NCBI RefSeq assembly: GCF_014653785.1
Contig: NZ_BNAS01000001.1
Coordinates: 543,898 to 607,897, forward strand
From: Promicromonospora soli
GTDB lineage: Bacteria; Actinomycetota; Actinomycetes; Actinomycetales; Cellulomonadaceae
Direction of reading: 5' to 3'
Length of the DNA: 64,000 nucleotides
This document shows positions 1-64,000 of this stretch, one piece after another (position 1 is the first letter of the stretch; the number at the start of each line of letters is the position of its first letter). The notes under the pieces were generated by a model. It saw nothing but the letters and a program-made list of their open reading frames with translations, ran no database searches and was not told the origin of the DNA. The translations under genes were made by a program, and so were the position numbers.

Positions 1-32
1 CCGCCGTCGTCATTCCCGGCCCGGCGTTCCGG

Positions 33-1619
33 CTACTTTCGGGCAGTCACCGTGTGCGCCCAGGACCCCCGGAACCCGAGGTTGATGCGCCAGCCCTCGG
101 CCGTCTTCGTCACCGTGCGGGTGACGCCCTTGTCCGATACCGCCTGCATGGTCTTGATCTGCCCGCTGGAGTAGCGCGCGGTGACCTTGACCGACCCGAC
201 CCAGCCGAGCTGGAAGATGCTCGTCGCCTTCGCCTGCGTGAGAATGCCCGTCCACGAGACGTACGGGTTTCCCGGCGCCTGGGCCGAGTAGGGGTCGGCC
301 ACGTGCGCGAGATGGGACTGCGCGGCCGTGCCGAACGCATCCTGGTTGTTGGCGGTGCCCGAGTAGCTGCCGCCGCGGCCCGACGACGCGAAGTACGGCG
401 TCTCGGCGATGCCGCCCGACGTGTTGCGCACTATCAAGACCGTTGCGGCGCCGTCCTGCCGCGTTGCGTCCACGGCTGCACGCCAGGTAGCGCCCGCCTC
501 GCCGCCCTCCTTCTTCCAGCCGGTGTAGTTCTGGCTGCTGGTGTCGTCGTAGAGGTGGCAGTCGCACGCGGCCTTGAGGCCCTCGATCTTGTCCAGGATC
601 GCGTAGTTGCGCGCCACGACCGCCTGCGCCTCGAGCGCCGCGGCGCCGCCGTAGCCGCTCGTGCCCCACAGGGACGGCATCTCGTCGAGCCCGTAGAGGT
701 ACTCGTCGTTGATGACCACCTGGTTGACCACGTTGGGCCGGGCGTTGGGGCTGGTGATCCGCAGCCGGCCGTGGCGGTAGCTGCCCTGCGCCCCGGCCAC
801 CGTCACGGTGCCCGAAGTGCCGGCCCAGTAGTCGGTGCCCGTCCACTCCAGGTAGAGCGTGGGGCGGGCGCCGATCGTCTGCAGCACCGTGCCGTTCTCG
901 GTGATCTTCGCGGTGACGCCGGACGTCGTCCGGGCGATCGAGACCTTGCGCGCCGACGTGCCGGTGGCGAGCTGGGTCAGGTCGCCGTCGAGCAGCCGCC
1001 ACGACCCTGCGGACAAGCTCAGGGTGGTGGTGGCCGGATCGGTCGTCCTACCGAGCACCTGCACGTCGATCGACGTCCACGGGTTGGTCGTGGTGTCCAC
1101 CGTCGCGCCCGGGTAGTAGTAGCGCAGGATGTCGGACGCCGTGCTGCCCGTGCGCGCCATCTGGTAGGCGCCCCACTGCGACATGCCCACGCCGTGCCCG
1201 TTGCCGGAGCCCGCGATGCTCCACGAGCCCGGAACGACGGTCACCGTCACCGTGGCGCTCGTAGCCCTGCTCGTCGCGAACCGGTACTTGGTCGTGACGC
1301 TCGGGTTGACCGTCGTCCTCGCCTGGCCCGTGGAGCCCGTGGTCACGTACTTGACGCGGACCCACCGGCCGCCGCTGTACCTCTGCAGGGACACCGTGGC
1401 GTCCCTCACCGGGGCGTCGTTGTATCGGTAGACCACCGAGAGCCTCTTCGGCTCGGACGCCGTGGTGGTCGACGTGCCGGCCGCGCTCAGCGTGTACCCG
1501 GCCGCGGCGGCGGGCACGGCAGACAGGCCGATCGCGAGGAACAGGGCGAGGGCGGAAGTTACCGCTCGGGCGAGACGTGGTCCGGGAGGGGCGCTGATCA
1601 GTGAGGACACATCCCGCAC
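33..1619 (-). CDS. Secreted SpoIID/LytB-domain protein
   Basis: 528 residues from a GTG start; a second in-frame GTG lies three codons further in. The first 40 residues form a signal peptide (Arg-rich start, hydrophobic core, AVPAAAA before GYTLS), so the protein is exported. Residues about 45-130 look like an Ig-like or cell-wall-binding region. From about 138 the SpoIID/LytB domain begins with GHGVGMSQWGAYQMA and continues through EAQAVVARNYA and a Cys-rich CDCHLYDDTSSQNYTGW segment. SpoIID of spore formers is a peptidoglycan lytic enzyme; in non-sporulating actinobacteria the role is presumably cell-wall turnover (inference). It lies downstream of the sigma factor gene, separated by a strong hairpin. 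Confidence 0.85.
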   Translation of the reverse strand: MRDVSSLISAPPGPRLARAVTSALALFLAIGLSAVPAAAAGYTLSAAGTSTTTASEPKRLSVVYRYNDAPVRDATVSLQRYSGGRWVRVKYVTTGSTGQARTTVNPSVTTKYRFATSRATSATVTVTVVPGSWSIAGSGNGHGVGMSQWGAYQMARTGSTASDILRYYYPGATVDTTTNPWTSIDVQVLGRTTDPATTTLSLSAGSWRLLDGDLTQLATGTSARKVSIARTTSGVTAKITENGTVLQTIGARPTLYLEWTGTDYWAGTSGTVTVAGAQGSYRHGRLRITSPNARPNVVNQVVINDEYLYGLDEMPSLWGTSGYGGAAALEAQAVVARNYAILDKIEGLKAACDCHLYDDTSSQNYTGWKKEGGEAGATWRAAVDATRQDGAATVLIVRNTSGGIAETPYFASSGRGGSYSGTANNQDAFGTAAQSHLAHVADPYSAQAPGNPYVSWTGILTQAKATSIFQLGWVGSVKVTARYSSGQIKTMQAVSDKGVTRTVTKTAEGWRINLGFRGSWAHTVTARK

Positions 1620-1632
1620 ATTTCCATACGAC

Positions 1633-1677
1633 GACGCCGGGCGGGTGAACTAAGAAGAAGTTCACCCGCCCGGCGTC
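1633..1677 (-). terminator. Hairpin terminator after the sigma factor gene
   Basis: A perfect 19-bp inverted repeat, 1633-1651 against 1659-1677, with a 7-base loop. It sits between the sigma factor stop codon and the start of the SpoIID-like gene on the same strand. No U-run is obvious, which is usual for actinobacterial terminators. Confidence 0.75.
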
Positions 1678-1710
1678 AAGCTCTACCCGGCGTCGGTAGA
1701 GGGACTCGTA

Positions 1711-3390
1711 TCAGTCGAGGTAGTCGCGCAGCACCTGCGACCGCGAGGGGTGGCGCAGCTTCGACATCGTCTTGGACTCGATCTGGCGGATGCGCTCACG
1801 CGTCACGCCGTAGACCTTGCCGATCTCGTCGAGCGTCTTGGGCTGGCCGTCCTGCAGGCCGAACCGCATGGAGACCACACCGGCCTCGCGCTCCGACAGC
1901 GTGTCGAGCACCTGGTGCAGCTGCTCCTGGAGGAGCGTGAACGACACGGCGTCGGCGGGCACAACTGCCTCGGAGTCCTCGATGAGGTCGCCGAACTCGC
2001 TGTCGCCGTCCTCGCCGAGCGGGGTGCTCAGCGAGATGGGCTCGCGGCCGTACTTCTGGACCTCGACCACCTTCTCGGGGGTCATGTCCAGCTCCTTGGC
2101 CAGCTCCTCCGGCGTGGGCTCGCGGCCCAGGTCCTGGAGCATCTGGCGCTGCACGCGGGCCAGCTTGTTGATGACCTCGACCATGTGCACCGGGATACGG
2201 ATGGTGCGGGCCTGGTCGGCCATGGCTCGCGTGATCGCCTGCCGGATCCACCAGGTGGCGTACGTCGAGAACTTGTAGCCCTTGGTGTAGTCGAACTTCT
2301 CGACCGCACGGATCAGACCGAGGTTGCCCTCCTGGATCAGGTCCAGGAACAGCATGCCGCGGCCCGTGTAGCGCTTGGCCAGCGAGACCACGAGGCGGAG
2401 GTTGGCCTCCAGCAGGTGGTTCTTGGCCCGCTTGCCGTCGTGCGCGATCCACTTGAGGTCACGCTCGAACCGTCGCTGGTCCTTGTCGTTCCGGTCGAAC
2501 TCCGTGGTGGCGAGACGCTCCTCCGCGAACAGGCCGGCCTCGATCCGCTTCGCGAGCTCGACCTCCTGCTCCGCGTTCAGCAGCGCGACCTTGCCGATCT
2601 GCTTCAGGTAGTCCTTGACCGGGTCGGCAGTGGCACCGGCGGTGACGACCTGCTGCGCGGGCTGGTCGTCGTCGTCCGTGTCGGAGACGACGAACCCGGA
2701 GCTCTCGTTCTCCTCCTTGGCCGCCTTGCCGCCGCGCCCACGGGTCGCCTTGGTGACGATCTCGGGACCGGCGTCGGTCTCTTCCTCGGGGTCCTCGACG
2801 GCGACACCGTCGGGCTCGATGTTGTCGTACTTCGACTTGCCCCGAGCGGCCGGCTTCTTGGCGGCGGTCTTCGCCGCCGGCTTCTTCCGCGTGCTCGTGG
2901 CCTCTTCGTCGGCATCGTCGATGTCGTCGAGGTCGATGTCCTCGGGAAGGTCGATCTCGTCGGGCGTGTCGTCGTCCTTCGGCTTCGCGGTGGAGCGCGG
3001 CGACGCCGGCTTCTTCGCGGCCGGAGTCTTCGCAGCGGTCGACCGGGTGCGCCGGGCAGGCTTCGCGGAGGCATCGGCCTCGTCGGCAGGTGCCTTCGCA
3101 GCAACCGCGGTGGAGCGCGTGGCCGCGGCGGCGGCCACCTTGGTCACGGTGGGTAGACCGACCTGCACACCGGCGTTGGCCAGAGCGCGCAGCACCGCCT
3201 TGAGCCGCTTGGCGTCACCGACCTCAGCGGTCTCGCATGCACGCCGGAAGCTCTCGGCGTCGACCGAGCCGTCGGCGGCGCCGCGAGCGAGGAGCTCCTG
3301 CAGGGCAGGATGCTCGAACTCACGGGGCAGGTTGTCGCGTGCAGGGACAGGAGCGATGTCCTGGGAGGCTTTCAGCGGAGTGGGCGCCAC
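1711..3390 (-). CDS. rpoD: Primary sigma factor RpoD/SigA (HrdB type)
   Basis: About 559 residues from the GTG at 3390, chosen because GAAAGG lies about seven bases upstream. The ATG at 3408 is also possible but has a C-rich upstream. Residues 25-80 match region 1.1; 85-250 are a Lys/Ala-rich then acidic linker typical of actinobacterial primary sigmas. Region 1.2 starts at [16 protein letters not shown] (about 256). Region 2 has the core- and -10-binding helices ([26 protein letters not shown]). Region 3 follows, and region 4.2 ends in [21 protein letters not shown]. It directs housekeeping transcription. The stop codon is followed by a strong hairpin. Confidence 0.95.
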
Positions 3391-3475
3391 AAACCGACCT
3401 TTCGGCATTCGAGGGGGCGGCGTACCACCGGCGGGGCCTTCACTGGACCTTCTTCTTCCGCCGGCGAACATATAT

Positions 3476-3481
3476 ATTGTA
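3476..3481 (-). promoter_or_regulatory. Candidate -10 box for rpoD
   Basis: On the minus strand this reads TACAAT, close to the -10 consensus, in an unusually AT-rich patch of a GC-rich region. Transcription would begin near 3469, giving a leader of roughly 60-80 bases before the chosen start. No good -35 is visible 16-18 bases upstream. Confidence 0.45.
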
Positions 3482-3631
3482 GCGTCGGCATCCCTGTACA
3501 CCGCGACGAACGCGGTGATATGGGCAAAGTCAGTGCGAAGTCACGTCGGGCGGGCAGCCCCACGGTTGTTTCTGTTTCGCGTGCCAAGAGTCAACGAATG
3601 AGCTCGCCGCACCATTCCCGGTTACGTGAAT

Positions 3632-3650
3632 CTGCCCTGGACCAGGGCAG
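3632..3650. promoter_or_regulatory. Perfect 9+1+9 palindrome between usp and rpoD
   Basis: CTGCCCTGG, one base, then its exact reverse complement. It lies about 50 bases after the universal stress protein gene ends and about 150 bases before the rpoD -10 box on the same strand. It could be a short terminator or a protein-binding site; the sequence alone does not decide. Nothing else recognisable is in the 3482-3698 gap. Confidence 0.35.
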
Positions 3651-3698
3651 GGACCCCCCGCAGATGAGACGGCCGTCTCGCAGGTCGGGCGCTGCCTG

Positions 3699-4064
3699 TC
3701 ACACCTTGACGGCCAGCACCGGGCAGGGCGCCTCGACGAGAATCCTCTGCGCACCCGCACCGAGGATGAGCTTGCCGACGGGGCTGCGCTTGCGCAGGCC
3801 GATCACCATCAGCTCGGCGTGGGTGCTCGTCGCGGTGCGGATGAGGTCTTCGGCGAGGTCACCGGTGCCGGGCTCCACCCGCACGTCGACCTCCGCCCCC
3901 AGGGCGCTTACCAGCTCCTCGATCTCAGCCCGGCACTCGTCGACGGGAAGCTTCCCGCTCGTGACGACGACCAGGGGGACCTTGCGTCCCTTGGCCTCTG
4001 TGACTGCGGTGCGGAGAGCCTCCTGGCCCTCGGGCGTGGCGAGGTGTCCGACGACGATCGTCAT
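3699..4064 (-). CDS. Universal stress protein (UspA) domain protein
   Basis: 121 residues: one compact UspA fold. It begins MTIVVGHLATPEGQEAL, has the middle strand LVVVTSGKL, and ends with the family's nucleotide-binding C-terminal motif in the form GLRKRSPVGKLILGAGAQRIL and PCPVLAVKV (G-2X-G-9X-G type, suggesting ATP binding). The ATG at 4064 follows a TAGCGT box by eight bases, consistent with a leaderless start. It stands alone between DUF4192 and rpoD, both on the same strand. The family is linked to stress and dormancy; the ligand here is not known. Confidence 0.88.
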   Translation of the reverse strand: MTIVVGHLATPEGQEALRTAVTEAKGRKVPLVVVTSGKLPVDECRAEIEELVSALGAEVDVRVEPGTGDLAEDLIRTATSTHAELMVIGLRKRSPVGKLILGAGAQRILVEAPCPVLAVKV

Positions 4065-4104
4065 GTCGACCGACGCTACCCCACATAGCGCCCCTGACCG
4101 TGCC

Positions 4105-5394
4105 TTACACGGCGGCCACCTCCTCCGGTTCCGGATCGCCGTGGAAGGAGGCCTGCTCCCGCCGCACCCAGCCGGGCGGCACTCCCCCGGCGATCGCCCC
4201 GCGCAGCAGCAGCGCGAGCCGGTACTCCGGGTCCACCCCGAGCGCGTCCGACACGCGCTCGGCCGCCAGCCCGCCGTCGCCGTGCCACCACGCGACCAGC
4301 GCCAGCAGCAGGTAGGCCGGAGCCCGCCGGTTTCGCGGCACGTGCGTCGCGACCGCCTCCAGAACCTGAGACGCCGCACGCGTGATCTCCTCGTCGGGCG
4401 GGACACCCCGCTCCGGGTCGACGATCTGTGCCATGACGGTCCCCGTGGCCGCGTCCGTGTCGCCGTCCACCTCGCGCCGCGCGGTACGCAACGCCGTCGC
4501 CTCGGTGCCCGGCGCCAGGCTGAGCAGCACGGCGTCCCGGACCGGAGTGTCCGCGAGCGCAGCGCCGATCTTCCCGAGGTCCACCGGGGACAGCGTCACC
4601 GGCTGCCCGGGCCGGGCGCCCGCCGCTGCCCGCACGGCGGAGCGCCACAGGCCCAGGCTCTCGGCCCCCCACTCCGCCAGCGCCCGCTCGGCACGCCGAG
4701 CCTCTGCCTCGGCTGCGGGAAACCTGGTTCCGTTCACGAGCCGTCGGTGGGCATCGGTCCAGCGTGCCGCCGCCCGCCGCGCCTGGGTGCGTGCGACCTC
4801 CGGCGCGGCGCGCAGGGCGTACCGCTCCTCGCGGGTGCCGGCCACGGATCGGCCCTCCAGCACCATGTGGGCCGCTATCCGGGTGCCCTGGAGCGCGGAC
4901 AGCGGCCTGCCCTCGGCCGGGCAGCACATCGGGTCGGTGCAGTCGAGCGCCCGGAAGCCCGTGGGAGTCACGAGCCACACCTCGGTCCCCGGAAGGCGCC
5001 GTTCGAGCCGCGCCCGCAGCAGCTCCGCGGCGCGACGCGCCACGCCCGACGGCGCCGTCGCATCGGTGGCGGTGTACAGCACCACTACCGCGCGGTCCGC
5101 GCAGTCGGCCACCACATGGTCGGTGAGCCAGCGGGCGGTGGCCGCACCGTCGGGCCCCTCCGGATCGTCAGGCCGCCGCAGACGTAGGTCGTCGAGATCG
5201 ACGCGCGCCACGAGCCCGACACGCTGCCGCGGACCGGCCAGGCTCACGGCGACCACTGACTCGACGGGCTCGAAGCCGAGCCGGTAGGGGATGTACGCGA
5301 GGAGGTCCTCGGGCCCGGCCACGCGGACCACCGTGGCGGCCGGGACCACCGGAGCCCGGCCGAGGTTCTTGGGAGTGCTGTTCCTGGAGTTCAT
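4105..5394 (-). CDS. DUF4192 family protein
   Basis: 429 residues from the ATG at 5394. It resembles the actinobacterial DUF4192 family: an N-terminal block around PEDLLAYIPYRLGFEPVESVV, a central Cys motif (CTDPMCCP, near residue 175), and a C-terminal helical block with GDGGLAAERVSDALGVDPEYRLA. The family has no established biochemical role. It is divergent from the lipoprotein gene, so the 130-bp gap between them carries both promoters. The reading frame stays open far upstream of the chosen start, but that part overlaps the lipoprotein gene on the other strand and looks non-coding. Confidence 0.82.
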   Translation of the reverse strand: MNSRNSTPKNLGRAPVVPAATVVRVAGPEDLLAYIPYRLGFEPVESVVAVSLAGPRQRVGLVARVDLDDLRLRRPDDPEGPDGAATARWLTDHVVADCADRAVVVLYTATDATAPSGVARRAAELLRARLERRLPGTEVWLVTPTGFRALDCTDPMCCPAEGRPLSALQGTRIAAHMVLEGRSVAGTREERYALRAAPEVARTQARRAAARWTDAHRRLVNGTRFPAAEAEARRAERALAEWGAESLGLWRSAVRAAAGARPGQPVTLSPVDLGKIGAALADTPVRDAVLLSLAPGTEATALRTARREVDGDTDAATGTVMAQIVDPERGVPPDEEITRAASQVLEAVATHVPRNRRAPAYLLLALVAWWHGDGGLAAERVSDALGVDPEYRLALLLRGAIAGGVPPGWVRREQASFHGDPEPEEVAAV

Positions 5395-5511
5395 GTCGAC
5401 GATCCCAGCCGCCGGCGAGGGCGGCGGCGCGCCCAGGAGCGCCGTGTGGACAACAAATTCGTTGTGGTCGCGCTCGGCCCCCCGAACTGTCCTCGCGAGG
5501 GTCTCTCCGGC

Positions 5512-5517
5512 TACGGT
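5512..5517 (+). promoter_or_regulatory. -10 box (TACGGT) for leaderless lipoprotein mRNA
   Basis: TACGGT lies seven bases before the GTG at 5525, and no Shine-Dalgarno is present at that start. This is the same arrangement seen at many gene starts in this window. Confidence 0.5.
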
Positions 5518-5524
5518 GTGCGAC

Positions 5525-6094
5525 GTGCCCCGCTTCGCCACCGCCCGTCGCCCGGCCGCGCTCGCCGCGGCCATCGGGCTGGCGCTCGCGACCGCTGGGT
5601 GCGGCACGGGGTCAGAGCCGGCGGCGTCAGCCGCGACCGCCGAGGGGACCCCGGCGCCGAGGACGGCGACCTCCGGCGGGCCTACCGAGCTGCCGACCTT
5701 CGACCCGTCGTCCGCCGTGGGCACCTATGCGCAGGGGTTCCCGGCCGACCTGTTCCCGGTACCGGAGGACGCCACCCTGCTCGCGTCGTCAGCGCAGCCG
5801 GCGCCCTCTGCCAAGGATTCGAAGGCAAAGAGCGTCCCGATGACCCAGGTGACGCTCAACCTGTCCTCGAGCCGCCCGACGAAAGAGGTCATCGCGCAGG
5901 CCAAGGAGATCCTGACCAGCAAGGGTTTCAAGCAGATTCCCGCGCCGGAGTCCAGCGGTCTCACCGCGCAGACGGCGTTCCTGCGCATCACCAGGGAGAA
6001 GACCGGCGAGGTGCAGGAGTCGCTCGTCGTCGGTGTGCTCGACGACGGCGAACGACGCCTCTGCTCGATCAGTGGCACGGTCCGCACCCCATAG
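5525..6094 (+). CDS. Predicted lipoprotein, function unknown
   Basis: 189 residues from the GTG at 5525; a GTG at 5516 is in frame but would overlap the -10 box. A basic start and hydrophobic stretch end in a lipobox-like LATAGC at about residue 20, predicting a lipid-anchored extracytoplasmic protein. A Ser/Ala/Pro linker follows. The C-terminal 110 residues form a mixed alpha/beta domain (QVTLNLSSSRPTKEVIAQAK, FLRITREKTG) that I do not recognise. Its stop codon is nine bases before idsA, but idsA appears to have its own -10 box inside the end of this gene. Confidence 0.75.
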   Translation: MPRFATARRPAALAAAIGLALATAGCGTGSEPAASAATAEGTPAPRTATSGGPTELPTFDPSSAVGTYAQGFPADLFPVPEDATLLASSAQPAPSAKDSKAKSVPMTQVTLNLSSSRPTKEVIAQAKEILTSKGFKQIPAPESSGLTAQTAFLRITREKTGEVQESLVVGVLDDGERRLCSISGTVRTP

Positions 6095-6097
6095 GCT
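6092..6097 (+). promoter_or_regulatory. -10 box (TAGGCT) for leaderless idsA mRNA
   Basis: TAGGCT is followed by six bases and then the GTG of idsA at 6104. The box overlaps the TAG stop codon of the upstream lipoprotein gene. There is no Shine-Dalgarno. Confidence 0.5.
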
Positions 6098-6103
6098 GGG
6101 CCT

Positions 6104-7252
6104 GTGCCCGCCTCACCCACCCGTGCCAGCGCCCTGAACCCCGCAGCCCTCGTCGACGCCGAGAACCTCAGGGCCGACGTCGATGCCGCCGTGACTGCCC
6201 ACCTCGACCGGCTGGGTGCCGAGGTCGGCGCGATCAGCCCGAGCGCCGAGGCCATGGTCGAGGAGGCAGCGGGCCTGCTCATGGGCGGCAAGCGCCTGCG
6301 GGCCGCGTTCTGCTACTGGTCCTTCCGCGCGCACGGCGGCTCCGCCGACGCGGCGAACTCCGCCCGGATCGCGACGGTCCGCGTGGGCGCCGCGCTCGAG
6401 CTCTTCCAGGCTGCGGCGCTGCTGCACGACGACGTGATGGACAACTCCGACACCCGCCGCGGCCGCCCCACCGCGCACCGGGCGTTCGCCGGCAAGCACG
6501 CGGCCGCGGGCTGGGCCGGCGAGCCGGTGCAGTTCGGCGACTCCGCGGCGATCCTGCTCGGTGATCTCGTGCTCCTGGCGGCCCAGCGCGAGCTGTCGGC
6601 GGCGCTCGCACTGGTGCCGGCTGCCGTCGCCGAGGCCGCGCGTGCCCGGTTCGACGCGATGCAGAGCGAGGTGGTGGTCGGCCAGTACCTCGACGTGCTG
6701 GTCCAGGCCGAGCCCTGGGGCCATGACCCCGCCTCGGACGAGGAGCGCGCCCGGAAGGTGCTGCGCGCTAAGTCGGCGAGCTACTCGGTAGCGGCTCCGC
6801 TCGCACTGGGCGCGCTGCTGGCCGGCGCGGGCCCGCGGGCGGCGGCGGCCGTCGAGGCGGCGGGCCTGCCGCTGGGTGAGGCGTTCCAGCTCCGTGACGA
6901 CGTGCTCGGCGTCTTCGGTGATCCGGCCGTCACGGGCAAGCCGGCGGGCGACGACCTGCGCGAGGGCAAGCGCACGGTGGTCGTGGCGCGCACCCTGGCG
7001 CTGCTGCCCGACCCCGAGGGCCCCGACGCGGCGGCCCTGATCGCCGCTCTGGGCAATCCTGACCTGTCCGACGACGACGTGGCGCGCGTGCGCGAGGTCA
7101 TCGTCGGCTCGGGCGCGCTGGACGCCGTCGAGCAGCTCATCGAAGACCTCGCCGTCCGCGCGCACGCGCTGCTGGACATGGCGGACCTGACGGAGCCCGG
7201 CCGGGGCTTGCTGACGGACCTGGCCCACGCCGCCGTCGACCGGGCGGCCTGA
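6104..7252 (+). CDS. idsA: Polyprenyl (geranylgeranyl-type) diphosphate synthase
   Basis: 382 residues, full length for a trans-isoprenyl diphosphate synthase. GGKRLRAAF is near residue 61, the first Asp-rich motif is LHDDVMD (D109, D110, D113), and the second is FQLRDDVLG (D265, D266), with GDDLREGKRT after it. It condenses IPP with allylic diphosphates to make isoprenoid precursors for quinones, carotenoids or wall lipid carriers; the chain length cannot be read from sequence. In M. tuberculosis, idsA2 sits beside pknL, Rv2175c and aroG; the same gene neighbourhood is present here. It converges with the kinase gene, leaving only 24 bases between the stops. Confidence 0.9.
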   Translation: MPASPTRASALNPAALVDAENLRADVDAAVTAHLDRLGAEVGAISPSAEAMVEEAAGLLMGGKRLRAAFCYWSFRAHGGSADAANSARIATVRVGAALELFQAAALLHDDVMDNSDTRRGRPTAHRAFAGKHAAAGWAGEPVQFGDSAAILLGDLVLLAAQRELSAALALVPAAVAEAARARFDAMQSEVVVGQYLDVLVQAEPWGHDPASDEERARKVLRAKSASYSVAAPLALGALLAGAGPRAAAAVEAAGLPLGEAFQLRDDVLGVFGDPAVTGKPAGDDLREGKRTVVVARTLALLPDPEGPDAAALIAALGNPDLSDDDVARVREVIVGSGALDAVEQLIEDLAVRAHALLDMADLTEPGRGLLTDLAHAAVDRAA

Positions 7253-7276
7253 CCGCTCAGATCCAGGGCAGGACCG

Positions 7277-9166
7277 TCACCAGGTCCAGATCGTGACGCT
7301 CTCGCCCTGCTTCAGGAGCTCGCCCGCTGCAGGCTCAGTCTCCTGCACGCCCTCGCCGAACAGCTCGCCGAAGCCGCGCACCTCGACCTTGTAGCCGGCT
7401 TCCTTGAGCACCTTTTTCGCGTCCTCGACCGAGATTCCCACGACGTCCGGCACGGTGCCCTTGGGGCCCATGCTGACAACTATCGTGACGGTGCCGCCGT
7501 CCTTGACGCCCTTGCCGGTGCCGGGCTCGGTCTTGATCACCGTGCCGACGGGAGCCAGATCGTCGAACTTGTCCTTCCGCTCCACCTCGAACCCCATGCC
7601 TACCAACGTGTCAGCGGCGTCGGCGGGCCCCAGGCCCGTGACGTCAGGCACGGTGAGCGGCGGTGGCCCGCTCGACACTGTGAGCCGTACTGTCTCGTCA
7701 GTCGGGACCATGTCGCCCCCGCGCACGGAGGCCCAGATCACCTCGCCGCGCACGACGTCGCTGGAGTACTCCCGCGAGACCTTGATGTCCGTCAGGCCCA
7801 CGCCCCGCAGTGCGGCGCGCGCCGCCCTCTCGCGCATGCTGTCCAGGTCCGCCGGCACCTCGGCCAGCTCCGGCCCGAGCGAGATCACCAGGCGTACCGG
7901 CTCGTCGCGCTTCCACCGTTGTCCCTCGCCCGGGTCCGCCGAGACCACGTCGCCCTCAGGCACGTCCGAGTCGTACTGCTTCGCGCTCGACGGTGTCAGG
8001 CCCGCCTGGATCAGCGCCTCATTGGCCTGCTCGGCACTGACGCCCACTACGCCGTCAGGCACGACGGCGTAGGCACCCGGACCGTGCTCCGTGTACCACC
8101 AGGCGCTGAACAGGACGGCGACGACCGCGACGGCCAGCAGGAGCTTGCCGCCGCGCCGGGGCCGCCGCGCCGGCGGCGGCGGAGGCTGGGGCGGCTGCTG
8201 GGCCACCCAGACGCCGGCGGGCGGGCGCTCCACCACGGCGGTGCGCGCCGCCTTCACGGCGGCGGACGACGGCGGCGGCGCGGCCTTGGCCGGTATGTCG
8301 AGCACCTCGTTCGGGATCTGCCGGAACGTGCTCCGCAGCACGTCGAGCGCGACCGCGGCGTCACGCGGGCGCCGGTCGGGATCGCGCGCGGTGAGGGCAC
8401 GGACCAGCAGGTCCAGGGGGCGGCCCAGGTGGCCGGCGAACGCGCTCACGGGCGGTACGTCAGTGTTGACGTGCGCGAACGCGACCTGGATGGGCCCCTC
8501 CCCCTCGTGCGGCAGGCGGCCGGTGAACATCTCGAACGCGAGGATCCCCACGGCGTACACGTCGGCGCGAGCGTCGACGTGCCCGGTGGAGATGGTCTCG
8601 GGCGCGAGGTAGGCCACCGTGCCCAGCACGGTGCCCGTCGTCGTGTTCGACACCTCGGAGATGGCGCGGGCCAGACCGAAGTCCGCCACCTTGGGACGCC
8701 CGGTGGCCTCCTCGAGCAGCACGTTCTCCGGCTTGATGTCGCGGTGCACTATCCCCTTGACGTGCGCGGCAGCGAGCGCCGACAGCACGACGTCGAGGAT
8801 CGCGAACGAGCGGCGCAGCGTGAGGTCGCCGTCGCGGATCAGCTGGCGCAGGTTGGTACCCGGCACGTACTCCATGGTCAGGTAGCGCATGTCGGCGTCG
8901 GTGCCCTGGTCGTAGACCGCCACGACACCGTGGTGCTGCAGGCCGGCCGCCGACCGCGCCTCGCGCTCGAAGCGCTGGCGGAAGCTCGCGGCCTGCTCGC
9001 CGTCGGCCAGGTGCGGGTGCATCACCTTGAGGGCGATCTCGCGGTTGAGGCGCCTGTCGTGCGCGCGGTACACCGTGGCCATGCCTCCGCGCGCCACGCG
9101 CGCGACTATCTCGTACCGCCCGTCGACCAGGCGGCCGATGAGAGGGTCTGCCGTCACCTGAGCCAC
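7277..9166 (-). CDS. PASTA-domain Ser/Thr protein kinase (Stk1/PknB type)
   Basis: 629 residues from the GTG at 9166, which follows TACACT by seven bases; starts at 9157 or 9214 are possible. The kinase domain is near residues 15-280: GRYEIVARVARGGMATVYRA, catalytic Lys in IALKVM (K47), HRDIKPEN (D143) and DFG (D162). A Pro-rich juxtamembrane segment leads to one membrane helix (about 340-358), then four extracellular PASTA repeats. PASTA domains bind muropeptides and couple wall state to phosphorylation. The divergent neighbour resembles Rv2175c, the known substrate of the M. tuberculosis kinase PknL. PknL has no PASTA domains, so this is a positional rather than exact counterpart. Confidence 0.92.
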   Translation of the reverse strand: MAQVTADPLIGRLVDGRYEIVARVARGGMATVYRAHDRRLNREIALKVMHPHLADGEQAASFRQRFEREARSAAGLQHHGVVAVYDQGTDADMRYLTMEYVPGTNLRQLIRDGDLTLRRSFAILDVVLSALAAAHVKGIVHRDIKPENVLLEEATGRPKVADFGLARAISEVSNTTTGTVLGTVAYLAPETISTGHVDARADVYAVGILAFEMFTGRLPHEGEGPIQVAFAHVNTDVPPVSAFAGHLGRPLDLLVRALTARDPDRRPRDAAVALDVLRSTFRQIPNEVLDIPAKAAPPPSSAAVKAARTAVVERPPAGVWVAQQPPQPPPPPARRPRRGGKLLLAVAVVAVLFSAWWYTEHGPGAYAVVPDGVVGVSAEQANEALIQAGLTPSSAKQYDSDVPEGDVVSADPGEGQRWKRDEPVRLVISLGPELAEVPADLDSMRERAARAALRGVGLTDIKVSREYSSDVVRGEVIWASVRGGDMVPTDETVRLTVSSGPPPLTVPDVTGLGPADAADTLVGMGFEVERKDKFDDLAPVGTVIKTEPGTGKGVKDGGTVTIVVSMGPKGTVPDVVGISVEDAKKVLKEAGYKVEVRGFGELFGEGVQETEPAAGELLKQGESVTIWTW

Positions 9167-9173
9167 GGATGGG

Positions 9174-9179
9174 AGTGTA
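9174..9179 (-). promoter_or_regulatory. -10 box (TACACT) for leaderless kinase mRNA
   Basis: Minus-strand TACACT is seven bases before the GTG at 9166. The divergent Rv2175c-like gene has its own TACTCT box at 9273-9278, so the two promoters lie about 95 bp apart. Confidence 0.5.
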
Positions 9180-9272
9180 CGGGTGACCACCGACGCCCCC
9201 GAGGAAACGCCCATGGCATGCAGCGACCCGTTGCCGGATCGTTGCCGTGCCCCGAGTCGCCGCCTGGTCGCC

Positions 9273-9278
9273 TACTCT
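9273..9278 (+). promoter_or_regulatory. -10 box (TACTCT) for leaderless Rv2175c-like mRNA
   Basis: TACTCT is followed by six bases and the GTG at 9285, with no ribosome-binding site between. No clear -35 is seen. Confidence 0.5.
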
Positions 9279-9284
9279 TCTGGT

Positions 9285-9650
9285 GTGACAGATCTCGACG
9301 CCCTCGTGGGCGAATGGCTGACCCTGCCCGACCTCGCCGAGGCCCTCGACATCGAGGTCGGCAAGGCCCGCGGCCTGGTCCGTGACCAGCACGTCGTCGG
9401 CATCAAGCGCGGCGAGCGCACGACCTTCCAGGTCCCGGCCGCGTTCGTGCTGCCCGACGTCGAAGGCCGGCCCGGCATCATCCCGACCCTGCGGGGCACC
9501 GTCATAGTGCTGTCGGACGCCGGTTTCACCGAGGAGGAGATCCTCGAGTGGCTGTTCACGCCGAACGACGAGCTCGGCGAGCGGCCGGTGGACGCCCTGA
9601 TCAACGGCAAGCGCGCCGCCGTGCGCCGGGTGGCGCAGACGCAGCTCTAG
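9285..9650 (+). CDS. Rv2175c-like winged-helix DNA-binding protein
   Basis: 121 residues. The first half is a helix-turn-helix of the form WLTLPDLAEALDIEVGKARGLVRDQ, then a strand pair (VGIKRGERTTFQVPAAFV). The C-terminal half (GTVIVLSDAGFTEEEILEWLF, PVDALINGKRAAVRRVAQ) matches the conserved extension of Rv2175c. In M. tuberculosis, PknL phosphorylates Rv2175c and thereby blocks its DNA binding; the divergent kinase gene here implies the same signalling pair (inference). It converges with the DAHP synthase gene, with ten bases between the stops. Confidence 0.82.
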   Translation: MTDLDALVGEWLTLPDLAEALDIEVGKARGLVRDQHVVGIKRGERTTFQVPAAFVLPDVEGRPGIIPTLRGTVIVLSDAGFTEEEILEWLFTPNDELGERPVDALINGKRAAVRRVAQTQL

Positions 9651-9660
9651 CCCTTCATCC

Positions 9661-11022
9661 TCAGCTCCGGAGCATGTCCGCTACCTGGAAGGCCAGCTCC
9701 AGCGACTGCTGGTGGTTCAGGCGCGGGTCCACGAGGGTCTCGTAGCGCAGGGCGAGGCCCGCGTCGGAGATCTCCTCGCTGCCGCCGAGCACCTCGGTGA
9801 CGTCGTCGCCCGTGAGCTCCATGTGCAGCCCGCCCGGGACGGTGCCCAGCGCCCGGTGCACCTCGAAGAACCCGGCCACCTCGTCGAGCACGTCGGTGAG
9901 GCGGCGCGTCTTGTAGCCGCTGTCCGACGTGATCGTGTTGCCGTGCATCGGGTCCGTCACCCACGTGACGTTCGCGCCCGCCCAGGTCACGGCCTCGACG
10001 ATGGACGGCAGCACGTCCCGGACCTGGCCGGCGCCCATGCGCGTGATGAACGTGAGCCGTCCCGGGACGTTCTCCGGGTTGAGCCGCTCGGTGAGCGCCA
10101 GGGCGTCGTGCGGCGTCGTCGTCGGGCCGAGCTTCACGCCTATCGGGTTGGCGATGCGGGCCATGAAGTCGACGTGGGCGCCGTCGAGCTGACGCGTGCG
10201 CTCCCCGATCCAAAGAAAATGTGCGCTGGTGTCGTAGGCCTTGCCGGTGCGCTGGTCGGTGCGGGTCAGTGCCCGCTCGTAGTCGAGCACCAGGGCCTCG
10301 TGGCTCAGGAAGAACTCGACGGAGCGCAGCGCGTCGAAGTCGGCGCCGCACGCGTGCATGAACCGGATGGCGCGGTCGATCTCGTCCGCCGTCTTCTCGT
10401 ACTGCGCGTAGGCAGGGTTGAGCATGAAGCCGCGGTTCCACTCGTGCACCTGCCGCAGGTCGGCGAAGCCGCCCTGGGTGAAGGCGCGCACCACGTTCGC
10501 CGTCGCCGACGAGATCCGGTACGCCTGCTCGAGCCGCTCCGGGTCGGGCATGCGGTCCTGCGGCGTGAACGGGAAACCGTTGATCATGTCACCGCGGTAG
10601 GCGGGCAGCGTCACGCCGTCGCGCGTCTCCGTGTCGCTGGAGCGCGGTTTGGCGTACTGGCCCGCCAGGCGGCCCATCTTCACGACCGGGGTGCTCGCGC
10701 CGTGCGTGAGCACCACCGCCATCTGCAGGATGGTGCGGATCTTGTTCCGGATGCGGTCGGCGTTCGCCTCGGCGAACGTCTCGGCGCAGTCCCCGCCCTG
10801 GAGCAGGAACGCCTCGCCCCGACCGGCGGCGGCAAGCCGCTCGGTCAGGGTGTCGGCCTGTGCGGGCACCACGATGGGCGCGGCCTGGGCCAGGCGGCCC
10901 GTGGCGGCCGCCAGCGCGGCCGGGTCCGGCCACGTCGGCTGCTGGCGGGCCGTGAGCGTGCGGTAGTGGTCCAGCCCGGCCGGACCCGCCGACCGTTCGG
11001 CCGGATCGGTGACGGTGCTCAT
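9661..11022 (-). CDS. aroG: Class II 3-deoxy-7-phosphoheptulonate (DAHP) synthase
   Basis: 453 residues, normal for class II (plant/actinobacterial) DAHP synthases, which catalyse the first shikimate step from PEP and erythrose 4-phosphate. Visible family blocks: QQPTWPDPAALA, LLQGGDCAETFAE with the metal-binding Cys, RIRNKIRTILQMAVVLTHG, KMGRLAGQYAKPRS, RGDMINGFPF, WIGERTRQLDGAHVDF, GVKLGPTT, TRMGAGQVRDVLP, WVTDPMHGNTI and GGLHMELTGDDVTECL-like GDDVTEVLGG. The neighbourhood (isoprenoid synthase, kinase, Rv2175c-like) matches the aroG region of M. tuberculosis. The phosphofructokinase gene just upstream on the same strand, 31 bases away, may be co-transcribed. Confidence 0.95.
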   Translation of the reverse strand: MSTVTDPAERSAGPAGLDHYRTLTARQQPTWPDPAALAAATGRLAQAAPIVVPAQADTLTERLAAAGRGEAFLLQGGDCAETFAEANADRIRNKIRTILQMAVVLTHGASTPVVKMGRLAGQYAKPRSSDTETRDGVTLPAYRGDMINGFPFTPQDRMPDPERLEQAYRISSATANVVRAFTQGGFADLRQVHEWNRGFMLNPAYAQYEKTADEIDRAIRFMHACGADFDALRSVEFFLSHEALVLDYERALTRTDQRTGKAYDTSAHFLWIGERTRQLDGAHVDFMARIANPIGVKLGPTTTPHDALALTERLNPENVPGRLTFITRMGAGQVRDVLPSIVEAVTWAGANVTWVTDPMHGNTITSDSGYKTRRLTDVLDEVAGFFEVHRALGTVPGGLHMELTGDDVTEVLGGSEEISDAGLALRYETLVDPRLNHQQSLELAFQVADMLRS

Positions 11023-11053
11023 CGGCTCGCCGGTTGCGGTACCCGCACCGTGC

Positions 11054-12280
11054 TCAGTGCTCCGCCGGGGCGGCCGGCACGAGTGGCTGGCCGATGTCCG
11101 CGAGGATCTCGCCGAACCACTCCTGCGAGACGTCGAACGCCTTGCCGCCGGCGATGCGCGGGAAGGCGATGGCCTTGAGCCGGTCGCCGTCCTCCTCGTC
11201 GTGGCCGATGACGCCGGACTCGCCGCGCAGCGCGCACTCCACCGCGTAGTCGGTCATGGACTTGATCAGGCGCAGGTCGTCGCTGTTCGCGGCCGCGGCA
11301 CGCGAGTAGTAGCCCGACTTCTGCACCATCGTCTTCTCGGCGCCCAGCTTCTCCGCGAACTGCTTCGCGAACCACTGGCCCGGGTTGATCGTGTCGAGCT
11401 TCACGTGCCCGAACGGGTCGCGCTCCACCGTCTCGCCCGCCGCCTCGAGCTGGGCCACGATCTCGTGCATGCCGGCACCCTCCGACAGGAAGATGTTGAC
11501 GTTGCCGATCTCGTCCATGACGCCGCGCAGGCGCTTGGCCTCGCCCTCGAGGTCGATCTCGAGCTCGGGCAGGAACACCGCGTGCACGTCCCAGCGCTCG
11601 CGCGACAGGCCGAGGGCGGGCGCCCACTCCTGCTCGTCGAGCCACTCGCGGTACGACTTCGCGGTGGCCGCCGTCAGCCAGCCGCAGTGGCGGCCCATGA
11701 CCTCGTGCACGATCAGCATGCGCGGGCCCACGCGGTTCTCACCGATGATGTTGGCCGCGAACTTCGCGCCCTCCTCGGCGGCGGTCCACGCGCCGAGCGA
11801 CTGCTTGATCGGCACCACGTCGTTGTCGATCGTCTTCGGCAGGCCCACCACGGTGAGCTCGTAGCCGTTCTCGTGCAGGTAGGCGGCCAGGTCGGCGGCC
11901 GTCGTGTTGGTGTCGTCACCGCCGATGGTGTGCAGCACGTCGACGCCGTCGGCCTTGAGCTGCTCGGCGGCCACGTGCAGCGGGTCCTGGCCCTCCTGGA
12001 CCAGGCCGCGCTTCACCGCGTCCTTGACGTTGGTCAGCTTCACGCGCGAGTTGCCGATCGGCGAGCCGCCGAAGCGGTGCAGGACCGGGGCCTGCTTGCG
12101 AGCCTCCTCGTCGATCTCGATCTTGTTGCCGGTCAGCAGGCCGTGGTAGCCGTGCAGGTAGGCAATGATCTCGATCTCGGGGTCGAGCTCGGTGTAACGC
12201 TCGATCAGACCGCCGACCGAGGAAGACAGGCAGGGCGCGAAGCCGCCGGCGGTCAGCAGGGCCACACGACGTACAGCCAT
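11054..12280 (-). CDS. pfp: 6-phosphofructokinase, pyrophosphate-type
   Basis: 408 residues from the ATG at 12280; minus-strand GAGAGGTG lies about ten bases upstream, and an in-frame ATG at 12298 is an alternative. Family A PFK signatures: LLTAGGFAPCLSS at the N-terminus, IGGDDTNTTAADLA, and PKTIDNDV. Asp in place of Gly in GGDDT and Lys in PKTIDND are the residues that mark PPi use rather than ATP. RHCGWLTAATA and GYYSRAAAAN also match. It interconverts fructose 6-phosphate and fructose 1,6-bisphosphate reversibly, which allows PPi-saving glycolysis and gluconeogenesis. The 293-bp gap upstream serves this gene and the divergent GNAT gene. Confidence 0.92.
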   Translation of the reverse strand: MAVRRVALLTAGGFAPCLSSSVGGLIERYTELDPEIEIIAYLHGYHGLLTGNKIEIDEEARKQAPVLHRFGGSPIGNSRVKLTNVKDAVKRGLVQEGQDPLHVAAEQLKADGVDVLHTIGGDDTNTTAADLAAYLHENGYELTVVGLPKTIDNDVVPIKQSLGAWTAAEEGAKFAANIIGENRVGPRMLIVHEVMGRHCGWLTAATAKSYREWLDEQEWAPALGLSRERWDVHAVFLPELEIDLEGEAKRLRGVMDEIGNVNIFLSEGAGMHEIVAQLEAAGETVERDPFGHVKLDTINPGQWFAKQFAEKLGAEKTMVQKSGYYSRAAAANSDDLRLIKSMTDYAVECALRGESGVIGHDEEDGDRLKAIAFPRIAGGKAFDVSQEWFGEILADIGQPLVPAAPAEH

Positions 12281-12535
12281 CGGAGGAGCACCTCTCATCG
12301 GGGAAATTTCTAGGGCGCCACCGCCGGCGATCGCCCGCGCGGCACCCTTCATCGTCATCCTACTGACGGCCAGGGACTGCGCCTGGCACGTCCGGTGAAT
12401 GAGCACCTTGCCCGACGGCGCCTCGCGGGCGCTCCGTGGGCACCGAGGTTGCGCGCCGGGATGCAGCCCAGCTGCCACCATCTCCGGTCGGCTGGGTCTC
12501 GACTCAGGCCCGCGGCGCGTGCGAGAATTGTCCTG

Positions 12536-12566
12536 AGCCTCCCGGTGCCAAGCGGCCCGGGAGGCT
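12536..12566 (+). promoter_or_regulatory. Hairpin covering the GNAT ribosome-binding site
   Basis: AGCCTCCCGG (12536-12545) is the exact reverse complement of CCGGGAGGCT (12557-12566), with an 11-base loop. The 3' arm contains GGGAGG, the Shine-Dalgarno of the ATG at 12574. A GAGAAT -10-like box at 12523-12528 would start the mRNA almost exactly at the base of the hairpin. Pairing would hide the ribosome-binding site. A short terminator is the alternative reading, since TTTGT follows. Confidence 0.5.
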
Positions 12567-12573
12567 TTGTGTC

Positions 12574-13110
12574 ATGACGAACTCTCACGCCTCGCCGCCC
12601 GCACGGCTGACGATCCGGCCGACGACGCCCGCCGACCGCCTTCTCCTGGAGCGGCTCTGGCTCCTGTTCCGGCACGACATGTCGGAAGTCTCTGGGTCGC
12701 TCCCCGACCCGAGCGGACAGTTCCGGCGCGAGCGGCTGGACGCGGCGTTCACCGACCCGGGCTGGCGTGGCGTCGTCGCACACCTGGAGCCGGCCGACGG
12801 CGCCCCGGCGTCGCCGGTGGGGTTCGCGCTGGTACGGGGGCTCGATGGCCCGACGCGCGTGCTCAGCTCGTTCTTCGTGGTGCGCGGCGTCCGCCGGATG
12901 GGCATCGGGCGGGACCTGGCGGCCCACGTGCTGGCGAGCTTGCCCGGCAGGTGGGAGATCGCGTTCCAGGACGCCAACCCACCCGCCGTGCAGTTCTGGC
13001 GGGCGGTGGCCACTGACGCCGTCGGGCAGGCGTGGACCGAGGAGCACCGTGCGGTGCCCGGCCGGCCGGACGCGCCGCCGGACACCTGGATCTCGCTCAC
13101 GACCGGCTAG
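12574..13110 (+). CDS. GNAT family N-acetyltransferase
   Basis: 178 residues from the ATG at 12574, with GGGAGG nine bases upstream. The GNAT fold is visible: RLTIRPTTPADRLLLERLW at the start, GFALVRGLD and VLSSFFVVRGVRRMGIGRDLAAHVLA (motif A with the acetyl-CoA loop R-x-x-G-I-G-R, about residues 95-118), and the later QDANPPAVQFWRAVA segment typical of motif B. The substrate is unknown. The ribosome-binding site is inside a perfect hairpin. The gene is followed by a very strong palindrome shared with the convergent acyl-CoA synthetase gene. Confidence 0.85.
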   Translation: MTNSHASPPARLTIRPTTPADRLLLERLWLLFRHDMSEVSGSLPDPSGQFRRERLDAAFTDPGWRGVVAHLEPADGAPASPVGFALVRGLDGPTRVLSSFFVVRGVRRMGIGRDLAAHVLASLPGRWEIAFQDANPPAVQFWRAVATDAVGQAWTEEHRAVPGRPDAPPDTWISLTTG

Positions 13111-13124
13111 CCGCACAACACGAG

Positions 13125-13184
13125 TTCGGTCGGTTGCTTCGAGGTCGGTCCATCACTGGACCGACCTCGAAGCAACCGACCGAA
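13125..13184. terminator. Bidirectional terminator, perfect 28-bp stem
   Basis: 13125-13152 is the exact reverse complement of 13157-13184, with a 4-base loop (TCAC). It lies between the stops of the convergent GNAT (13110) and acyl-CoA synthetase (13199) genes and would work in both directions. Its sequence is unrelated to the repeated palindromes elsewhere in the window. Confidence 0.85.
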
Positions 13185-13198
13185 GCCGCAGAGCCTGG

Positions 13199-15031
13199 TC
13201 AGCCGATCAGGTGCAGGCTCTCCTTGTTCTTGTCCGCGTACAGGCGCTCGACCTCGGCGTCGAAGTCCTTCAGGAACACCGCGCGCCGCACGCTCTGCTT
13301 CGGCGTGAGGTACCCGTTCTCGATGGTCAGGTCGCCCCCGAGCACCGTGTACTTGCGGATCGACTCCGCCTTCGACACCGCCTTGTTGGCCCGCTGCACC
13401 GCCCCGTCCAGCGCCGCGAGCACGTCGGGGTCCTTCCTGGCCTCGTCCACGGACATCACGGGCTTGCCGTGCATCTTCAGCCAGCCCGGCAGCCCCTCGG
13501 CGTCCAGGGTGACGAGCGCCCCGATGTACGGCTTGTTGTCGCCGACCACGACGCACTGGCTGACCAGGGCGTGCGCGCGGATGCGGTCCTCCAGCATCGA
13601 CGGTGCCACGTTCTTGCCGCCCGCGGTGACGATGATCTCCTTCTTGCGGCCGGTGATCGTGAGGAACCCGTCGTCGTCCAGCACGCCCAGGTCGCCGGTG
13701 AGGAACCAGCCGTCCTCGGTGAACGACTCCGCGGTGGCGGCTTCGTTGTTGTGGTACGCCCGGAAGATGTTCTGGCCCTTGAGGAGGATCTCGCCGTCGG
13801 CCGCGATCTTGACGGCGCAGCCCGGCAGCGGCGGGCCGACCGTGCCGATCTTCGTCGCCGTCGGGCGGGTCACGGTTGCCGGGGCCGTGGACTCGGTGAG
13901 GCCGTAGCCCTCGAGCACGGTGAGGCCCAGACCACGGTAGAAGTGGCCGAGGCGCTCGCCCAGCGGGCCGCCGCCCGAGACCGCGAACTCCGCCTGGCCG
14001 CCCAGCCTGGCCCGCAGCTTCGAGAACACCAGCGCGCTGGCGACCGAGTGCTGCAGCTTCAGGCCCAGGCTCGGGCCTGACGGCGTGTCCAGCGCCCGCG
14101 ACCACGCGATACCCGTCGCCGTGGCCCAGTGGAAGATCTTCGACTTGCCGCCGGCCGCCGCCGTCTGCTCGGCCGTGTTGTAGACCTTCTCGAACACCCG
14201 CGGCACCGCGAGGATGAACGTGGGCTTGAACTCGCCCAGGCCGTCGACCAGCGTCGTCGTGTCGCCCCAGTGCCCGGTGACGACGCCGCCGGCCACGGCG
14301 AGCACGTGGACGAAGCGCGCGAACACGTGCGCCATCGGGATGAACAGGAGGGTGCGTCCGCCCTCCTTGGCGAACACCTCCGGCACGGCCTTGACGGCGT
14401 TCACGGAGAGCGACGCGAAGTTGCGGTGCGTCAGCTCGGCGCCCTTGGGACGGCCCGTGGTGCCCGAGGTGTAGATGATCGTGGCGAGGTCGTCGAGGTC
14501 GGCGATGCCCCGGCGGCGGGCGATCTCGGCGTCGGGCACGTCCACGCCCTCGGCCGTTACCGCGTCCAGCGCGCCGTCGTCGATGACGAGCACGTCGGTC
14601 ACGAGCGGGCAGGCGGCACGTACCTCGGCCACGGTGGCGGCGTGGTCGGCGTTCTCGACGAAGACCAGCTTCACCTCGGCGTCCGAGAGGATCCACTCGA
14701 CCTGCTCGGCCGAGGAGGTCTCGTAGACCGGGACGGGTACCGCGCCGGCGGCCCAGGCCGCGAAGTCCAGCACCGCCCACTCGTACCGCGTGCGGCACAT
14801 GATGCCGACCTTGTCCCCGGGCTCGATCCCGCGGGCGACGAGGCCCTTCGCCACAGCGACGACCTCGGCGTCGAACTCGCCGGCCGTGACGACCCGCCAG
14901 GGCTCACCCTTACCGGTGGGAACCTCCATCATCGGCTTGTCGGCACCGGCGCCGACCCGCTCCGCGAGTAAATCGTTGAGATTGGAGGTTGGGGGCAGCT
15001 CGATGAGGATCGGGCTGAAGATCTCGTCCAT
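13199..15031 (-). CDS. fadD: Long-chain acyl-CoA synthetase (AMP-binding)
   Basis: 610 residues from the ATG at 15031, with GGAG about seven bases upstream. Adenylate-forming motifs: the P-loop TIIYTSGTTGRPKGAELTH near residue 180, FIPMAHVFAR, the A5-type GYGLTESTA, TGDLG and the hinge ITGRKKEIIVTAGGKNVAP. The C-terminus carries the expected Lys (ENGYLTPKQSVRR). The form is that of bacterial FadD15/long-chain ACSL enzymes, which activate fatty acids to acyl-CoA for degradation or lipid synthesis. The chain-length range is not visible. It is divergent from the glucokinase gene. Confidence 0.93.
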   Translation of the reverse strand: MDEIFSPILIELPPTSNLNDLLAERVGAGADKPMMEVPTGKGEPWRVVTAGEFDAEVVAVAKGLVARGIEPGDKVGIMCRTRYEWAVLDFAAWAAGAVPVPVYETSSAEQVEWILSDAEVKLVFVENADHAATVAEVRAACPLVTDVLVIDDGALDAVTAEGVDVPDAEIARRRGIADLDDLATIIYTSGTTGRPKGAELTHRNFASLSVNAVKAVPEVFAKEGGRTLLFIPMAHVFARFVHVLAVAGGVVTGHWGDTTTLVDGLGEFKPTFILAVPRVFEKVYNTAEQTAAAGGKSKIFHWATATGIAWSRALDTPSGPSLGLKLQHSVASALVFSKLRARLGGQAEFAVSGGGPLGERLGHFYRGLGLTVLEGYGLTESTAPATVTRPTATKIGTVGPPLPGCAVKIAADGEILLKGQNIFRAYHNNEAATAESFTEDGWFLTGDLGVLDDDGFLTITGRKKEIIVTAGGKNVAPSMLEDRIRAHALVSQCVVVGDNKPYIGALVTLDAEGLPGWLKMHGKPVMSVDEARKDPDVLAALDGAVQRANKAVSKAESIRKYTVLGGDLTIENGYLTPKQSVRRAVFLKDFDAEVERLYADKNKESLHLIG

Positions 15032-15198
15032 TCTGACTCCAGTGGCAGTACTGACCTTGCCTGCAAAGATACCGGGAAACGGACTCCGCGTGTTGCATCC
15101 CGCGCGGTCGCTACCCTGGGTGTGCGCACCGACATCGGTGCAGCCCCCTTCTCGACGGCCCTTGGGGCCGTCGCGCACACGAGAGAACGTGAGGACGA

Positions 15199-16143
15199 AT
15201 GCACGCCATCGGGGTCGACATCGGCGGCACCAAGATCGCTGTGGGAGTCGTCGACGAGGACGGCAAGGTCCTCGCCCAGGTGCGCCGGGAGACGAATGCC
15301 GACGATGTCGCGCACATCGACAAGGCCATCGCGGACGCGTGCAACGAGCTCATCAAGGAGCACGAGGTGGGCGCCATCGGCCTGGCCGCCGCGGGCTTCG
15401 TGAGCCCCGACCGGACGTCCGTGAACTTCGCCCCCAACATCGCCTGGCGGGAGTACCCGCTGGCCGCGAAGGTGGCTGAGCTCGTGCACGCCGATATGCC
15501 CATCGTGGTGGAGAACGACGCCAACGCGGCGGGCTGGGCCGAGTTCCGGTTCGGCGCCGGCCGCGACGCCACCGACATGCTCATGCTCACTGTCGGCACC
15601 GGCCTGGGCGGCGCGGTGATCTCCGAGCGCGAGCTCGTCCGCGGCAAGTGGGGCATGGCCGCCGAGGTAGGGCACATGCGCGTCGTGCCGGAGGGCCACT
15701 ACTGCGGCTGCGGCCACGAGGGCTGCTGGGAGCAGTACGCGTCGGGCAGCGCACTGGAGCGCGACGCCCAGCACGCCGCCGTCGCGCGGGTGGACCAGGC
15801 GGCCCACCTGCTGGAGCTCGCCGGCGGCGACCCGGGAGAGATCCGGGGCAAGATGGTGACGGAGGCCGCCCAGGAGGGCGACCCGCTCTCGATCGAGCTG
15901 CTCGCCACCCTCGGGCGCTGGATCGGCGAGGGCTCGGCATCGGTCGCGGCCCTGCTCGACCCCGAGCTCATCGTCATCGGCGGTGGCGTCGGCGCGGCCG
16001 GCGAGCTGCTGCTCGGCCCGGTGCGCCGCGGCTTCGAGGCCCAGCTGTCCGCGATGGGGCACCGGCCCGTGGCGACGATCGAGCTGGCCCATCACGGCAA
16101 CGAGGCGGGCATCGTGGGCGCTGCGGACCTCGCCCGCCGCTGA
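15199..16143 (+). CDS. glk: ROK family glucokinase
   Basis: 314 residues. The ATG is preceded by GTGAGGA. The ATP-binding DIGGTKIAVGVVDEDG opens the protein, followed by the catalytic ENDANAAGWAEFRFGAG, LTVGTGLGGAVI, the ROK glucose/zinc segment EVGHMRVVPEGHYCGCGHEG with Cys and His ligands, and IVIGGGVGAAGELLL. Actinobacterial members phosphorylate glucose imported or released inside the cell. The glycosidase operon 2.7 kb away should generate such glucose (inference). It converges with a small membrane protein gene across a long repeat palindrome. Confidence 0.93.
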   Translation: MHAIGVDIGGTKIAVGVVDEDGKVLAQVRRETNADDVAHIDKAIADACNELIKEHEVGAIGLAAAGFVSPDRTSVNFAPNIAWREYPLAAKVAELVHADMPIVVENDANAAGWAEFRFGAGRDATDMLMLTVGTGLGGAVISERELVRGKWGMAAEVGHMRVVPEGHYCGCGHEGCWEQYASGSALERDAQHAAVARVDQAAHLLELAGGDPGEIRGKMVTEAAQEGDPLSIELLATLGRWIGEGSASVAALLDPELIVIGGGVGAAGELLLGPVRRGFEAQLSAMGHRPVATIELAHHGNEAGIVGAADLARR

Positions 16144-16145
16144 CC

Positions 16146-16247
16146 CGAGATAGAACTGGAGCGAGATAGAACTCTGGCGAGATGGAACCGCAGCAGTCCT
16201 TGCGGTTCCATCTCGCCAGAGTTCTACTTCGCCACGGTTCTATCTCG
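16146..16247. repeat. Palindromic repeat, family A, copy 1
   Basis: About 100 bp between the stops of two convergent genes. The core is a perfect 25-bp stem (16168-16192 with 16201-16225); outside it, pairing continues with mismatches. The arms are built of a 10-bp unit GAGATAGAAC at 16147, 16163 and 16179 (the last reads GAGATGGAAC), exactly 16 bp apart. It recurs in reverse complement at 16205, 16221 and 16237, also 16 bp apart. Related elements lie at 50217-50278 and 58986-59026. It probably terminates both genes; the internal periodicity is beyond what termination needs. Confidence 0.85.
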
Positions 16248-16249
16248 CG

Positions 16250-16825
16250 TCAGACGACGGCGCCGGGGCCGTCGTCGTCCGGGTCCCGCTGGTGCGGCAT
16301 GCGCCAGATCAGCACGCCCAGGCCCGCGACGAACAGGCCGATGCCGATCTGGCCGGCCAGCGGCGGGATCGCGATGGACGGCACCGCCGCCGACACGACC
16401 ATCCCGATCACCGCGAGCACGGGCACGCCCACCACGAAGCCCCACGCCATGGTCAGCAGCGGGTCGCGGGACAGCAGCGGCGGGGGCTCCGGCGGGGTGA
16501 AGTGCGCCTCGGCCTCCTCGAGCGCCTCGGTCTCCGGCGACAGCGGCCAGTCTCGCGGGCCGGCGGGCAGGATCAGGCGCGACTCGGTCCCCGGCTCGGC
16601 GTCGGCGGGGCCATCCGTCGCTCCCTCGTCATCGAGCCGCGATATCTGAGACGATTCGGCGGGCTTCTCCCCGTCGTCGGCCTCGTCGTCGGTCCGAGGG
16701 GCTTCGATGTCGCCGAGAGTGGCGACGATGTCGGCCCAGCGCGATGCCACGTCGTCGTCGCCCAGCTCGCGTGGGGTGTCGCCGGGCACGTCGTCGTCGC
16801 GGTCGTCGGTGTTCGATGCGGCCAT
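16250..16825 (-). CDS. Small acidic membrane protein, unknown function
   Basis: 191 residues from the ATG at 16825; TAGAGT lies six bases upstream, so a leaderless start fits better than the ATG two codons earlier. The N-terminal 110 residues are strongly acidic and low in complexity (DDRDDDVPGD, DDEADDGEKP). Two hydrophobic helices follow, LLTMAWGFVVGVPVLAVIGMV near 127-147 and the IPPLAGQIGIGLFVAGLGVL region near 153-172, ending in a short charged tail. I do not recognise a family beyond an actinobacterial DUF-type membrane protein. The stop codon lies two bases beyond repeat family A copy 1. Confidence 0.7.
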   Translation of the reverse strand: MAASNTDDRDDDVPGDTPRELGDDDVASRWADIVATLGDIEAPRTDDEADDGEKPAESSQISRLDDEGATDGPADAEPGTESRLILPAGPRDWPLSPETEALEEAEAHFTPPEPPPLLSRDPLLTMAWGFVVGVPVLAVIGMVVSAAVPSIAIPPLAGQIGIGLFVAGLGVLIWRMPHQRDPDDDGPGAVV

Positions 16826-16881
16826 GGGCACACTCTATTGTCGTCAGGGAGCCCGCGGGGTCGGGTCTTGAGGAGGAAATC

Positions 16882-17646
16882 TTGTTCTACTGGGTGATGA
16901 GGAACCTGCTGGTGGGCCCGCTGCTGCGCCTCGCGTACAAGCCGTGGGTCATCGGCGGTAAGAACGTGCCGCGCACGGGCCCGGCGATCATGGCCAGCAA
17001 CCACCTTGCGGTGATCGACTCGTTCATCCTGCCGCTGGTGGTCCCGCGCCGGGTGACCTTCCTCGGCAAGTCCGACTACTTCGTGGGCAAGGGCCTCAAG
17101 GGCAGGATCATCGCCTGGTTCATGACGGGTATCGGCGTCATCCCCGTGGACCGCTCCGGCGGCGCCGCCAGCGAGGCAGCCTTGCGCACCGGCCTGCGCG
17201 TGCTGAGCGAGGGCAGTCTGTTCGGCATCTACCCGGAGGGCACCCGCAGCCCCGACGGCCGCCTCTACAAGGCGAAGACCGGCGTGGCCCGGATGGCGCT
17301 CGAGTCGGGCGCCCCCGTGATCCCCGTCGCCATGGTCGACACCGAGGTCGCCCAGCCGCCCGGCCGGGGCCTGCCCACGTTCATGCCCCTCGGCGCCGTG
17401 ATCGGCGAGCCTCTCGACTTCAGCCGGTACAAGGGCATGGAGACCGACAAGTTCGTGCTGCGCGCCGTCGCGGACGAGATCCAGTACGCGATCCTCGCCC
17501 TGTCCGGCCAGGAGTACGTCGACGCGTACGCGGCCAGCGCGAAGGAGCGCGCCGCCCACGGCGAGCCGCCGATCCCGGCGTCGGAGGAAGGCCCCGGCGG
17601 CCTCCCGCTCCCGGATGTCGAGAAGCCCCACCGCCCCAAGCGCTGA
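16882..17646 (+). CDS. plsC: 1-acyl-sn-glycerol-3-phosphate acyltransferase
   Basis: 254 residues from a TTG start at 16882, chosen because AGGAGG ends five bases upstream and no ATG or GTG fits that spacing. PlsC motifs: NHLAVID (H41 and D46, the catalytic HX4D), GVIPVDRSGG, and YPEGTRSPDG (E119). It transfers an acyl chain to lysophosphatidate in phospholipid synthesis. The first 20 residues are a hydrophobic membrane-contact segment. The C-terminal 30 residues are a Pro-rich tail. It is divergent from the small membrane protein gene. Confidence 0.9.
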   Translation: MFYWVMRNLLVGPLLRLAYKPWVIGGKNVPRTGPAIMASNHLAVIDSFILPLVVPRRVTFLGKSDYFVGKGLKGRIIAWFMTGIGVIPVDRSGGAASEAALRTGLRVLSEGSLFGIYPEGTRSPDGRLYKAKTGVARMALESGAPVIPVAMVDTEVAQPPGRGLPTFMPLGAVIGEPLDFSRYKGMETDKFVLRAVADEIQYAILALSGQEYVDAYAASAKERAAHGEPPIPASEEGPGGLPLPDVEKPHRPKR

Positions 17647-17661
17647 CCCGCCCTTGGTTGG

Positions 17662-18669
17662 TCAGCGGGGCGGCGGGGCCGTGGAGGACCGCTCCACCAG
17701 GGTGGTGGCCAGCTCCGTGCGGAGGGTGTGGCCGCTGGCCGTGCGCGCGCGGTGCACCAGGTCGACGGCGGTGGCGCCCATCTCCGCGAGCGGCTGGCGC
17801 ACCGTGGTGAGCGCCGGGTCGATCCAGGGAGCGATCGGCAGGTCGTCGAAGCCGACGAGCGAGACGTCGCGGGGTACCACCAGGCCCGCCTCGCGCAGGG
17901 CACGTAGGGCGCCGAGGGCGGTGTCGTCACTGCTGGCGAAGATCGCGGTGGGCGGGTCGTCCAGGCTCATCAGCCGCTGGGCGCCCTCGTACCCGGAGGT
18001 GACGCCGTAGGCGCCCACGTACACGAGCTCGTCGTCCGTGGGGGCGCCGGCCCGGATCATGGCGGCGCGGTAGCCCGCGAGCCGGGCGATGGCGTTGTCC
18101 TGCTCGAGCGCCCCGGTGATCGTGGCGATGCGCCGGTGGCCTAGCGACAGCAGGTGCGCCGTCGCCTCCAGCCCGCCCTGGAAGTTGGTGGCGCCGACAC
18201 TGAGCATCCCTTCCGGCGGCCGCTGCCGCGGGTCGACGACGACGAGCGGCGTTCCGGTGTCCTCCAGGGCCCGCCGCGCCTCGGCGTCGGGCACGGCGAC
18301 GATGCTGACCAGGCCGTCTGTGCCGCGCTCCAGGGCGTGCCGCACCCAGGAGCTGCAGTCGTCGGGATCGGGCTCGACCGCGAGCACCACGTCGAGGCCG
18401 AGCCGCCGTGCGCCGGCGACGGCGCCGCGGACCACGGCCTCGGACCACGTCCCCTCGAAGTCGACGATGCGGACGTCGATCATGCCCGTGGGCTTCGCCG
18501 ACCGGGGCCGGACCACGTAGCCGTGGCGCTCCAGCACCTCGGTGACGCGGGCGCGGGTCGAGCCGGCGACGTCGGGCCGGGTGTTGAGCACCTTGGAGAC
18601 CGTCGGGACCGAGACGCCGGCCTCAGCCGCCACGACGGCGAGCGGGATGTGCGGCCGATCCTGTGCCAT
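17662..18669 (-). CDS. LacI family transcriptional repressor
   Basis: 335 residues; GGAGGT precedes the ATG. An N-terminal LacI helix-turn-helix (PLAVVAAEAGVSVPTVSKVLN) and hinge are followed by a periplasmic-binding-protein-like sugar-sensing domain with the usual ATNFQGGLEATAHLLSLGHRRIA, SSDDTALGALRALREAGL and VSLVGFDDLPIAPWIDPALTTV blocks. It is transcribed away from the sugar transport and glycosidase operon and is almost certainly its local repressor. The effector should be an oligosaccharide or its breakdown product. Candidate operators lie on both sides of the operon promoter. Confidence 0.92.
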   Translation of the reverse strand: MAQDRPHIPLAVVAAEAGVSVPTVSKVLNTRPDVAGSTRARVTEVLERHGYVVRPRSAKPTGMIDVRIVDFEGTWSEAVVRGAVAGARRLGLDVVLAVEPDPDDCSSWVRHALERGTDGLVSIVAVPDAEARRALEDTGTPLVVVDPRQRPPEGMLSVGATNFQGGLEATAHLLSLGHRRIATITGALEQDNAIARLAGYRAAMIRAGAPTDDELVYVGAYGVTSGYEGAQRLMSLDDPPTAIFASSDDTALGALRALREAGLVVPRDVSLVGFDDLPIAPWIDPALTTVRQPLAEMGATAVDLVHRARTASGHTLRTELATTLVERSSTAPPPR

Positions 18670-18702
18670 GGGAGACCTCCGTCGGGCGTTGGCGGGTCAG
18701 CG

Positions 18703-18711
18703 TTTCCGAAA
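18703..18711. promoter_or_regulatory. Candidate LacI operator near the repressor gene
   Basis: TTTCCGAAA, a 4+1+4 palindrome, lies 34 bases upstream of the repressor start. A close relative (TTTCCGAGA) occurs just after the operon promoter at 18827, which suggests autoregulation. Confidence 0.4.
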
Positions 18712-18788
18712 TCAGGATCGTAGCGGAATCCGCCGGGTGCCCCGGCATTCGTCGAGCACATCGGCCATGCATCGGTCCGACCCGGCCG

Positions 18789-18817
18789 TTGACATGGACC
18801 GGCTCCGCGTCTAATCT
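18789..18817 (+). promoter_or_regulatory. Consensus promoter of the sugar operon
   Basis: TTGACA at 18789-18794, a 17-base spacer, and TAATCT at 18812-18817. This is the best consensus sigma-70-type promoter in the window. Transcription should begin near 18824, about 56 bases before the binding-protein start. Confidence 0.8.
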
Positions 18818-18826
18818 CCCGTGGTC

Positions 18827-18855
18827 TTTCCGAGATTCGGCTTCGAAATTTCGGA
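18827..18855. promoter_or_regulatory. Cluster of candidate LacI operators after the promoter
   Basis: Within 29 bases lie TTTCCGAGA (18827), the interrupted palindrome CCGA-N3-TCGG (18830-18839) and the perfect 10-bp palindrome CGAAATTTCG (18844-18853). They begin just after the predicted transcription start, where a bound repressor would block initiation or early elongation. Confidence 0.5.
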
Positions 18856-18879
18856 CTGCAGATCAACAAAGGAGTGATC

Positions 18880-20157
18880 GTGAACAGGACACCTCGCCTC
18901 GCCGCCGCGGCGACGGCGTCGACCCTCACGCTGGCCCTCGCCCTGACGGGTTGCGGACGCAGCGACGAGGCCGGCGCCCCGGCAGACAGCACGAGCAGCA
19001 TCTCGGAGGGCCCCGCGACCGGCACCGTCGAGGTGTGGGCGATGGGCACCGAGGGCGAGCTGCTGCCTGAGCTCGCCGAGCAGTTCGAGACCGACAACCC
19101 GGACGTCACCGTGAACGTCACGCCGGTGCCGTGGGAGTCGTCCACCGAGAAGATCAACACCGCCATCGCCACCGGCGAGGTGCCTGACGTCATGCAGGTC
19201 GGCACCACGCTCATGAGCGGTTTCGTGGAGCTCGGCGGCCTCGCACCCACTCCCCAGGACATCGACTCCGAGGCGTTCTTCCCGGGCGCCTGGGACACGA
19301 CAGTCGTCGACGGCACCTCCTACGGCGTGCCCTGGTACGTCGAGACGCGCGTCCTGTACTACCGCACCGATCTCGCCGAGGAGGCCGGCCTGGAGGCGCC
19401 CGCGACCTGGGCGGACCTGACGGCCTTCGCGGCCGGGCTGCAGGACGCCGGCGCCGAGCACGGCATCGCCCTGCAGACGCGCGGCAACTCCACCAGCCTC
19501 ATGTACCTCCCGTTCTACTGGCAGGCCGGCGGCGAGATCATGGACGACGCCGGCGAGTTCACGCTCGCCAACGACGCCCAGGCCAAGGCCCTGGACTACT
19601 ACTCGTCGTTCATGCGCGACGGCCTCGCCCCGCAGGTGCTCGTCGAGGACGAGAAGGTGCAGAACTTCATCGACGGAGATCTCGGCTCGTTCGTCTCCGG
19701 CCCGTGGGAGCGGGCGAACCTGCTGACCACCGCCGGCGACGACTTCGCCGACAAGTTCGGCGTGGTGCCGCTGCCCGACGACGAGACCACAGGGTCATTC
19801 ATCGGCGGCTCCAACCTCGCCGTCCTGGCCGACGCCGCCAACCCCGACGCCGCGTGGAAGTTCGTCCAGTACGCCACGGATCCGGCCACCCAGGTCGACT
19901 GGTTCGAGATCTCGAGCGACCTCCCGGCCGTCCAGGCCTCCTGGGAGGACCCGGCGCTGGCCGACGACGAGGCGGTCGCCGTCTACGGGGACGTGCTCGA
20001 GACCGCGCGTTCGACCCCGGCCATCCCCACCTGGGCCGAGATCGAGCACGAGCTCGACCTCATCATCGAACAGGTGATCGCCGGCGACCTGAGCCCCGAG
20101 GACGCGGCCGACCAGATGCAGGAAGCCGCCACCTCGATCGGGACGGGCCTGGACTAA
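18880..20157 (+). CDS. Sugar ABC transporter substrate-binding lipoprotein
   Basis: 425 residues from the GTG at 18880, six bases after AAAGGAG; a GTG at 18874 is too close to that site. The signal peptide ends in the lipobox LALTGC (about residue 25). The rest is a group 1 extracellular solute-binding protein: GTVEVWAMGTEGELLPELAEQFE, VTPVPWESSTEKINTAIATGEVPDV, YGVPWYVETRVLYYRTDL and the C-terminal DLIIEQVIAGDLSPEDAADQMQ. It captures oligosaccharides outside the membrane for the two permeases that follow. It is the first gene of the operon behind a consensus promoter. Confidence 0.93.
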   Translation: MNRTPRLAAAATASTLTLALALTGCGRSDEAGAPADSTSSISEGPATGTVEVWAMGTEGELLPELAEQFETDNPDVTVNVTPVPWESSTEKINTAIATGEVPDVMQVGTTLMSGFVELGGLAPTPQDIDSEAFFPGAWDTTVVDGTSYGVPWYVETRVLYYRTDLAEEAGLEAPATWADLTAFAAGLQDAGAEHGIALQTRGNSTSLMYLPFYWQAGGEIMDDAGEFTLANDAQAKALDYYSSFMRDGLAPQVLVEDEKVQNFIDGDLGSFVSGPWERANLLTTAGDDFADKFGVVPLPDDETTGSFIGGSNLAVLADAANPDAAWKFVQYATDPATQVDWFEISSDLPAVQASWEDPALADDEAVAVYGDVLETARSTPAIPTWAEIEHELDLIIEQVIAGDLSPEDAADQMQEAATSIGTGLD

Positions 20158-20159
20158 CC

Positions 20160-21050
20160 ATGGCCGTCACCGCGCGCCAGCGCCGCACCGGCCTCGCCGC
20201 CTGGGGCTTCGCGCTGCCCTTCACGGTCCTGTTCGCCGTGTTCATGCTGCTGCCGGTGGCGTCGTCGCTGTACATGGCGTTCACCGACATGCACGGCGCC
20301 GACCTCCGGACGCCCTTGGCCGTGAACTTCGTGGGCCTCGACAACTTCGTCGAGGTCCTCGCGGACCCGAAGTTCCAGCAGGCCGCCGGCAACACGCTGT
20401 ACTTCGTGGGCGTCGCCATGCCGCTCACGCTCGCGGTCGCGCTGCTCCTGGCGGTGCTGCTCAACTCGGGCCTGGTGTGGTTCCGGTCGGTGTTCCGCGT
20501 CGGGTTCTACGCGCCGGTCGTGACCTCGATCGTCGCGGTGGCGGTCGTCTGGCGGTTCCTGCTGCAGCCCGACTTCGGCCTGGTGAACTCGGCGCTCGGC
20601 CTGGTCGGCATCGACGGGCCCCGCTGGCTGACCGACGAGGTCTGGGCGATGCCGTCGCTGATCGTCATGGCGACCTGGCGCAACGTCGGGTACTCGATGG
20701 TGATCCTGCTCGCGGGGCTGCAGGGCATCCCGCGCGACCTGTACGAGGCGTCGGCCATCGACGGTGCGGGCGCGGTGCGGCAGTTCCGGTCCATCACGGT
20801 CCCGCTGCTGCGGCCCACGCTGCTGTTCTGCGCCGTCATCACCGGAATCGGCTACCTGCAGTTCTTCGAGGAACCGTTCGTCATGACGCAGGGCGGGCCG
20901 CTGGGCGCCACCAACTCGGTGGCGTACGAGATCTTCAACCAGTTCGGGTTCGGGAACTACGGCCTGTCCGCCGCGATGAGCTACATGCTGTTCGTCGCCA
21001 TCGTGATCCTGTCCTACCTCCAGTTCCGCCTGTTGCGGCCCAAGAGCTGA
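20160..21050 (+). CDS. Sugar ABC transporter permease (MalF type)
   Basis: 296 residues, starting two bases after the binding-protein stop. Six membrane helices are apparent, the first in ALPFTVLFAVFMLLPVASSL. The cytoplasmic EAA loop that contacts the ATPase is EASAIDGAGAVRQFRSITVPLL, near 195-216. It resembles CUT1-family permeases that import di- and oligosaccharides. The operon has no ATPase gene, so a shared ATPase such as MsiK encoded elsewhere must energise it, as in other actinobacteria. Confidence 0.93.
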   Translation: MAVTARQRRTGLAAWGFALPFTVLFAVFMLLPVASSLYMAFTDMHGADLRTPLAVNFVGLDNFVEVLADPKFQQAAGNTLYFVGVAMPLTLAVALLLAVLLNSGLVWFRSVFRVGFYAPVVTSIVAVAVVWRFLLQPDFGLVNSALGLVGIDGPRWLTDEVWAMPSLIVMATWRNVGYSMVILLAGLQGIPRDLYEASAIDGAGAVRQFRSITVPLLRPTLLFCAVITGIGYLQFFEEPFVMTQGGPLGATNSVAYEIFNQFGFGNYGLSAAMSYMLFVAIVILSYLQFRLLRPKS

Positions 21051-21081
21051 TGGCGCGCCCGTACCGGCGAGAGGACCGCCC

Positions 21082-21999
21082 ATGACCACCACGTCCCTGC
21101 CCACGGCGGGCGGCACGCCCGCTCCCGCTCCCACTCCGCCGGCCGCGAGCGCCCGGCTCGACGACGCGCCCCGCCGGCGCCGCTCCAGCCCGCGCGCGAT
21201 CCTCCTCAACGTCGCGCTCCTGGCCGGGCTCGCGGCCTCGCTCGGGCCGCTCGTCTGGATGGTCGTGTCGTCGGTCAAGCCAGAGGGCGAGATCCGGCAG
21301 TTCCCGCCCACGCTGATCCCCGACCAGGTGACGTGGACCAACTACACCGAGCTGTTCGCGTCGCTGAACTTCCCGCGGTACTTCCTCAACTCGGTCGTCG
21401 TGGCGCTGGTCGTGACCGTCGGGTCGGTCCTGTTCAGCGCGATGGTCGGCTACGCCCTGGCGAAGCTCGACTTCCCGGGCCGCCGCGCCCTCTTCGCGCT
21501 GGTCATGGGCACCCTGATGGTCCCGGGCATGGTCACGTTCGTGCCGCTCTTCGTGCTCGTAGCCAACTTGGACCTCATCAACACCTACGCGGCGCTCGTC
21601 CTGCCGTTCCTGGCGGCGCCGTTCGGCGTGTTCCTGATGCGGCAGTTCATGCTCGACGTCCCGGACGAGCTGCTCGACGCCGCGCGCGTCGACGGCGCCG
21701 GCGAGTTCCGGACGTTCTTCCGCATCGTCCTGCCGCAGACCCGGCCGGCGCTGGCGACGCTCGGAATCCTGACGTTCCTCGGGTCGTGGAACAACTTCCT
21801 GTGGCCCCTGGTCGCCGTGCAGTCGGCCGACAAGTACACGCTGCCCGTGGCGCTGGCCCTGTACTCGACCGGGCAGAACACCGTCCAGTACGGCCTGCTC
21901 GTCGCGGGCGCGACGGTCATCGTGCTGCCCATCCTCATCGTCTTCCTCGCCCTGCAGCGGCACATCGTGCAGGGCATCTCGACCACCGGCCTCAAGTAG
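21082..21999 (+). CDS. Sugar ABC transporter permease (MalG type)
   Basis: 305 residues, 31 bases after the first permease gene. A Pro/Ala-rich N-terminal tail precedes six membrane helices. The EAA motif is DAARVDGAGEFRTFFRIVLPQTRPALA (near 195-220 of the protein), the MalG-type partner of the preceding permease. Together with the binding protein it forms the membrane part of a CUT1 importer. Both permeases end in short charged tails. The GH1 gene starts nine bases after its stop. Confidence 0.93.
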   Translation: MTTTSLPTAGGTPAPAPTPPAASARLDDAPRRRRSSPRAILLNVALLAGLAASLGPLVWMVVSSVKPEGEIRQFPPTLIPDQVTWTNYTELFASLNFPRYFLNSVVVALVVTVGSVLFSAMVGYALAKLDFPGRRALFALVMGTLMVPGMVTFVPLFVLVANLDLINTYAALVLPFLAAPFGVFLMRQFMLDVPDELLDAARVDGAGEFRTFFRIVLPQTRPALATLGILTFLGSWNNFLWPLVAVQSADKYTLPVALALYSTGQNTVQYGLLVAGATVIVLPILIVFLALQRHIVQGISTTGLK

Positions 22000-22008
22000 G
22001 AGTTTTTC

Positions 22009-23193
22009 GTGACCGACCAGATCACGCTGCCCACCGCGCCCGACTTCCTGTGGGGCGCCTCGACCGCCGCGCACCAGATCGAGGGGGGCAACGTCAACAG
22101 CGACTGGTGGGCGAAGGAGCACGTCGCCGGGACGCTGTGCGCGGAGAGCTCCGGCGACGCCGTCGACAGCTATCACCGCTACCCGGAGGACGTCCGCCTG
22201 CTCGCGGACGCCGGCCTGAGCGCGTACCGCTTCTCGATCGAGTGGGCGCGGATCGAGCCCGCCGAGGGCGAGATCTCGCGGGCGCAGCTGGCGCACTACC
22301 GGCGCATGATCGACACGTGCCTCGCGGCCGGGGTGACGCCGGTGGTCACGCTCCTGCACTTCACCCTGCCGCGGTGGTTCGCGGAGCGCGGCGGCTGGTT
22401 CGCGCCCGACGCCGTCGACGCGTTCAGCCGCTACGTCGAGATCGCGACGGACATCCTGGGCGACGTGCACCACGTGGTCACGATCAACGAGCCCAACATC
22501 ACCTCGATGATGCTCGGCGCGAGCCGGCGCACGAACCTCGACGCCGCGGGGCTCGCCGCCCCGGACCAGGCCGCCTCCGAGGTCCAGGCGACGGCGCACC
22601 GCCGGGCCGTCGAGATCCTGCACGGCCTGGGGCACGTGCGGGCCGGATGGACCATCGCCAACCAGGTTTTCCAGGCCGCGCCGGGGGCCGAGGCAGCACG
22701 CGACGGGTACGCCTACCCGCGCGAGGACTTCTTCCTCGAGGTCGCGCGCGGCGACGACTTCGTCGGCGTGCAGAGCTACCTGCGCACGGTCATCGGGGCG
22801 GACGGCGAGCCGGTGCCGGCCGGCGACGACGTCGAACGCACCCTCACCGGGTGGGAGTACTACCCGCAGGCGCTGGGCGAGGCGCTCGGGTACACCCACC
22901 GCATCACAGGCGGCGTGCCGATGATCGTCACCGAGAACGGCATCGCGACCGCCGACGACTCCCGCCGCATCGACTACACCCGGGACGCCCTGGCGGGCAT
23001 GGCCCGCGCGATGGCCGGCGGCTGCCGTGTCGAGGGGTACCTCCACTGGTCGCTGCTCGACAACTACGAGTGGATGAGCGGCTTCGCCCCGACGTTCGGC
23101 CTGGTCGCCGTCGACCGCACGACGTTCGAGCGCACGCCCAAGCCGAGCCTCGCGTGGCTCGGCAAGGTAGCCCGCACGGGCGAGCTGCCCTGA
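22009..23193 (+). CDS. GH1 beta-glucosidase
   Basis: 394 residues from a GTG with AGGAG about eight bases upstream. GH1 motifs are intact: FLWGASTAAHQIEG at the N-terminus, FSIEWARIEP, acid/base E161 in TINEPN, nucleophile E309 in VTENG, and HWSLLDNYEWMSGF. There is no signal peptide, so it acts in the cytoplasm. It is 50-80 residues shorter than most GH1 enzymes (about 450-480), with GVQSYLRT where GINYY is usual, so its active-site entrance may be more open. Placed behind the transporter, it should hydrolyse imported beta-linked oligosaccharides to glucose. Confidence 0.9.
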   Translation: MTDQITLPTAPDFLWGASTAAHQIEGGNVNSDWWAKEHVAGTLCAESSGDAVDSYHRYPEDVRLLADAGLSAYRFSIEWARIEPAEGEISRAQLAHYRRMIDTCLAAGVTPVVTLLHFTLPRWFAERGGWFAPDAVDAFSRYVEIATDILGDVHHVVTINEPNITSMMLGASRRTNLDAAGLAAPDQAASEVQATAHRRAVEILHGLGHVRAGWTIANQVFQAAPGAEAARDGYAYPREDFFLEVARGDDFVGVQSYLRTVIGADGEPVPAGDDVERTLTGWEYYPQALGEALGYTHRITGGVPMIVTENGIATADDSRRIDYTRDALAGMARAMAGGCRVEGYLHWSLLDNYEWMSGFAPTFGLVAVDRTTFERTPKPSLAWLGKVARTGELP

Positions 23194-23271
23194 GCCGAAG
23201 GGCCGACGGCGGCCGCCCGGCCACAGACCGCACGACCCGTCACGACTACGACGACGTAGAGGAGACACATC

Positions 23272-24807
23272 ATGAGGAGACACAGAACAGCGGTCGCGGC
23301 GGCCGCCGTCGCCGCCCTGGCGCTCATGGCCGCGCCGGCGACCGCAGGCACGGGCGAGGCGTCGCGGAACACCGGGGGCGACGAGCGCCTGCTGAACACC
23401 TGGGCGGCCGACACCTGGCGCTCTTTCGACGCGCTGGTCGTCGAGGAGACGGGGCTGCCCGACGACAACATCGGAGGCGACCTCAGCCCAGGCAGCCGAG
23501 GCGGGTACACCTCCCCGACCAACATCGGCGCCTACCTCTGGAGCACGGTGGTGGCCCGCGACCTCGGGCTGATCGGCGCGGACGAGGCCCGCGCCCGCAT
23601 GGCGACCACGCTGGACACCGTCGCCCGGCTGGAGAAGCACGAGCCCAGCGGCATGTTCTACAACTGGTACGACCCGGCCACGGGCGCCAAGCTCACGACG
23701 TTCCCCGGCTCGGGCGACGCAGTCAAGCCCTTCCTGTCCAGCGTGGACAACGGCTGGCTGGCCACCGGCCTGCTCCTGGCGAGCCGCGCGGAGCCGTCCC
23801 TGGCCGACGAGGCGGACGCCGTCCGCGAGCGCATGGACTTCGGCTGCTACTACGACCCGGCGCAGAACCAGATCCGCGGCGGGTTCTGGGACACCGACCC
23901 GCAGGAGCCGGCGCCCGTCCCGGGCGACTACTGCGGGATGGGCGCCGACGTCTGGTACACCGGCCACCACTACGGCGCGTTCAACACCGAGCCGCGGATC
24001 GCGTCCTACCTCGGCATCGCCGGGGAGCAGATCCCGGCGAAGCACTACTTCGGCACGTACCGCACCTTCCCCGACACCTGCGACTGGGACTGGACCGAGA
24101 CGCGACCGGCCGGCGAGTGGGCCGAGCACCTGGGGGTCCCCGTCTTCGAGGGCGCCCTGCCGTACCGCGGCATGCGGGTGGTCCCGTCCTGGGGCGGCAG
24201 CATGTTCGAGGCGCTGATGGTGCCGCTCTTCGTGCCGGAGGAGACGTGGGGTCCTCGGTCGTGGGGCCGCAACCACCCGCTGTACGTACGCGGGCAGATC
24301 GAGCACGGGATGCGGGAGGCGGGCTACGGGTACTGGGGCTTCTCGCCGTCGAACAACCCGGCCGGCGGGTACCGCGAGTACGGCGTCGACCAGCTGGGGC
24401 TGGACGGCGCGGGCTACACGTCCGACCAGGAGCGCACCGCCGTCGACCAGCCGTACGCAGGCTGCAGGGACGGCTCGCCCGCTCCCACCGAGTACGGCGA
24501 CGGCGTCGTGACGCCGCACGCGTCGTTCCTCGCGCTGCGGTACGCCCCCGGCGAGGCGATCGCCAACCTGCAGCGCATCTCCCGGGACTTCGACGCCTAC
24601 GGCCCGGGCGGTTTCTACGACGCCGTGGCGGTCCGCAGCGGCCAGGTCTCCCAGCGCTACCTGGCCCTGGACCAGGGCATGATCATGGCCGCGCTGGGCA
24701 ACGAGCTGGCCGACGACGCCGTGCGGCGCTACGTCTCGGAAGGCGCCCTGGAGCAGAAGGTCCGCCCACTGATGAAGATGGAGGAGTTCGCCGTCGGGCG
24801 GCGGTAG
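23272..24807 (+). CDS. Secreted PF10091-type glucanase (GH144/GH189-like)
   Basis: 511 residues with a clear Sec signal peptide (MRRHRTAVAAAAVAALALM, cleaved after PATA). The mature part has TSPTNIGAYLWSTVVARDLG, FYNWYDPATG, SVDNGWLATGLL and a terminal LALDQGMIMAALGN. These blocks are typical of the 'glucoamylase' domain PF10091, which includes GH144 endo-beta-1,2-glucanases and the GH189 central domain of cyclic beta-1,2-glucan synthases. I infer an extracellular enzyme that cuts a glucan into fragments for the adjacent transporter. Beta-1,2-glucan is the most likely substrate but is not proven. It is the last gene before a hairpin terminator. Confidence 0.75.
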   Translation: MRRHRTAVAAAAVAALALMAAPATAGTGEASRNTGGDERLLNTWAADTWRSFDALVVEETGLPDDNIGGDLSPGSRGGYTSPTNIGAYLWSTVVARDLGLIGADEARARMATTLDTVARLEKHEPSGMFYNWYDPATGAKLTTFPGSGDAVKPFLSSVDNGWLATGLLLASRAEPSLADEADAVRERMDFGCYYDPAQNQIRGGFWDTDPQEPAPVPGDYCGMGADVWYTGHHYGAFNTEPRIASYLGIAGEQIPAKHYFGTYRTFPDTCDWDWTETRPAGEWAEHLGVPVFEGALPYRGMRVVPSWGGSMFEALMVPLFVPEETWGPRSWGRNHPLYVRGQIEHGMREAGYGYWGFSPSNNPAGGYREYGVDQLGLDGAGYTSDQERTAVDQPYAGCRDGSPAPTEYGDGVVTPHASFLALRYAPGEAIANLQRISRDFDAYGPGGFYDAVAVRSGQVSQRYLALDQGMIMAALGNELADDAVRRYVSEGALEQKVRPLMKMEEFAVGRR

Positions 24808-24848
24808 CCCGCCCGAGTGTCGGTGGCCGTGAATAGCATCGTCGCGGG

Positions 24849-24869
24849 AGGCCCCGCCCGCCGGGGCCT
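24849..24869 (+). terminator. Hairpin terminator after the glucanase gene
   Basis: AGGCCCCG (24849-24856) pairs perfectly with CGGGGCCT (24862-24869) over a 5-base loop and is followed by TTCCG. It lies 41 bases after the glucanase stop and 29 bases before the GH13 start. It would separate or attenuate transcription into the GH13 gene. Confidence 0.6.
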
Positions 24870-24897
24870 TCCGCACCACCTACGAAGGGGCAGACCG

Positions 24898-26538
24898 TTG
24901 ACCTCCACCGCAGTGGACCTCGCCGCACGCCTGGGGCGCACCGTGCTCTACCAGATCTACCCGCAGTCCTTCGCGGACGCGAACCGCGACGGGATCGGGG
25001 ACCTGGCCGGCATCACCGAGCGCCTGGACTACCTCGCCTGGCTCGGGGTGGACGCGCTCTGGCTCAGCCCGTGCTTCGTCTCGCCGTTCGCCGACGCCGG
25101 GTACGACGTCGCGGACTACTTCCAGGTGGCCCCGCGCTACGGCACGAACGAGGACATGGCCCGGCTGACCGAGGAGGCCGGCCGCCGCGGCATCTCCGTG
25201 CTGCTCGACCTCGTGGCCGGCCACACCTCGGACCAGCACCCGTGGTTCCGCGCGTCCACCGACGACCCGGACGATGACCGGTTCGTCTGGAGCGACCTGC
25301 CGGTGGACGGGTTCCAGGCCGGCCCAGGCGCGCGCGGCGGGTACTACCGGCCCAACTTCTTCCCCTTCCAGCCCGCGCTGAACTACGGCTACGCGCGCTC
25401 CGATCCCGCCGAGCCGTGGCGGCTTCCGGTCGACGCCCCGGGTCCGCTGGCCAACCGCGCCGCCCTGCGCGAGATCATGTCGCACTGGTTCGGCCTCGGG
25501 GTCGCGGGCTTCCGCGTCGACATGGCGTCGTCGCTGGTCAAGGATGATCCGGGGCATGTTGAGACGGGCCGGCTGTGGCGCGAGATGCGCGCCTGGCTGG
25601 ACGACTCCTACCCCGGGCGGGTGCTGATCAGCGAGTGGGGCAACCCGCGGGTCGCCGTCCCGGCCGGCTTCCACGTCGACTTCTTCCTCCAGTTCGGGGG
25701 CGACGACGACGGGCTCCCGTTCCGGTCGCTGTGGAACAACGGCGCCGGGACGGTGAACCAGTCCTGGGGCGAGGTACCGGCCTGGGCCGGCGCCGACGGG
25801 GACGGGGACGCCGGCACGTTCGTCGAGGCCTGGCAGGCTGCGGCCGACGCCATAGCGGCGACCGGCCGCGGCGGGGTGGTGGGCCTGCCGACGTCGAACC
25901 ACGACTTCACGCGGCTGGTGGCCGGCGCGCGCGACGCCGAGCAGGCCCGCGTCGCCCACGTCCTCACGATGACCTGGCCCGCCCTGCCGTCCGTCTACTA
26001 CGGGGACGAGATCGGCATGCGGTACGTGCCCGGGACCCCGACCCTGGAGGGCTCCCGCCTGAGCCCCACCTACGACAGGGCCGGCTCACGCACGCCGATG
26101 CAGTGGGGCGGTCTCCCGGCCGGAACACTCGGCCCGGGGAGCCCCGCGACCCCCACGTACCTGCCGCAGGACCCCGACCCCGGCCTGCCCACCGTCGCCG
26201 GCCAGCTGGGCGACGAGAGCTCGCTGCTGCACCTGGTGCGCGAGCTCATCGCCCTGCGGCATCGCGACGACCGCCTCGACGTCGACTCTCCCGTCGAGGT
26301 GCTCGCCTCCGGGTACCCCATGGCGTACCTCCGGGGCGGCACGCTCGCGATCGTGCTCAACCCGGGCCGCCTGGACGTGCGGTTCCAGCTCGACGGCGCC
26401 GCCCGGGCCAAGCCGCTCGTGGCCCGCGGGTGCCGCACCGAGGCGGGCGACGGCAGGCACGACATCGTCCACCTCGACGGGCACGGCTACGCCGTCCTGG
26501 ACCTGGACGCGCCCGAGAGCTTCCGGCACGCGCGTTAG
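24898..26538 (+). CDS. GH13 alpha-glucosidase/amylase family enzyme
   Basis: 546 residues from a TTG at 24898 that follows AAGGGG by about eight bases; upstream in-frame starts would run through the terminator. GH13 regions: LYQIYPQSFADANRDGIGD, DALWLSPCFVSPFADAGYDV, LDLVAGHTSDQHPWF, nucleophile D208 in GFRVD, acid/base E246 in ISEWG, and stabiliser D336 in TSNHD. The layout is that of oligosaccharide-acting alpha-glucosidases rather than secreted amylases, and there is no signal peptide. It acts on alpha-linkages, which is odd beside a beta-glucan set; it may belong to a separate transcription unit. Confidence 0.85.
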   Translation: MTSTAVDLAARLGRTVLYQIYPQSFADANRDGIGDLAGITERLDYLAWLGVDALWLSPCFVSPFADAGYDVADYFQVAPRYGTNEDMARLTEEAGRRGISVLLDLVAGHTSDQHPWFRASTDDPDDDRFVWSDLPVDGFQAGPGARGGYYRPNFFPFQPALNYGYARSDPAEPWRLPVDAPGPLANRAALREIMSHWFGLGVAGFRVDMASSLVKDDPGHVETGRLWREMRAWLDDSYPGRVLISEWGNPRVAVPAGFHVDFFLQFGGDDDGLPFRSLWNNGAGTVNQSWGEVPAWAGADGDGDAGTFVEAWQAAADAIAATGRGGVVGLPTSNHDFTRLVAGARDAEQARVAHVLTMTWPALPSVYYGDEIGMRYVPGTPTLEGSRLSPTYDRAGSRTPMQWGGLPAGTLGPGSPATPTYLPQDPDPGLPTVAGQLGDESSLLHLVRELIALRHRDDRLDVDSPVEVLASGYPMAYLRGGTLAIVLNPGRLDVRFQLDGAARAKPLVARGCRTEAGDGRHDIVHLDGHGYAVLDLDAPESFRHAR

Positions 26539-26541
26539 CCT
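26536..26541 (+). promoter_or_regulatory. -10 box (TAGCCT) for leaderless purC mRNA
   Basis: The box begins with the TAG stop codon of the GH13 gene and is followed by seven bases and the GTG of purC. No Shine-Dalgarno is present. Confidence 0.5.
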
Positions 26542-26548
26542 TGGGCCC

Positions 26549-27379
26549 GTGGAACTGATCCGTAAGGGCAAGGTTCGCGAGGTCTACGCGGACGGCGACG
26601 ATGTGATTCTGGTGGCTTCGGACCGCGTGTCGGTGTACGACGTCGTGCTGCCGACGCCCGTACCCGACAAGGGCGCGATCCTGACCCAGCTCTCGCTGTG
26701 GTGGTTCCGGCAGTTCGCCGACCTGGTGCCCAACCACGTGATCAGCGAGGACGTCCCGGCGGAGTGGGCGGGGCGCGCGATCCGCTGCAAGCGGCTGGAG
26801 ATCGTGCCGGTCGAGTGCATAGCGCGCGGGTACCTCGCGGGCGGAGGCCTGGAGAGCTACCGCGAGACGGGCAGCGTGTCCGGGGTGGCGTTCCCGCCCG
26901 GCCTGGTGGAGGCCGACCGCCTCCCGCAGCCCGTCTTCACGCCGTCGACCAAGGCGGACGAGGGGCACGACGAGTACATCTCCGTCGAGGAGATCGCCAA
27001 GGACCTGGGCGAGGAGACGACAGCCCGCCTGCGCGACCTGACGCTGACGATCTACGACCGCGGCGCCGAGATCGCGCGGGAGCGCGGCGTCATCATCGCG
27101 GACACAAAGCTCGAGTTCGGGCACGACGCCGACGGCGTCCTCACCCTCGCCGACGAGGTGCTGACGCCGGACTCGTCGCGTTTCTGGAAGATGAGCGAGT
27201 ACGAGCCGGGCCGGTCGCAGTGGTCCTACGACAAGCAGTTCGTGCGCGACTGGTCCTCCACCCTCACCGGCTGGGACCGCACCTACCCCGGCCCCGAGAT
27301 CCCGGACGGTGTGGTCAAGGAGACCCGCGCCCGGTACGTCGAGATCTACGAACAGCTCACCGGCGAGACCTGGACCTGA
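26549..27379 (+). CDS. purC: SAICAR synthase
   Basis: 276 residues, normal for the bacterial enzyme that joins CAIR and aspartate with ATP in purine synthesis. Family motifs: LIRKGKVREVYADGDDVILVASDRVSVYD at the start, PVECIARGYLAGGGLESYRETG, TPSTKADEGHDEYIS, IADTKLEFG, and TPDSSRFW followed by SYDKQFVRDW. The GTG start sits seven bases from a -10 box, so translation is probably leaderless. It is not near other purine genes in this window. Confidence 0.95.
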   Translation: MELIRKGKVREVYADGDDVILVASDRVSVYDVVLPTPVPDKGAILTQLSLWWFRQFADLVPNHVISEDVPAEWAGRAIRCKRLEIVPVECIARGYLAGGGLESYRETGSVSGVAFPPGLVEADRLPQPVFTPSTKADEGHDEYISVEEIAKDLGEETTARLRDLTLTIYDRGAEIARERGVIIADTKLEFGHDADGVLTLADEVLTPDSSRFWKMSEYEPGRSQWSYDKQFVRDWSSTLTGWDRTYPGPEIPDGVVKETRARYVEIYEQLTGETWT

Positions 27380-27412
27380 TGCCCGGCGGCGGATACGCCG
27401 ACGGGAGTGTCA

Positions 27413-29311
27413 GTGACCAGGGCTAGCGTGCTCGCCGTGAGCACCACCGCGCCCGCCTATCAGGCCACCTTCGAGGAGCTGGGCACGCCGCTGCGGGACG
27501 TGACCTTCGTGGTGGTGGACCTGGAGACCACAGGAACCAGCGCCAAAGAGGGCGGCATCACCGAGATCGGCGCGGTGAAGGTGCGCGGCGGCGAGGTGCT
27601 GGGTGAGTTCCAGTCGCTGGTGAACCCGGGGCAGCCGGTCCCGGCGTTCATCGCGCGGCTGACGGGCATCACCAATGCCATGGTCGCCACCGCGCCGGAC
27701 ATCGCCCTGGTGCTACCGAGCTTCCTGGAGTTCGCGCGCGGCTCGGTCCTGGTGGCGCACAACGCGCCGTTCGACGTCGGCTTCCTCAAGGTGATGTGCG
27801 CCCGGCTGGACTACGAGTGGCCGGGGTTCACCGTCGTGGACACGGTGCCCCTGGCCCGTCGCCTGGTGACGCGGGACGAGGCGCCCAACCACAAGCTGTC
27901 CACGCTCGCGAACCTGTTCCACGCCAGCGTCTCCCCCGACCACCGCGCGCTGGCCGACGCCCGCGCGACGGTCGACGTCCTGCACGCCCTCTTCGAGCGC
28001 CTCGCGCCGATGGGCATCACTCACCTCGAGGACCTGGCCACGGCCGCCGACCCCGTGCCGCCCGAGGTGCGCCGCAAGCGGCACCTCGCCGACGACCTGC
28101 CCGACGCGCCCGGCGTCTACCTCTTCCGGGGCCCGGGCGACGAGGTCCTGTACGTCGGCACGTCCGTCAACATCCGCAAGCGCGTGCGCTCGTACTTCAC
28201 CGCCGCCGAGAAGCGGAAGCGGATCACGGAGATGGTGCGCATCGCGGAGCGGGTCACGCCCGTCGCGTGCGCCACGCATCTGGAGGCGCAGGTGCGCGAG
28301 CTGCGGCTGATCACAGAGCACGCCCCGCGCTACAACCGGCGCTCGAAGTACCCCGAGCGGCAGTCGTGGGTGCGTCTCACGGACGAGGCCTATCCGCGCC
28401 TCTCGGTGGTGGGCGCCGTCGTGGCGGGCGCCGCCCACATCGGCCCGTTCGGGTCGCGGCGCACCGCCCAGGAGGCCGTGCACGCCCTGCACGACGCCCT
28501 GAACCTGCGCCAGTGCACCGCCCGCATCCCGCTGGTCTCCAAGCAGCCCGGCAGCCCGTGCGCGCTGGCGGGCATGGGCCGCTGCTCCGCCCCGTGCGTG
28601 GCCACGGAGGCCCCTGACGCGTCCTACGAGCAGGTGGCCGAGGCCGCCCGCAGTGCCCTGACCGGCGACCCGGCCCCGGTGGTGCGCGCGCTCTCCGACC
28701 GGATAGCAACACTCGCCCACCAGGAGCGGTACGAGGAGGCGGGCGAGGTGACGCGGCGGCTGCGAGCCTTCGTGTCGGGCGCGCACCGGGCCCAGCGCCT
28801 GGGGCCCCTGGCGGGCTGCGCCGAGCTGGTCGCGGCGCGTCCCTCCGGCATCGGCGACGCCCCCGGCAAGCCCGGCGGCTGGGAGATCGTGGTGATCAAG
28901 CACGGCAGGCTCGCCGCCACCGACGTCTCGGCGCCGCGTGCCGATCCCCTCCCCCTCGTGGCCGCGCTGCGCACGACGGCGGAGCACGTCGAGCCGCCCG
29001 TCCCGCCGGCACCGGCCGCGCACCCGGAGGAGACCCACCTGCTGCTCGCGTGGCTCGACTCCCCCGGCGTGCGCCTGGTGCACGTCAGCGACACCTGGGC
29101 GTGCCCGGTGCGCGCGGCCGGGGCGCACGCGGACCTGACGTGGGCGTCGGACCGGGTGCGGGCCGAGATCGGTCCCGCGGTGGCGGACCGCGGTGCAGCG
29201 GACTCGATTCACGCCGCACATGTCGGCGCGGCAGACGGAGCCGATGCCGGGGTCACCGCCGCTCCGGAACCCGAGAACCCGCAGCACGTGGATACGATGA
29301 CTGCATGCTGA
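27413..29311 (+). CDS. DEDDh exonuclease fused to GIY-YIG (UvrC/Cho-like) nuclease
   Basis: 632 residues from the GTG at 27413, five bases after CGGGAG. Residues about 20-195 form a DnaQ-type DEDDh exonuclease: FVVVDLETTGTSAKEGGITEIG (D, E), HNAPFDVGFL (D) and DHRALADARATVDVL (H, D). From about 225 a GIY-YIG domain reads DAPGVYLF and VLYVGTSVNIRKRVRSYF, followed by a UvrC-type Cys cluster (RCSAPC region). M. tuberculosis Rv2191 has the same fusion. It probably acts in DNA repair, like Cho, without UvrC's UvrB-binding and second nuclease halves. Its stop overlaps the start of the next gene. Confidence 0.88.
   Translation: MTRASVLAVSTTAPAYQATFEELGTPLRDVTFVVVDLETTGTSAKEGGITEIGAVKVRGGEVLGEFQSLVNPGQPVPAFIARLTGITNAMVATAPDIALVLPSFLEFARGSVLVAHNAPFDVGFLKVMCARLDYEWPGFTVVDTVPLARRLVTRDEAPNHKLSTLANLFHASVSPDHRALADARATVDVLHALFERLAPMGITHLEDLATAADPVPPEVRRKRHLADDLPDAPGVYLFRGPGDEVLYVGTSVNIRKRVRSYFTAAEKRKRITEMVRIAERVTPVACATHLEAQVRELRLITEHAPRYNRRSKYPERQSWVRLTDEAYPRLSVVGAVVAGAAHIGPFGSRRTAQEAVHALHDALNLRQCTARIPLVSKQPGSPCALAGMGRCSAPCVATEAPDASYEQVAEAARSALTGDPAPVVRALSDRIATLAHQERYEEAGEVTRRLRAFVSGAHRAQRLGPLAGCAELVAARPSGIGDAPGKPGGWEIVVIKHGRLAATDVSAPRADPLPLVAALRTTAEHVEPPVPPAPAAHPEETHLLLAWLDSPGVRLVHVSDTWACPVRAAGAHADLTWASDRVRAEIGPAVADRGAADSIHAAHVGAADGADAGVTAAPEPENPQHVDTMTAC
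29293..29298 (+). promoter_or_regulatory. -10 box (TACGAT) inside the nuclease gene, for the RAM protein
   Basis: TACGAT is six bases before the ATG at 29305 and lies within the last codons of the upstream gene. It would give the small downstream gene its own leaderless mRNA as well as read-through. Confidence 0.45.
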
Positions 29312-29586
29312 CCGCGATCGTCCTCATCGACGCCGAGACGTCCCGCATTCCCGAGGTCGCGCAGGAGGTCGCGAACATCGACGGAGTGAGCGAGGTCTTC
29401 TCCGTGACCGGCAAGACCGACCTCGTCGCCATCGTCCGCGTGCCCGAGCACGAACAGCTCGCGGGCGTCGTGTCCGACGCGGTGAACAAGGTGGCCGGCG
29501 TGCAGAACACCGAGACCCTCATCGCGTTCCGCGCCTTCTCGAAGGCGGACCTGGAGCAGGCGTTCGCGCTCGGGCTCGACGACTGA
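29305..29586 (+). CDS. Stand-alone Lrp/AsnC ligand-binding (RAM) protein
   Basis: 93 residues, one RAM domain with no DNA-binding helix-turn-helix: MLTAIVLIDAETSRIPEVAQEVANIDGVSEVFSVTGK in separate strands and helices, then DLVAIVRVPEHEQLAGVV and NTETLIAFRAFSK. In Lrp proteins this domain binds amino acids and drives oligomer formation; single-domain versions are thought to modulate partners. Its ATG overlaps the TGA of the nuclease gene, giving tight coupling. It converges with the second qcrB gene. Confidence 0.85.
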   Translation: MLTAIVLIDAETSRIPEVAQEVANIDGVSEVFSVTGKTDLVAIVRVPEHEQLAGVVSDAVNKVAGVQNTETLIAFRAFSKADLEQAFALGLDD

Positions 29587-29625
29587 GGCTGAGCGACTGA
29601 GTCTGAGCGGCGACTGAGCCTGAGC
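29581..29625. repeat. Short tandem repeat GACTGAGNCTGAGC, three copies
   Basis: Copies at 29581, 29595 and 29612 differ only at the eighth base; three bases separate the second and third. The first copy contains the last Asp codon and the stop codon of the RAM protein gene. It ends 19 bases before the stop codon of the convergent qcrB copy. It does not fold into a strong hairpin. Confidence 0.7.
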
Positions 29626-29644
29626 CGGGGCCGTCAGCCCGCTC

Positions 29645-31318
29645 TTATCGGCGCCGGCGCACGGCCGACCCGGAGGTGGCCGGCGTCTTCGCCTCGAGCT
29701 CGTCGTGCTTGCCGTGCGAGTGCGCCGCCGCGAGCTCCGCAGGTGTGGCGGGCTCCACGCGGTCCTCGTAGAAGAACTGGGACAGCCGCTGCCAGCGCCG
29801 GTCGGACTTGTAGCCCTTGCGCCGCACACCGCGCGCGTCCATGGCGGGTTTGATATCGAGCGGCCGCGGGGCCTGGTGATAGGTGCGCAACCACACCTCC
29901 TCCGGCTCCAGCGGGGTGTGCACCTCGACGTACTCGCCGTTGGCGAAGCGCACGATGCGGCCCGACTCGTGGCCGTGCAGCACCAGCTCGCGGTCCCTGC
30001 GTTGCAGCCCCAGGCAGATCCGTTTCGTCACCCAGAACGCCAACAAGGGCCCCACGACCAGGAGCACGCGCAGCGCCCAGGTGATCGCGAAGATGTCGAG
30101 CGAGAAGTGCGTGGCGATGAGGTCGTTCGTGGCGGCCAGGGCACAGACCACGAACGCGACCAACAGCGCGACGCCCACGCCCGTACGCACCGGCCGGTTG
30201 CGAGGCCGGTCCAGGACGTGGTGCTCCCGGTGGTCGCCGGTGACGCGGGCCTCGAGGAACGGCCACGCACCCAGCAGCGTGAACAGGATGCCCGGCAGGA
30301 TCATGCCCGGGATCAGCAGGTTCATGCTCAGCGTGTAGCCGCCGATGACCCACTCCCAGCCCGGCCCTGGCATCAGGCGCAGCGCGCCGTCGACGAACAG
30401 GATGTACCAGTCCGGCTGCGTGCCCGCCGAGACCGGCGACGGGTCGTAGGGCCCGTAGTTCCACACGTGGTTGATCGCCATCGTGGCGCCCATCAGGGTC
30501 AGCACGCCGGAGATGATGAAGAAGTTGCCGGTCATCTTGGCCACGTACACCGGCGCTGCCGGGTAGCCCACGACGTTCTTGTCGGTGCGGCCGGCGCCGG
30601 GGTACTGGGTGTGCTTCTGCAGCACCATGAGGAACAGGTGCAGCCCGATGAGCGCGAGCAGCAGGCCCGGGATCACGAAGATGTGGAGGGTGAACAGGCG
30701 CGGGATGATGTGGTGCCCCGGGAACTCGCCACCGAAGACGATGAACGACATGAACGAGCCGATCACGGGGATCGACTTGACCACGCCGTCGATGATGCGC
30801 AGGCCGTTGCCGGACAGCACGTCGTCGGGCAGCGAGTAGCCGGTGAACCCGGCCGCCAGCGCCAGGATCAGCATGGTCAGACCGACCAGGTAGTTGATCT
30901 CGCGCGGCTTGCGGAACGCGCCGGTGAAGAAGATCCGGAACATGTGCAGCACTATCGAGCCCACGAAGATCAGGGCCGACCAGTGGTGGATCTGCCGCAT
31001 GAGCAGACCGCCGCGCACCTCGAACGACATCTCCACGGTGGAGTGGAACGCCGCCGACATGAGCTGGCCCTGCATGTTGGCGGGGTGCTCACCCTCGTAG
31101 CGCACCAAGGCCATGGAGGGGTCGAAGAACATCGTCAGGAAGAAGCCAGAGGCGATCAGCACGATGAACGAGAACAGCGCGATCTCGCCCAGCATGAAGG
31201 TCCAGTGGTCGGGGAAGACCTTGCGCGCAAGCTCCTTGACCAGCACACCGATGGTGGTGCGCTGGTCCAGATAGTCGGCGGCCTTGCCGACGGCGGTCGG
31301 ACGCTGCTGCTGTGCCAC
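29645..31318 (-). CDS. qcrB2: Second cytochrome b subunit of the bcc complex (QcrB copy 2)
   Basis: 557 residues from the GTG at 31318 (GGGGTGATGAC upstream). It is collinear with QcrB copy 1 from TVGKAADYLDQRT to the C-terminal AHSHGKHDELE. All heme and quinol-site blocks are kept: RQIHHWSAL, GAFRKPREINYLVG, FTGYSLPDDVLSGNGLR, GGEFPGHHIIPRLFTLHIFVIPG and the PVSAGTQPDW segment. Differences are concentrated in membrane helices and the last 60 residues. It looks fully functional, not a pseudogene. It stands alone after sodA and has no qcrA or qcrC of its own. Confidence 0.92.
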   Translation of the reverse strand: MAQQQRPTAVGKAADYLDQRTTIGVLVKELARKVFPDHWTFMLGEIALFSFIVLIASGFFLTMFFDPSMALVRYEGEHPANMQGQLMSAAFHSTVEMSFEVRGGLLMRQIHHWSALIFVGSIVLHMFRIFFTGAFRKPREINYLVGLTMLILALAAGFTGYSLPDDVLSGNGLRIIDGVVKSIPVIGSFMSFIVFGGEFPGHHIIPRLFTLHIFVIPGLLLALIGLHLFLMVLQKHTQYPGAGRTDKNVVGYPAAPVYVAKMTGNFFIISGVLTLMGATMAINHVWNYGPYDPSPVSAGTQPDWYILFVDGALRLMPGPGWEWVIGGYTLSMNLLIPGMILPGILFTLLGAWPFLEARVTGDHREHHVLDRPRNRPVRTGVGVALLVAFVVCALAATNDLIATHFSLDIFAITWALRVLLVVGPLLAFWVTKRICLGLQRRDRELVLHGHESGRIVRFANGEYVEVHTPLEPEEVWLRTYHQAPRPLDIKPAMDARGVRRKGYKSDRRWQRLSQFFYEDRVEPATPAELAAAHSHGKHDELEAKTPATSGSAVRRRR

Positions 31319-31437
31319 GTCATCACCCCTGAGGTAGGAGATACGCGCCTGTTGATCCGTGCCTCTCCAGTAGACACCGTGCCGGGCGCTGGTTTCCACC
31401 TATGACGACGAAATGGCGGGACGATCCGTGACACGAC

Positions 31438-31484
31438 AGATCCGGCGCACCCCTCGGGGAAGCTCCCGTGGGTGCGCCGGATCT
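31438..31484 (-). terminator. Terminator after sodA
   Basis: A perfect 15-bp stem (31438-31452 with 31470-31484) with a 17-base loop that can itself pair. It lies 21 bases after the sodA stop and upstream of QcrB copy 2, so that gene probably has its own promoter in 31319-31437; none is obvious. Confidence 0.75.
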
Positions 31485-31504
31485 GGTCAGGCGGGGTCAG
31501 ACGG

Positions 31505-32134
31505 TCAGGCCGACGCGACGACGAGGCCAGCGGTCTGCGTCTTGGCGCGCTCCAGGCGCTCGGAGACGTTGCTCCAGGACACCAGGTTCCACCACGCCTT
31601 GATGTAGTCCGGGCGCACGTTCAGGTAGTCGATGTAGTAGGCGTGCTCCCAGCAGTCCAGCATGAGGACCGGGGTGAGCGCGAAGGGGATGTTGCCCTGC
31701 TGGTCGAACAGCTGGACCACCACGAGCTTCTGACCGACGGAGTCCCAGGCCAGGACGGCCCAGCCGGAACCCTGCACACCGGCGGCAACGGCGGTGAAGT
31801 GCGCCTTGAACTTCTCGAACGAGCCGAAGTGCTCGTCGATCGCGGCGGCGATGTCGCCGGTCGGCTCTCCGCCGGCCTCGGGCGCCATGTTCGTCCAGAA
31901 GATCGAGTGGTTGATGTGACCACCGAGGTTGAACGCGAGGTCCTTCTCGATCTTGTTGACGTTTGCCAGGTTGCCCGTCTCGCGGGCCTCCTCGAGCTGC
32001 TCCAGGGCAGTGTTCGCGCCCTTGACGTACGTCGCGTGGTGCTTGGAGTGGTGCAGCTCCATGATCTTGCCCGAGATGTGCGGCTCGAGCGCGGCGTAGT
32101 CGTAGGTCAGGTCAGGGAGCGTGTAAACAGCCAT
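31505..32134 (-). CDS. sodA: Superoxide dismutase, Mn/Fe family
   Basis: 209 residues from the ATG at 32134 with GGAGG about ten bases upstream. It has the Fe/Mn fold: YTLPDLTYDYAALEPHIS, LHHSKHHATYVKGAN (first metal His near 28), GGHINHSIFWTNM (second His) and DCWEHAYYIDYLN (Asp and His). There is no signal peptide, so it is cytoplasmic. It removes superoxide. The gene lies between two qcrB copies and behind the qcr operon terminator, linking it by position to respiration. Metal preference cannot be decided from the visible residues. Confidence 0.94.
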   Translation of the reverse strand: MAVYTLPDLTYDYAALEPHISGKIMELHHSKHHATYVKGANTALEQLEEARETGNLANVNKIEKDLAFNLGGHINHSIFWTNMAPEAGGEPTGDIAAAIDEHFGSFEKFKAHFTAVAAGVQGSGWAVLAWDSVGQKLVVVQLFDQQGNIPFALTPVLMLDCWEHAYYIDYLNVRPDYIKAWWNLVSWSNVSERLERAKTQTAGLVVASA

Positions 32135-32231
32135 TGCTGAGGTACCTCCAGGATCGGTCCGCACACCGGACGGTGCGCAGGGGATGACGCCGTCCTGGTC
32201 GTGCGCCTGTGTGGTGCCCGCCGGGACGGCA

Positions 32232-32279
32232 ATGGCCCGTGTCCCCGACCGCAGATGCGGACCGGGAGACACAGGCCAT
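32232..32279 (-). terminator. Imperfect hairpin after the qcr operon
   Basis: ATGGCC at 32232 pairs with GGCCAT ending at 32279, and inner blocks TGTCCC / GGGAGACA and CGCA / TGCG also pair. It sits 21 bases after the qcrB stop and about 100 bases before the sodA start on the same strand. Confidence 0.6.
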
Positions 32280-32299
32280 CGCTTGGTGTCGCAGGTCGC

Positions 32300-34012
32300 T
32301 CAGTGCTCCCGCGAGGTGGAACCTACGCCGGCCTCGACGGCCTGGCGCTCGGATCCGTCGAGCTGGTCGTGCTCGCCGTGCGAGTGCGCAGCCTCGACCT
32401 CCGCCGGGGTGACGGGCGACACGCGGTCCTCGTAGAAGAACCGGGACAGACCCTGCCACCGCTTGTCGGAGGCGTAGCCCTTGCGCTTCACACCGCGGGC
32501 GTCCGTCTTCGGAGCGATCGCCAGCGGAGCCGGCGCCTCGTAGTTGACGCGCAGCCACCGCTCCTGCTCGTCGAGCGGGGTGTGCACCTCGACGTACTCG
32601 CCGTGGGCGTAGCGCACGATGCGGCCCGACTCGTGCCCGTGCAGCACCAGCTCGCGATCCTTGCGCTGCAGCCCCAGGCAGATGCGCTTGGTGATGTAGT
32701 ACGCGAACACCGGCCCGACGAAGAACAGGATGCGGAACACCCACGTGATCGCGTTGATCGACAGCCCGAAGTGCGTGGCGATGAGGTCGTTCGACCCGGC
32801 CAGGGCCAGGATGATGAACGCCGCCAGGAACGCGACACCGAGGGCGGTGCGCGCCGGCCTGTTGCGCGGGCGGTCCAGCACGTGGTGCTCGCGGTCGTCG
32901 CCCGTGACCTTCGCCTCGAGGAACGGGTAGACGATCAGGAACGTGAAGAGGATGCCCGGGATGACTACTGCCGGGACCAGGACGTTCAGCGGCAGGGTGA
33001 ACCCGGCGATGACCCACTCCGTGCCCTGGCCGGGCATCAGACGCAGCGAGCCCTCCAGGAACAGCATGTACCAGTCCGGCTGCGCGCCGGCAGACACGGG
33101 CGACGGGTCGAACGGACCGTAGTTCCACACGTTGTTGATCGCCATCGTGGCGCCCATCAGCGTCAGCACGCCGGCGACGATGAAGAAGTTGCCAGTCATC
33201 TTGGCCACGTACACCGGCGCAGCCGGGTAGCCCACCACGTTCTTGTCGGTGCGGCCGCCACCCGGGTACTGCGTGTGCTTCTGCAGCACCATCAGGAACA
33301 GGTGCAGCGCGATCAGGGCCAGCAGGATGCCCGGGATCACGAAGATGTGGAGGGTGAACAGGCGGGGCACGATGTGGTGGCCCGGGAACTCCCCGCCGAA
33401 GATCAGGTACGACAGGGGCGAACCGAGCACCGGGATCGACTTGACCACGCCGTCGGTGATGCGCAGGCCGTTGCCGCTCAGCACGTCGTCGGGCAGCGAG
33501 TAGCCGGTGAAGCCGGCCCCCAGGCCCAGGATCATCAGAAGGATTCCGACGATCCAGTTGATCTCGCGCGGCTTGCGGAACGCGCCGGTGAAGAACACGC
33601 GCATCATGTGCACCACGATCGAGGCCATGAAGATCAGGGCCGACCAGTGGTGGATCTGCCGCATGAGCAGACCACCGCGCACCTCGAACGACATCTCGAG
33701 GGTCGAGGAGAACGCCACGGACATGAGCTGCCCGTGCATGTTCGCCGGGTGCTCGCCCTCGTAGGTGGTGAGCGCCATCGACGGCTCGAAGAACATCGTC
33801 AGGAAGAAGCCCGAGGCGATCAGGACGACGAATGAGAACAGCGCGATCTCGCCCAGCATGAAGGACCAGTGGTCCGGGAAGACCTTGCGCGCGAACTCCT
33901 TGACGGCGACGCCGATGGAGGTGCGCTGGTCGAGGTAGTCGGCCGCCTTGCCGACGGTCGTCGTCGGCTTGGCCGGTGCCTCGACGGTGGTGTCGTGGGT
34001 CGCGTTGCTCAC
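32300..34012 (-). CDS. qcrB: Cytochrome b subunit of the bcc complex (QcrB copy 1)
   Basis: 570 residues from the GTG at 34012, which overlaps the qcrA stop as GTGA. It carries the actinobacterial QcrB pattern: an N-terminal soluble segment, eight or nine helices, heme-ligand blocks RQIHHWSAL and GGEFPGHHIVPRLFTLHIFVIPG, the quinol-site loop with FTGYSLPDDVLSGNGLR, and a long C-terminal cytoplasmic tail with GLSRFFYEDRVSPVTPAE. It oxidises menaquinol and passes electrons to QcrA and QcrC. It ends the ctaE-qcrC-qcrA-qcrB set. QcrB is the target of Q203-type inhibitors in mycobacteria. Confidence 0.96.
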   Translation of the reverse strand: MSNATHDTTVEAPAKPTTTVGKAADYLDQRTSIGVAVKEFARKVFPDHWSFMLGEIALFSFVVLIASGFFLTMFFEPSMALTTYEGEHPANMHGQLMSVAFSSTLEMSFEVRGGLLMRQIHHWSALIFMASIVVHMMRVFFTGAFRKPREINWIVGILLMILGLGAGFTGYSLPDDVLSGNGLRITDGVVKSIPVLGSPLSYLIFGGEFPGHHIVPRLFTLHIFVIPGILLALIALHLFLMVLQKHTQYPGGGRTDKNVVGYPAAPVYVAKMTGNFFIVAGVLTLMGATMAINNVWNYGPFDPSPVSAGAQPDWYMLFLEGSLRLMPGQGTEWVIAGFTLPLNVLVPAVVIPGILFTFLIVYPFLEAKVTGDDREHHVLDRPRNRPARTALGVAFLAAFIILALAGSNDLIATHFGLSINAITWVFRILFFVGPVFAYYITKRICLGLQRKDRELVLHGHESGRIVRYAHGEYVEVHTPLDEQERWLRVNYEAPAPLAIAPKTDARGVKRKGYASDKRWQGLSRFFYEDRVSPVTPAEVEAAHSHGEHDQLDGSERQAVEAGVGSTSREH

Positions 34013-35079
34013 TTCAGGCGCTCCCAGAAGCTCGGGCCGATGGGCTCGGCGAAGTCGTCCTGCGCCACGAGGTAACCCTCGTCGTCGACGGTGATCGGCA
34101 GCTGCGGCAGCCGGCGGTTGGCCGGGCCGAAGACGACCTTCGCGCTGTCCGCGATGTCGAACGTCGACTGGTGGCACGGGCACAGGAGGTGGTGGGTCTG
34201 CTGTTCGTAGAGCGCCACCGGGCAGCCCACGTGCGTGCAGATCTTCGAGTAGGCGACGATGCCCTCGTGCGACCAGGTCTCGCCCTCGGGCGACTGGTCC
34301 GTCCGGAGGTCCTCCGGGTTGAGGCGCACCATCAGGACGACGGCCTTGGACTTCTCCGTGATCCACTCGTGCGTCTCGCGGAACTCCTCGGTGGTCTCCG
34401 GGATGACGTGGAACACGGAGCCGACGGTGACGTCGGAAGCCTTGATGGGCCGGCCCGACGGGTCGATCGCGAGGCGCGTGCCCCGCTTCCACATCGTGTG
34501 CTTGAACGCGGAGATGTTCCAGTCGCCGCCGACCGAGCCGATCAGCGGGACCGCGATGGCCACCGGGAACAGCGCCAGGGCGGCGAAGAACGCCCCCTTG
34601 AGCACGCCGCGGCGTCCGACGACGCCCGAGTCCGCGAGGCCGTCGTTCAGGTCCTTGACGGCCACGATGCGGTCGGCGTCGTTCGTCGCGAGCGGGTGCC
34701 GCTCCTGGACCATCTCGCGGTCCCCCATGAGCGCCTTGGCCCAGTGGATACCGGCGATGCCGATGCCGAGCAGCGACACCGCGAGGCCGAGGCCGATCAG
34801 CAGCGTCGAGAGCCGGACGCCCGACGCCGTGCCGTCCGGCGGGACCATCACGTAGGCGACGATCGAGCCGATGGTGCCGAGGATCGACAGGACGAACAGG
34901 AGGGTCACGGTCCGCTCGGCGCGGCGCGCCGCGCGCGGGTCCGTGTCGGTGAGGCGGTGCTTGTGCTCCGGAATTCCCGGGTCGGGGAACCGCTCGGCGG
35001 GCCCGACGGCGGTGCCCGCCTGGGAGCCGACCGTCACCTCGGTGGAGGCGTCGGCGGGGGTGTTCTGGTTCTCGCTCAC
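34009..35079 (-). CDS. qcrA: Rieske iron-sulfur subunit QcrA
   Basis: 356 residues from the GTG at 35079, overlapping the qcrC stop as GTGA. An N-terminal cytoplasmic segment is followed by the three membrane helices that mark actinobacterial QcrA (TVTLLFVLSILGTIGSIVAYV, LLIGLGLAVSLLGIGIAGI, AFFAALALFPVAIAVPLIG). The Rieske domain has CTHVGCPVALYE and LLCPCHQSTFD, supplying the two Cys and two His ligands of the 2Fe-2S centre. It takes electrons from menaquinol at QcrB and hands them to QcrC. Confidence 0.95.
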   Translation of the reverse strand: MSENQNTPADASTEVTVGSQAGTAVGPAERFPDPGIPEHKHRLTDTDPRAARRAERTVTLLFVLSILGTIGSIVAYVMVPPDGTASGVRLSTLLIGLGLAVSLLGIGIAGIHWAKALMGDREMVQERHPLATNDADRIVAVKDLNDGLADSGVVGRRGVLKGAFFAALALFPVAIAVPLIGSVGGDWNISAFKHTMWKRGTRLAIDPSGRPIKASDVTVGSVFHVIPETTEEFRETHEWITEKSKAVVLMVRLNPEDLRTDQSPEGETWSHEGIVAYSKICTHVGCPVALYEQQTHHLLCPCHQSTFDIADSAKVVFGPANRRLPQLPITVDDEGYLVAQDDFAEPIGPSFWERLK

Positions 35080-35900
35080 GAGGACTTCGCTCCGATCCAC
35101 ACAGCAGCGCCGATGAGCAGGCCGAGGCCGATCGCGAAGGCCCACAGGCCTTCGGACACCGGGCCGAGGGCGCCGAGCGCGTTACCGCCGGCCGAACCCT
35201 CGCGCTGCTCGACGAGGAACGAGACGATGTCGCGCTTCTCTTCCGGCGTGATGTTCGCGTCGTTGAACACCGGCATCGACTGCGGGCCGGTCTGCATCGC
35301 CTGGTAGATGTTCCGCTCCGACGTCTCCCACAGCGCGGGGGCGAACTTGCCCTCCGAGAGTGCGCCGCCGGCGCCTACGGCGTTGTGGCACATGGCGCAG
35401 TTGGTGCGGAACAGGGCCATGCCGTTCGAGGCATCACCCAGCTCGGCGTCCACCTGCTCGTCCGTGGGGATAGCCGGGCCGGCTCCCAGCGAGGCGACGT
35501 ACCCGGCCAGGGCCGCGGTCTGCTCCTCGTTGAACTGGGCCGGCTTGGCCCGCGCCTGCGGACCGTTCATCTGCATCGGCATCCGGCCCGTCGACACCTG
35601 GAAGTCGACGGCGGCTGCGCCGACGCCCACCAGGGACGGCACACCGTCCCTGCCCTCCGCGTTCGCGCCGTGGCACGTCGCGCAGTTGGCCTGGAACAGC
35701 TTCTTACCGGTCTCGATGTCCGCGGTGCTGACGGTCTCGGCGTTAGCCGTGCTCGGAGCCAGGGCGGCGTAGACGCCGCCCGTGGTCAGCAGCGCCAGCA
35801 GCAGGAGCACGACCGGAGCCAACCGGTGGTGCCTGCGGGCGGCGAGTGCCTTCACGAAAATGTCCTCGTCTCGCTTTGAGTGTTTGAGCTTCTCTGTCAT
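35076..35900 (-). CDS. qcrC: Diheme cytochrome c subunit QcrC
   Basis: 274 residues from the ATG at 35900. A first membrane helix (PVVLLLLALLTTGGVYAAL, about 29-47) is followed by two cytochrome c domains with CATCH (C73, C76, H77) and CAMCH (C168, C171, H172), and a C-terminal anchor helix (about 247-268). This diheme form is typical of actinobacteria, where QcrC replaces soluble cytochrome c and wires bcc directly to the aa3 oxidase. It lies 61 bases after ctaE and overlaps qcrA by four bases. Confidence 0.95.
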   Translation of the reverse strand: MTEKLKHSKRDEDIFVKALAARRHHRLAPVVLLLLALLTTGGVYAALAPSTANAETVSTADIETGKKLFQANCATCHGANAEGRDGVPSLVGVGAAAVDFQVSTGRMPMQMNGPQARAKPAQFNEEQTAALAGYVASLGAGPAIPTDEQVDAELGDASNGMALFRTNCAMCHNAVGAGGALSEGKFAPALWETSERNIYQAMQTGPQSMPVFNDANITPEEKRDIVSFLVEQREGSAGGNALGALGPVSEGLWAFAIGLGLLIGAAVWIGAKSS

Positions 35901-35961
35901 GAACCTATGCCACCGCACGGGGCCTCGATGCACCTGCGCCCGAGGGCGTTGGTGCTGCCGA

Positions 35962-36615
35962 TCACTGCAGCAGGTAGATCACCGCGAACAGCGCGATCCA
36001 CACCACGTCGACGAAGTGCCAGTAGTAGGACGTGACGATCGCGGTGGTGGCCTCGTGGTGGCCGAAGCGCCTGGCGGCGAACGAGCGGCCGAGCACGAAC
36101 AGGAACGCGATCAGGCCGCCGGTCACGTGCAGGCCGTGGAAGCCGGTGGTCATGTAGAAGACCGAGCCGTACGCGCTGGACGAGATCGTCAGGCCCTCGT
36201 GGACCAGCTCGGTGTACTCGAAGATCTGGCCGCCGATGAAGAACGCGCCCATGAGGTACGTCAGCGTGAGCCACTCGTGCATGCCCCAGGTCCAGAACTG
36301 GAAGAGCTTGCCGGTGCGCGACGGCTGGAACTGCTCGGCCTTGAACACCGCCGCCTGGCAGGTGAAGGAGGACAGCACCAGGACGATCGTGTTGATCGTC
36401 GAGAAGGTGATGTTCAGCTTGTCCGCCTGCAGCGCCCACTCCTCGGCCGGCATGGTCTGCCGGACCGTGAAGTACATCGCGAAGAGCGCCGCGAAGAACA
36501 TGAGCTCGCTCGCGAGCCAGACGATCGTTCCGACCGAGACCGGGTTCGGACGATTGACTGTCACGTGCTGGTGTGTGGGGGTGGCTGCAGCCGTTGCGGT
36601 CGACACGACAGCCAT
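35962..36615 (-). CDS. ctaE: Cytochrome c oxidase subunit III
   Basis: 217 residues from the ATG at 36615. Five hydrophobic helices are visible with the subunit III hallmarks [62 protein letters not shown] and [19 protein letters not shown]. It belongs to the aa3 terminal oxidase, although its gene leads the qcr set, as in mycobacteria and corynebacteria. The divergent receiver gene starts 178 bases away. No consensus promoter is seen in that gap; a TGTGA half-site occurs on the minus strand. Confidence 0.95.
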
Positions 36616-36793
36616 TATGGCCGACGTTCGAGTGTCCCGAACGCCGAAGCACCACCGACCCTCGCGCGGAATCTCACAAAGTCCTTTCAACGCCCTACCT
36701 GGAGCGTCTCTTGCTGACGCGATCCCGCAGAGTGCCATGAAAAGGACGTGGACAAATCTGCCGTCGGAGCGGGGTCTGTGCCACGATCGACGC

Positions 36794-37243
36794 ATGACCG
36801 GCATGACGACGGATGTGACCAGCGCAGGTACGAACGGTGTGGCGACGTCGAGCCCGCGAGTCCTCCTGTACAGCGACGACCGCACGGTGCGTGAGCAGGT
36901 GCGACTCGCCGTCGGCCCGCGCCTCCGTGCAGGCGCGCCCGACATCGACTGGACCGAGGCCGCCACCCCGGCCGCCGTGGTGGACAAGGCTGACAACGAG
37001 ACGTGGGACCTGCTCGTCCTCGACGGTGAGGCCGACCAGGCCGGCGGCATGGGCCTGTGCCGCCAGCTCAAGAACGAGGTCTACGAGTGCCCGCCGGTAC
37101 TCGTCCTCACGGGCCGCCCGGAAGACGCCTGGCTCGCGTCCTGGTCCCTGGCCGACGGCGTGGTGTCCCGCCCGCTCGACGCCATCAAGGTCCAGGAGGC
37201 TGTCGCGAAGCTCCTTGCCGTCCCCGGGGCGGGCACCGCGTGA
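36794..37243 (+). CDS. Single-domain response-regulator-like receiver
   Basis: 149 residues from the ATG at 36794 (an ATG three codons later is possible). The CACGAT at 36782-36787 is six bases upstream, so a leaderless start is plausible. The receiver fold is visible: [16 protein letters not shown] (acidic pair), [20 protein letters not shown] (candidate phospho-acceptor Asp), [16 protein letters not shown] (Thr switch) and [17 protein letters not shown]. The last Lys of the usual KP pair is replaced by Arg. No output domain and no histidine kinase are nearby. It overlaps trpD by four bases (GTGA). Confidence 0.8.
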
Positions 37244-38289
37244 ACCTCGAAGCACCTACGTGGTCCGGCCTGCTCGCCGGGCTCATCACCGGCACCGACC
37301 TGAGCCAGGAGCAAGCCGCCTGGGCGATGGACCAGGTGATGACCGGTGAGGTCTCACCCGTCCAGCTGGCCGGTTTCCTCGTGGCGCTGCGCGCCAAGGG
37401 CGAGACCGTCGAGGAGCTCGCCGGGCTGACCGACTCCATGGTCCGGCACGCGACCCGCATCAACGTGCCCGGCCCCTCCGTCGACATCGTCGGCACCGGC
37501 GGCGACCGCGCGCACACCGTGAACATCTCCACGATGGCGTCCGTGGTCATCGCGGGGGCCGGCCTGCGCGTGGTGAAGCACGGCAACCGGGCGGCGTCGT
37601 CGTCGTCGGGTAGCGCTGACGTGCTCGAGGAGCTCGGCATCCGGCTGGACCACCCCCCGGAGCGGGTGGCGCAGATCGCGCGCGAGGCGGGTATCACCTT
37701 CTGCTTCGCCGCCGCGTTCCACCCTGCGATGCGCCACGCGGGCGTGACCCGCAGGGAGCTCGGCGTGCCGACGGCGTTCAACTTCCTGGGGCCGCTGACC
37801 AACCCGGCCCAGCCCCGCGCTGCCGCCGTCGGCTGCGCCGACGCGCGGATGGCGCCGCTGATGGCCGGGGTGTTCGCCGAGCGTGGCAAGTCCGCGCTCG
37901 TGTTCCGCGGGGACGAGGGCCTGGACGAGCTCGCGGCGACCGCGGGCGCCACCGTGTGGGAGGTGTCCGCCGGCGCGGTCACCGAGCACCGCCTCGACCC
38001 GGCCGGCGACCTCGGCCTCACGCGCATCAAGGTCGAGGACCTGCGCGGCCACGACGCCGCCTACAACGCGGGCGTCGCCCGCGCGGTCTTCGCCGGCGAG
38101 GACGGTCCCGTCCGGGAGACCGTGCTGCTCAACGCGGCGTCGGGCCTGGTGGCCGACGGCACGCTGCCCGGGACGGGCTCGGGCACGCTCGTGGAGCGCC
38201 TCACCGCCGGGATCGATCTCGCGGCGCAGGCCGTGGACTCGGGAGCGGCGCAGGCCACCCTGGACCGCTGGGTCGCCGCAAGCCGCTGA
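37240..38289 (+). CDS. trpD: Anthranilate phosphoribosyltransferase
   Basis: 349 residues from a GTG that overlaps the receiver stop. TrpD motifs: [18 protein letters not shown] binds [25 protein letters not shown] carries the substrate loop, and [29 protein letters not shown] is the family's central block. It makes N-(5-phosphoribosyl)anthranilate in tryptophan synthesis. It stands apart from other trp genes, next to ctaE, exactly as trpD (Rv2192c) does in M. tuberculosis. A strong bidirectional hairpin follows. Confidence 0.95.
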
Positions 38290-38293
38290 GGTC

Positions 38294-38354
38294 CGCACAG
38301 TGCACGAAACGGCGGCCGGTCGAGACGACCGGCCGCCGTTTCGTGCAGTGTGCG
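38294..38354. terminator. Bidirectional terminator with 29-bp arms
   Basis: 38294-38322 pairs with 38326-38354 with a single mismatch and a 3-base loop; the inner 22 bp are perfect. It lies five bases after the trpD stop and 16 bases before the stop of the convergent lipoprotein gene. Confidence 0.85.
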
Positions 38355-38369
38355 TTCACGGGACTGCCG

Positions 38370-39236
38370 TCAGCCGAGCGGACCGCCCATCAGCTCGTCC
38401 AGGCTGATGAGCTCGTCGCCCGCCGGCGCCACGATCTCCAGCGGCTCTCCCCATCCGGAGAAGGAGCCGCTCATGACCATCTCCTGCCCCTCCATGGTCA
38501 TCGTTATGTCCATCTTGTGCGGCAGGCTGTCCTTGCCGACGTAGTAGACCATCTCCATCTCGCCCATCTGCGAGAGGGCCTCGTCCGGGAGGCCGTCGAC
38601 CTGGGGACCGGTCATCTTCTGCGGGTCCACAGACATCGTGTAGACGTCCGTCTCCGTGCCGTCGACGGTCTCCGTGCCGGACCTCTCGAACGACGTGATG
38701 GCGTCCTTCATGCCCTCGAGCTGCGCCGCCGGATCCATGTCCTGGACGCTGGCCTCCGTCATGTCACCGAGGCTCTCGAACATCTCAGCCATCGGGTTGT
38801 CGGTCCCGGTTGCCTCCGAGAGGCTGACGAACTTGCCCGCCGTCATCTCCCCCATGTTCATGTAGAGGTCCCCGTCGACCAGGACCATGTCGAAGGTTTC
38901 GCCGTCGAGGTCCATCCGCATCGACATCGCGGGGTTCTCCGGGTCGGTGACGTCCACGTCAGCCTCCATCGGCGCCCCGGCCAGACCTGCGGCCTCAGCC
39001 GCCGCACCGCCGTACGTCATGGTCATGTGGACCGTCGCCGCCTCGGTCTGCGCCTCTGTCAGCTCTTTGACGAACGAAGCCTCGGTCAGCTCGACCGGGG
39101 CCTGCTCGGGCGCGGCCTGCTCAGGCGCGGCCTGCCAGGGCGTCGAGCCGGATCCGTCAGGTTGCGTGCCGCAGCCGCTCAGACCCAGTGTCAGCAGGCC
39201 GGCGGTGGCCAGAGCCGCGATCTTCGAGTAGTGCAT
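38370..39236 (-). CDS. Lipoprotein, LppX/LprG-like (LolA-fold) candidate
   Basis: 288 residues. The signal ends in the lipobox LGLSGC (about 22). A short repeat follows (QAAPEQAAPEQAP), then a long single domain with alternating strands: TVHMTMTYGG, AMSMRMDLDGETFDMVLVDGDLYMNM and KFVSLSEATG, then DVYTMSVDPQKM, MVYYVGKDSLPHKMDITM. This is the pattern of actinobacterial LppX/LprG-type lipid-binding lipoproteins. It is very rich in Met and acidic residues, which could also suit metal binding. The role is not known. It has its own transcription unit. Confidence 0.75.
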   Translation of the reverse strand: MHYSKIAALATAGLLTLGLSGCGTQPDGSGSTPWQAAPEQAAPEQAPVELTEASFVKELTEAQTEAATVHMTMTYGGAAAEAAGLAGAPMEADVDVTDPENPAMSMRMDLDGETFDMVLVDGDLYMNMGEMTAGKFVSLSEATGTDNPMAEMFESLGDMTEASVQDMDPAAQLEGMKDAITSFERSGTETVDGTETDVYTMSVDPQKMTGPQVDGLPDEALSQMGEMEMVYYVGKDSLPHKMDITMTMEGQEMVMSGSFSGWGEPLEIVAPAGDELISLDELMGGPLG

Positions 39237-39367
39237 GGTTGCCTCCCTGTCCGCGGTACAGCCGACGCACCTTTGCGTCCGAAAACCGTCCAGCGACCGT
39301 TCGATTTCACCACGGCGCGCGCGCTACGCCCCGCTCGCAGGCGGGTGAAAGCCCGGGTGAAAGAACA

Positions 39368-39415
39368 TGCCCGACGCCGGATTGCACCCTGGGGAGGGTG
39401 CGCCGGCGTCGGGCA
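39368..39415 (-). terminator. Two-tier hairpin after the ctaCDF operon
   Basis: A perfect 13-bp outer stem (39368-39380 with 39403-39415) encloses an inner 6-bp stem (GCACCC / GGGTGC). It starts 17 bases after the ctaF stop on the same strand. Confidence 0.75.
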
Positions 39416-39431
39416 GCGAAGGGGAGTGCGG

Positions 39432-39833
39432 TCAGTGCGAGTGGATACCGCGCGAGTACTCGAACACCCAGCCCACCAGCGCGATGACCCCCGCGCAGAA
39501 GCCGATGTAGAGCACCCACCAGCCCACGGCCAGGCCGAGGAAGGAGATCGCGGCGGAGGCCCCGATCGCCAGCGGCCACCAGCTCCAGGGCGCGTACACG
39601 CCCTGGTCGCCCGCTGCGTCCTCGATGTTGCCGTTCGGGTCGTCCTCGGGCCGGTCGTCGATGCGCCGGGCCGTCAGGGCCAGGTACGCGCCGATCATCG
39701 CCACCAGGGCGCCGACGAGTGGCATGCCGAGGTAGCCGACGGGCTCGGACCAGTCCGTCATGAAGCCGTAGACGATGCCGGCCCCGACGAAGATGGGCGT
39801 TCCCCAGAGGAACAGCCGGGTCTCGATCTTCAC
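39432..39833 (-). CDS. ctaF: Cytochrome c oxidase subunit IV, actinobacterial
   Basis: 133 residues from a GTG overlapping the ctaD stop as GTGA. Four membrane helices: [60 protein letters not shown] and [19 protein letters not shown], joined by an acidic loop ([16 protein letters not shown]). The motif [10 protein letters not shown] and the ending EYSRGIHSH fit the actinobacterial CtaF family, a structural subunit of the aa3 oxidase in the bcc-aa3 supercomplex. It is the last gene of the operon. Confidence 0.92.
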
Positions 39834-41647
39834 TTGCTGGTCCCCTCGTCCGGCTCGTCCACGATCACCGTGCTGCTCTGCCCAGGCTCGCCGCCGTCGC
39901 CCGCGGCGCGCCGCTGGGCCTGCTTGTCCTGACCGCGCCGGTCCGCCTCGCCGTAGATGTTGTCGAGCACGCCACGGTTGTACTCCGGGCGCTCCATCGC
40001 GACGACCTCGGGGTGGTGCAGGTCGAACGCCGGCGACTCCGAGCGGATGCGCGGGAGCGAGGCGAAGTTGTGCCGCGGCGGCGGGCAGGACGTGGCCCAC
40101 TCGAGCGAGCGGCCGTAGCCCCACGGGTCGTCGACCGTGACCATGGGCGCCTTGCGCCACGTGATGTACACGTTCGCGAGGAACGGCAGGGTGGACACCG
40201 CGAGGATGAACGCGCCGACCGTGGACACCTGGTTCTCCCAGGTGAAGCCCTCCTGCGGCATGTAGTCCGCGTAACGGCGCGGCATGCCCTCGACACCCAG
40301 CCAGTGCTGGATGAGGAACGTGGTGTGGAAGCCGACGAAGAGCAGCCAGAAGTGCAGCTTGCCCAGGCGCTCCGACAGCATGCGGCCGGTCATCTTCGGC
40401 CACCAGAAGTAGAAGCCGGCGAACATCGCGAACACCACGGTGCCGAACACCACGTAGTGGAAGTGAGCCACCACGAAGTAGGAGTCCGACAGCTGGAAGT
40501 CCAGGGCGGGGCTCGACAGGATGATGCCGGTCAGGCCGCCAAAGAGGAACGTCACGAGGAAGCCGATGGACCAGAGCATCGGCGTCTCGAAGGTGAGCTT
40601 CCCTCGCCAGAGCGTGCCGATCCAGTTGAAGAACTTCACACCGGTCGGCACCGCGATCAGCATCGTCATGAAGGCGAAGAACGGCAGCATGACCGCGCCG
40701 GTCACGTACATGTGGTGCGCCCACACCGTCACCGACAGCGCCGCGATCGCGATCGTCGCGTAGACCAGGCCCGTGTAGCCGAAGATCGGCTTGCGGCTGA
40801 ACACCGGGAAGATCTCGGACACGATGCCGAAGAACGGCAGCGCGATGATGTACACCTCGGGGTGCCCGAAGAACCAGAACAGGTGCTGCCAGAGGATGGC
40901 GCCGCCGTTCTCCGGGTTGAAGATCTGCGCGTCGAGGCGACGGTCGGCGCCGAGCGCGAACAGCGCGGCGGCCAGGGGCGGGAACGCCATCAGGACCAGC
41001 AGGCTGGTGACCAGGGTGTTCCACGTGAAGATCGGCATCCGGAACATGGTCATGCCCGGCGCGCGCATCGTGATGATCGTGGTGATGAAGTTGACCGCAC
41101 CGAGGATCGTGCCGAAACCGGCGAGCGCGAGGCCGAACACCCAGAGGTCTCCCCCGAGCCCTGGCGTGTATGTCGTGGTCGACAGCGGCGCGTAGGCGAA
41201 CCAGCCGAACGAGGCGGCGCCCTGCGGCGTGAGGAACCCGGCGGTCGCGATAAGTCCGCCGAACAGGAACAGCCAGTAGGCGAACATGTTCAGGCGGGGG
41301 AACGCGACGTCAGGGGCGCCGATCTGGAGCGGCATGATCACGTTCGCGAAGCCCGCGAACAGCGGAGTCGCGAAGAGCAGCAGCATGATCGTGCCGTGCA
41401 TCGTGAAGAGCTGGTTGTACTGCTCCTTGCTCTGCACGAGCTGGATTCCCGGCTCGAAGAGCTCGGCCCGGATCGCCAGCGCCATCAGGCCGCCGATGCA
41501 GAAGAACACGAACGACGTGATCAGGTAGAGGTACCCGATCGTCTTGTGGTCAGTGGACGTGATCCACTTGATGACCGTCCGGCCGAGCGTCTGCCGCCCG
41601 GGTGCCAGACCCGGGATCAGCTCGGTCGTAGTCTCTGTGGCCCTCAC
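39830..41647 (-). CDS. ctaD: Cytochrome c oxidase subunit I
   Basis: 605 residues from a GTG that overlaps the ctaC stop. Twelve helices carry all heme a, heme a3 and CuB ligands: [31 protein letters not shown] (CuB His with cross-linked Tyr), WAHHMYVTG (CuB His pair) and [11 protein letters not shown] (heme a3 and heme a His). The C-terminal 100 residues form the cytoplasmic tail with [22 protein letters not shown], characteristic of actinobacterial enzymes. It reduces oxygen to water and pumps protons. Confidence 0.97.
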
Positions 41648-42555
41648 TGCCCAGCCTCCTCTTCCTCATCGTCCACCGGACCCTGCGTGCGAGCAAGGTC
41701 CATGCCGAGCGCGCCGGTCTGACCCTTCGCGGCAAGCTCCGCCATGTGGGCGTCGTACTCCTCGGCGGACACGACCTTCACGTTGAAGAGCATGCCGGAG
41801 TGGAACTCGCCGCAGAGCTCGGCACACTTCCCGGCGTAGGTGCCCTCACGGGTCGGCGTCACCTGGAACGTGTTGGTCCGCTGCGGGATCATGTCCTGCT
41901 TGTACAGGAACGCGGGGATCCAGAACGAGTGGATGACGTCGCGAGAGTCGAGCGTGAACTCCACCGTCTCGTTCACCGGCAGGTAGAGCGTCGGGAACGA
42001 CGTCGAGGTGCCGATGGCGCCGTCGAGCTCGTCCTCCGCGGTGACCCCGCCGGGGTCGGACTCGTGCTGGCCGTAGTCGTAGACGTCGGCGTCCAGGTAG
42101 TTGAAGTCCCAGCTCCACTGCTTGCCGATGACCTGGATGTGCTCGGTCGCGGTGCCGTCCACGGTCTTGATCGCGGTCACGTCCCGGTCGGTGTACCAGA
42201 ACAGCACCAGCACCATGATGAGCGGCACGGCCGTGTACATGAGCTCGAGCGGCAGGTGGTAGCGCGTCTGCACCGGGAGCTGGTGGTCGTCCTTGCGCTT
42301 GCGGTACGCCGCGATGCACCAAAGGATCAGGCCCCACGTCACGATGCCCACTAACAGGGCAGCGATCCACGAGCCCACCCAAAGATCGGTGATGCGCGCA
42401 GTCTGGTTAGTCACCTCCCCGTCGCTGTAGCCGGGCAGGTATCCGCGCTGGACGGATTCGCTTGCGCAGCCGGTAGCCACTACTGCGACGGCGACGGCTA
42501 GAGCCGACGCGCGCAGAATGGCCCGACGGGTGCGGGTAGGTGCCTTCGAGTGCAA
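41644..42555 (-). CDS. ctaC: Cytochrome c oxidase subunit II (CuA lipoprotein)
   Basis: 303 residues from a TTG at 42555; AAAGG lies eight bases upstream and no ATG or GTG fits. The signal ends in the lipobox VVATGC (C30). Two membrane helices (about 57-80 and 105-121) precede the CuA domain with H209 in [11 protein letters not shown] and the cluster [12 protein letters not shown] (C244, C248, H252, M255). It passes electrons from QcrC to subunit I. The C-terminus is acidic (DDEEEEAGQ). It is the first gene of ctaC-ctaD-ctaF, all linked by 4-base overlaps. Confidence 0.95.
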
Positions 42556-42895
42556 GGGAGGCCTTTCACGTCTCGTCCGGCGCGTCGCACCGGTTTCCTC
42601 CCGAGCTCCACGCAGAACCTTCGTCCTCGATGGGATGCAGCCTAGCGCGCCCCAGGGGCTGATGATGCCCGGAACGGACCCCGGGCGACGTGACGCACTC
42701 CGCACCTGGGGCGCGTATCGACGCTGTTCAGGACACGCACCCAGGTCGTGTCAGAACGATCGCCGCGGCGGGCCCGTACGCGCAGGTGCGAGGATCAGGT
42801 GTACGGCCACGGCAGCAGCCGCACGCCGCCGTCGGAGCCTGTGATCGGGCCCGACGCACCGCAGGACGTATCAGGACACAGGAGCAGGAGGACGT
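42556..42895. other. 340-bp divergent intergenic region, ctaC and NifS-like gene
   Basis: On the ctaC side, minus-strand TAGGCT at 42639-42644 would start transcription near 42632, leaving a leader of about 77 bases. On the other side, AGGAGG at 42886-42891 lies four bases before the GTG of the NifS-like gene. The remaining 200 bases show no open frame with a plausible start, no strong hairpin and no recognised operator. Confidence 0.4.
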
Positions 42896-44062
42896 GTGAG
42901 CCACGCCACCCCGGGTGCCCCCGGCCGGGTGTACCTCGACAACGGCGGGCGCGCCCCGTGGCACCCGCTCGCCCGGCAGGCGTTCGAGCAGGCCCTCGCT
43001 GACGGCTGGGCCGATCCGCGCCGCCTGCACGCCGAGGGCCGGCGAGCCGCCCGCCTGCTCGACGGCGCCCGCGAGGCCGTCGCCGCCGTGCTCGGCGCAC
43101 GGACCGAGGAGGTCCACTTCACGCCGAGCCACACGGCCTCGCTCCAGATGGCGGTCGCCTCAGGGGCCGCGGCCCGGCGGCGCGCCGGCACCGCGATTGT
43201 CACCAGCGCCGTCGAACGCGCCGCCGTGCTGCACGCGGCCGGCCACGCCGCCGGCGCGGCGGGTGCCGGTGTCCCGAGCCCGGTCCAGGTCGACCGGCTC
43301 GGGCGGGTCGACGTCGACGCGATGATCGGCGCCGTCCGGGCGCCCGGCGTCGCCCTAGCCGCGCTCCAGCACGCGAACGGCGAGGTGGGAACGGTTCAGC
43401 CGGTCGAGGCGGTGCACGAGGCCGCCCGCGCGGCCGGCGTCCCGCTCCTGGTCGACGCCGGAGCGAGCGTCGGCCACATGGTGGTCCCGCAGACCTGGGA
43501 CCTCCTCGCCGCCGACCCTGCCGACTGGGGCGGGCCTGCCGGCGTCGGCGTGCTCGCCGTCCGGCAGCGGGTCCGCACGGCCCGAGTTGGACCCGAGGAC
43601 GAGGACCCGTGGGCGCCGGGTGGCGTCAGCGTGCCGCTCGCGTTCGCCGCGGCGGTGGCGCTCCAGGCGGTCGAGGCAGACCGTGCGGTGCAGGAGGCGC
43701 GCCGTCGGGCGCTCGTGGAGCGCGTGCGGGCCGAGGCGGCGCGCATCCCCGACGTCGAGGTGGTGGGCGACCCGGCCCGCCGGCTCCCCCACGTCGCCAC
43801 GTTCTCGTTCCTCTACGTGGACGGCGAGGCGCTCGTGACGGAGCTGGACCGGCACGGGTTCTCGGTCGGGTCGGGCTCGGCGTGCACCGCGAGCACGCTG
43901 GAGCCCTCGCACGTGCTGGCGGCGATGGGCGTGCTCACGCACGGCAACGTGCGGATCGCCCTGGACCGGACCACCATCGCGGACGAGATCGACCGCTTCT
44001 GCGCGGTGCTGCCGGACGCTGTGGCACAGGTGCGGAAGATGCTCGGGGTGGGTGGGCTCTGA
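42896..44062 (+). CDS. NifS-like class V aminotransferase lacking the PLP lysine
   Basis: 388 residues. The fold and the persulfide-carrying Cys loop are clear (SGSACTASTLEPSHVLAAMG, C330). But the PLP site is degraded: the Schiff-base position, normally SGHK before the Gly-Pro loop, reads DPAD (D210 replaces Lys), the His of SAVEH is Arg (R108), VDAAQ reads VDAGA, and the phosphate-loop GATES reads PSHTA. Asp187 remains. No frameshift is present around codon 210 (GAC at 43523). It probably cannot bind PLP covalently and so is not a normal cysteine desulfurase. It sits 33 bases upstream of tusA. Confidence 0.85.
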   Translation: MSHATPGAPGRVYLDNGGRAPWHPLARQAFEQALADGWADPRRLHAEGRRAARLLDGAREAVAAVLGARTEEVHFTPSHTASLQMAVASGAAARRRAGTAIVTSAVERAAVLHAAGHAAGAAGAGVPSPVQVDRLGRVDVDAMIGAVRAPGVALAALQHANGEVGTVQPVEAVHEAARAAGVPLLVDAGASVGHMVVPQTWDLLAADPADWGGPAGVGVLAVRQRVRTARVGPEDEDPWAPGGVSVPLAFAAAVALQAVEADRAVQEARRRALVERVRAEAARIPDVEVVGDPARRLPHVATFSFLYVDGEALVTELDRHGFSVGSGSACTASTLEPSHVLAAMGVLTHGNVRIALDRTTIADEIDRFCAVLPDAVAQVRKMLGVGGL

Positions 44063-44082
44063 CGCTCGGACGTACGGGTCAC

Positions 44083-44088
44083 TATGGT
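44083..44088 (+). promoter_or_regulatory. -10 box (TATGGT) for leaderless tusA mRNA
   Basis: TATGGT is followed by seven bases and the GTG at 44096. This favours 44096 over the ATG at 44084, which would lie inside the box. Confidence 0.5.
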
Positions 44089-44095
44089 GAGCTGT

Positions 44096-44371
44096 GTGTC
44101 TCACACGCTGGTGGACGCCCGCGGGCTGCGCTGCCCCCTGCCCGTGATCCGGCTCGCCGCGGCCGCGAGGGGCCTGCCTGCGGGCACGGTGCTGACGGTG
44201 CTCTCGACCGACCCGGCCGCCAAGCTCGACGTGCCCGCGTGGTGCCGCATGCGCGGGCACGAGCACGTCGAGACCCGCGAGCACCGGGCGGACGGCAGCG
44301 CCGGTGGAGCGGGCCGGGCCGGCGAGGAGACGAGCTGGAACGGCTGGGCGGTCAAGGTCCGCCTCGGCTGA
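44096..44371 (+). CDS. tusA: TusA family sulfur carrier protein
   Basis: 91 residues from the GTG at 44096. The TusA core is HTLVDARGLRCPLPVIRL with the CPxP motif (C13-P14-x-P16), then GTVLTVLSTDPAAKLDVPAWCRMRGHE. A Gly/Ala-rich insert precedes the last strand (WAVKVRLG). TusA proteins carry persulfide sulfur from a cysteine desulfurase to tRNA or molybdopterin enzymes. In Streptomyces-type genomes NifS-like and TusA domains are paired; here the partner has lost its PLP lysine, so the sulfur source is uncertain. Confidence 0.88.
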   Translation: MSHTLVDARGLRCPLPVIRLAAAARGLPAGTVLTVLSTDPAAKLDVPAWCRMRGHEHVETREHRADGSAGGAGRAGEETSWNGWAVKVRLG

Positions 44372-44379
44372 CCGTGACC

Positions 44380-44445
44380 TTGCTGTGGGCGCGATCGTTG
44401 TGACTACGCGCCCGTTTTAGGCGCAACGATTGCGCCCACAGCCAA
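44380..44445. repeat. Palindromic repeat, family B, copy 1
   Basis: A roughly 21-bp stem with small mismatches (44380-44400 with 44424-44445) around a 23-base loop that contains GCCCGTTTTAGGCG. Stem and loop both match the element at 48081-48143. It lies nine bases after the tusA stop and likely terminates it. Confidence 0.85.
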
Positions 44446-44451
44446 GGACGG

Positions 44452-44490
44452 CGAACGGGCCGGTCACCGCGAAGGTGACCGGCCCGTTCG
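44452..44490 (-). terminator. Terminator after erpA, perfect 17-bp stem
   Basis: 44452-44468 pairs perfectly with 44474-44490 over a 5-base loop, 19 bases after the erpA stop. With the neighbouring family B repeat it gives each of the two convergent genes its own hairpin. Confidence 0.8.
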
Positions 44491-44508
44491 TCGTGCAGAG
44501 AGCTTCGA

Positions 44509-44862
44509 TCAGGAGAACGACCCGCCGCAGGCACACGCGCTGCCTGCGTTCGGGTTGTCGATCGTGAAGCCCTGCTGCTCGATGGTGTCCTTGAAGTCGA
44601 TGGTCGCGCCCTCGAGGTACGGCACGCTCATCTTGTCCACGACGACCTCGACGCCGTCGTAGTCACGCAGCGCATCTCCTTCGAGCACGCGCTCGTCGAA
44701 GTAGAGCTGGTAGATCAGCCCGGAGCAGCCACCCGGCTGCACCGCGACGCGGAGGCGCAGGTCGTCGCGGCCCTCCTGCTCGAGCAGGCTACGGACCTTG
44801 CCCGCGGCGACGTCGGTGACGTTGACGCCGTGGGTTGCGGTGTCCGTGGTGGTGTCGGTCAT
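44509..44862 (-). CDS. erpA: Iron-sulfur cluster insertion protein, ErpA/IscA type
   Basis: 117 residues; GGGAG lies seven bases before the ATG. HesB/IscA motif: one Cys in QPGGCSGLIYQL (C46) and two near the end in GSACACGGSF (C110, C112), the three cluster ligands. It accepts Fe-S clusters from the assembly scaffold and inserts them into target proteins. NadA, encoded two genes away, is a 4Fe-4S enzyme and a possible client. Its position near ctaC matches the mycobacterial order. Confidence 0.93.
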   Translation of the reverse strand: MTDTTTDTATHGVNVTDVAAGKVRSLLEQEGRDDLRLRVAVQPGGCSGLIYQLYFDERVLEGDALRDYDGVEVVVDKMSVPYLEGATIDFKDTIEQQGFTIDNPNAGSACACGGSFS

Positions 44863-44879
44863 GTCATCTCCCGATCGTG

Positions 44880-44900
44880 TTCGACATACCGGTAGTCGAA
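44880..44900. promoter_or_regulatory. Inverted repeat upstream of erpA
   Basis: TTCGAC and GTCGAA flank nine bases that include the palindrome TACCGGTA. It is 18 bases upstream of the erpA start, where a regulator of Fe-S genes could bind. It does not match a consensus I can name. Confidence 0.3.
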
Positions 44901-45006
44901 TGTCTCAGCGGTGCCAACCCATCGGCCAGTCCGTCTGTTCCCGTTCCGGTCTGTATCTCATCGATCGTACGCCAGCGGGCCGCTGGAGCCGATCACCTGT
45001 CCAGTG

Positions 45007-45600
45007 TCAGCGCGCCCAGCCCGGCGTCCAGGTCCGGGCCACGCGGGCCACGTCGCCGTCGGCCACCTCGTGCACCCCGCTGAGGCCCGCCGTCGACCAT
45101 TCACGCCTGCTCACCTCGCTGTGCTCCGTGACCACGACGACCGGGACGGCATGCGGCGCGGCCGCCGCCGCGGCCTCCACGACCACCCCCCGGTGCAACC
45201 CCTCGCCGTCGAGCCGCGTGACGTACGCCACTACGACGTCGGCCCGCGCGGCGGCCTCGGCCAGAGCCGCACCCTCCACGCGGGGCAGCACGGAGCGAGC
45301 GGGCCCGGGCGGGGTCGGGCCGGGATGGGCGGGGCCCACGTCCTGCGGCCCGACGGCGTCCGGCCGGCCCACGGGGATCGCTGCCCCCGCCAGGAGGACG
45401 CCGCTGCCCTGCCCCTCGCCCGATCCGTTGCCCGGTCCGGCGCCATGGCCAGCACCTCCCGCGGACGCCCCGACAACCTGCGGCACCCGGACCTCGCGCA
45501 CGTCCGTGCCCACGTGGGGCGCGGCTCCGCGCCACGCGGAGGCGAGTCGCTCGGCGTCGGACAGGGTCTCGGCAAGCAGCAGCACGTGCACGAGACGCAT
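45007..45600 (-). CDS. Shrunken glycerate-kinase-like protein
   Basis: 197 residues. The start (MRLVHVLLLAETLSDAERLASAWR) resembles the N-terminus of class I glycerate kinases, and the end (ADVVVAYVTRLDGEGLHRGVVVEAA, VPVVVVTEHSEVSRREWSTAGLSGVHEV) resembles their C-terminal segment. The roughly 170 residues between, which carry the catalytic core, are replaced by a Gly/Pro/Ala linker (about 43-108). The GEGRLD-type motif reads AYVTRLDGEG. It is therefore unlikely to be an active kinase (normal length about 370). It is divergent from nadA. The resemblance is by eye and needs a profile search. Confidence 0.55.
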   Translation of the reverse strand: MRLVHVLLLAETLSDAERLASAWRGAAPHVGTDVREVRVPQVVGASAGGAGHGAGPGNGSGEGQGSGVLLAGAAIPVGRPDAVGPQDVGPAHPGPTPPGPARSVLPRVEGAALAEAAARADVVVAYVTRLDGEGLHRGVVVEAAAAAAPHAVPVVVVTEHSEVSRREWSTAGLSGVHEVADGDVARVARTWTPGWAR

Positions 45601-45636
45601 CGTGTCACCGCCGCAGACTGTGTGTCACCCGCGTGT

Positions 45637-45642
45637 CATGAT
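45637..45642 (+). promoter_or_regulatory. -10-like box (CATGAT) for leaderless nadA mRNA
   Basis: CATGAT is seven bases before the GTG at 45650. Two in-frame ATGs overlap the box (45638, 45641), so the annotated start depends on accepting a leaderless mRNA. Confidence 0.4.
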
Positions 45643-45649
45643 GGTGATC

Positions 45650-46855
45650 GTGAGCACCCTGCTGGCTGAATACTCAGGCTTCTCCGAGCCCGCCTCGTCC
45701 CCCCTGCTTCTGCTCGGCCAGGGCCGTGACCTGGCCTCCGAGCGCGGCGTGGAGTGTATCGGCGAGCTGCCCGCACCGAGCGACCCGGACCTCGTCGACC
45801 GGGCCCGCGCAGCGCGGGCGGCCCTCGGCAGCCGCGCCTTCGTGCTGGGGCACCACTACCAGCGCGACGAGGTCATCGACTTCGCCGACGTCACCGGCGA
45901 CTCCTTCAAGCTCGCGCGCGAGGCCGCCGCCCGGCCCGAGGCCGAGTTCATCCTGTTCTGCGGCGTGCACTTCATGGCCGAGAGCGCGGACATCCTCACC
46001 TCCGACGATCAGCAGGTCGTGCTGCCCGACCTCGCGGCCGGCTGCTCCATGGCGGACATGGCGGCGATCGGCCAGGTCGAGGAGGCCTGGGCGGTGCTGC
46101 AGGACGTCGGCATCGCGGACTCGACGATCCCCGTCACCTACATGAACTCGTCGGCGGCCATCAAGGCGTTCACCGGCCGGCACGGCGGCACCGTGTGCAC
46201 CTCCTCCAACGCGGAGGTCGCGCTGCGCTGGGCGTTCGACCAGGTCGGCGGGATCGACGGCACCGGAAAGGTGCTGTTCCTCCCCGACCAGCACCTGGGC
46301 CGCAACACCGCGGTGCTGGAGCTCGCGATGTCCCTGGACGAGTGCGTCGTCTTCGACCCGCGCAAGCCCAACGGTGGGCTCACCGACCAGGAGCTGCGCG
46401 ACGCCCGGATGATCCTGTGGCGCGGGCACTGCTCGGTGCACGGGCGCTTCTCGGCGCAGAACGTCGCCGACATCCGCGCCGCGCTGCCCGGCGTCAACGT
46501 GATGGTGCACCCCGAGTGCAAGCACGAGGTGGTCACCGCGGCCGACTACGTGGGCTCGACCGAGTACATCATCAAGAAGCTGGACGCGGCCGAGCCCGGC
46601 TCCTCGTGGGCGATCGGCACCGAGCTGAACCTGGTACGCCGCGTCGCCAAGGCACACCCCGACAAGAACGTGCACTACCTCGACTCGACGGTGTGCTTCT
46701 GCTCCACCATGAACCGGATCGACCTGCCCCACCTCGTGTGGGCCATGGAGTCACTCGTGGAAGGACGCATGGTGAACCGGATAGTCGTGGACGCCGACGA
46801 CGCCCACTGGGCGCGCGTGGCGCTCGACCAGATGCTGGCCCTCCCCGGAATCTGA
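45650..46855 (+). CDS. nadA: Quinolinate synthase
   Basis: 401 residues from the GTG at 45650; ATG at 45641 is an alternative. NadA condenses iminoaspartate with DHAP to quinolinate for NAD synthesis and needs a 4Fe-4S cluster. Visible blocks: FVLGHHYQRDEVIDFADVTGDSFKLA, FILFCGVHFMAESADIL (first Cys), VTYMNSSAAIKA, GTVCTSSNAEVAL (second Cys), LPDQHLGRN, MVHPECKHEVV (third Cys) and WAIGTELNLV. The nadB and nadC partners are not in the window. The DJ-1 family gene starts 13 bases after its stop and is probably co-transcribed. Confidence 0.95.
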   Translation: MSTLLAEYSGFSEPASSPLLLLGQGRDLASERGVECIGELPAPSDPDLVDRARAARAALGSRAFVLGHHYQRDEVIDFADVTGDSFKLAREAAARPEAEFILFCGVHFMAESADILTSDDQQVVLPDLAAGCSMADMAAIGQVEEAWAVLQDVGIADSTIPVTYMNSSAAIKAFTGRHGGTVCTSSNAEVALRWAFDQVGGIDGTGKVLFLPDQHLGRNTAVLELAMSLDECVVFDPRKPNGGLTDQELRDARMILWRGHCSVHGRFSAQNVADIRAALPGVNVMVHPECKHEVVTAADYVGSTEYIIKKLDAAEPGSSWAIGTELNLVRRVAKAHPDKNVHYLDSTVCFCSTMNRIDLPHLVWAMESLVEGRMVNRIVVDADDAHWARVALDQMLALPGI

Positions 46856-46868
46856 CCCGGGCGGACAT

Positions 46869-47459
46869 GTGAGCGGCAACGGAGGGCTGCGCATCGGGAT
46901 CTTCGTCTTCGACGGGGCGGAGGAGCTCGACGTCGTCGGGCCCTTCGAGGTGTTCGCGGAGTGGGGCTCCCACTCCCAGCTGCGGCCGTCCGTGAGCACG
47001 TTCTCCTGGGACGGTTCCGGCGTGCGGCTCGCGAAAGGGCTGCGGATCTTGCCGGCGCACGGCGCCGACGACGTCGGGCCGCTGCACATGCTGGTCTACC
47101 CGGGAGGGCTGGGCACCCGGCCCTTGCTGGCCCAGGCCGGCCACCTCGAGTGGCTGCGCCAGATCCGCAAGCAGACGCCGATCATGGCGAGCGTCTGCAC
47201 GGGTGCCCTGGCGCTCGCGGCCGCCGGCCTGCTGGCGGGGCGGCCCGCCACGACGCACCACAACCACTACGACGAGCTCGCCGAGCTGGACCCGAGCATC
47301 CTCGTGGACACCGAGGCGCGGTACGTGGACGACGGCGACGTGGTCACGTCCGCGGGTGTGTCGGCGGGGATCGACATGGCCCTGCACCTCGTCGAACGGC
47401 TCGAGACGACGGCGGTGGCGCGGTCCGTGCGGTTCGAGATCCAGCACACGGGCGCCTGA
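46869..47459 (+). CDS. DJ-1/PfpI family protein, isonitrile-hydratase-like
   Basis: 196 residues from a GTG. The N-terminus IGIFVFDGAEELDVVGPFEVFAEW and the nucleophile elbow MASVCTGALALAAAGLLAGRPATTHH (C110) are those of the InhA/AraC-amidase branch of the DJ-1 superfamily. The VDTEARYVDDGDVVTSAGVSAGIDMALHLV segment also fits. There is no DNA-binding domain, so it is an enzyme or glutaminase-like protein, not a regulator. It follows nadA closely. The substrate is unknown. Confidence 0.85.
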   Translation: MSGNGGLRIGIFVFDGAEELDVVGPFEVFAEWGSHSQLRPSVSTFSWDGSGVRLAKGLRILPAHGADDVGPLHMLVYPGGLGTRPLLAQAGHLEWLRQIRKQTPIMASVCTGALALAAAGLLAGRPATTHHNHYDELAELDPSILVDTEARYVDDGDVVTSAGVSAGIDMALHLVERLETTAVARSVRFEIQHTGA

Positions 47460-47500
47460 GAACTCGTACGAGATACATACCTGATACTGCCGGTTCTCGG

Positions 47501-47506
47501 TATAAC
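47501..47506 (+). promoter_or_regulatory. -10 box (TATAAC) before the thioesterase gene
   Basis: TATAAC is eight bases before the ATG at 47515. The surrounding 40 bases are unusually AT-rich for this genome. No Shine-Dalgarno is seen, so the mRNA is probably leaderless. Confidence 0.5.
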
Positions 47507-47514
47507 CTCGACGC

Positions 47515-48072
47515 ATGGCTCGCATGCTCCAGCTCACCTGGTCCGGACTCTTCCCGCGCAAGGCCCGCCCCGGACAGACCCTGCTCGACCCGTCGGTGAC
47601 CCGGATGCGCGTCGGCCTCCTGGACCTCGACTCGTACCTGCACGTCAACAACGGCACGTACCTGCAGATGATGGACGTGGCCCGGAACAACCAGATCGCC
47701 GACCTCGGCATGTTCCCGGTCGCCCGTGCGAAGGGCTGGGCCCCGGTGGTCGCGGCGTCGACCATGAAGTACCGCCGGTCCCTGCAGCCGTTCGAGCGGT
47801 TCGAGATCACTACCCGGATCCTGGGCTGGGACGAGCGCGTGTTCTACCTGGAGCAGGTGTTCACGCGCGGCGAGAAGCTCTGCGCGCGGGGCCTCGTCGC
47901 CAGCCGGTTCCTGGACCGCAAGGGCAACCGGATCTCGCCGATCGAGGTGGTCCGGGACGCCACCGGCGAGGACATGCCGTCCCCCGAGCTCCCCGGGGAC
48001 GTCCTGGCCTGGGCGCGGGCCATCGACGTCGCCCACCGCCCGACCGCCGCGGGAGCCGGCCGCCCGGCCTAG
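47515..48072 (+). CDS. Hotdog-fold acyl-CoA thioesterase family protein
   Basis: 185 residues. The hotdog motif appears in VTRMRVGLLDLDSYLHVNNGTYLQMMDVARNN (N replaces the D seen in 4-hydroxybenzoyl-CoA thioesterases, as is common), then VVAASTMKYRRSLQPFERFEITTRILGWDERVFYLEQVF. This is the THEM6/acyl-CoA thioesterase branch. It would hydrolyse acyl thioesters; the preferred acyl group is not known. The C-terminus is an Ala/Pro tail. It converges with the M20 peptidase gene across family B copy 2. Confidence 0.82.
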   Translation: MARMLQLTWSGLFPRKARPGQTLLDPSVTRMRVGLLDLDSYLHVNNGTYLQMMDVARNNQIADLGMFPVARAKGWAPVVAASTMKYRRSLQPFERFEITTRILGWDERVFYLEQVFTRGEKLCARGLVASRFLDRKGNRISPIEVVRDATGEDMPSPELPGDVLAWARAIDVAHRPTAAGAGRPA

Positions 48073-48080
48073 CCTCCCTT

Positions 48081-48143
48081 TGTTGTGGGCGCGATCGTTG
48101 CGAGTACCTGCCCGTTTTAGGCGCAACGATCACGCCCACAACA
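48081..48143. repeat. Palindromic repeat, family B, copy 2
   Basis: 22-bp arms (48081-48102 with 48122-48143) with one mismatch, around a 19-base loop containing GCCCGTTTTAGG. Arms and loop are nearly the same as in the element at 44380-44445. It fills the gap between the convergent thioesterase (stop 48072) and peptidase (stop 48152) genes. Confidence 0.85.
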
Positions 48144-48151
48144 AAAGGGGG

Positions 48152-49531
48152 TCAGAGGCCTGCGGCGATCTTGGTCAGCAGCAGGGCCTCGGCCAGGACC
48201 ACCTTCTGCAGCTCGCCCAGGTGCACCGACTCGTTCGCGCCGTGCGCCCGCGAGTCCGGGTCCTCGACGCCGGTCACGAGGATCGCAGCGGAGGGGAAGA
48301 CCTCCAGCAGGTCGGCGATGAACGGGATGGACCCGCCCACGCCGACGTCGACCGGGGCCGTGCCCCACGCCTCGGTGAACGCCGCACGCGCCGCCCGCAT
48401 CGCAGCCGAGTCGCCCGGCGCGAAGAACGGCTTCCCGGCCTCGCCGGGGTGCCAGGTGACGTGCGCGCCGAACGGCGCATGCTTCGCGACGTGCGCGGCG
48501 AGCGCCTCGTCCGCCGCCGCCGGGTCCTGGCCCGGAGCGAGGCGCAGCGAGATCTTCGCGGTGCAGCTCGGCGCTATCGTGTTCGAGGCCTCGGCCACCG
48601 AGGTGACGTCCATGCCGATCACCGACAGCGCGGGCTTGGTCCACAGCCGTCCGGAGACGGTGCCGGTGCCCGCGAGGGACACGCCGTCGAGCAGCGAGGA
48701 GTCGGCCCGGAGGGCGGCCTCGTCGTAGTCGACCTCCGGCTCGGGCGCGGTGACCAGACCCTCGATCGCCACGTCGCCCGCCTCGTCGTGGAACGTCGCC
48801 ACGAGGCGCGACATCAGGGTGACGGCGTCCAGCACCGCGCCGCCGAACATCCCCGAGTGCACCGCGTGCTCCAGGACCCGCAGCTCGACCTCGCCGTCCA
48901 CCAGGCCGCGCAGCGACGTCGTGAGGGCGGGGACGCCCACCTTCCAGTTCGTGGAGTCCGCCACGACGATGACGTCGGCGGCCAGCAGGTCGCGGTGCTC
49001 CTCGAGAAAAGCGCGGAACGACGGCGACCCCGACTCCTCCTCGCCCTCGAGGAACACCGTGACGCCGACGGGCAGGTCCGCGCCGTCAGGCAGACCCAGG
49101 GCACGCAGGGCGCCAAGGTGGGCCACGATGCCCGCCTTGTCGTCGGCCGCGCCCCGGCCGAACAGGCGCTCCCCCACCTGGGTGGGCTCGAACGGGTCGG
49201 TGTCCCAGGTTGCGGGGTCGCCCGGCGGCTGCACGTCGTGGTGCGCGTACAGCAGCACGGTCGGCGCACCCTCGGGCGCGGGCCGGCGCGCGACGACGGC
49301 GGGCGCGCCCGGCGTCCCGTCGGGCCGGGGGGCGGAGAGGATCTGGACGTCGGGCAGGCCGACGTCGCGCAGCAGCTGCTCCGTCGCGGCGGCGCTCGCG
49401 GCGACGTACGCCTGGTCGAACGCGGCGGCCGAGACGCTCGGGATGCGCACGAGCGCTTCCAGGTCGGCCTGCAGGGCGGGGAACAGCTCGGCGACGCGGG
49501 CGCGGAGGGCCGCTGATGTATCGATGGTCAC
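48152..49531 (-). CDS. M20 family metallo-dipeptidase
   Basis: 459 residues from a GTG six bases after TAACGT (leaderless pattern). Zinc-site motifs of the M20 peptidases: LLYAHHDVQPPG (His-x-Asp), GRGAADDKAGIVAHL (bridging Asp), VFLEGEEESGSPSF (catalytic Glu pair), VIVVADSTNW, and the terminal GANESVHLGEL (His). Central dimerisation residues 200-310 are present. It resembles CNDP-like dipeptidases that cleave a wide range of short peptides in the cytoplasm. Confidence 0.92.
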   Translation of the reverse strand: MTIDTSAALRARVAELFPALQADLEALVRIPSVSAAAFDQAYVAASAAATEQLLRDVGLPDVQILSAPRPDGTPGAPAVVARRPAPEGAPTVLLYAHHDVQPPGDPATWDTDPFEPTQVGERLFGRGAADDKAGIVAHLGALRALGLPDGADLPVGVTVFLEGEEESGSPSFRAFLEEHRDLLAADVIVVADSTNWKVGVPALTTSLRGLVDGEVELRVLEHAVHSGMFGGAVLDAVTLMSRLVATFHDEAGDVAIEGLVTAPEPEVDYDEAALRADSSLLDGVSLAGTGTVSGRLWTKPALSVIGMDVTSVAEASNTIAPSCTAKISLRLAPGQDPAAADEALAAHVAKHAPFGAHVTWHPGEAGKPFFAPGDSAAMRAARAAFTEAWGTAPVDVGVGGSIPFIADLLEVFPSAAILVTGVEDPDSRAHGANESVHLGELQKVVLAEALLLTKIAAGL

Positions 49532-49575
49532 GACCCCACGTTAACGGCTGGCAGCGGGCCGCCGCCGGGAGCCAT

Positions 49576-49581
49576 TAGGCT
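49576..49581 (+). promoter_or_regulatory. -10 box (TAGGCT) for leaderless DUF3043 mRNA
   Basis: TAGGCT is six bases before the GTG at 49588. The divergent peptidase gene has its own TAACGT box at 49538-49543 on the minus strand. Confidence 0.5.
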
Positions 49582-49587
49582 GGGGAG

Positions 49588-50208
49588 GTGTTCTCCCGCA
49601 GCAAGACTTCGACACCAGACGGCGTGACCCCCGTGGGCGACTCTCCCGACGAGGTCACGCCCGCGTCCGACGCGACGTCGGGCGAGGCCCTCAAGAAGGG
49701 CCGGCCCACGCCCAAGCGCAACGTCGCGCAGGCCGCGAACAAGCGACCGCTGGTCCCGGACGACCGGAAGGCCGCCCGCAAGGCCCAGCGCGAGAAGTCG
49801 CGCATCGACCGGGAGCGCGCCTACGAGGCGATGCAGACCGGCGACGAGAAGTACATGCCGGCCAAGGACAAGGGCCCGGTGCGCCGGTACGTGCGCGACT
49901 TCGTGGACGCACGCTGGAACCTCGGCGAGTTCTTCCTGCCGGTCGCGTTCATCTTCTTGTTCGCGACGTTCTTCACGCAGCAGTACCCGCAGCTCAGCAT
50001 CGTCGTGATGCTCGGCCTGTACGGGTTCCTGTTCCTGACGATCATCGACGCGTGGCTCATGTGGCGGTCGCTGAAGAAGCGCCTGACGGCGAAGTTCGGC
50101 GAGGTCCCGCGCGGCCTCCTGATGTACACGATCACGCGCGCCTACCAGCTGCGCCGGTCGCGGCTGCCGAAGCCGATGAGCAAGAAGCGCGGCAGCTACC
50201 CGGAGTAA
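49588..50208 (+). CDS. DUF3043 membrane protein
   Basis: 206 residues. A charged, disordered N-terminal half contains GRPTPKRNVAQAANKRPLVP and DRKAARKAQREKSRIDRERAYEAM, then KGPVRRYVRDFVDARWNLGEFFLP. Two membrane helices follow (about 112-130 and 137-155). The tail has RGLLMYTITRAYQLRRSRLPKP. This is the typical layout of the actinobacterial DUF3043 family, whose role is unknown. It converges with the aldo/keto reductase gene across family A repeat copy 2. Confidence 0.88.
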   Translation: MFSRSKTSTPDGVTPVGDSPDEVTPASDATSGEALKKGRPTPKRNVAQAANKRPLVPDDRKAARKAQREKSRIDRERAYEAMQTGDEKYMPAKDKGPVRRYVRDFVDARWNLGEFFLPVAFIFLFATFFTQQYPQLSIVVMLGLYGFLFLTIIDAWLMWRSLKKRLTAKFGEVPRGLLMYTITRAYQLRRSRLPKPMSKKRGSYPE

Positions 50209-50216
50209 CCCCCTTT

Positions 50217-50278
50217 GCCGAGATAGAACTCTGGCGAGATAGAACTGCAGTTCTATCTCGCCAGAGTTCTACCTCGGC
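50217..50278. repeat. Palindromic repeat, family A, copy 2
   Basis: A 62-bp palindrome with no loop: 31-bp arms meeting at 50247/50248 and only one mismatched pair (50223 with 50272). The 10-bp unit GAGATAGAAC occurs at 50220 and 50236 and in reverse at 50250 and 50266, again 16 bp apart. It lies between the convergent DUF3043 (stop 50208) and aldo/keto reductase (stop 50285) genes. Confidence 0.9.
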
Positions 50279-50284
50279 GTTGGG

Positions 50285-51298
50285 TCAGGCGGGGCGCTTC
50301 TTCGGCATGCCCTCGAGGGTCTTCGCCGGGTCCCGCACGACGACATCCTCGAGGGCGGCGTCGATCTGCTTCATCAGCTCCGCGGGGATCGTCACGCCCG
50401 AGGCCTTGACGTTCTCCGCGACCTGCTCGGGACGCGACGCACCCACGAGCGCGGCGGCAACGTTGTCGTTCTGCAGCACCCACGCGACCGAGAGCTGCGC
50501 CATGGACAGGCCCAGCTCGTCGGCGACCGGCTTGAGGTTCTGCACGGCGGTCAGGGTCTCGTCGTTCATGAAGCGGCTGATCGTCTGGGCGCCGCCCTTC
50601 TCGTCCGTGGCCCGCGAGCCGGCCGGCGCCGGCTGCCCCGGCAGGTACTTGCCGGACAGCACGCCCTGCGCCATGGGCGACCACACGATCTGCGAGACGC
50701 CGGTCTCGATCGAGGCCGGGACCACCTCGTCCTCGATGACGCGCCACAGCATCGAGTACTGGGGCTGCGAGGAGATCAGCTGGAAGCCGAGCTCCTTGGC
50801 CAGGGCGGCGCCGTCGCGGATCTGGTCGGCGGTCCACTCGGAGACGCCGATGTAGAGGGCCTTGCCCTGGCGGACAACGTCGGCGAACGCCTGCATCGTC
50901 TCCTCGAGCGGGGTCTCCACGTCGAAGCGGTGCGCCTGGTAGAGGTCGACGTAGTCAGTGTCGAGGCGCTTCAGCGAGCCGTTGATGGACTCCATGATGT
51001 GCTTGCGCGACAGGCCAGTGTCGTTGGGGCCCTTGGGCCCGGTGGGCCAGTAGACCTTCGTGAAGATCTCCAGGGACTCGCGACGCTCGCCCTTCAGCGC
51101 GTCGCCGAGAACCTGCTCCGCCGCCGTGTTCGCGTACACGTCCGCGGTATCAAAGGTGGTGATGCCCGCGTCCAGCGCGGCGCGGACGCACGCCGAGGCG
51201 ACGTCGTTCTCCACCTGCGAGCCGTGCGTGAGCCAGTTGCCGTACGTGATCTCAGAGATCTTGAGACCGCTGTTACCGAGGTACCGATAGTTGACCAT
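50285..51298 (-). CDS. Aldo/keto reductase (AKR, potassium-channel beta-like)
   Basis: 337 residues; the ATG is six bases after a minus-strand TAGGGT box. Catalytic tetrad: Asp and Tyr in FDTADVYANTAAEQVLG, Lys in EIFTKVYWPTG, His in YQAHRFD. The NADPH-binding C-terminal block is AALVGASRPEQVAENVKA. The start MVNYRYLGNSGLKISEITYG and VWSPMAQGVLSGKY place it in the AKR6/YghZ-like group. It reduces aldehydes or ketones; the physiological substrate is not known. Confidence 0.92.
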   Translation of the reverse strand: MVNYRYLGNSGLKISEITYGNWLTHGSQVENDVASACVRAALDAGITTFDTADVYANTAAEQVLGDALKGERRESLEIFTKVYWPTGPKGPNDTGLSRKHIMESINGSLKRLDTDYVDLYQAHRFDVETPLEETMQAFADVVRQGKALYIGVSEWTADQIRDGAALAKELGFQLISSQPQYSMLWRVIEDEVVPASIETGVSQIVWSPMAQGVLSGKYLPGQPAPAGSRATDEKGGAQTISRFMNDETLTAVQNLKPVADELGLSMAQLSVAWVLQNDNVAAALVGASRPEQVAENVKASGVTIPAELMKQIDAALEDVVVRDPAKTLEGMPKKRPA

Positions 51299-51374
51299 GG
51301 CCGCACCCTACGACAATCCCTCGAATCGAATCGACCCGGGCGACATGCCCGGTTCGGGAAGAGCCTCCGTGACG

Positions 51375-52196
51375 TTACAGGGGGTGGTCCGCACCCGCCG
51401 ACGTGCGACGGAGCCTGCGCAGCACGCCCGCGGCCAGGAGGGCCTGCCCGACGACGTAGGTCACGGCCGCCGCTCGAAGGCTCACGGTGCCGGCTCCACC
51501 CGTGATGGGCCCGATCAGCAACAGCACCGCCGTCGCGACGTGGAGCAGGGCTCCGACGCCCGCGAGGCGGTCGGCCCGCCAGGCCACCACTGCCAGAAGG
51601 GACACAGCGGCGCACCAGGCCGCGCCTGCCACCACCGCCGCGACGGCGTAGTCGCCGAGGTCCGCGTGCGCGACCCCGGCGACCAGGACCGCGACCGCGA
51701 CCGCGGCCGTGACCCAGCAGGTGACATCCGCCGCAGAGCGCAGGCGTCCCGCACCCAGCCACCCCCGGAACGCGACGACCTGCACGACCAGAGCCAGCGC
51801 GAGAACCGCGGCGCTCAGCATGGCCCCGTAGACGAGTCCCTCCAGCTCCATGTTGCCCATCAGCGCCTCCCACGCTCCAGGGAAGAGCGTGGTCGTGACG
51901 ACCATGTCGCCCAGGTAGCCGAGCGCCAGCGCGACGAGCGTGGGGACCACGGGGCGCGGCCGCCCTACCCCGCCGGACGGCGGCGCTGCCGCCCACAGCG
52001 TCAGCGCCAGCAGCGGTAGCAGCAGGAGGTGCGCCACGAGGGGCGCCGTGAGCCCGGCGTCGTCCCACGGAGTCACGTCGCCCGTCACGCGGATCACGAC
52101 CGCGACGAGCAGCGCACCGCACGCGATCCGGGACACGGGCCCTGGCAGGACGGCGCGGATCCCCACGCGCGAGACTTCGACGTCGTTGCTGGTCAT
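51375..52196 (-). CDS. Polytopic membrane protein, possible YhhN family
   Basis: 273 residues, almost entirely hydrophobic, about eight membrane helices. The segment TLVALALGYLGDMVVTTTLF followed by GMLSAAVLALALVV-like helices recalls the LGD motif of YhhN/lysoplasmalogenase proteins, but the match is weak. Cys residues occur in helices 1 and 6. It lies in the same direction as the YczE-like gene, 55 bases downstream. I cannot assign a function. Confidence 0.6.
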   Translation of the reverse strand: MTSNDVEVSRVGIRAVLPGPVSRIACGALLVAVVIRVTGDVTPWDDAGLTAPLVAHLLLLPLLALTLWAAAPPSGGVGRPRPVVPTLVALALGYLGDMVVTTTLFPGAWEALMGNMELEGLVYGAMLSAAVLALALVVQVVAFRGWLGAGRLRSAADVTCWVTAAVAVAVLVAGVAHADLGDYAVAAVVAGAAWCAAVSLLAVVAWRADRLAGVGALLHVATAVLLLIGPITGGAGTVSLRAAAVTYVVGQALLAAGVLRRLRRTSAGADHPL

Positions 52197-52251
52197 GGTC
52201 GCAATGGTGGAGGTTCTCCCGCCCGGGGCGCCAGCAAGACCGCGGTCTTCG

Positions 52252-52941
52252 TCAGTGGCCCTCGGTCAGGCCCGACGGCGCGAGCCACCGCGCGGCGATC
52301 TGCACGACGGGTCCGACGCCGAAGGCGAACACCACTGTCGCCCAGCCGAACGTCCCGCCCAGCAGCACGCCGAGCACCACCACCGTGACCTCGATGCCGG
52401 TCTTCACCAGCCAGACCGGCCAGCCGTTCAGCTGCACCAGCCCGGTCATCAGCCCGTCGCGCGGCCCCGGCCCGAGCCGCGCCCCGACGTAGGCGGCGGT
52501 GCTCACACCGAGCAGGACAATCCCGCCCAGGGCCAGCCCTGTCCCGGCCGCAAGCGCCGGAGAGGGCAGCAGCCGCTCCAGCGCCCAGAGGGTCGGGTCG
52601 ATGACCAGGCTGATCACGATGATGTTGGCGACCGTCCCGATGCCCGGCTTCTGCCGCAGGGGGATCCACGCGAGCATCACGAGCAGCCCGACCCCGAGCA
52701 CCACCCACCCGTAGGCCAGGCCCGTGCGGTCCACGATGCCCTGGTCCAGCACCGCCCACGGCATCGCGCCCTGACCCGAGTGCAGCATCATCGCCGTGGC
52801 GACGCCGAAGCCCACGAGCCCCAGGACGAGCTGGACGCCGCGGCGTGCCGGGCCCATCAGAACGGGTGCGGAACGGCCCTCGGCCGGTGCGGTCTCGGGG
52901 AGTGGGGCGTGCTCGGCCGGGTGGCCGGTGGTCGTCGTCAT
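52252..52941 (-). CDS. YczE/YitT-type membrane protein
   Basis: 229 residues from the ATG at 52941. A short polar N-terminus is followed by five or six helices: RGVQLVLGLVGFGVATAMMLHSGQGAMPWAVLDQG, YGWVVLGVGLLVMLAWIPL, then GTVANIIVISLVIDPTL, GARLGPGPRDGLMTGL and TVVFAFGVGPVVQIAARW. GPRDGLMTGL and the overall plan fit the YczE family. YczE genes are often divergent from a MocR-type regulator, as here, so it is probably that regulator's target. A transport role is likely but the substrate is unknown. Confidence 0.8.
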   Translation of the reverse strand: MTTTTGHPAEHAPLPETAPAEGRSAPVLMGPARRGVQLVLGLVGFGVATAMMLHSGQGAMPWAVLDQGIVDRTGLAYGWVVLGVGLLVMLAWIPLRQKPGIGTVANIIVISLVIDPTLWALERLLPSPALAAGTGLALGGIVLLGVSTAAYVGARLGPGPRDGLMTGLVQLNGWPVWLVKTGIEVTVVVLGVLLGGTFGWATVVFAFGVGPVVQIAARWLAPSGLTEGH

Positions 52942-52960
52942 TTCCTCATGGTGCCGGGCC

Positions 52961-52985
52961 ATTGGCCTTGTCATCCATGGCCAAT
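52961..52985. promoter_or_regulatory. Candidate MocR operator between yczE-like and MocR genes
   Basis: ATTGGCC at 52961-52967 and its reverse complement GGCCAAT at 52979-52985 face each other across 11 bases, in the middle of the 61-bp gap between the divergent genes. A bound regulator would cover both promoters. Confidence 0.55.
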
Positions 52986-53002
52986 CGCGCAAGAGTGGCC
53001 CC

Positions 53003-54481
53003 ATGTCCGCCGCGACTCCCACTGTGCTCCGCCAGCTCTCTCCCGCCAACACCGCCCGGCTGCTGGGCGCGTGGCATGCGGGCGGACCGGCCTACGTGGC
53101 CCTCGCCGACGCGCTGCGCGCCGCGGTCCTGTCCGGCACGCTCTCCCCGAACACCCGGCTGCCCAGCGAGCGGGAGCTCGCGGCCACGCTCCGCGTCTCG
53201 CGCACCACCACGTCCGGCGCGTACGCACGGCTGCGGGAGCTCGGCTTCGCGGTCAGCCGCGTCGGCTCGGGCACTGTCACCACGCTGCCGCAGGGCGCAG
53301 TCCGGCCCGGTGCGGACCGGCCGACCGGCGGCGACGCCCCCGTGGTCGACGACGCCCTGCGGGTCGCGACGCCGGCGGGCGGGCCGTCCGGCGTCGGGCA
53401 CCTCGACCTGTGGCAGGCGACGCCGCCCGCGCCGCCCGAGCTGCACGAGGCCTTCGCACGAGCGCTGGAGCGGCTGCCCGCCTATCTCGACTCGGGCGGG
53501 TACGAGCCCTTCGGCCTCGCGCCGCTGCGCGAGGCCGTCGCCGCGCGCTACCGCGAGCGCGGCGTGCCGACCACTGCCGACGAGATCCTGATCACGACGG
53601 GCGCGCAGCAGGCGATATCCCTGCTCGCGCACACCCACCTGAGCCCGGGCGACCGCGCGCTGGTGGAGTCGCCCACCTACTTCCACGCCATGGAGGCCAT
53701 GCGCGACGCCGGCGGGCGCGTGGTCGGCGTCCCCACCGGGCCGCTCGACGTCGAGCTGCTCGCCTCCACTGTGCGCCGCGCGAAGCCGCGGCTCGTGTAC
53801 CTCGTGCCGGACTTCCAGAACCCGACGGGCTTCGTGATGTCCGCGGACGAGCGGGCGGCGGTCCGGGAGATCGCCGACCGGTACCGCGTCACCGTCGTGG
53901 GCGACGAGACGCTCGTCGAGCTCGGCCTGTCGGACGACGAGACGCCGCCGGCGTTCGCCGGGGACGGGACGTCGCCGCACGTGGTGTCGGTGGGTTCGGC
54001 CTCGAAGGCGTTCTGGGGCGGGCTCCGCGTCGGCTGGATCCGCGCGCACCCGCAGGTGATCGCGCAGCTCGCGCGGGCGCGGCAGTCGGCGGACATCGCG
54101 ACGGCCGTGCTGGAGCAGCTCGCCGTGACCGAGCTGCTCGGGCGCCGCGCCGAGGTCATGGCGGGCCGGCGCCACATGCTGCGCGAACGGCGCGACCTCC
54201 TCGTCAGCAGCCTCCGCGAGTCGTTCCCCTGGGACGTGCCCACGCCGCCGGGTGGGCTGTTCTGCTGGGTCGACCTGGGCCGGCCGGTCGCGCAGGCCTT
54301 CGCGGCGGCGGCAGCGGCGGAGGGCGCGCTCGTCGCGGCGGGTCCCCTGTTCACGCCCGACAGCTCCGGGGCGGCGTCGCGCGTGCGAATGACTTTCACC
54401 CGTTCGCCCGCCGAGCTGGCGGACGCCGTGCCGCGCCTGGTCAGGGCGTGGGGGCGAGTCGCGGGGCGTCAGCGCCGGTAG
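53003..54481 (+). CDS. MocR-type GntR/aminotransferase regulator
   Basis: 492 residues from the ATG at 53003. An N-terminal GntR winged helix (VALADALRAAVLSGTLSPNTRLPSERELAATLRVSRTTTSGAYARL) is joined by a 60-residue linker to a class I aminotransferase domain: TTGAQQAISLLAHTHLSPGD, PDFQNPTGFVMS, and the PLP lysine K335 in SASKAFWGGLRVGW. MocR regulators sense PLP-linked ligands; the PLP lysine is intact here. The divergent YczE-like gene is the likely target, as in yczR-yczE pairs. Confidence 0.92.
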   Translation: MSAATPTVLRQLSPANTARLLGAWHAGGPAYVALADALRAAVLSGTLSPNTRLPSERELAATLRVSRTTTSGAYARLRELGFAVSRVGSGTVTTLPQGAVRPGADRPTGGDAPVVDDALRVATPAGGPSGVGHLDLWQATPPAPPELHEAFARALERLPAYLDSGGYEPFGLAPLREAVAARYRERGVPTTADEILITTGAQQAISLLAHTHLSPGDRALVESPTYFHAMEAMRDAGGRVVGVPTGPLDVELLASTVRRAKPRLVYLVPDFQNPTGFVMSADERAAVREIADRYRVTVVGDETLVELGLSDDETPPAFAGDGTSPHVVSVGSASKAFWGGLRVGWIRAHPQVIAQLARARQSADIATAVLEQLAVTELLGRRAEVMAGRRHMLRERRDLLVSSLRESFPWDVPTPPGGLFCWVDLGRPVAQAFAAAAAAEGALVAAGPLFTPDSSGAASRVRMTFTRSPAELADAVPRLVRAWGRVAGRQRR

Positions 54482-54485
54482 GCCG

Positions 54486-55268
54486 TCACGGCACGACGTA
54501 CGTGGAGTCCCGGGCGTCGGTGATCGCCATGTGCCCCGGCGCGTGGCCGATCGCGAACGACGGACGCGACCGCATCACCGCCGCCTGCGGAGTCACCCCG
54601 CACGCCCAGAACACCGGGATCTCGCCGTCGCGCACCTCCACCGGGTCCCCGAAGTCCGGAACGGCCAGGTCGGTGATGCCCAGCGCAGCCGAGTCGCCCA
54701 CATGTACCGGGGCGCCGTGCACGGCGGGATACCGGGACGTGATCCGGACGGCGTCGGCCACCTGGCTCGCCGGGACCGGCCGCATCGACACCACGAGCGG
54801 CCCCGAAAGGGCGCCCGCCGGCCGGCACTCCCGGTTCGTGCTGTACATCGGCACGTTGGAACCGGCCTCGATGTGCCGCACGGGCACCCCGGCCTCGAGC
54901 AGCGCGGCCTCGAAGGTGAAGCTGCAGCCCACCAGGAAGGTGACCAGGTCGTCGCGCCAGAGGTGCGTCACGGAGGTGAGCTCCTCGACCAGCTCGCCGT
55001 CGCGATACACGCGGTAGGCGGGCAGGTCGGTGCGCAGGTCCCCCGCGAAGATCGACGCCGACGTCTCTCCCGGCTCGGTCACGTCCAGCACGGGGCACGG
55101 CTGGGGGTTGCGCTGCGCGAAGAGGAGGAAGTCGTACGCGTCGGCGCGCGGGAGGGCGATCAGGTTGGCCTGGGTCCACCCCGCGGACCAGCCCGACGTC
55201 GGCACGCGCAGGCCGGCACGAAAACGTGCCCTGGCCTCGTCCGGCGTGAGCTGGCCCGGAGCGCTCAA
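54486..55268 (-). CDS. DUF1445 (putative hydro-lyase / D-glutamate cyclase-like)
   Basis: 260 residues from a TTG at 55268 that overlaps the upstream stop as TTGA. Family blocks: [99 protein letters not shown], and [11 protein letters not shown] at the end. The family includes mammalian D-glutamate cyclase; bacterial members are usually called putative hydro-lyases and their substrates are rarely known. It converges with the MocR gene with four bases between the stops. Confidence 0.85.
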
Positions 55269-55474
55269 GGGAACCGCAGCTCCACGCCTGGCGCGGCCTG
55301 CTTGCCGTCGTGCAGCAGGCTCGCCTGTGCGGCACCGGCCGCGGCCAGCTCGCGCCAGTGCTCGCCGAGCCACTGCTCGGCGTCGTACTGCGCGGTGAAG
55401 ACAGGCGTGACGGGCGTGCTCAGGCGGCGCCCCTCGACGTCGTCGAGGGCCCACTCCCACTGCGGACGGATCAC
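55265..55474 (-). CDS. Small conserved protein, unknown function
   Basis: 69 residues from a GTG with GGGAGG five bases upstream, overlapping the pyrD stop as GTGA and the next gene as TTGA. Sequence features: [45 protein letters not shown], and a short C-terminal strand (GVELRFP). No signal peptide or membrane helix. The strong ribosome-binding site and double overlap argue that it is really translated. It resembles small actinobacterial proteins with no assigned role. Confidence 0.7.
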
Positions 55475-56562
55475 TCGTACCTCCCACTTGCTGTCGAGCC
55501 GGCCGAGCGGGTCAGCGCGCGGTTGATGCGCGACGCCCACAGCGGCCCCTCGTAGACGAATGACGTGTAACCCTGCGTCAGGTCGGCGCCGGCGCGCAGG
55601 TACGCCCGGACGTCGTCGGCCCGGGTGATGCCACCCACGCCGATGATGACGGGACCCGTCCCGAGCCGCTCGCGCAGCCGCGCGACCACCTCGAGGCCCC
55701 GGCCGAGCAGCGGCGGGCCGGACAGCCCACCGGGTCCGCGGTTGTGGCCGATGGTCGTGTTGACCGCGACCACCCCGTCCAGCCCCAGCTCGAGCGCGAG
55801 GTCGGCGACGGCGTCGACGTCCTCGTCCGCGAGGTCGGGGGCGATCTTCACCAGGAGCGGGACCCGCCGGTCAGCACCCGTGGACACCGTGGCGTTTGCC
55901 TCGTCCGCGGCGGCGCGCACCGCCTCCAGGATGGGGCGCAGCGACTCGGTGGCCTGCAGGTCGCGCAGCCCGGGCGTGTTCGGGGACGAGACGTTGACCA
56001 CGAGATAGTCCGCCCACGGCGCCAGCAGGCGGGCCGACATGGCGTAGTCGGCGGCGGCGAACTCGGGCGGGGTCACCTTGGACTTGCCGATGTTTGCGCC
56101 GACGACGATCGCGCGGCCCGCGGCGGTGCGCCGCAGCGCACGCAGCCGGTCCGCCGCTACCGCGGCGCCCTCGTTGTTGAAGCCCATCCGGTTGCGTACG
56201 CCGCGCACGTCGAGCTCGCGCCACATGCGCGGCTTCTCGTTGCCGGGCTGCGGACGCGCGGTGACGGTGCCGATCTCGACGAACCCGAAGCCGAGCATCG
56301 TCAGGCCCCGGACCGCCCTGGCGTTCTTGTCGAACCCGCCGGCCAGGCCGAACGGCGCCGGCACCACCCGGCCGAAGAGGCGCACGCTGCCCGGTCCCCC
56401 GGCGCGCTGGCCCAGGTAGGGGGCGATCACGCCCTGCACGATGTCCCGCAGCACGGGGACGTTGCCCGCGCGCTCGATCATCGAGAACGCGAGCTCGTGC
56501 GCTCTTTCCGGGTCCATCCGGCGGAAGACGCCGTTGAACAACAACGAGTACGGCCAGCTCAT
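55471..56562 (-). CDS. pyrD: Dihydroorotate dehydrogenase (quinone), class 2
   Basis: 363 residues from the ATG at 56562, which overlaps the upstream stop as ATGA. The N-terminal membrane-association helices ([21 protein letters not shown]) mark class 2. FMN barrel motifs: [59 protein letters not shown] (catalytic Ser), [12 protein letters not shown] and [23 protein letters not shown]. It oxidises dihydroorotate to orotate with quinone as acceptor. Here it lies in an operon with two membrane proteins, not with other pyr genes. Confidence 0.95.
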
Positions 56563-56987
56563 GCAGTCCTCTCCTCGGACGCGCTGCGCGACGTCCGCCA
56601 TAGCCACCACAATCCGACGAAAGGCAGGACGAGCGGCACGTAACCGTAGCCCTGGCCAAACCCGGACCAGACTGTCGACTCGCCGAACACGCCGGCGTCG
56701 GCGAGCGACAGCGCACCCACGGTGACGACACCGACCGCCTCGAGCCCGACAGTGATCCAGGCGGTCACCCGCCAGGCGGGGGTGCCGATCGCCAGCGCGA
56801 ACGTCGCGACCACGTACACGGCGGCCGCGAGCGTCGACAGCGTGTACGCCACGGGGGCCTCGCCGAACTTCACGACCAGCTCGTAGGACGACCGGCCCAG
56901 AGCAGCGAACGCCAGGATCCCGTACACGGTCACCAGCACTCGGCCGAAGCCCCGACCGGTCCGCCGTTCGGCTGCCCGTTCCGGCAT
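56559..56987 (-). CDS. Small membrane protein upstream of pyrD
   Basis: 142 residues from the ATG at 56987. A basic N-terminus (PERAAERRTGRGFGR) leads to four membrane helices, with FGQGYGYVPLVLPFVGLWWLWRTSR at the end. It overlaps both neighbours (TGATG upstream, ATGA downstream), so it belongs to the pyrD operon. Similar small integral proteins precede pyrD in related actinobacteria, as far as I can recall; the function is unknown. Confidence 0.75.
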   Translation of the reverse strand: MPERAAERRTGRGFGRVLVTVYGILAFAALGRSSYELVVKFGEAPVAYTLSTLAAAVYVVATFALAIGTPAWRVTAWITVGLEAVGVVTVGALSLADAGVFGESTVWSGFGQGYGYVPLVLPFVGLWWLWRTSRSASEERTA

Positions 56988-57412
56988 CACGCCCCCATCC
57001 AGATCTGCCACATGCGCCACTCAAGGAACGCTACGGTGACGGACGCCGCCAGGAGCACCACCGAGCTCCACTTGGTGCGCTCGGCGAACGCCCACGCGGC
57101 GGCGAGCGGCAGGATCACCAGGGTGGTGGCGTAGTAGCCCCAGAACAGCAGCGGGTCGGCCGCACCGCCGCCGCCGGCGCCCTGCACGATCGCGACGACA
57201 CCCTGCACCAGCAAGAAGAACTCGACGACGGCCCCGCCCCACAGCTGGTTCAGGATGACCGCACGGTTGCGGGCGACGAACCACCCGGCCCACCCGGCCA
57301 GGACCACGCACAGCGCGACCACGAGGAGCAGGAGAGCAAGGATCACGTCCCGCAGACTACCGGGCGGCACCTGCGGGGCGGCAATCGGATCGTGCGTGAC
57401 CTGCGCCTCCAT
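56987..57412 (-). CDS. Membrane protein, first gene of the pyrD operon
   Basis: 141 residues from the ATG at 57412. Four hydrophobic helices: LRDVILALLLLVVALCVVLAGWAGWF, LWGGAVVEFFLLVQGVVAIVQG, WGYYATTLVILPLAAAWAFAE and SVVLLAASVTVAFLEWRMWQI. The plan (paired helices with Trp and Glu at the interface) is common among unnamed actinobacterial membrane proteins. Its stop overlaps the next start by one base. It is divergent from pepA, with 55 bases between the two starts. Confidence 0.75.
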   Translation of the reverse strand: MEAQVTHDPIAAPQVPPGSLRDVILALLLLVVALCVVLAGWAGWFVARNRAVILNQLWGGAVVEFFLLVQGVVAIVQGAGGGGAADPLLFWGYYATTLVILPLAAAWAFAERTKWSSVVLLAASVTVAFLEWRMWQIWMGA

Positions 57413-57454
57413 GAGTGCGCCAGGCTCCAGCGGCCGAGCGTCAGAGGCCCGGGT

Positions 57455-57460
57455 TACGAT
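57455..57460 (+). promoter_or_regulatory. -10 box (TACGAT) for leaderless pepA mRNA
   Basis: TACGAT is seven bases before the GTG at 57468, with no Shine-Dalgarno. Confidence 0.5.
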
Positions 57461-57467
57461 CGCCCTC

Positions 57468-58994
57468 GTGACCGACGTGACCCTCTCCAGCAAGAATCCC
57501 ACCGCCGTGAAGGCCGAAGCGCTAGTAGTGGCGACCGCCCAGACGTCGGACGGCGTTGCCGTCGTGTCCGACCAGCTCCCCACGGATCTGCTGACGCAGC
57601 TCGAGTCGCTCGCGCCGCAGCTCGGCGTCACCGGCGCGCGCGACGAGGTCCGCAAGATCCCCGCGGGCGCCAAGCTCGCCGCCGACGTCCTGGTCCTGAC
57701 CGGCCTGGGTGAGCGCGCAGAGGACGGCACCTTCGCCACCGAGACCCTGCGCCGCGCCGCGGGCGCGGCGACCCGCGAGCTGGCGGGCCTCAAGTCCGCC
57801 GCGATCGCGCTGCCCGCGTCCGACGACGACGAGATCACCGCCGTGACCGAGGGTGCGCTGCTCGGCGCGTACGCCTTCAACCGCTATCGCAGCGCCGGCA
57901 ACGGTTCCGGCAAGGACGCGGCGAAGGACGCGAAGAACGGCAAGGACCCGGTCGCCGCGATCGAGATCCTCACCCCGCTGCACAAGAACCAGAAGGCCAA
58001 GGTCGCCGCCGAGCGCGCCGCGATCGTCGCCGCGGCGGTCCACGCCGCGCGTGACCTGGTCAACACCGCGCCCAACGAGCTGTACCCGGCCACCTTCGCC
58101 GACGCCGCGAAGGCCGCCGCCAAGGACGTGAAGCACGTCAGGGTCACCGTCCTGGACGACAAGCAGCTCGCGTCGGGCGGCTACGGCGGGCTCACGGCCG
58201 TCGGGCAGGGCTCGTCCCGTGGGCCGCGCCTCGTCAAGGTCGCCTACACGCCGGCCAAGCCGAGCGCGAAGGTGGCGCTCGTGGGCAAGGGCATCACCTT
58301 CGACTCGGGCGGCATCTCCATCAAGCCGGCCGCCGGTATGGAGGCCATGAAGTCCGACATGGCCGGCGCCGCCGCCGTGCTGTCCACCGTGGTCGCCGCC
58401 GCGAAGCTGAACCTCCCGGTCGCCGTCACCGGCTACCTCTGCCTCGCCGAGAACATGCCGGGCGGCAACGCGCAGCGCCCCGCCGACGTCATCACGATCT
58501 ACGGCGGCAAGACCGTCGAGGTGCTGAACACCGACGCCGAGGGCCGCATCGTCATGGCCGACGGCCTCGTGTCCGCGGTCGAGGACGGCCACGACGTCGT
58601 GCTCGACATCGCCACCCTCACGGGCGCCCAGATGGTCGCGCTCGGCAACCGCACCTCCGCCGTCATGGGCACCGACGAGGTGCGCGACGAGGTCAAGGCC
58701 GCCGCCGACGCGACGGGCGAGCTGTTCTGGCCGATGCCGCTCCCGGAGGAGCTCAAGTCGAACATCAAGTCCAAGGTGGCCGACGTCGCGAACTCCGGGC
58801 CGCGCTGGGGCGGCATGCTCAACGCCGGCCTGTTCCTGAAGACGTTCGTGGGCGACCACCCGTGGGCCCACCTGGACATCGCCGGCCCCGCCTTCAACGA
58901 CGGCGGCGCGCACGGCTACACGCCCGGGGGCGGCACAGGCGTGGGCGTCCGCACCCTCCTGGCGTTCGTCGAGGGCCGCGCATCCGCGAAGTAG
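57468..58994 (+). CDS. pepA: Leucyl aminopeptidase (M17)
   Basis: 508 residues from the GTG at 57468. The C-terminal catalytic domain has the M17 metal and active-site motifs: LVGKGITFDSGGISIKP (Lys and Asp), KSDMAGAAAVL (Asp), NTDAEGRIVMADGL (signature with Asp and Glu) and the Arg of the family loop, then DIATLTGAQ. The N-terminal regulatory domain is interrupted by a short Lys/Asp-rich insert (GSGKDAAKDAKNGKD, near residues 145-160). It releases N-terminal residues from peptides in the cytoplasm. pepA lies next to lpd and sucB as in other actinobacteria. The stop codon is in a repeat palindrome. Confidence 0.95.
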   Translation: MTDVTLSSKNPTAVKAEALVVATAQTSDGVAVVSDQLPTDLLTQLESLAPQLGVTGARDEVRKIPAGAKLAADVLVLTGLGERAEDGTFATETLRRAAGAATRELAGLKSAAIALPASDDDEITAVTEGALLGAYAFNRYRSAGNGSGKDAAKDAKNGKDPVAAIEILTPLHKNQKAKVAAERAAIVAAAVHAARDLVNTAPNELYPATFADAAKAAAKDVKHVRVTVLDDKQLASGGYGGLTAVGQGSSRGPRLVKVAYTPAKPSAKVALVGKGITFDSGGISIKPAAGMEAMKSDMAGAAAVLSTVVAAAKLNLPVAVTGYLCLAENMPGGNAQRPADVITIYGGKTVEVLNTDAEGRIVMADGLVSAVEDGHDVVLDIATLTGAQMVALGNRTSAVMGTDEVRDEVKAAADATGELFWPMPLPEELKSNIKSKVADVANSGPRWGGMLNAGLFLKTFVGDHPWAHLDIAGPAFNDGGAHGYTPGGGTGVGVRTLLAFVEGRASAK

Positions 58995-59026
58995 ATCCCT
59001 GGTTCTACTTCGCCCTGTTCTACTTC
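58986..59026. repeat. Palindromic repeat, family A, degenerate copy 3
   Basis: The unit GTTCTACTTC occurs at 59002 and 59017, 15 bp apart, and a partial reverse copy (GAAGTAGATC) at 58988. 58986-58995 pairs with 59004-59013. The stop codons of both convergent genes (pepA TAG and the small protein's TAG) fall inside units, so the repeat has been incorporated into coding sequence ends. Confidence 0.7.
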
Positions 59027-59373
59027 GTCTTGCGCTGGGCGCTGTTCCAGTCACGCATCCGCTGGGGGTAGCCGGTGAACCGGACGTTGTACACCGGCAC
59101 CCCGAGCTGGTTCGCGATGTCGAACGCGGTGCGCTCGTCGGGCACCCGGCGTCGCGTCCACTCCCCCGTGCTCGCCACGAGCAGGATCGTGCTGGGGATG
59201 TCCGTGGTCGGGGGCTCCACATAGGCCTCGACGCCGACGCGGGACCCGATGAACTCACCGAGGTGCGCCAGGGTCTGGCGGCGCGCGTCGTTGCTGCTGG
59301 GGCGCGCAGCATTGCCGGACGTGGACCGTCGCTGGAAGAAACGCGCGAGCGAGCTACGAGACTGGCGGGGCAT
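59020..59373 (-). CDS. Conserved small protein, unknown function
   Basis: 117 residues; the ATG is six bases after a minus-strand TAGTCT box, the leaderless pattern. A basic, Ser-rich N-terminus (RQSRSSLARFFQRR) is followed by an alpha/beta domain: RRQTLAHLGEFIGSRVGVEAYVEP, STILLVASTGEWTRRRVPD, TAFDIANQLGVPVYNVRFTGYPQRM. I know similar actinobacterial proteins near pepA but no assigned role. It ends inside a family A repeat. Confidence 0.75.
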   Translation of the reverse strand: MPRQSRSSLARFFQRRSTSGNAARPSSNDARRQTLAHLGEFIGSRVGVEAYVEPPTTDIPSTILLVASTGEWTRRRVPDERTAFDIANQLGVPVYNVRFTGYPQRMRDWNSAQRKTK

Positions 59374-59662
59374 GACCTGAGACTACTAGCGAGACCCGTA
59401 CCGGCCTAGGCATCTCCACGCCATCTCAGCAAACTCACACACCTGCTCCAGGCCCGCCCGTCGTCCTGTCACAGGCCGCACATCGTCTTGTCACAGCCCC
59501 GCCTACCCGTCAATGTCACCACGGTCACACCCGTCAAGCCGTGTGCACGATTGGGGCCACGCCCGCTGAAGTGTCAAGATGGCATGCGGTGCTATCTGCA
59601 CGCAGTCCGCACGCGGTTTGCGCACAGGGCCAGAGTCAACGCAGTCAACGAGGAGCCAGCAC
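59374..59662. other. 289-bp region upstream of lpd
   Basis: It contains a near-repeat TCGTCCTGTCACAG / TCGTCTTGTCACAG (59461 and 59484), the CRP-like site at 59514-59529 and, just before lpd, GAGGAG at 59650-59655. No protein-coding frame with a believable start was found. The lpd promoter must lie here, but I see no consensus -10. Confidence 0.4.
59514..59529. promoter_or_regulatory. CRP/GlxR-like site upstream of lpd
   Basis: TGTCA-N6-TCACA differs from the established CRP/GlxR consensus TGTGA-N6-TCACA at one position. It lies about 135 bases before the lpd start. Confidence 0.4.
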
Positions 59663-61081
59663 GTGCCAACGCATGACAATCCGGCCACGTTCGACGTCGT
59701 CGTGCTCGGCGGGGGAAGCGGTGGCTACGCCACCGCGCTCCGGGCGGCACAGCTGGGTCTGAGCGTCGCCCTCGTGGAAGAGGACAAGCTCGGCGGCACC
59801 TGCCTGCACGTGGGCTGCGTGCCCACCAAGGCGCTCCTGCACGCGGCCGAGGTGGCCGACGCCGCCACGCACGGCGCGCAGTTCGGCGTCCGCACCTCGC
59901 TCGACGGCATCGACATGCCCGGTGTGCTCGCCTACAAGGACTCCGTGGTCGCCGGCCTGTACAAGGGCCTGCAGGGGCTCGTCGCCTCCCGGAAGATCAC
60001 CGTCGCCGAAGGGCACGGCACCCTCGCCGCGCCCGGCGTCGTCGAGATCTCCTCCCCGGACGGCACGTCGGCCCGCTACACCGGCACCCACGTGGTGCTC
60101 GCGACCGGCTCGTACGCCCGGAGCCTGCCGGGCCTGGAGATCGGCGGCCGCGTCCTCACCTCCGACCAGGCGCTCACGCTGGACACCGTGCCGAAGTCGG
60201 TGGTGGTGCTCGGCGGCGGCGTGATCGGCGTCGAGTTCGCGAGCGTCTGGAAGTCCTTCGGCGCCGACGTGCAGATCGTCGAGGCGCTGCCGCACCTCGT
60301 GCCGAACGAGGACGCCGCTCTCTCCAAGGCGCTGGAGCGGGCGTTCCGCAAGCGCGGCATCAAGTTCTCCCTGGGTGAGCGCTTCGCCCAGGTCAAGCAG
60401 TCGGACGACGGCGTCAAGGTAGAGCTCGAGTCGGGCACCACGTTCGACGCCGAGCTGCTGCTCGTGGCCGTCGGGCGCGGTGCGCGGACCGCCGACCTCG
60501 GCTACGAGGCGGCCGGTGTGCGCATCGACCGCGGCTTCGTCCTGACCGACGAGCTGCTCCGCACCGGCGTCGACACCCCCGCGGGCGGCCAGATCTGGGC
60601 CGTCGGCGACATCGTGCCCGGCCTGCAGCTGGCCCACCGCGGGTTCGCGCAGGGCATCTTCGTGGCCGAGCAGATCGCGGGCCTCTCGCCCGCACCGATC
60701 GACGAGGCAGCGATCCCGCGCGTCACCTACTGCGAGCCGGAGGTGGCGTCCGTCGGCGTCACCGAGGCGGGGGCCGCCGAGCTGTACGGCCCGGACCAGG
60801 TCGAGACCATCGAGTACAACCTCGCGGGCAACGGCAAGAGCAAGATCCTGGGTACCCAGGGCTTCGCGAAGCTGGTGCGCCGCAAGGACGGACCCGTGGT
60901 CGGCATGCACCTGATCGGCTCGCGTGTGGGCGAGCTGATCGGCGAGGGCCAGCTCATCGTGGGCTGGGAGGCGTTCCCCGAGGACGTCGCCTCGCTCGTC
61001 CACGCACATCCCACCCAGAACGAGGCACTCGGAGAGGCACACATGGCGCTGGCCGGCAAGCCTCTGCACGCCCACAACTGA
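59663..61081 (+). CDS. lpd: Dihydrolipoamide dehydrogenase (E3)
   Basis: 472 residues from a GTG seven bases after GAGGAG. FAD site [23 protein letters not shown], redox-active disulfide [16 protein letters not shown] site [21 protein letters not shown], and the C-terminal active-site His-Glu pair [14 protein letters not shown]. It reoxidises lipoyl groups of 2-oxoacid dehydrogenase complexes. The gene is 28 bases before sucB and almost certainly co-transcribed with it, as in the lpd/sucB arrangement of other actinobacteria. Confidence 0.95.
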
Positions 61082-61109
61082 CCAAACGACAAAGGAGACC
61101 CTGCAGGTC

Positions 61110-62930
61110 ATGTCTGAGAACGTGCAGCTGCCGGCCCTCGGCGAATCCGTTACCGAGGGCACTGTCACCCGCTGGCTCAAGGCTGTCGGCGACGAGGTCG
61201 CCGTCGACGAGCCTCTGCTCGAGGTGTCGACCGACAAGGTCGACACCGAGATCCCGTCGCCCGTCGCCGGCGTCCTCGAGCAGATCCTCGTCCAGGAGGA
61301 CGACACCGTGGAGGTCGGCGCCACCCTCGCCGTCATCGGCTCGGGTTCCGGTGCCGCCGTCCCGGCGGCGCCCGCCACCGAGCCGGCAGCCGCTGAGACT
61401 CCCGCCGCCGAGGCTGCCACTGAGGTGCCCGCGCCCGAGGTCGCCGCTGAGGCTTCCGCTCCAGCGCCCGCTCCGGCCGAGGCTGCTCCGGCCGAGGCCG
61501 CCGAGGCTGCTCCGGCCGAGGCGCCGGCCGGTGACGCAACCGAGGTCCCCCTGCCCGCCCTGGGCGAGTCGGTCACCGAGGGCACCGTGACGCGCTGGCT
61601 CAAGGAGGTCGGTGACGACGTCGCCGTCGACGAGCCGCTCCTCGAGGTATCGACCGACAAGGTCGACACCGAGATCCCGTCGCCGGTCGCCGGCACGCTC
61701 CAGAAGATCCTCGTCCAGGAGGACGAGACGGTCGAGGTCGGCGCCGTCCTGGCACTCGTCGGTTCGGGCGCAGCAGCTCCGGCCGAGGCCCCTGCTGCTC
61801 CGGCCCCCGCCCCTGCGCAGGCTGCAGCTCCGGCTCCTGCCCCCGCACAGGCCGCCCCGTCGGCACCCGAGGCCCCGGCCGCTCCGGCCCCCGCGCAGGC
61901 CGCCGCTCCGGCTCCGGCCGCCGCTCCGGCACCCGCCGCACCCGCACCGGCACCCGCCGCACCCGCCGCTCCGGCGCCCGCACCCGCCGGTCGCACCATC
62001 GGCTCCTACCTGACCCCGCTCGTGCGCAAGCTCGCCGCGGAGAAGGGCGTCGACGTCGCCGAGGTGACGGGCACCGGCGTCGGTGGCCGCATCCGCAAGG
62101 AGGACGTGCTCGCCGCGGCCGAGGCCAAGGCCGCTCCGGCTCCCGCTGCCGCCGCACCCGCGGCGACCACGGCGCCGTCGGCCCCGGCCAAGCTGGAGGT
62201 GTCGCCGCTGCGTGGCACCACGGAGAAGATGTCGCGCCTGCGCAAGATCGTCGCCGAGCGCATGCTCGAGGCGGTGCAGTCGCAGGCCCAGCTGACCACG
62301 GTCATGGAGGTCGACGTCACCCGCGTCGCGCAGCTCCGGGCAAAGGCCAAGCAGTCCTTCGCCGCGCGCGAGGGTGCCAAGCTGACGTTCCTGCCGTTCT
62401 TCACGCTGGCCGCCGTCGAGGCGCTCAAGGCGTACCCGAAGATCAACGCCACCATCGACACCGAGAAGGGCGAGATCACCTACCACGGCTCGGAGAACGT
62501 CGGCATCGCCGTCGACACCGAGCGCGGGCTCGTGGTCCCGGTCATCAAGAACGCCGGGGACCTGAACCTGGCCGGCATCGCCCGCCAGATCCAGGACCTG
62601 GGCGCTCGCACCCGGGCGAACAAGGTGACGCCGGACGAGCTGTCGGGCGGCACGTTCAACATCACCAACACGGGCTCAGGCGGCTCCCTCATGGACACGC
62701 CGATCGTCCCGCTCGGCCACGCGGCAATCCTGGGCACGGGCACGATCACGAAGCGCCCGGTCGTCCTGACCGACGCGGAGGGCAACGAGAGCATCGCGGT
62801 GCGTTCGATGGCCTACATCTTCCTGTCCTACGACCACCGCCTGGTCGACGGCGCGGACGCCGCCCGCTTCCTCACCGCCATCAAGAACCGGGTCGAGGAA
62901 GGCGCGTTCGAGTCCGAGGTCGGTCTCTGA
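61110..62930 (+). CDS. sucB: Dihydrolipoamide acyltransferase E2 (SucB), two lipoyl domains
   Basis: 606 residues with AAAGGAG upstream. Two lipoyl domains (about 4-78 and 145-219) carry lipoyl lysines K43 and K184 in VSTDKVDTE. Long Ala/Pro linkers follow each; the second covers about 75 residues. The peripheral subunit-binding domain is [17 protein letters not shown] to [10 protein letters not shown] (about 300-335). The catalytic domain (about 365-606) ends with [16 protein letters not shown], containing the active-site His and Asp. In actinobacteria this E2 serves the shared pyruvate/2-oxoglutarate complex. Confidence 0.95.
61128..61763 (+). repeat. Duplicated lipoyl-domain DNA in sucB
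   Basis: 61128-61340 and 61551-61763 encode two lipoyl domains that are nearly identical at the protein level (about 10 differences in 71 residues) and highly similar as DNA. The separating segment is Ala/Pro/Glu-rich. The likeness suggests a recent duplication or continuing gene conversion. Confidence 0.8.
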
Positions 62931-62964
62931 CGTAGTTCTCTGACGCGGAAGGTCGCGTCGCGTG

Positions 62965-63000
62965 GCTGTGGCCGGTTCCGGGTTCGGAGCCGGCCACGGC
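62965..63000 (+). terminator. Hairpin terminator after sucB
   Basis: 62965-62980 pairs with 62985-63000 with two mismatches and a 4-base loop (GGTT); the inner GTGGCCGG / CCGGCCAC block is perfect. It lies 34 bases after the sucB stop. Confidence 0.65.
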
Positions 63001-63036
63001 TACATGTCCGCGGGGCCGCGTCCGCGCTGAGCAGGC

Positions 63037-63042
63037 TACATT
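63037..63042 (+). promoter_or_regulatory. -10 box (TACATT) for leaderless TIGR01777 mRNA
   Basis: TACATT is seven bases before the ATG at 63050. A preceding hairpin separates the gene from sucB. Confidence 0.5.
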
Positions 63043-63049
63043 TCAGCGC

Positions 63050-63988
63050 ATGGATGTGGTGGTTGCGGGATCACACGGCCTCATCGGCTCCGCGCTGGTC
63101 GCGGACCTGGTCAGCCGCGGGCACGGTGTGCGGCGCCTGGTGCGCCGGGGCGCGAAGCCGTCCGACGGCGACCACGCGGCCGCCGGCACCGCCGAGCTCA
63201 CCGGCGTCCGCGACCTGCTGTGGGACCCACGGACCGGCGAGCTCGACCCGGCCGCGCTGGAGGGCGCGGACGCCGTCGTGAACCTGGCCGGCGCCGGGAT
63301 CGGCGACCACCGCTGGACCGCTGCGTACAAGCAGACGCTCGTCGGCTCGCGCACCACCACCACGAGCCTGCTCGCCCGCACGATCGCCCGGCTCGAGACC
63401 CCGCCGGTGCTGGTCAACGCCTCCGCCATCGGGGCGTACGGGAACCGCGGTGACGAGGTGCTCACCGAGGCGTCCGGGCGTGGAGACGACTTCCTGGCGG
63501 ACCTCGTCAAGGCCTGGGAGAACGCCACGGCGCCAGCCTCCGATGCGGGCGGGCGCGTCGTGTGGCTGCGCAGCGGCCTGGTGCTGGCGCCGACGGGCGG
63601 CGCGCTCGGCAGGCTGCTGCCGCTGCTGCGCCTCGGCGTGGGCGGGCCGCTCGGCAGCGGCCGCCAGTGGTGGAGCTGGATCACCCTGACCGACGAGGTC
63701 GCGGCGATCCGCCACGTCATCAGCACCGACGTCAGCGGGCCCGTGAACGCCGTGGCGCCCGAGCCCACCACGAACCGGGCCATGACCCGCGCGCTCGCCG
63801 AGGCCCTGCACCGGCCGGCCCCGCTGGCATTGCCGCGGTTCGCGCTACGGATCGCCCTCGGGCCGTTCGCCCACGACCTTGTCGCTTCCCAGCGGGTCGT
63901 GCCCGCCGTGCTGGGCCGGACGGGCTTCACCTGGACGCACGCTGATCATCAGGACGCGGCCCGCTGGGTGGTGGAGCAGGCCGCGTAG
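63050..63988 (+). CDS. TIGR01777 family NAD-dependent epimerase-like protein
   Basis: 312 residues. Rossmann start VVVAGSHGLIGSALVADLVSRGHGV, the family's DPRTGELDPAALEGADAVVNLAGAGIGDHRW, LVGSRTTTTSLLA, VLVNASAIGAYGNRGDEVLTE (Ser and Tyr-like positions) and the C-terminal FTWTHADHQDAARWVV. YfcH-like proteins of this family are extended SDRs with no settled reaction. It follows sucB, as its homologue (Rv2216) does in M. tuberculosis, where lipB comes next; the window ends 12 bases after its stop. Confidence 0.9.
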   Translation: MDVVVAGSHGLIGSALVADLVSRGHGVRRLVRRGAKPSDGDHAAAGTAELTGVRDLLWDPRTGELDPAALEGADAVVNLAGAGIGDHRWTAAYKQTLVGSRTTTTSLLARTIARLETPPVLVNASAIGAYGNRGDEVLTEASGRGDDFLADLVKAWENATAPASDAGGRVVWLRSGLVLAPTGGALGRLLPLLRLGVGGPLGSGRQWWSWITLTDEVAAIRHVISTDVSGPVNAVAPEPTTNRAMTRALAEALHRPAPLALPRFALRIALGPFAHDLVASQRVVPAVLGRTGFTWTHADHQDAARWVVEQAA

Positions 63989-64000
63989 CACTGAGCAAAG

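Follow-up and report, generated by a model that had tools for sequence, protein, structure and literature searches.

A probable Streptomyces griseus-type locus for beta-1,2-glucan utilisation in Promicromonospora soli

Introduction

A beta-1,2-glucan-specific GH1 enzyme was described in August 2025 from a cluster of Streptomyces griseus in which ABC importer, GH1 and GH193 genes lie together, and SGR_2426 of this organism is a proven beta-1,2-glucosidase (PMC12369401). Family GH193 was founded by SkSGL of Sanguibacter keddieii, an inverting hydrolase (PMC12102758), while Lin1841 of Listeria innocua is a beta-1,2-glucooligosaccharide binder (PMC12369401). A literature search for 2-glucan together with Promicromonospora found no paper.

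Here we report a computational analysis of a 64,000-nucleotide stretch of the Promicromonospora soli genome (the window). Very probably it carries an S. griseus-type locus for the use of beta-1,2-glucan (sophoro-oligosaccharides), with a proposed scheme of cutting, import, digestion and repression, through which the published pathway gains a clear member outside Streptomyces.

Results

Gene content and layout of the locus

The locus brings together genes for a divergently transcribed LacI repressor, an importer made up of a sugar-binding lipoprotein (SBP) and two permeases, a GH1 enzyme of the cytoplasm and a PF10091 protein that is predicted to be secreted (Table 1). The genes are open frames at the positions, and of the Pfam families, given in a preliminary description of this DNA, with scores of 125 (Peripla_BP_3), 42 (LacI), 154 (SBP_bac_1), 41 and 76 (BPD_transp_1) and 235 bits (Glyco_hydro_1), so that frames and Pfam matches agree with the grouping proposed there. 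That all of these genes form one operon holds for the grouping and fails for lacI, since it is divergent and lies on the minus strand; at the other end, the set probably runs on as far as a GH13 gene. Among the locus genes no ATPase gene was found, and the one match to the MalK-type family PF17912 in the genome lies on another contig. In NCBIfam the secreted protein was without a match, and for the other locus proteins no listed match reached its cut-off (for the GH13 protein, among 25 of 33 matches).

Table 1. Features of the locus, in window coordinates.
Feature	Position	Strand	Basis or remark
LacI-family repressor, divergent	17662..18669	-	Pfam; orthologues beside GH193 in Sanguibacter and Cellulosimicrobium
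Candidate operator GTTTCCGAAATC	18702..18713	.	in front of lacI; lines up in most relatives
Putative promoter TTGACA, 17-base spacer, TAATCT	18789..18817	+	by eye, relatives aligned
Candidate operator CTTTCCGAGATTC	18826..18838	.	near transcription start
Palindrome CGAAATTTCG, candidate operator	18844..18853	.	conserved upstream of SBP
ABC solute-binding lipoprotein	18874..20157	+	Pfam; PDB match Lin1841
ABC permease 1	20160..21050	+	Pfam
ABC permease 2	21082..21999	+	Pfam
GH1 beta-glucosidase	22009..23193	+	Pfam; SGR_2426 relatedness
Secreted GH193 endo-beta-1,2-glucanase (predicted)	23272..24807	+	Pfam; SkSGL relatedness
Hairpin, 13-base arms, without T run, between GH193 and GH13	24844..24874	+	
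GH13 alpha-glucosidase-like protein	24898..26538	+	Pfam; motifs; kept synteny

The secreted enzyme is assigned to GH193

The secreted protein has 511 residues, an apparent signal peptide (about 23272-23349, by eye) and matches to PF10091 and DUF3131 only. Its membership of PF10091, as previously proposed, is borne out by a score of 54.6 bits (cut-off 27), and it is the one match to this family found in the 5.38 Mb genome. Across the catalytic domain 286 of 505 residues (57%) are identical to SkSGL, and the candidate catalytic acids D159 (23746-23748) and E240 (23989-23991), which correspond to SkSGL D160 and E246, are present in 63/63 and 61/63 relatives, respectively. By these marks the enzyme belongs to GH193 and not to GH144, GH189 or GH162, and GH193 is not among the families mentioned in the preliminary description. 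A tree of 31 GH193-like and 4 outgroup sequences, built from aligned pieces (328 columns), places the window enzyme, SkSGL and the S. griseus relative together on short branches, with long outgroup branches; because its deep support is weak (81.9/45), identity and residues carry the GH193 claim.

The predicted fold, from a model based on 63 sequences that replaced a mediocre 16-sequence model (pLDDT 78.5), is an (alpha/alpha)6-barrel resembling solved members of the SGL clan (GH-S type). Members of this clan conserve a Phe and a Tyr (in XcSGL, F286 and Y367), and the invariant F312 in an MFE motif is likely the clan Phe. As for GH144, its member CpSGL (5gzh) scored 23 bits, whereas the GH189 chain 8rf9 reached 85 bits and the identity to SkSGL is 57%.

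Among solved structures, GH189 domains are in fact the closest by both sequence and fold, as would be expected if the protein acted on beta-1,2-glucan as a retaining transglycosylase, by cyclisation or disproportionation. We regard this as highly improbable: the GH189 nucleophile, E1442 of TiCGSTg and E1386 of RrCGS (PMC11842490), aligns with Pro359 (WGFS-P), which is invariant in 63 sequences; the protein is a single 511-residue chain lacking GT or GH94 domains rather than a large membrane synthase; and SkSGL, its 57% relative, inverts (PMC12102758).

The GH1 enzyme, the importer and the likely substrate

The GH1 enzyme, which has no evident signal peptide, matches SGR_2426 at 227 of 387 residues and keeps the subsite +1 residues, its W282 and Q219 corresponding to Trp291 (W291) and Gln229 (Q229). 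Against our preferred explanation we count the replacement of SGR_2426 M171 by Ile, and likewise the best match of the binding protein among solved structures, the sugar-binding protein 3uor. The second-best match in the PDB is Lin1841 (E 7.7e-63), which binds beta-1,2-glucooligosaccharides. The binding protein carries a lipobox, LTGC (by eye), and judged by its ribosome site more likely starts at GTG 18880.

The close proven relatives of both enzymes uphold the substrate and the pathway of secreted cutter, importer and intracellular beta-glucosidase proposed in the preliminary description, and beta-1,2-glucan as substrate is strongly supported by the sequence comparisons. A locus feeding instead on plant or microbial sophorosides, or on another short beta-glucoside, would fit the observations that pNP-glucoside and, to a weak extent, laminaribiose are further substrates of SGR_2426, and that sophorosides are the main form in which free Sop-n are known (PMC12369401); disaccharide glycosides would, however, give a secreted endo-enzyme little use, and we hold this reading to be improbable.

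The analysis establishes the protein families, how closely the enzymes are related to proven ones, the retention of catalytic and specificity residues, a predicted fold, synteny and site conservation; activity, secretion, import, repression and inducer are inferred for the beta-1,2-glucan locus. The GH193 enzyme would be secreted and cut beta-1,2-glucan endolytically, by inversion; the oligosaccharides would be imported by the lipoprotein and two permeases, energised by an ATPase encoded elsewhere; and the cytoplasmic GH1 enzyme would take glucose off the non-reducing end. The divergent LacI would repress the locus through CGAAATTTCG and TTTCCGARAT sites until released by an imported sugar.

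A palindrome shared with the S. keddieii locus

The consensus promoter that had been proposed stands in part: TTGACA (18789-18794) is perfect, a 17-base spacer follows, and the elements align by eye in Promicromonospora, Myceligenerans and two Isoptericola loci having this lacI and SBP, but TAATCT (18812-18817) is weak and a stock sigma-70 scan reported no promoter. A stock terminator scan gave one terminator-like site, within the SBP gene. Of the candidate operators, the word TTTCCGARATYMGG is found at two places across the genome, at the site in front of lacI and at 18827. The palindrome CGAAATTTCG lies 5' of SBP in the window and in 12 of 19 loci examined, and stands once, 5' of GH193, in five of the six loci in which lacI adjoins GH193; by our own arithmetic about 0.003 occurrences of a 10-base palindrome are expected by chance per 20 kb at ~70% G+C. 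LacI orthologues adjoining GH193 in Sanguibacter and Cellulosimicrobium are 71-80% identical. A new observation is that the palindrome accompanies this LacI and GH193, including at the locus of the proven enzyme of S. keddieii; the shared regulator and palindrome tie the pathway to that enzyme, which should make the regulon predictable across genera.

A GH13 gene kept at the locus end, and GH39 genes in related loci

The GH13 protein has the motifs FRVD, ISEW and NHD, no evident signal peptide and a TTG start deduced from its ribosome site. Of 546 confirmed relatives the best 80 were kept as the related loci; their neighbour counts include short contigs where neighbours may be cut off, and one of the scans behind these counts passed over matches below 100 bits. 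GH13 lies near GH193 in 18 of these 80 nearest relatives (12 of the 18 from three related genera), compared with roughly 4-5/80 expected by chance for 20 kb stretches on our own arithmetic. A GH13 gene is present in locus L102, and that of the window is kept in 10/10 Promicromonospora/Myceligenerans loci; this alpha-glucosidase-like gene conserved at the locus end is a new finding.

On balance GH13 is somewhat more likely than not an unrelated neighbour outside the beta-1,2-glucan pathway, an ordinary maltose, isomaltose or trehalose enzyme. Of the 394 genomes searched, 11 others gave homologues (49-77%), none of them close to a gene of the window-type locus; genes of family GH13 are common (15 PF00128 matches in the organism's own genome); and the hairpin separates GH13 from GH193. 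Against this, GH13 stays with the block in all ten loci above, in two of which (L049, L051) neither plsC nor purC was found beside it; in a reordered Isoptericola locus (L056) it is placed 5' of GH1 and GH193; and a second GH13 type occurs near GH193 in 6 other loci. Inverted repeats were seen by eye in the GH193-GH13 interval of several relatives, and the neighbours of GH13 homologues elsewhere had no common theme (9 neighbour genes, 4 loci).

If GH13 does take part, the locus may finish off the cyclic glucans of Xanthomonas, Ralstonia and Cereibacter, which are alpha-1,6-cyclised beta-1,2-glucans. Ring opening by GH193 would take place extracellularly, the pieces would enter through the importer, and GH1 would trim them until only the alpha-1,6 bond stood in its way; cutting this bond would fall to the cytoplasmic GH13, a role that other alpha-glucosidase-type genes beside GH193 elsewhere (the second GH13 type, GH31) may share. 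From a small literature search, no pathway that degrades these glucans completely is known to us. That search, by listing, on GH13 with sophorose and 2-glucan gave three phosphorylase papers, and the term 'gh13' is absent from PMC11842490 and PMC11228985. PMC12369401 has one word-start match to the term, which there also matches GH131. Although we rate this proposal as unlikely, whether GH13 handles the alpha-1,6 bond is now a testable question.

In 37 of the 80 nearest related loci, a GH39 protein is encoded near GH193 where this GH1 is missing, which is likewise new; whether it is a further beta-1,2-glucosidase can now be tested. In locus L086 the GH39 gene occupies 11421-13247. Downstream genes were called in 58/80 loci, leaving out short loci and those with the GH193 frame missed, and those of three loci (L068, L070, L072), from a crude caller, had no Pfam match.

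Discussion: comparison with known systems

The nearest described systems share different parts of the locus. In S. keddieii a LacI orthologue (72%) adjoins SkSGL and CGAAATTTCG lies upstream of it, yet no SBP, ABC or GH1 match was found within 19.5 kb, and SkSGL has a C-terminal extension (an Ig-like domain, PMC12102758) ending in a LAQTG-type sorting signal (by eye), both lacking in the window protein. Listeria innocua lin1839-1841 likewise combines an importer having a Sop-n-binding protein with intracellular breakdown, but employs a GH94 phosphorylase and a GH3 beta-glucosidase where the window has GH193 and GH1 (PMC12369401).

The preliminary description had expected a GH1/LacI version to differ from known loci, an expectation overtaken by the S. 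griseus ABC-GH1-GH193 cluster (PMC12369401). Its paper lists an esterase gene (SGR_2422) and does not mention LacI in its text. In L170, a close relative of the S. griseus genome, LacI is 29% identical and lies on the same strand as SBP, ~2.6 kb from it, and CGAAATTTCG is absent, both of which we count against our reading; the window-type GH13 was not found there, and the S. griseus-relative GH193 is 49% identical to that of the window. L170 has the window's gene order, SBP-ABC-ABC-GH1-GH193, and S. griseus sgr_2422-2427 also unites an ABC importer, whose binding protein is Lin1841-like, with a GH1 beta-1,2-glucosidase and a GH193 protein (PMC12369401). With importer, GH1 and GH193 together, the P. 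soli locus is, by its gene content, a further case of the published S. griseus-type cluster.

Results

Organisation and identity of the locus

The Promicromonospora soli locus is a real, coherent beta-1,2-glucan locus of a kind published in 2025, in which, by gene frames and Pfam, a divergent lacI gene is followed by genes for a solute-binding lipoprotein (SBP), two permeases, a GH1 enzyme, a secreted PF10091 protein and a GH13 protein. The preliminary description rightly sensed such a locus but named the wrong families for it (GH144/GH189), the secreted protein being assigned to GH193. This protein is the single PF10091 match found genome-wide, and its closest named relatives, from Promicromonospora and Myceligenerans, are 86-92% identical.

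The top solved-structure match of the GH1 protein (E 2.3e-145) is SGR_2426, the Streptomyces griseus beta-1,2-glucosidase, which according to the available sections of PMC12369401 hydrolyses beta-1,2-glucooligosaccharides much better than oligosaccharides with other beta linkages. In the alignment, W282 and Q219 of the window enzyme correspond to W291 and Q229 of SGR_2426, and M171 is replaced by I164; the same sections report hydrophobic exchanges like M171 to Ile among SGR_2426 homologues. Among solved structures the binding protein matches 3uor first and Listeria innocua Lin1841 second (E 7.7e-63), the latter described there as binding Sop3-5. The locus genes include no ATPase gene, and the one PF17912 match in the genome lies elsewhere, which would fit a shared ATPase.

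Coordinates of the locus and of features in loci of GH193-like relatives (L-numbers)
Feature	Record	Coordinates	Observation
Locus	window	17662-26538	
GH1 gene	window	22009-23193	
GH13 gene	window	24898-26538	
Distant PF10091-type protein	L164	8995-10455	
Distant PF10091-type protein	L165	9087-10544	
Partial second GH193 copy	L025	G044:C1:3417862-3418386	82% identical; covers window residues 334-508
GH39 gene (example)	L086	11421-13247	
GH31 gene	L077	11496-14018	adjoins GH193; 1/80 loci
GH35 gene	L056	4709-6946	head of cluster; 1/80 loci
GH94 gene	L106 (Anaerolineae)	11583-13940	adjoins GH193 cluster; single case

Distribution and variants of GH193-like proteins

Of 149 genomes in the order, 23 gave a GH193-like match; for the family the figure was 66 of 221, which includes 12 of the 13 genomes listed for the genus. 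The named scan took 567 candidate stretches to 546 confirmed relatives, the best 80 of which were retained.

Two distant proteins (L164, L165), 39-40% identical to the window's, have Asp for the catalytic Glu and two conserved tyrosines replaced, and possibly form a separate group. By eye, the founder SkSGL of Sanguibacter keddieii and the L009 protein end in C-terminal extensions with an LAQTG- or LANTG-type sorting signal and a membrane stretch, suggesting surface anchoring; the window protein has no such extension. The partial copy lies ~31 kb from the full GH193 gene in a single genome belonging to a related genus.

Promoter and candidate operators

Upstream of the SBP gene stand TTGACA and TAATCT (spacer 17 bases), a pair absent from the output of a stock promoter scan of the window. 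On visual alignment, however, both elements match up among Promicromonospora, Myceligenerans and two Isoptericola loci. Of 19 loci examined, 12 share with the window the palindrome CGAAATTTCG in the lacI-SBP intergenic region. In L056, one of the remaining seven, the LacI is not an orthologue (31% identity); in the other six a LacI orthologue (71-80%) adjoins GH193 rather than SBP. Five of these six, including the S. keddieii locus, have a single copy of CGAAATTTCG upstream of the GH193 gene, and in the sixth, L115, it is absent. The window's entire genome contains two copies of the pattern TTTCCGARATYMGG, both within the lacI-SBP intergenic region. Neither sequence was present in the S. griseus-type loci L170-L172. 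Both are candidate LacI-binding sites.

Accompanying glycoside hydrolases

The window GH13 protein keeps the usual motifs and has no evident signal peptide. Among solved structures its best matches are trehalose synthases and various types of alpha-glucosidase, so that several specificities would be compatible with it. Of the best 80 named loci, 12 contain a window-type GH13 (at least 70% identity), and these 12 all come from Promicromonospora, Myceligenerans or Isoptericola; the gene stands upstream of GH1 and GH193 in L056, lies ~9 kb away in L057 and was not found in L058. A second GH13 type lies near GH193 in six further loci (three checked by Pfam). According to the available text of PMC11228985 and PMC11842490, alpha-1,6-cyclised beta-1,2-glucans hold exactly one alpha-1,6 bond each, so an enzyme with alpha-1,6-glucosidase activity would finish their degradation. 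That the GH13 protein plays this part is unlikely. Three observations speak against GH13 belonging with the locus: GH13 genes are common, a hairpin separates GH193 from GH13, and in the 11 other matching genomes (394 searched) no window-type gene lies near their GH13.

In 37 of the 80 loci, with one partial match besides, the GH193 stretch also encodes a GH39 protein, a candidate further beta-1,2-glucosidase, whose gene in most cases follows GH193 directly. Nocardioides, Micromonospora and Planomonospora are among the genera concerned; five proteins of this type were checked with PF01229. GH39 and GH1 (at least 55%) never occur together in the 80, which divide into 37 with GH39, 16 with GH1 and 27 with neither, some of the last on short contigs. 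In the paper examined for a link of GH39 to beta-1,2-glucan, GH39 appears solely in a reference title.

Discussion

Features that merit further study are the evidence on promoter and operators, the retention of GH13 and the GH39 exchange. The argument that a GH1/LacI version would be different fails, since the available sections of PMC12369401 already describe an ABC, GH1 and GH193 cluster in S. griseus and a relative has the window's gene order. That genome encodes a GH1 with 97% identity to SGR_2426 and has the order SBP, ABC, ABC, GH1, GH193, as in the window, whereas its LacI gene is 29% identical to the window's and lies ~2.6 kb off on the same strand.
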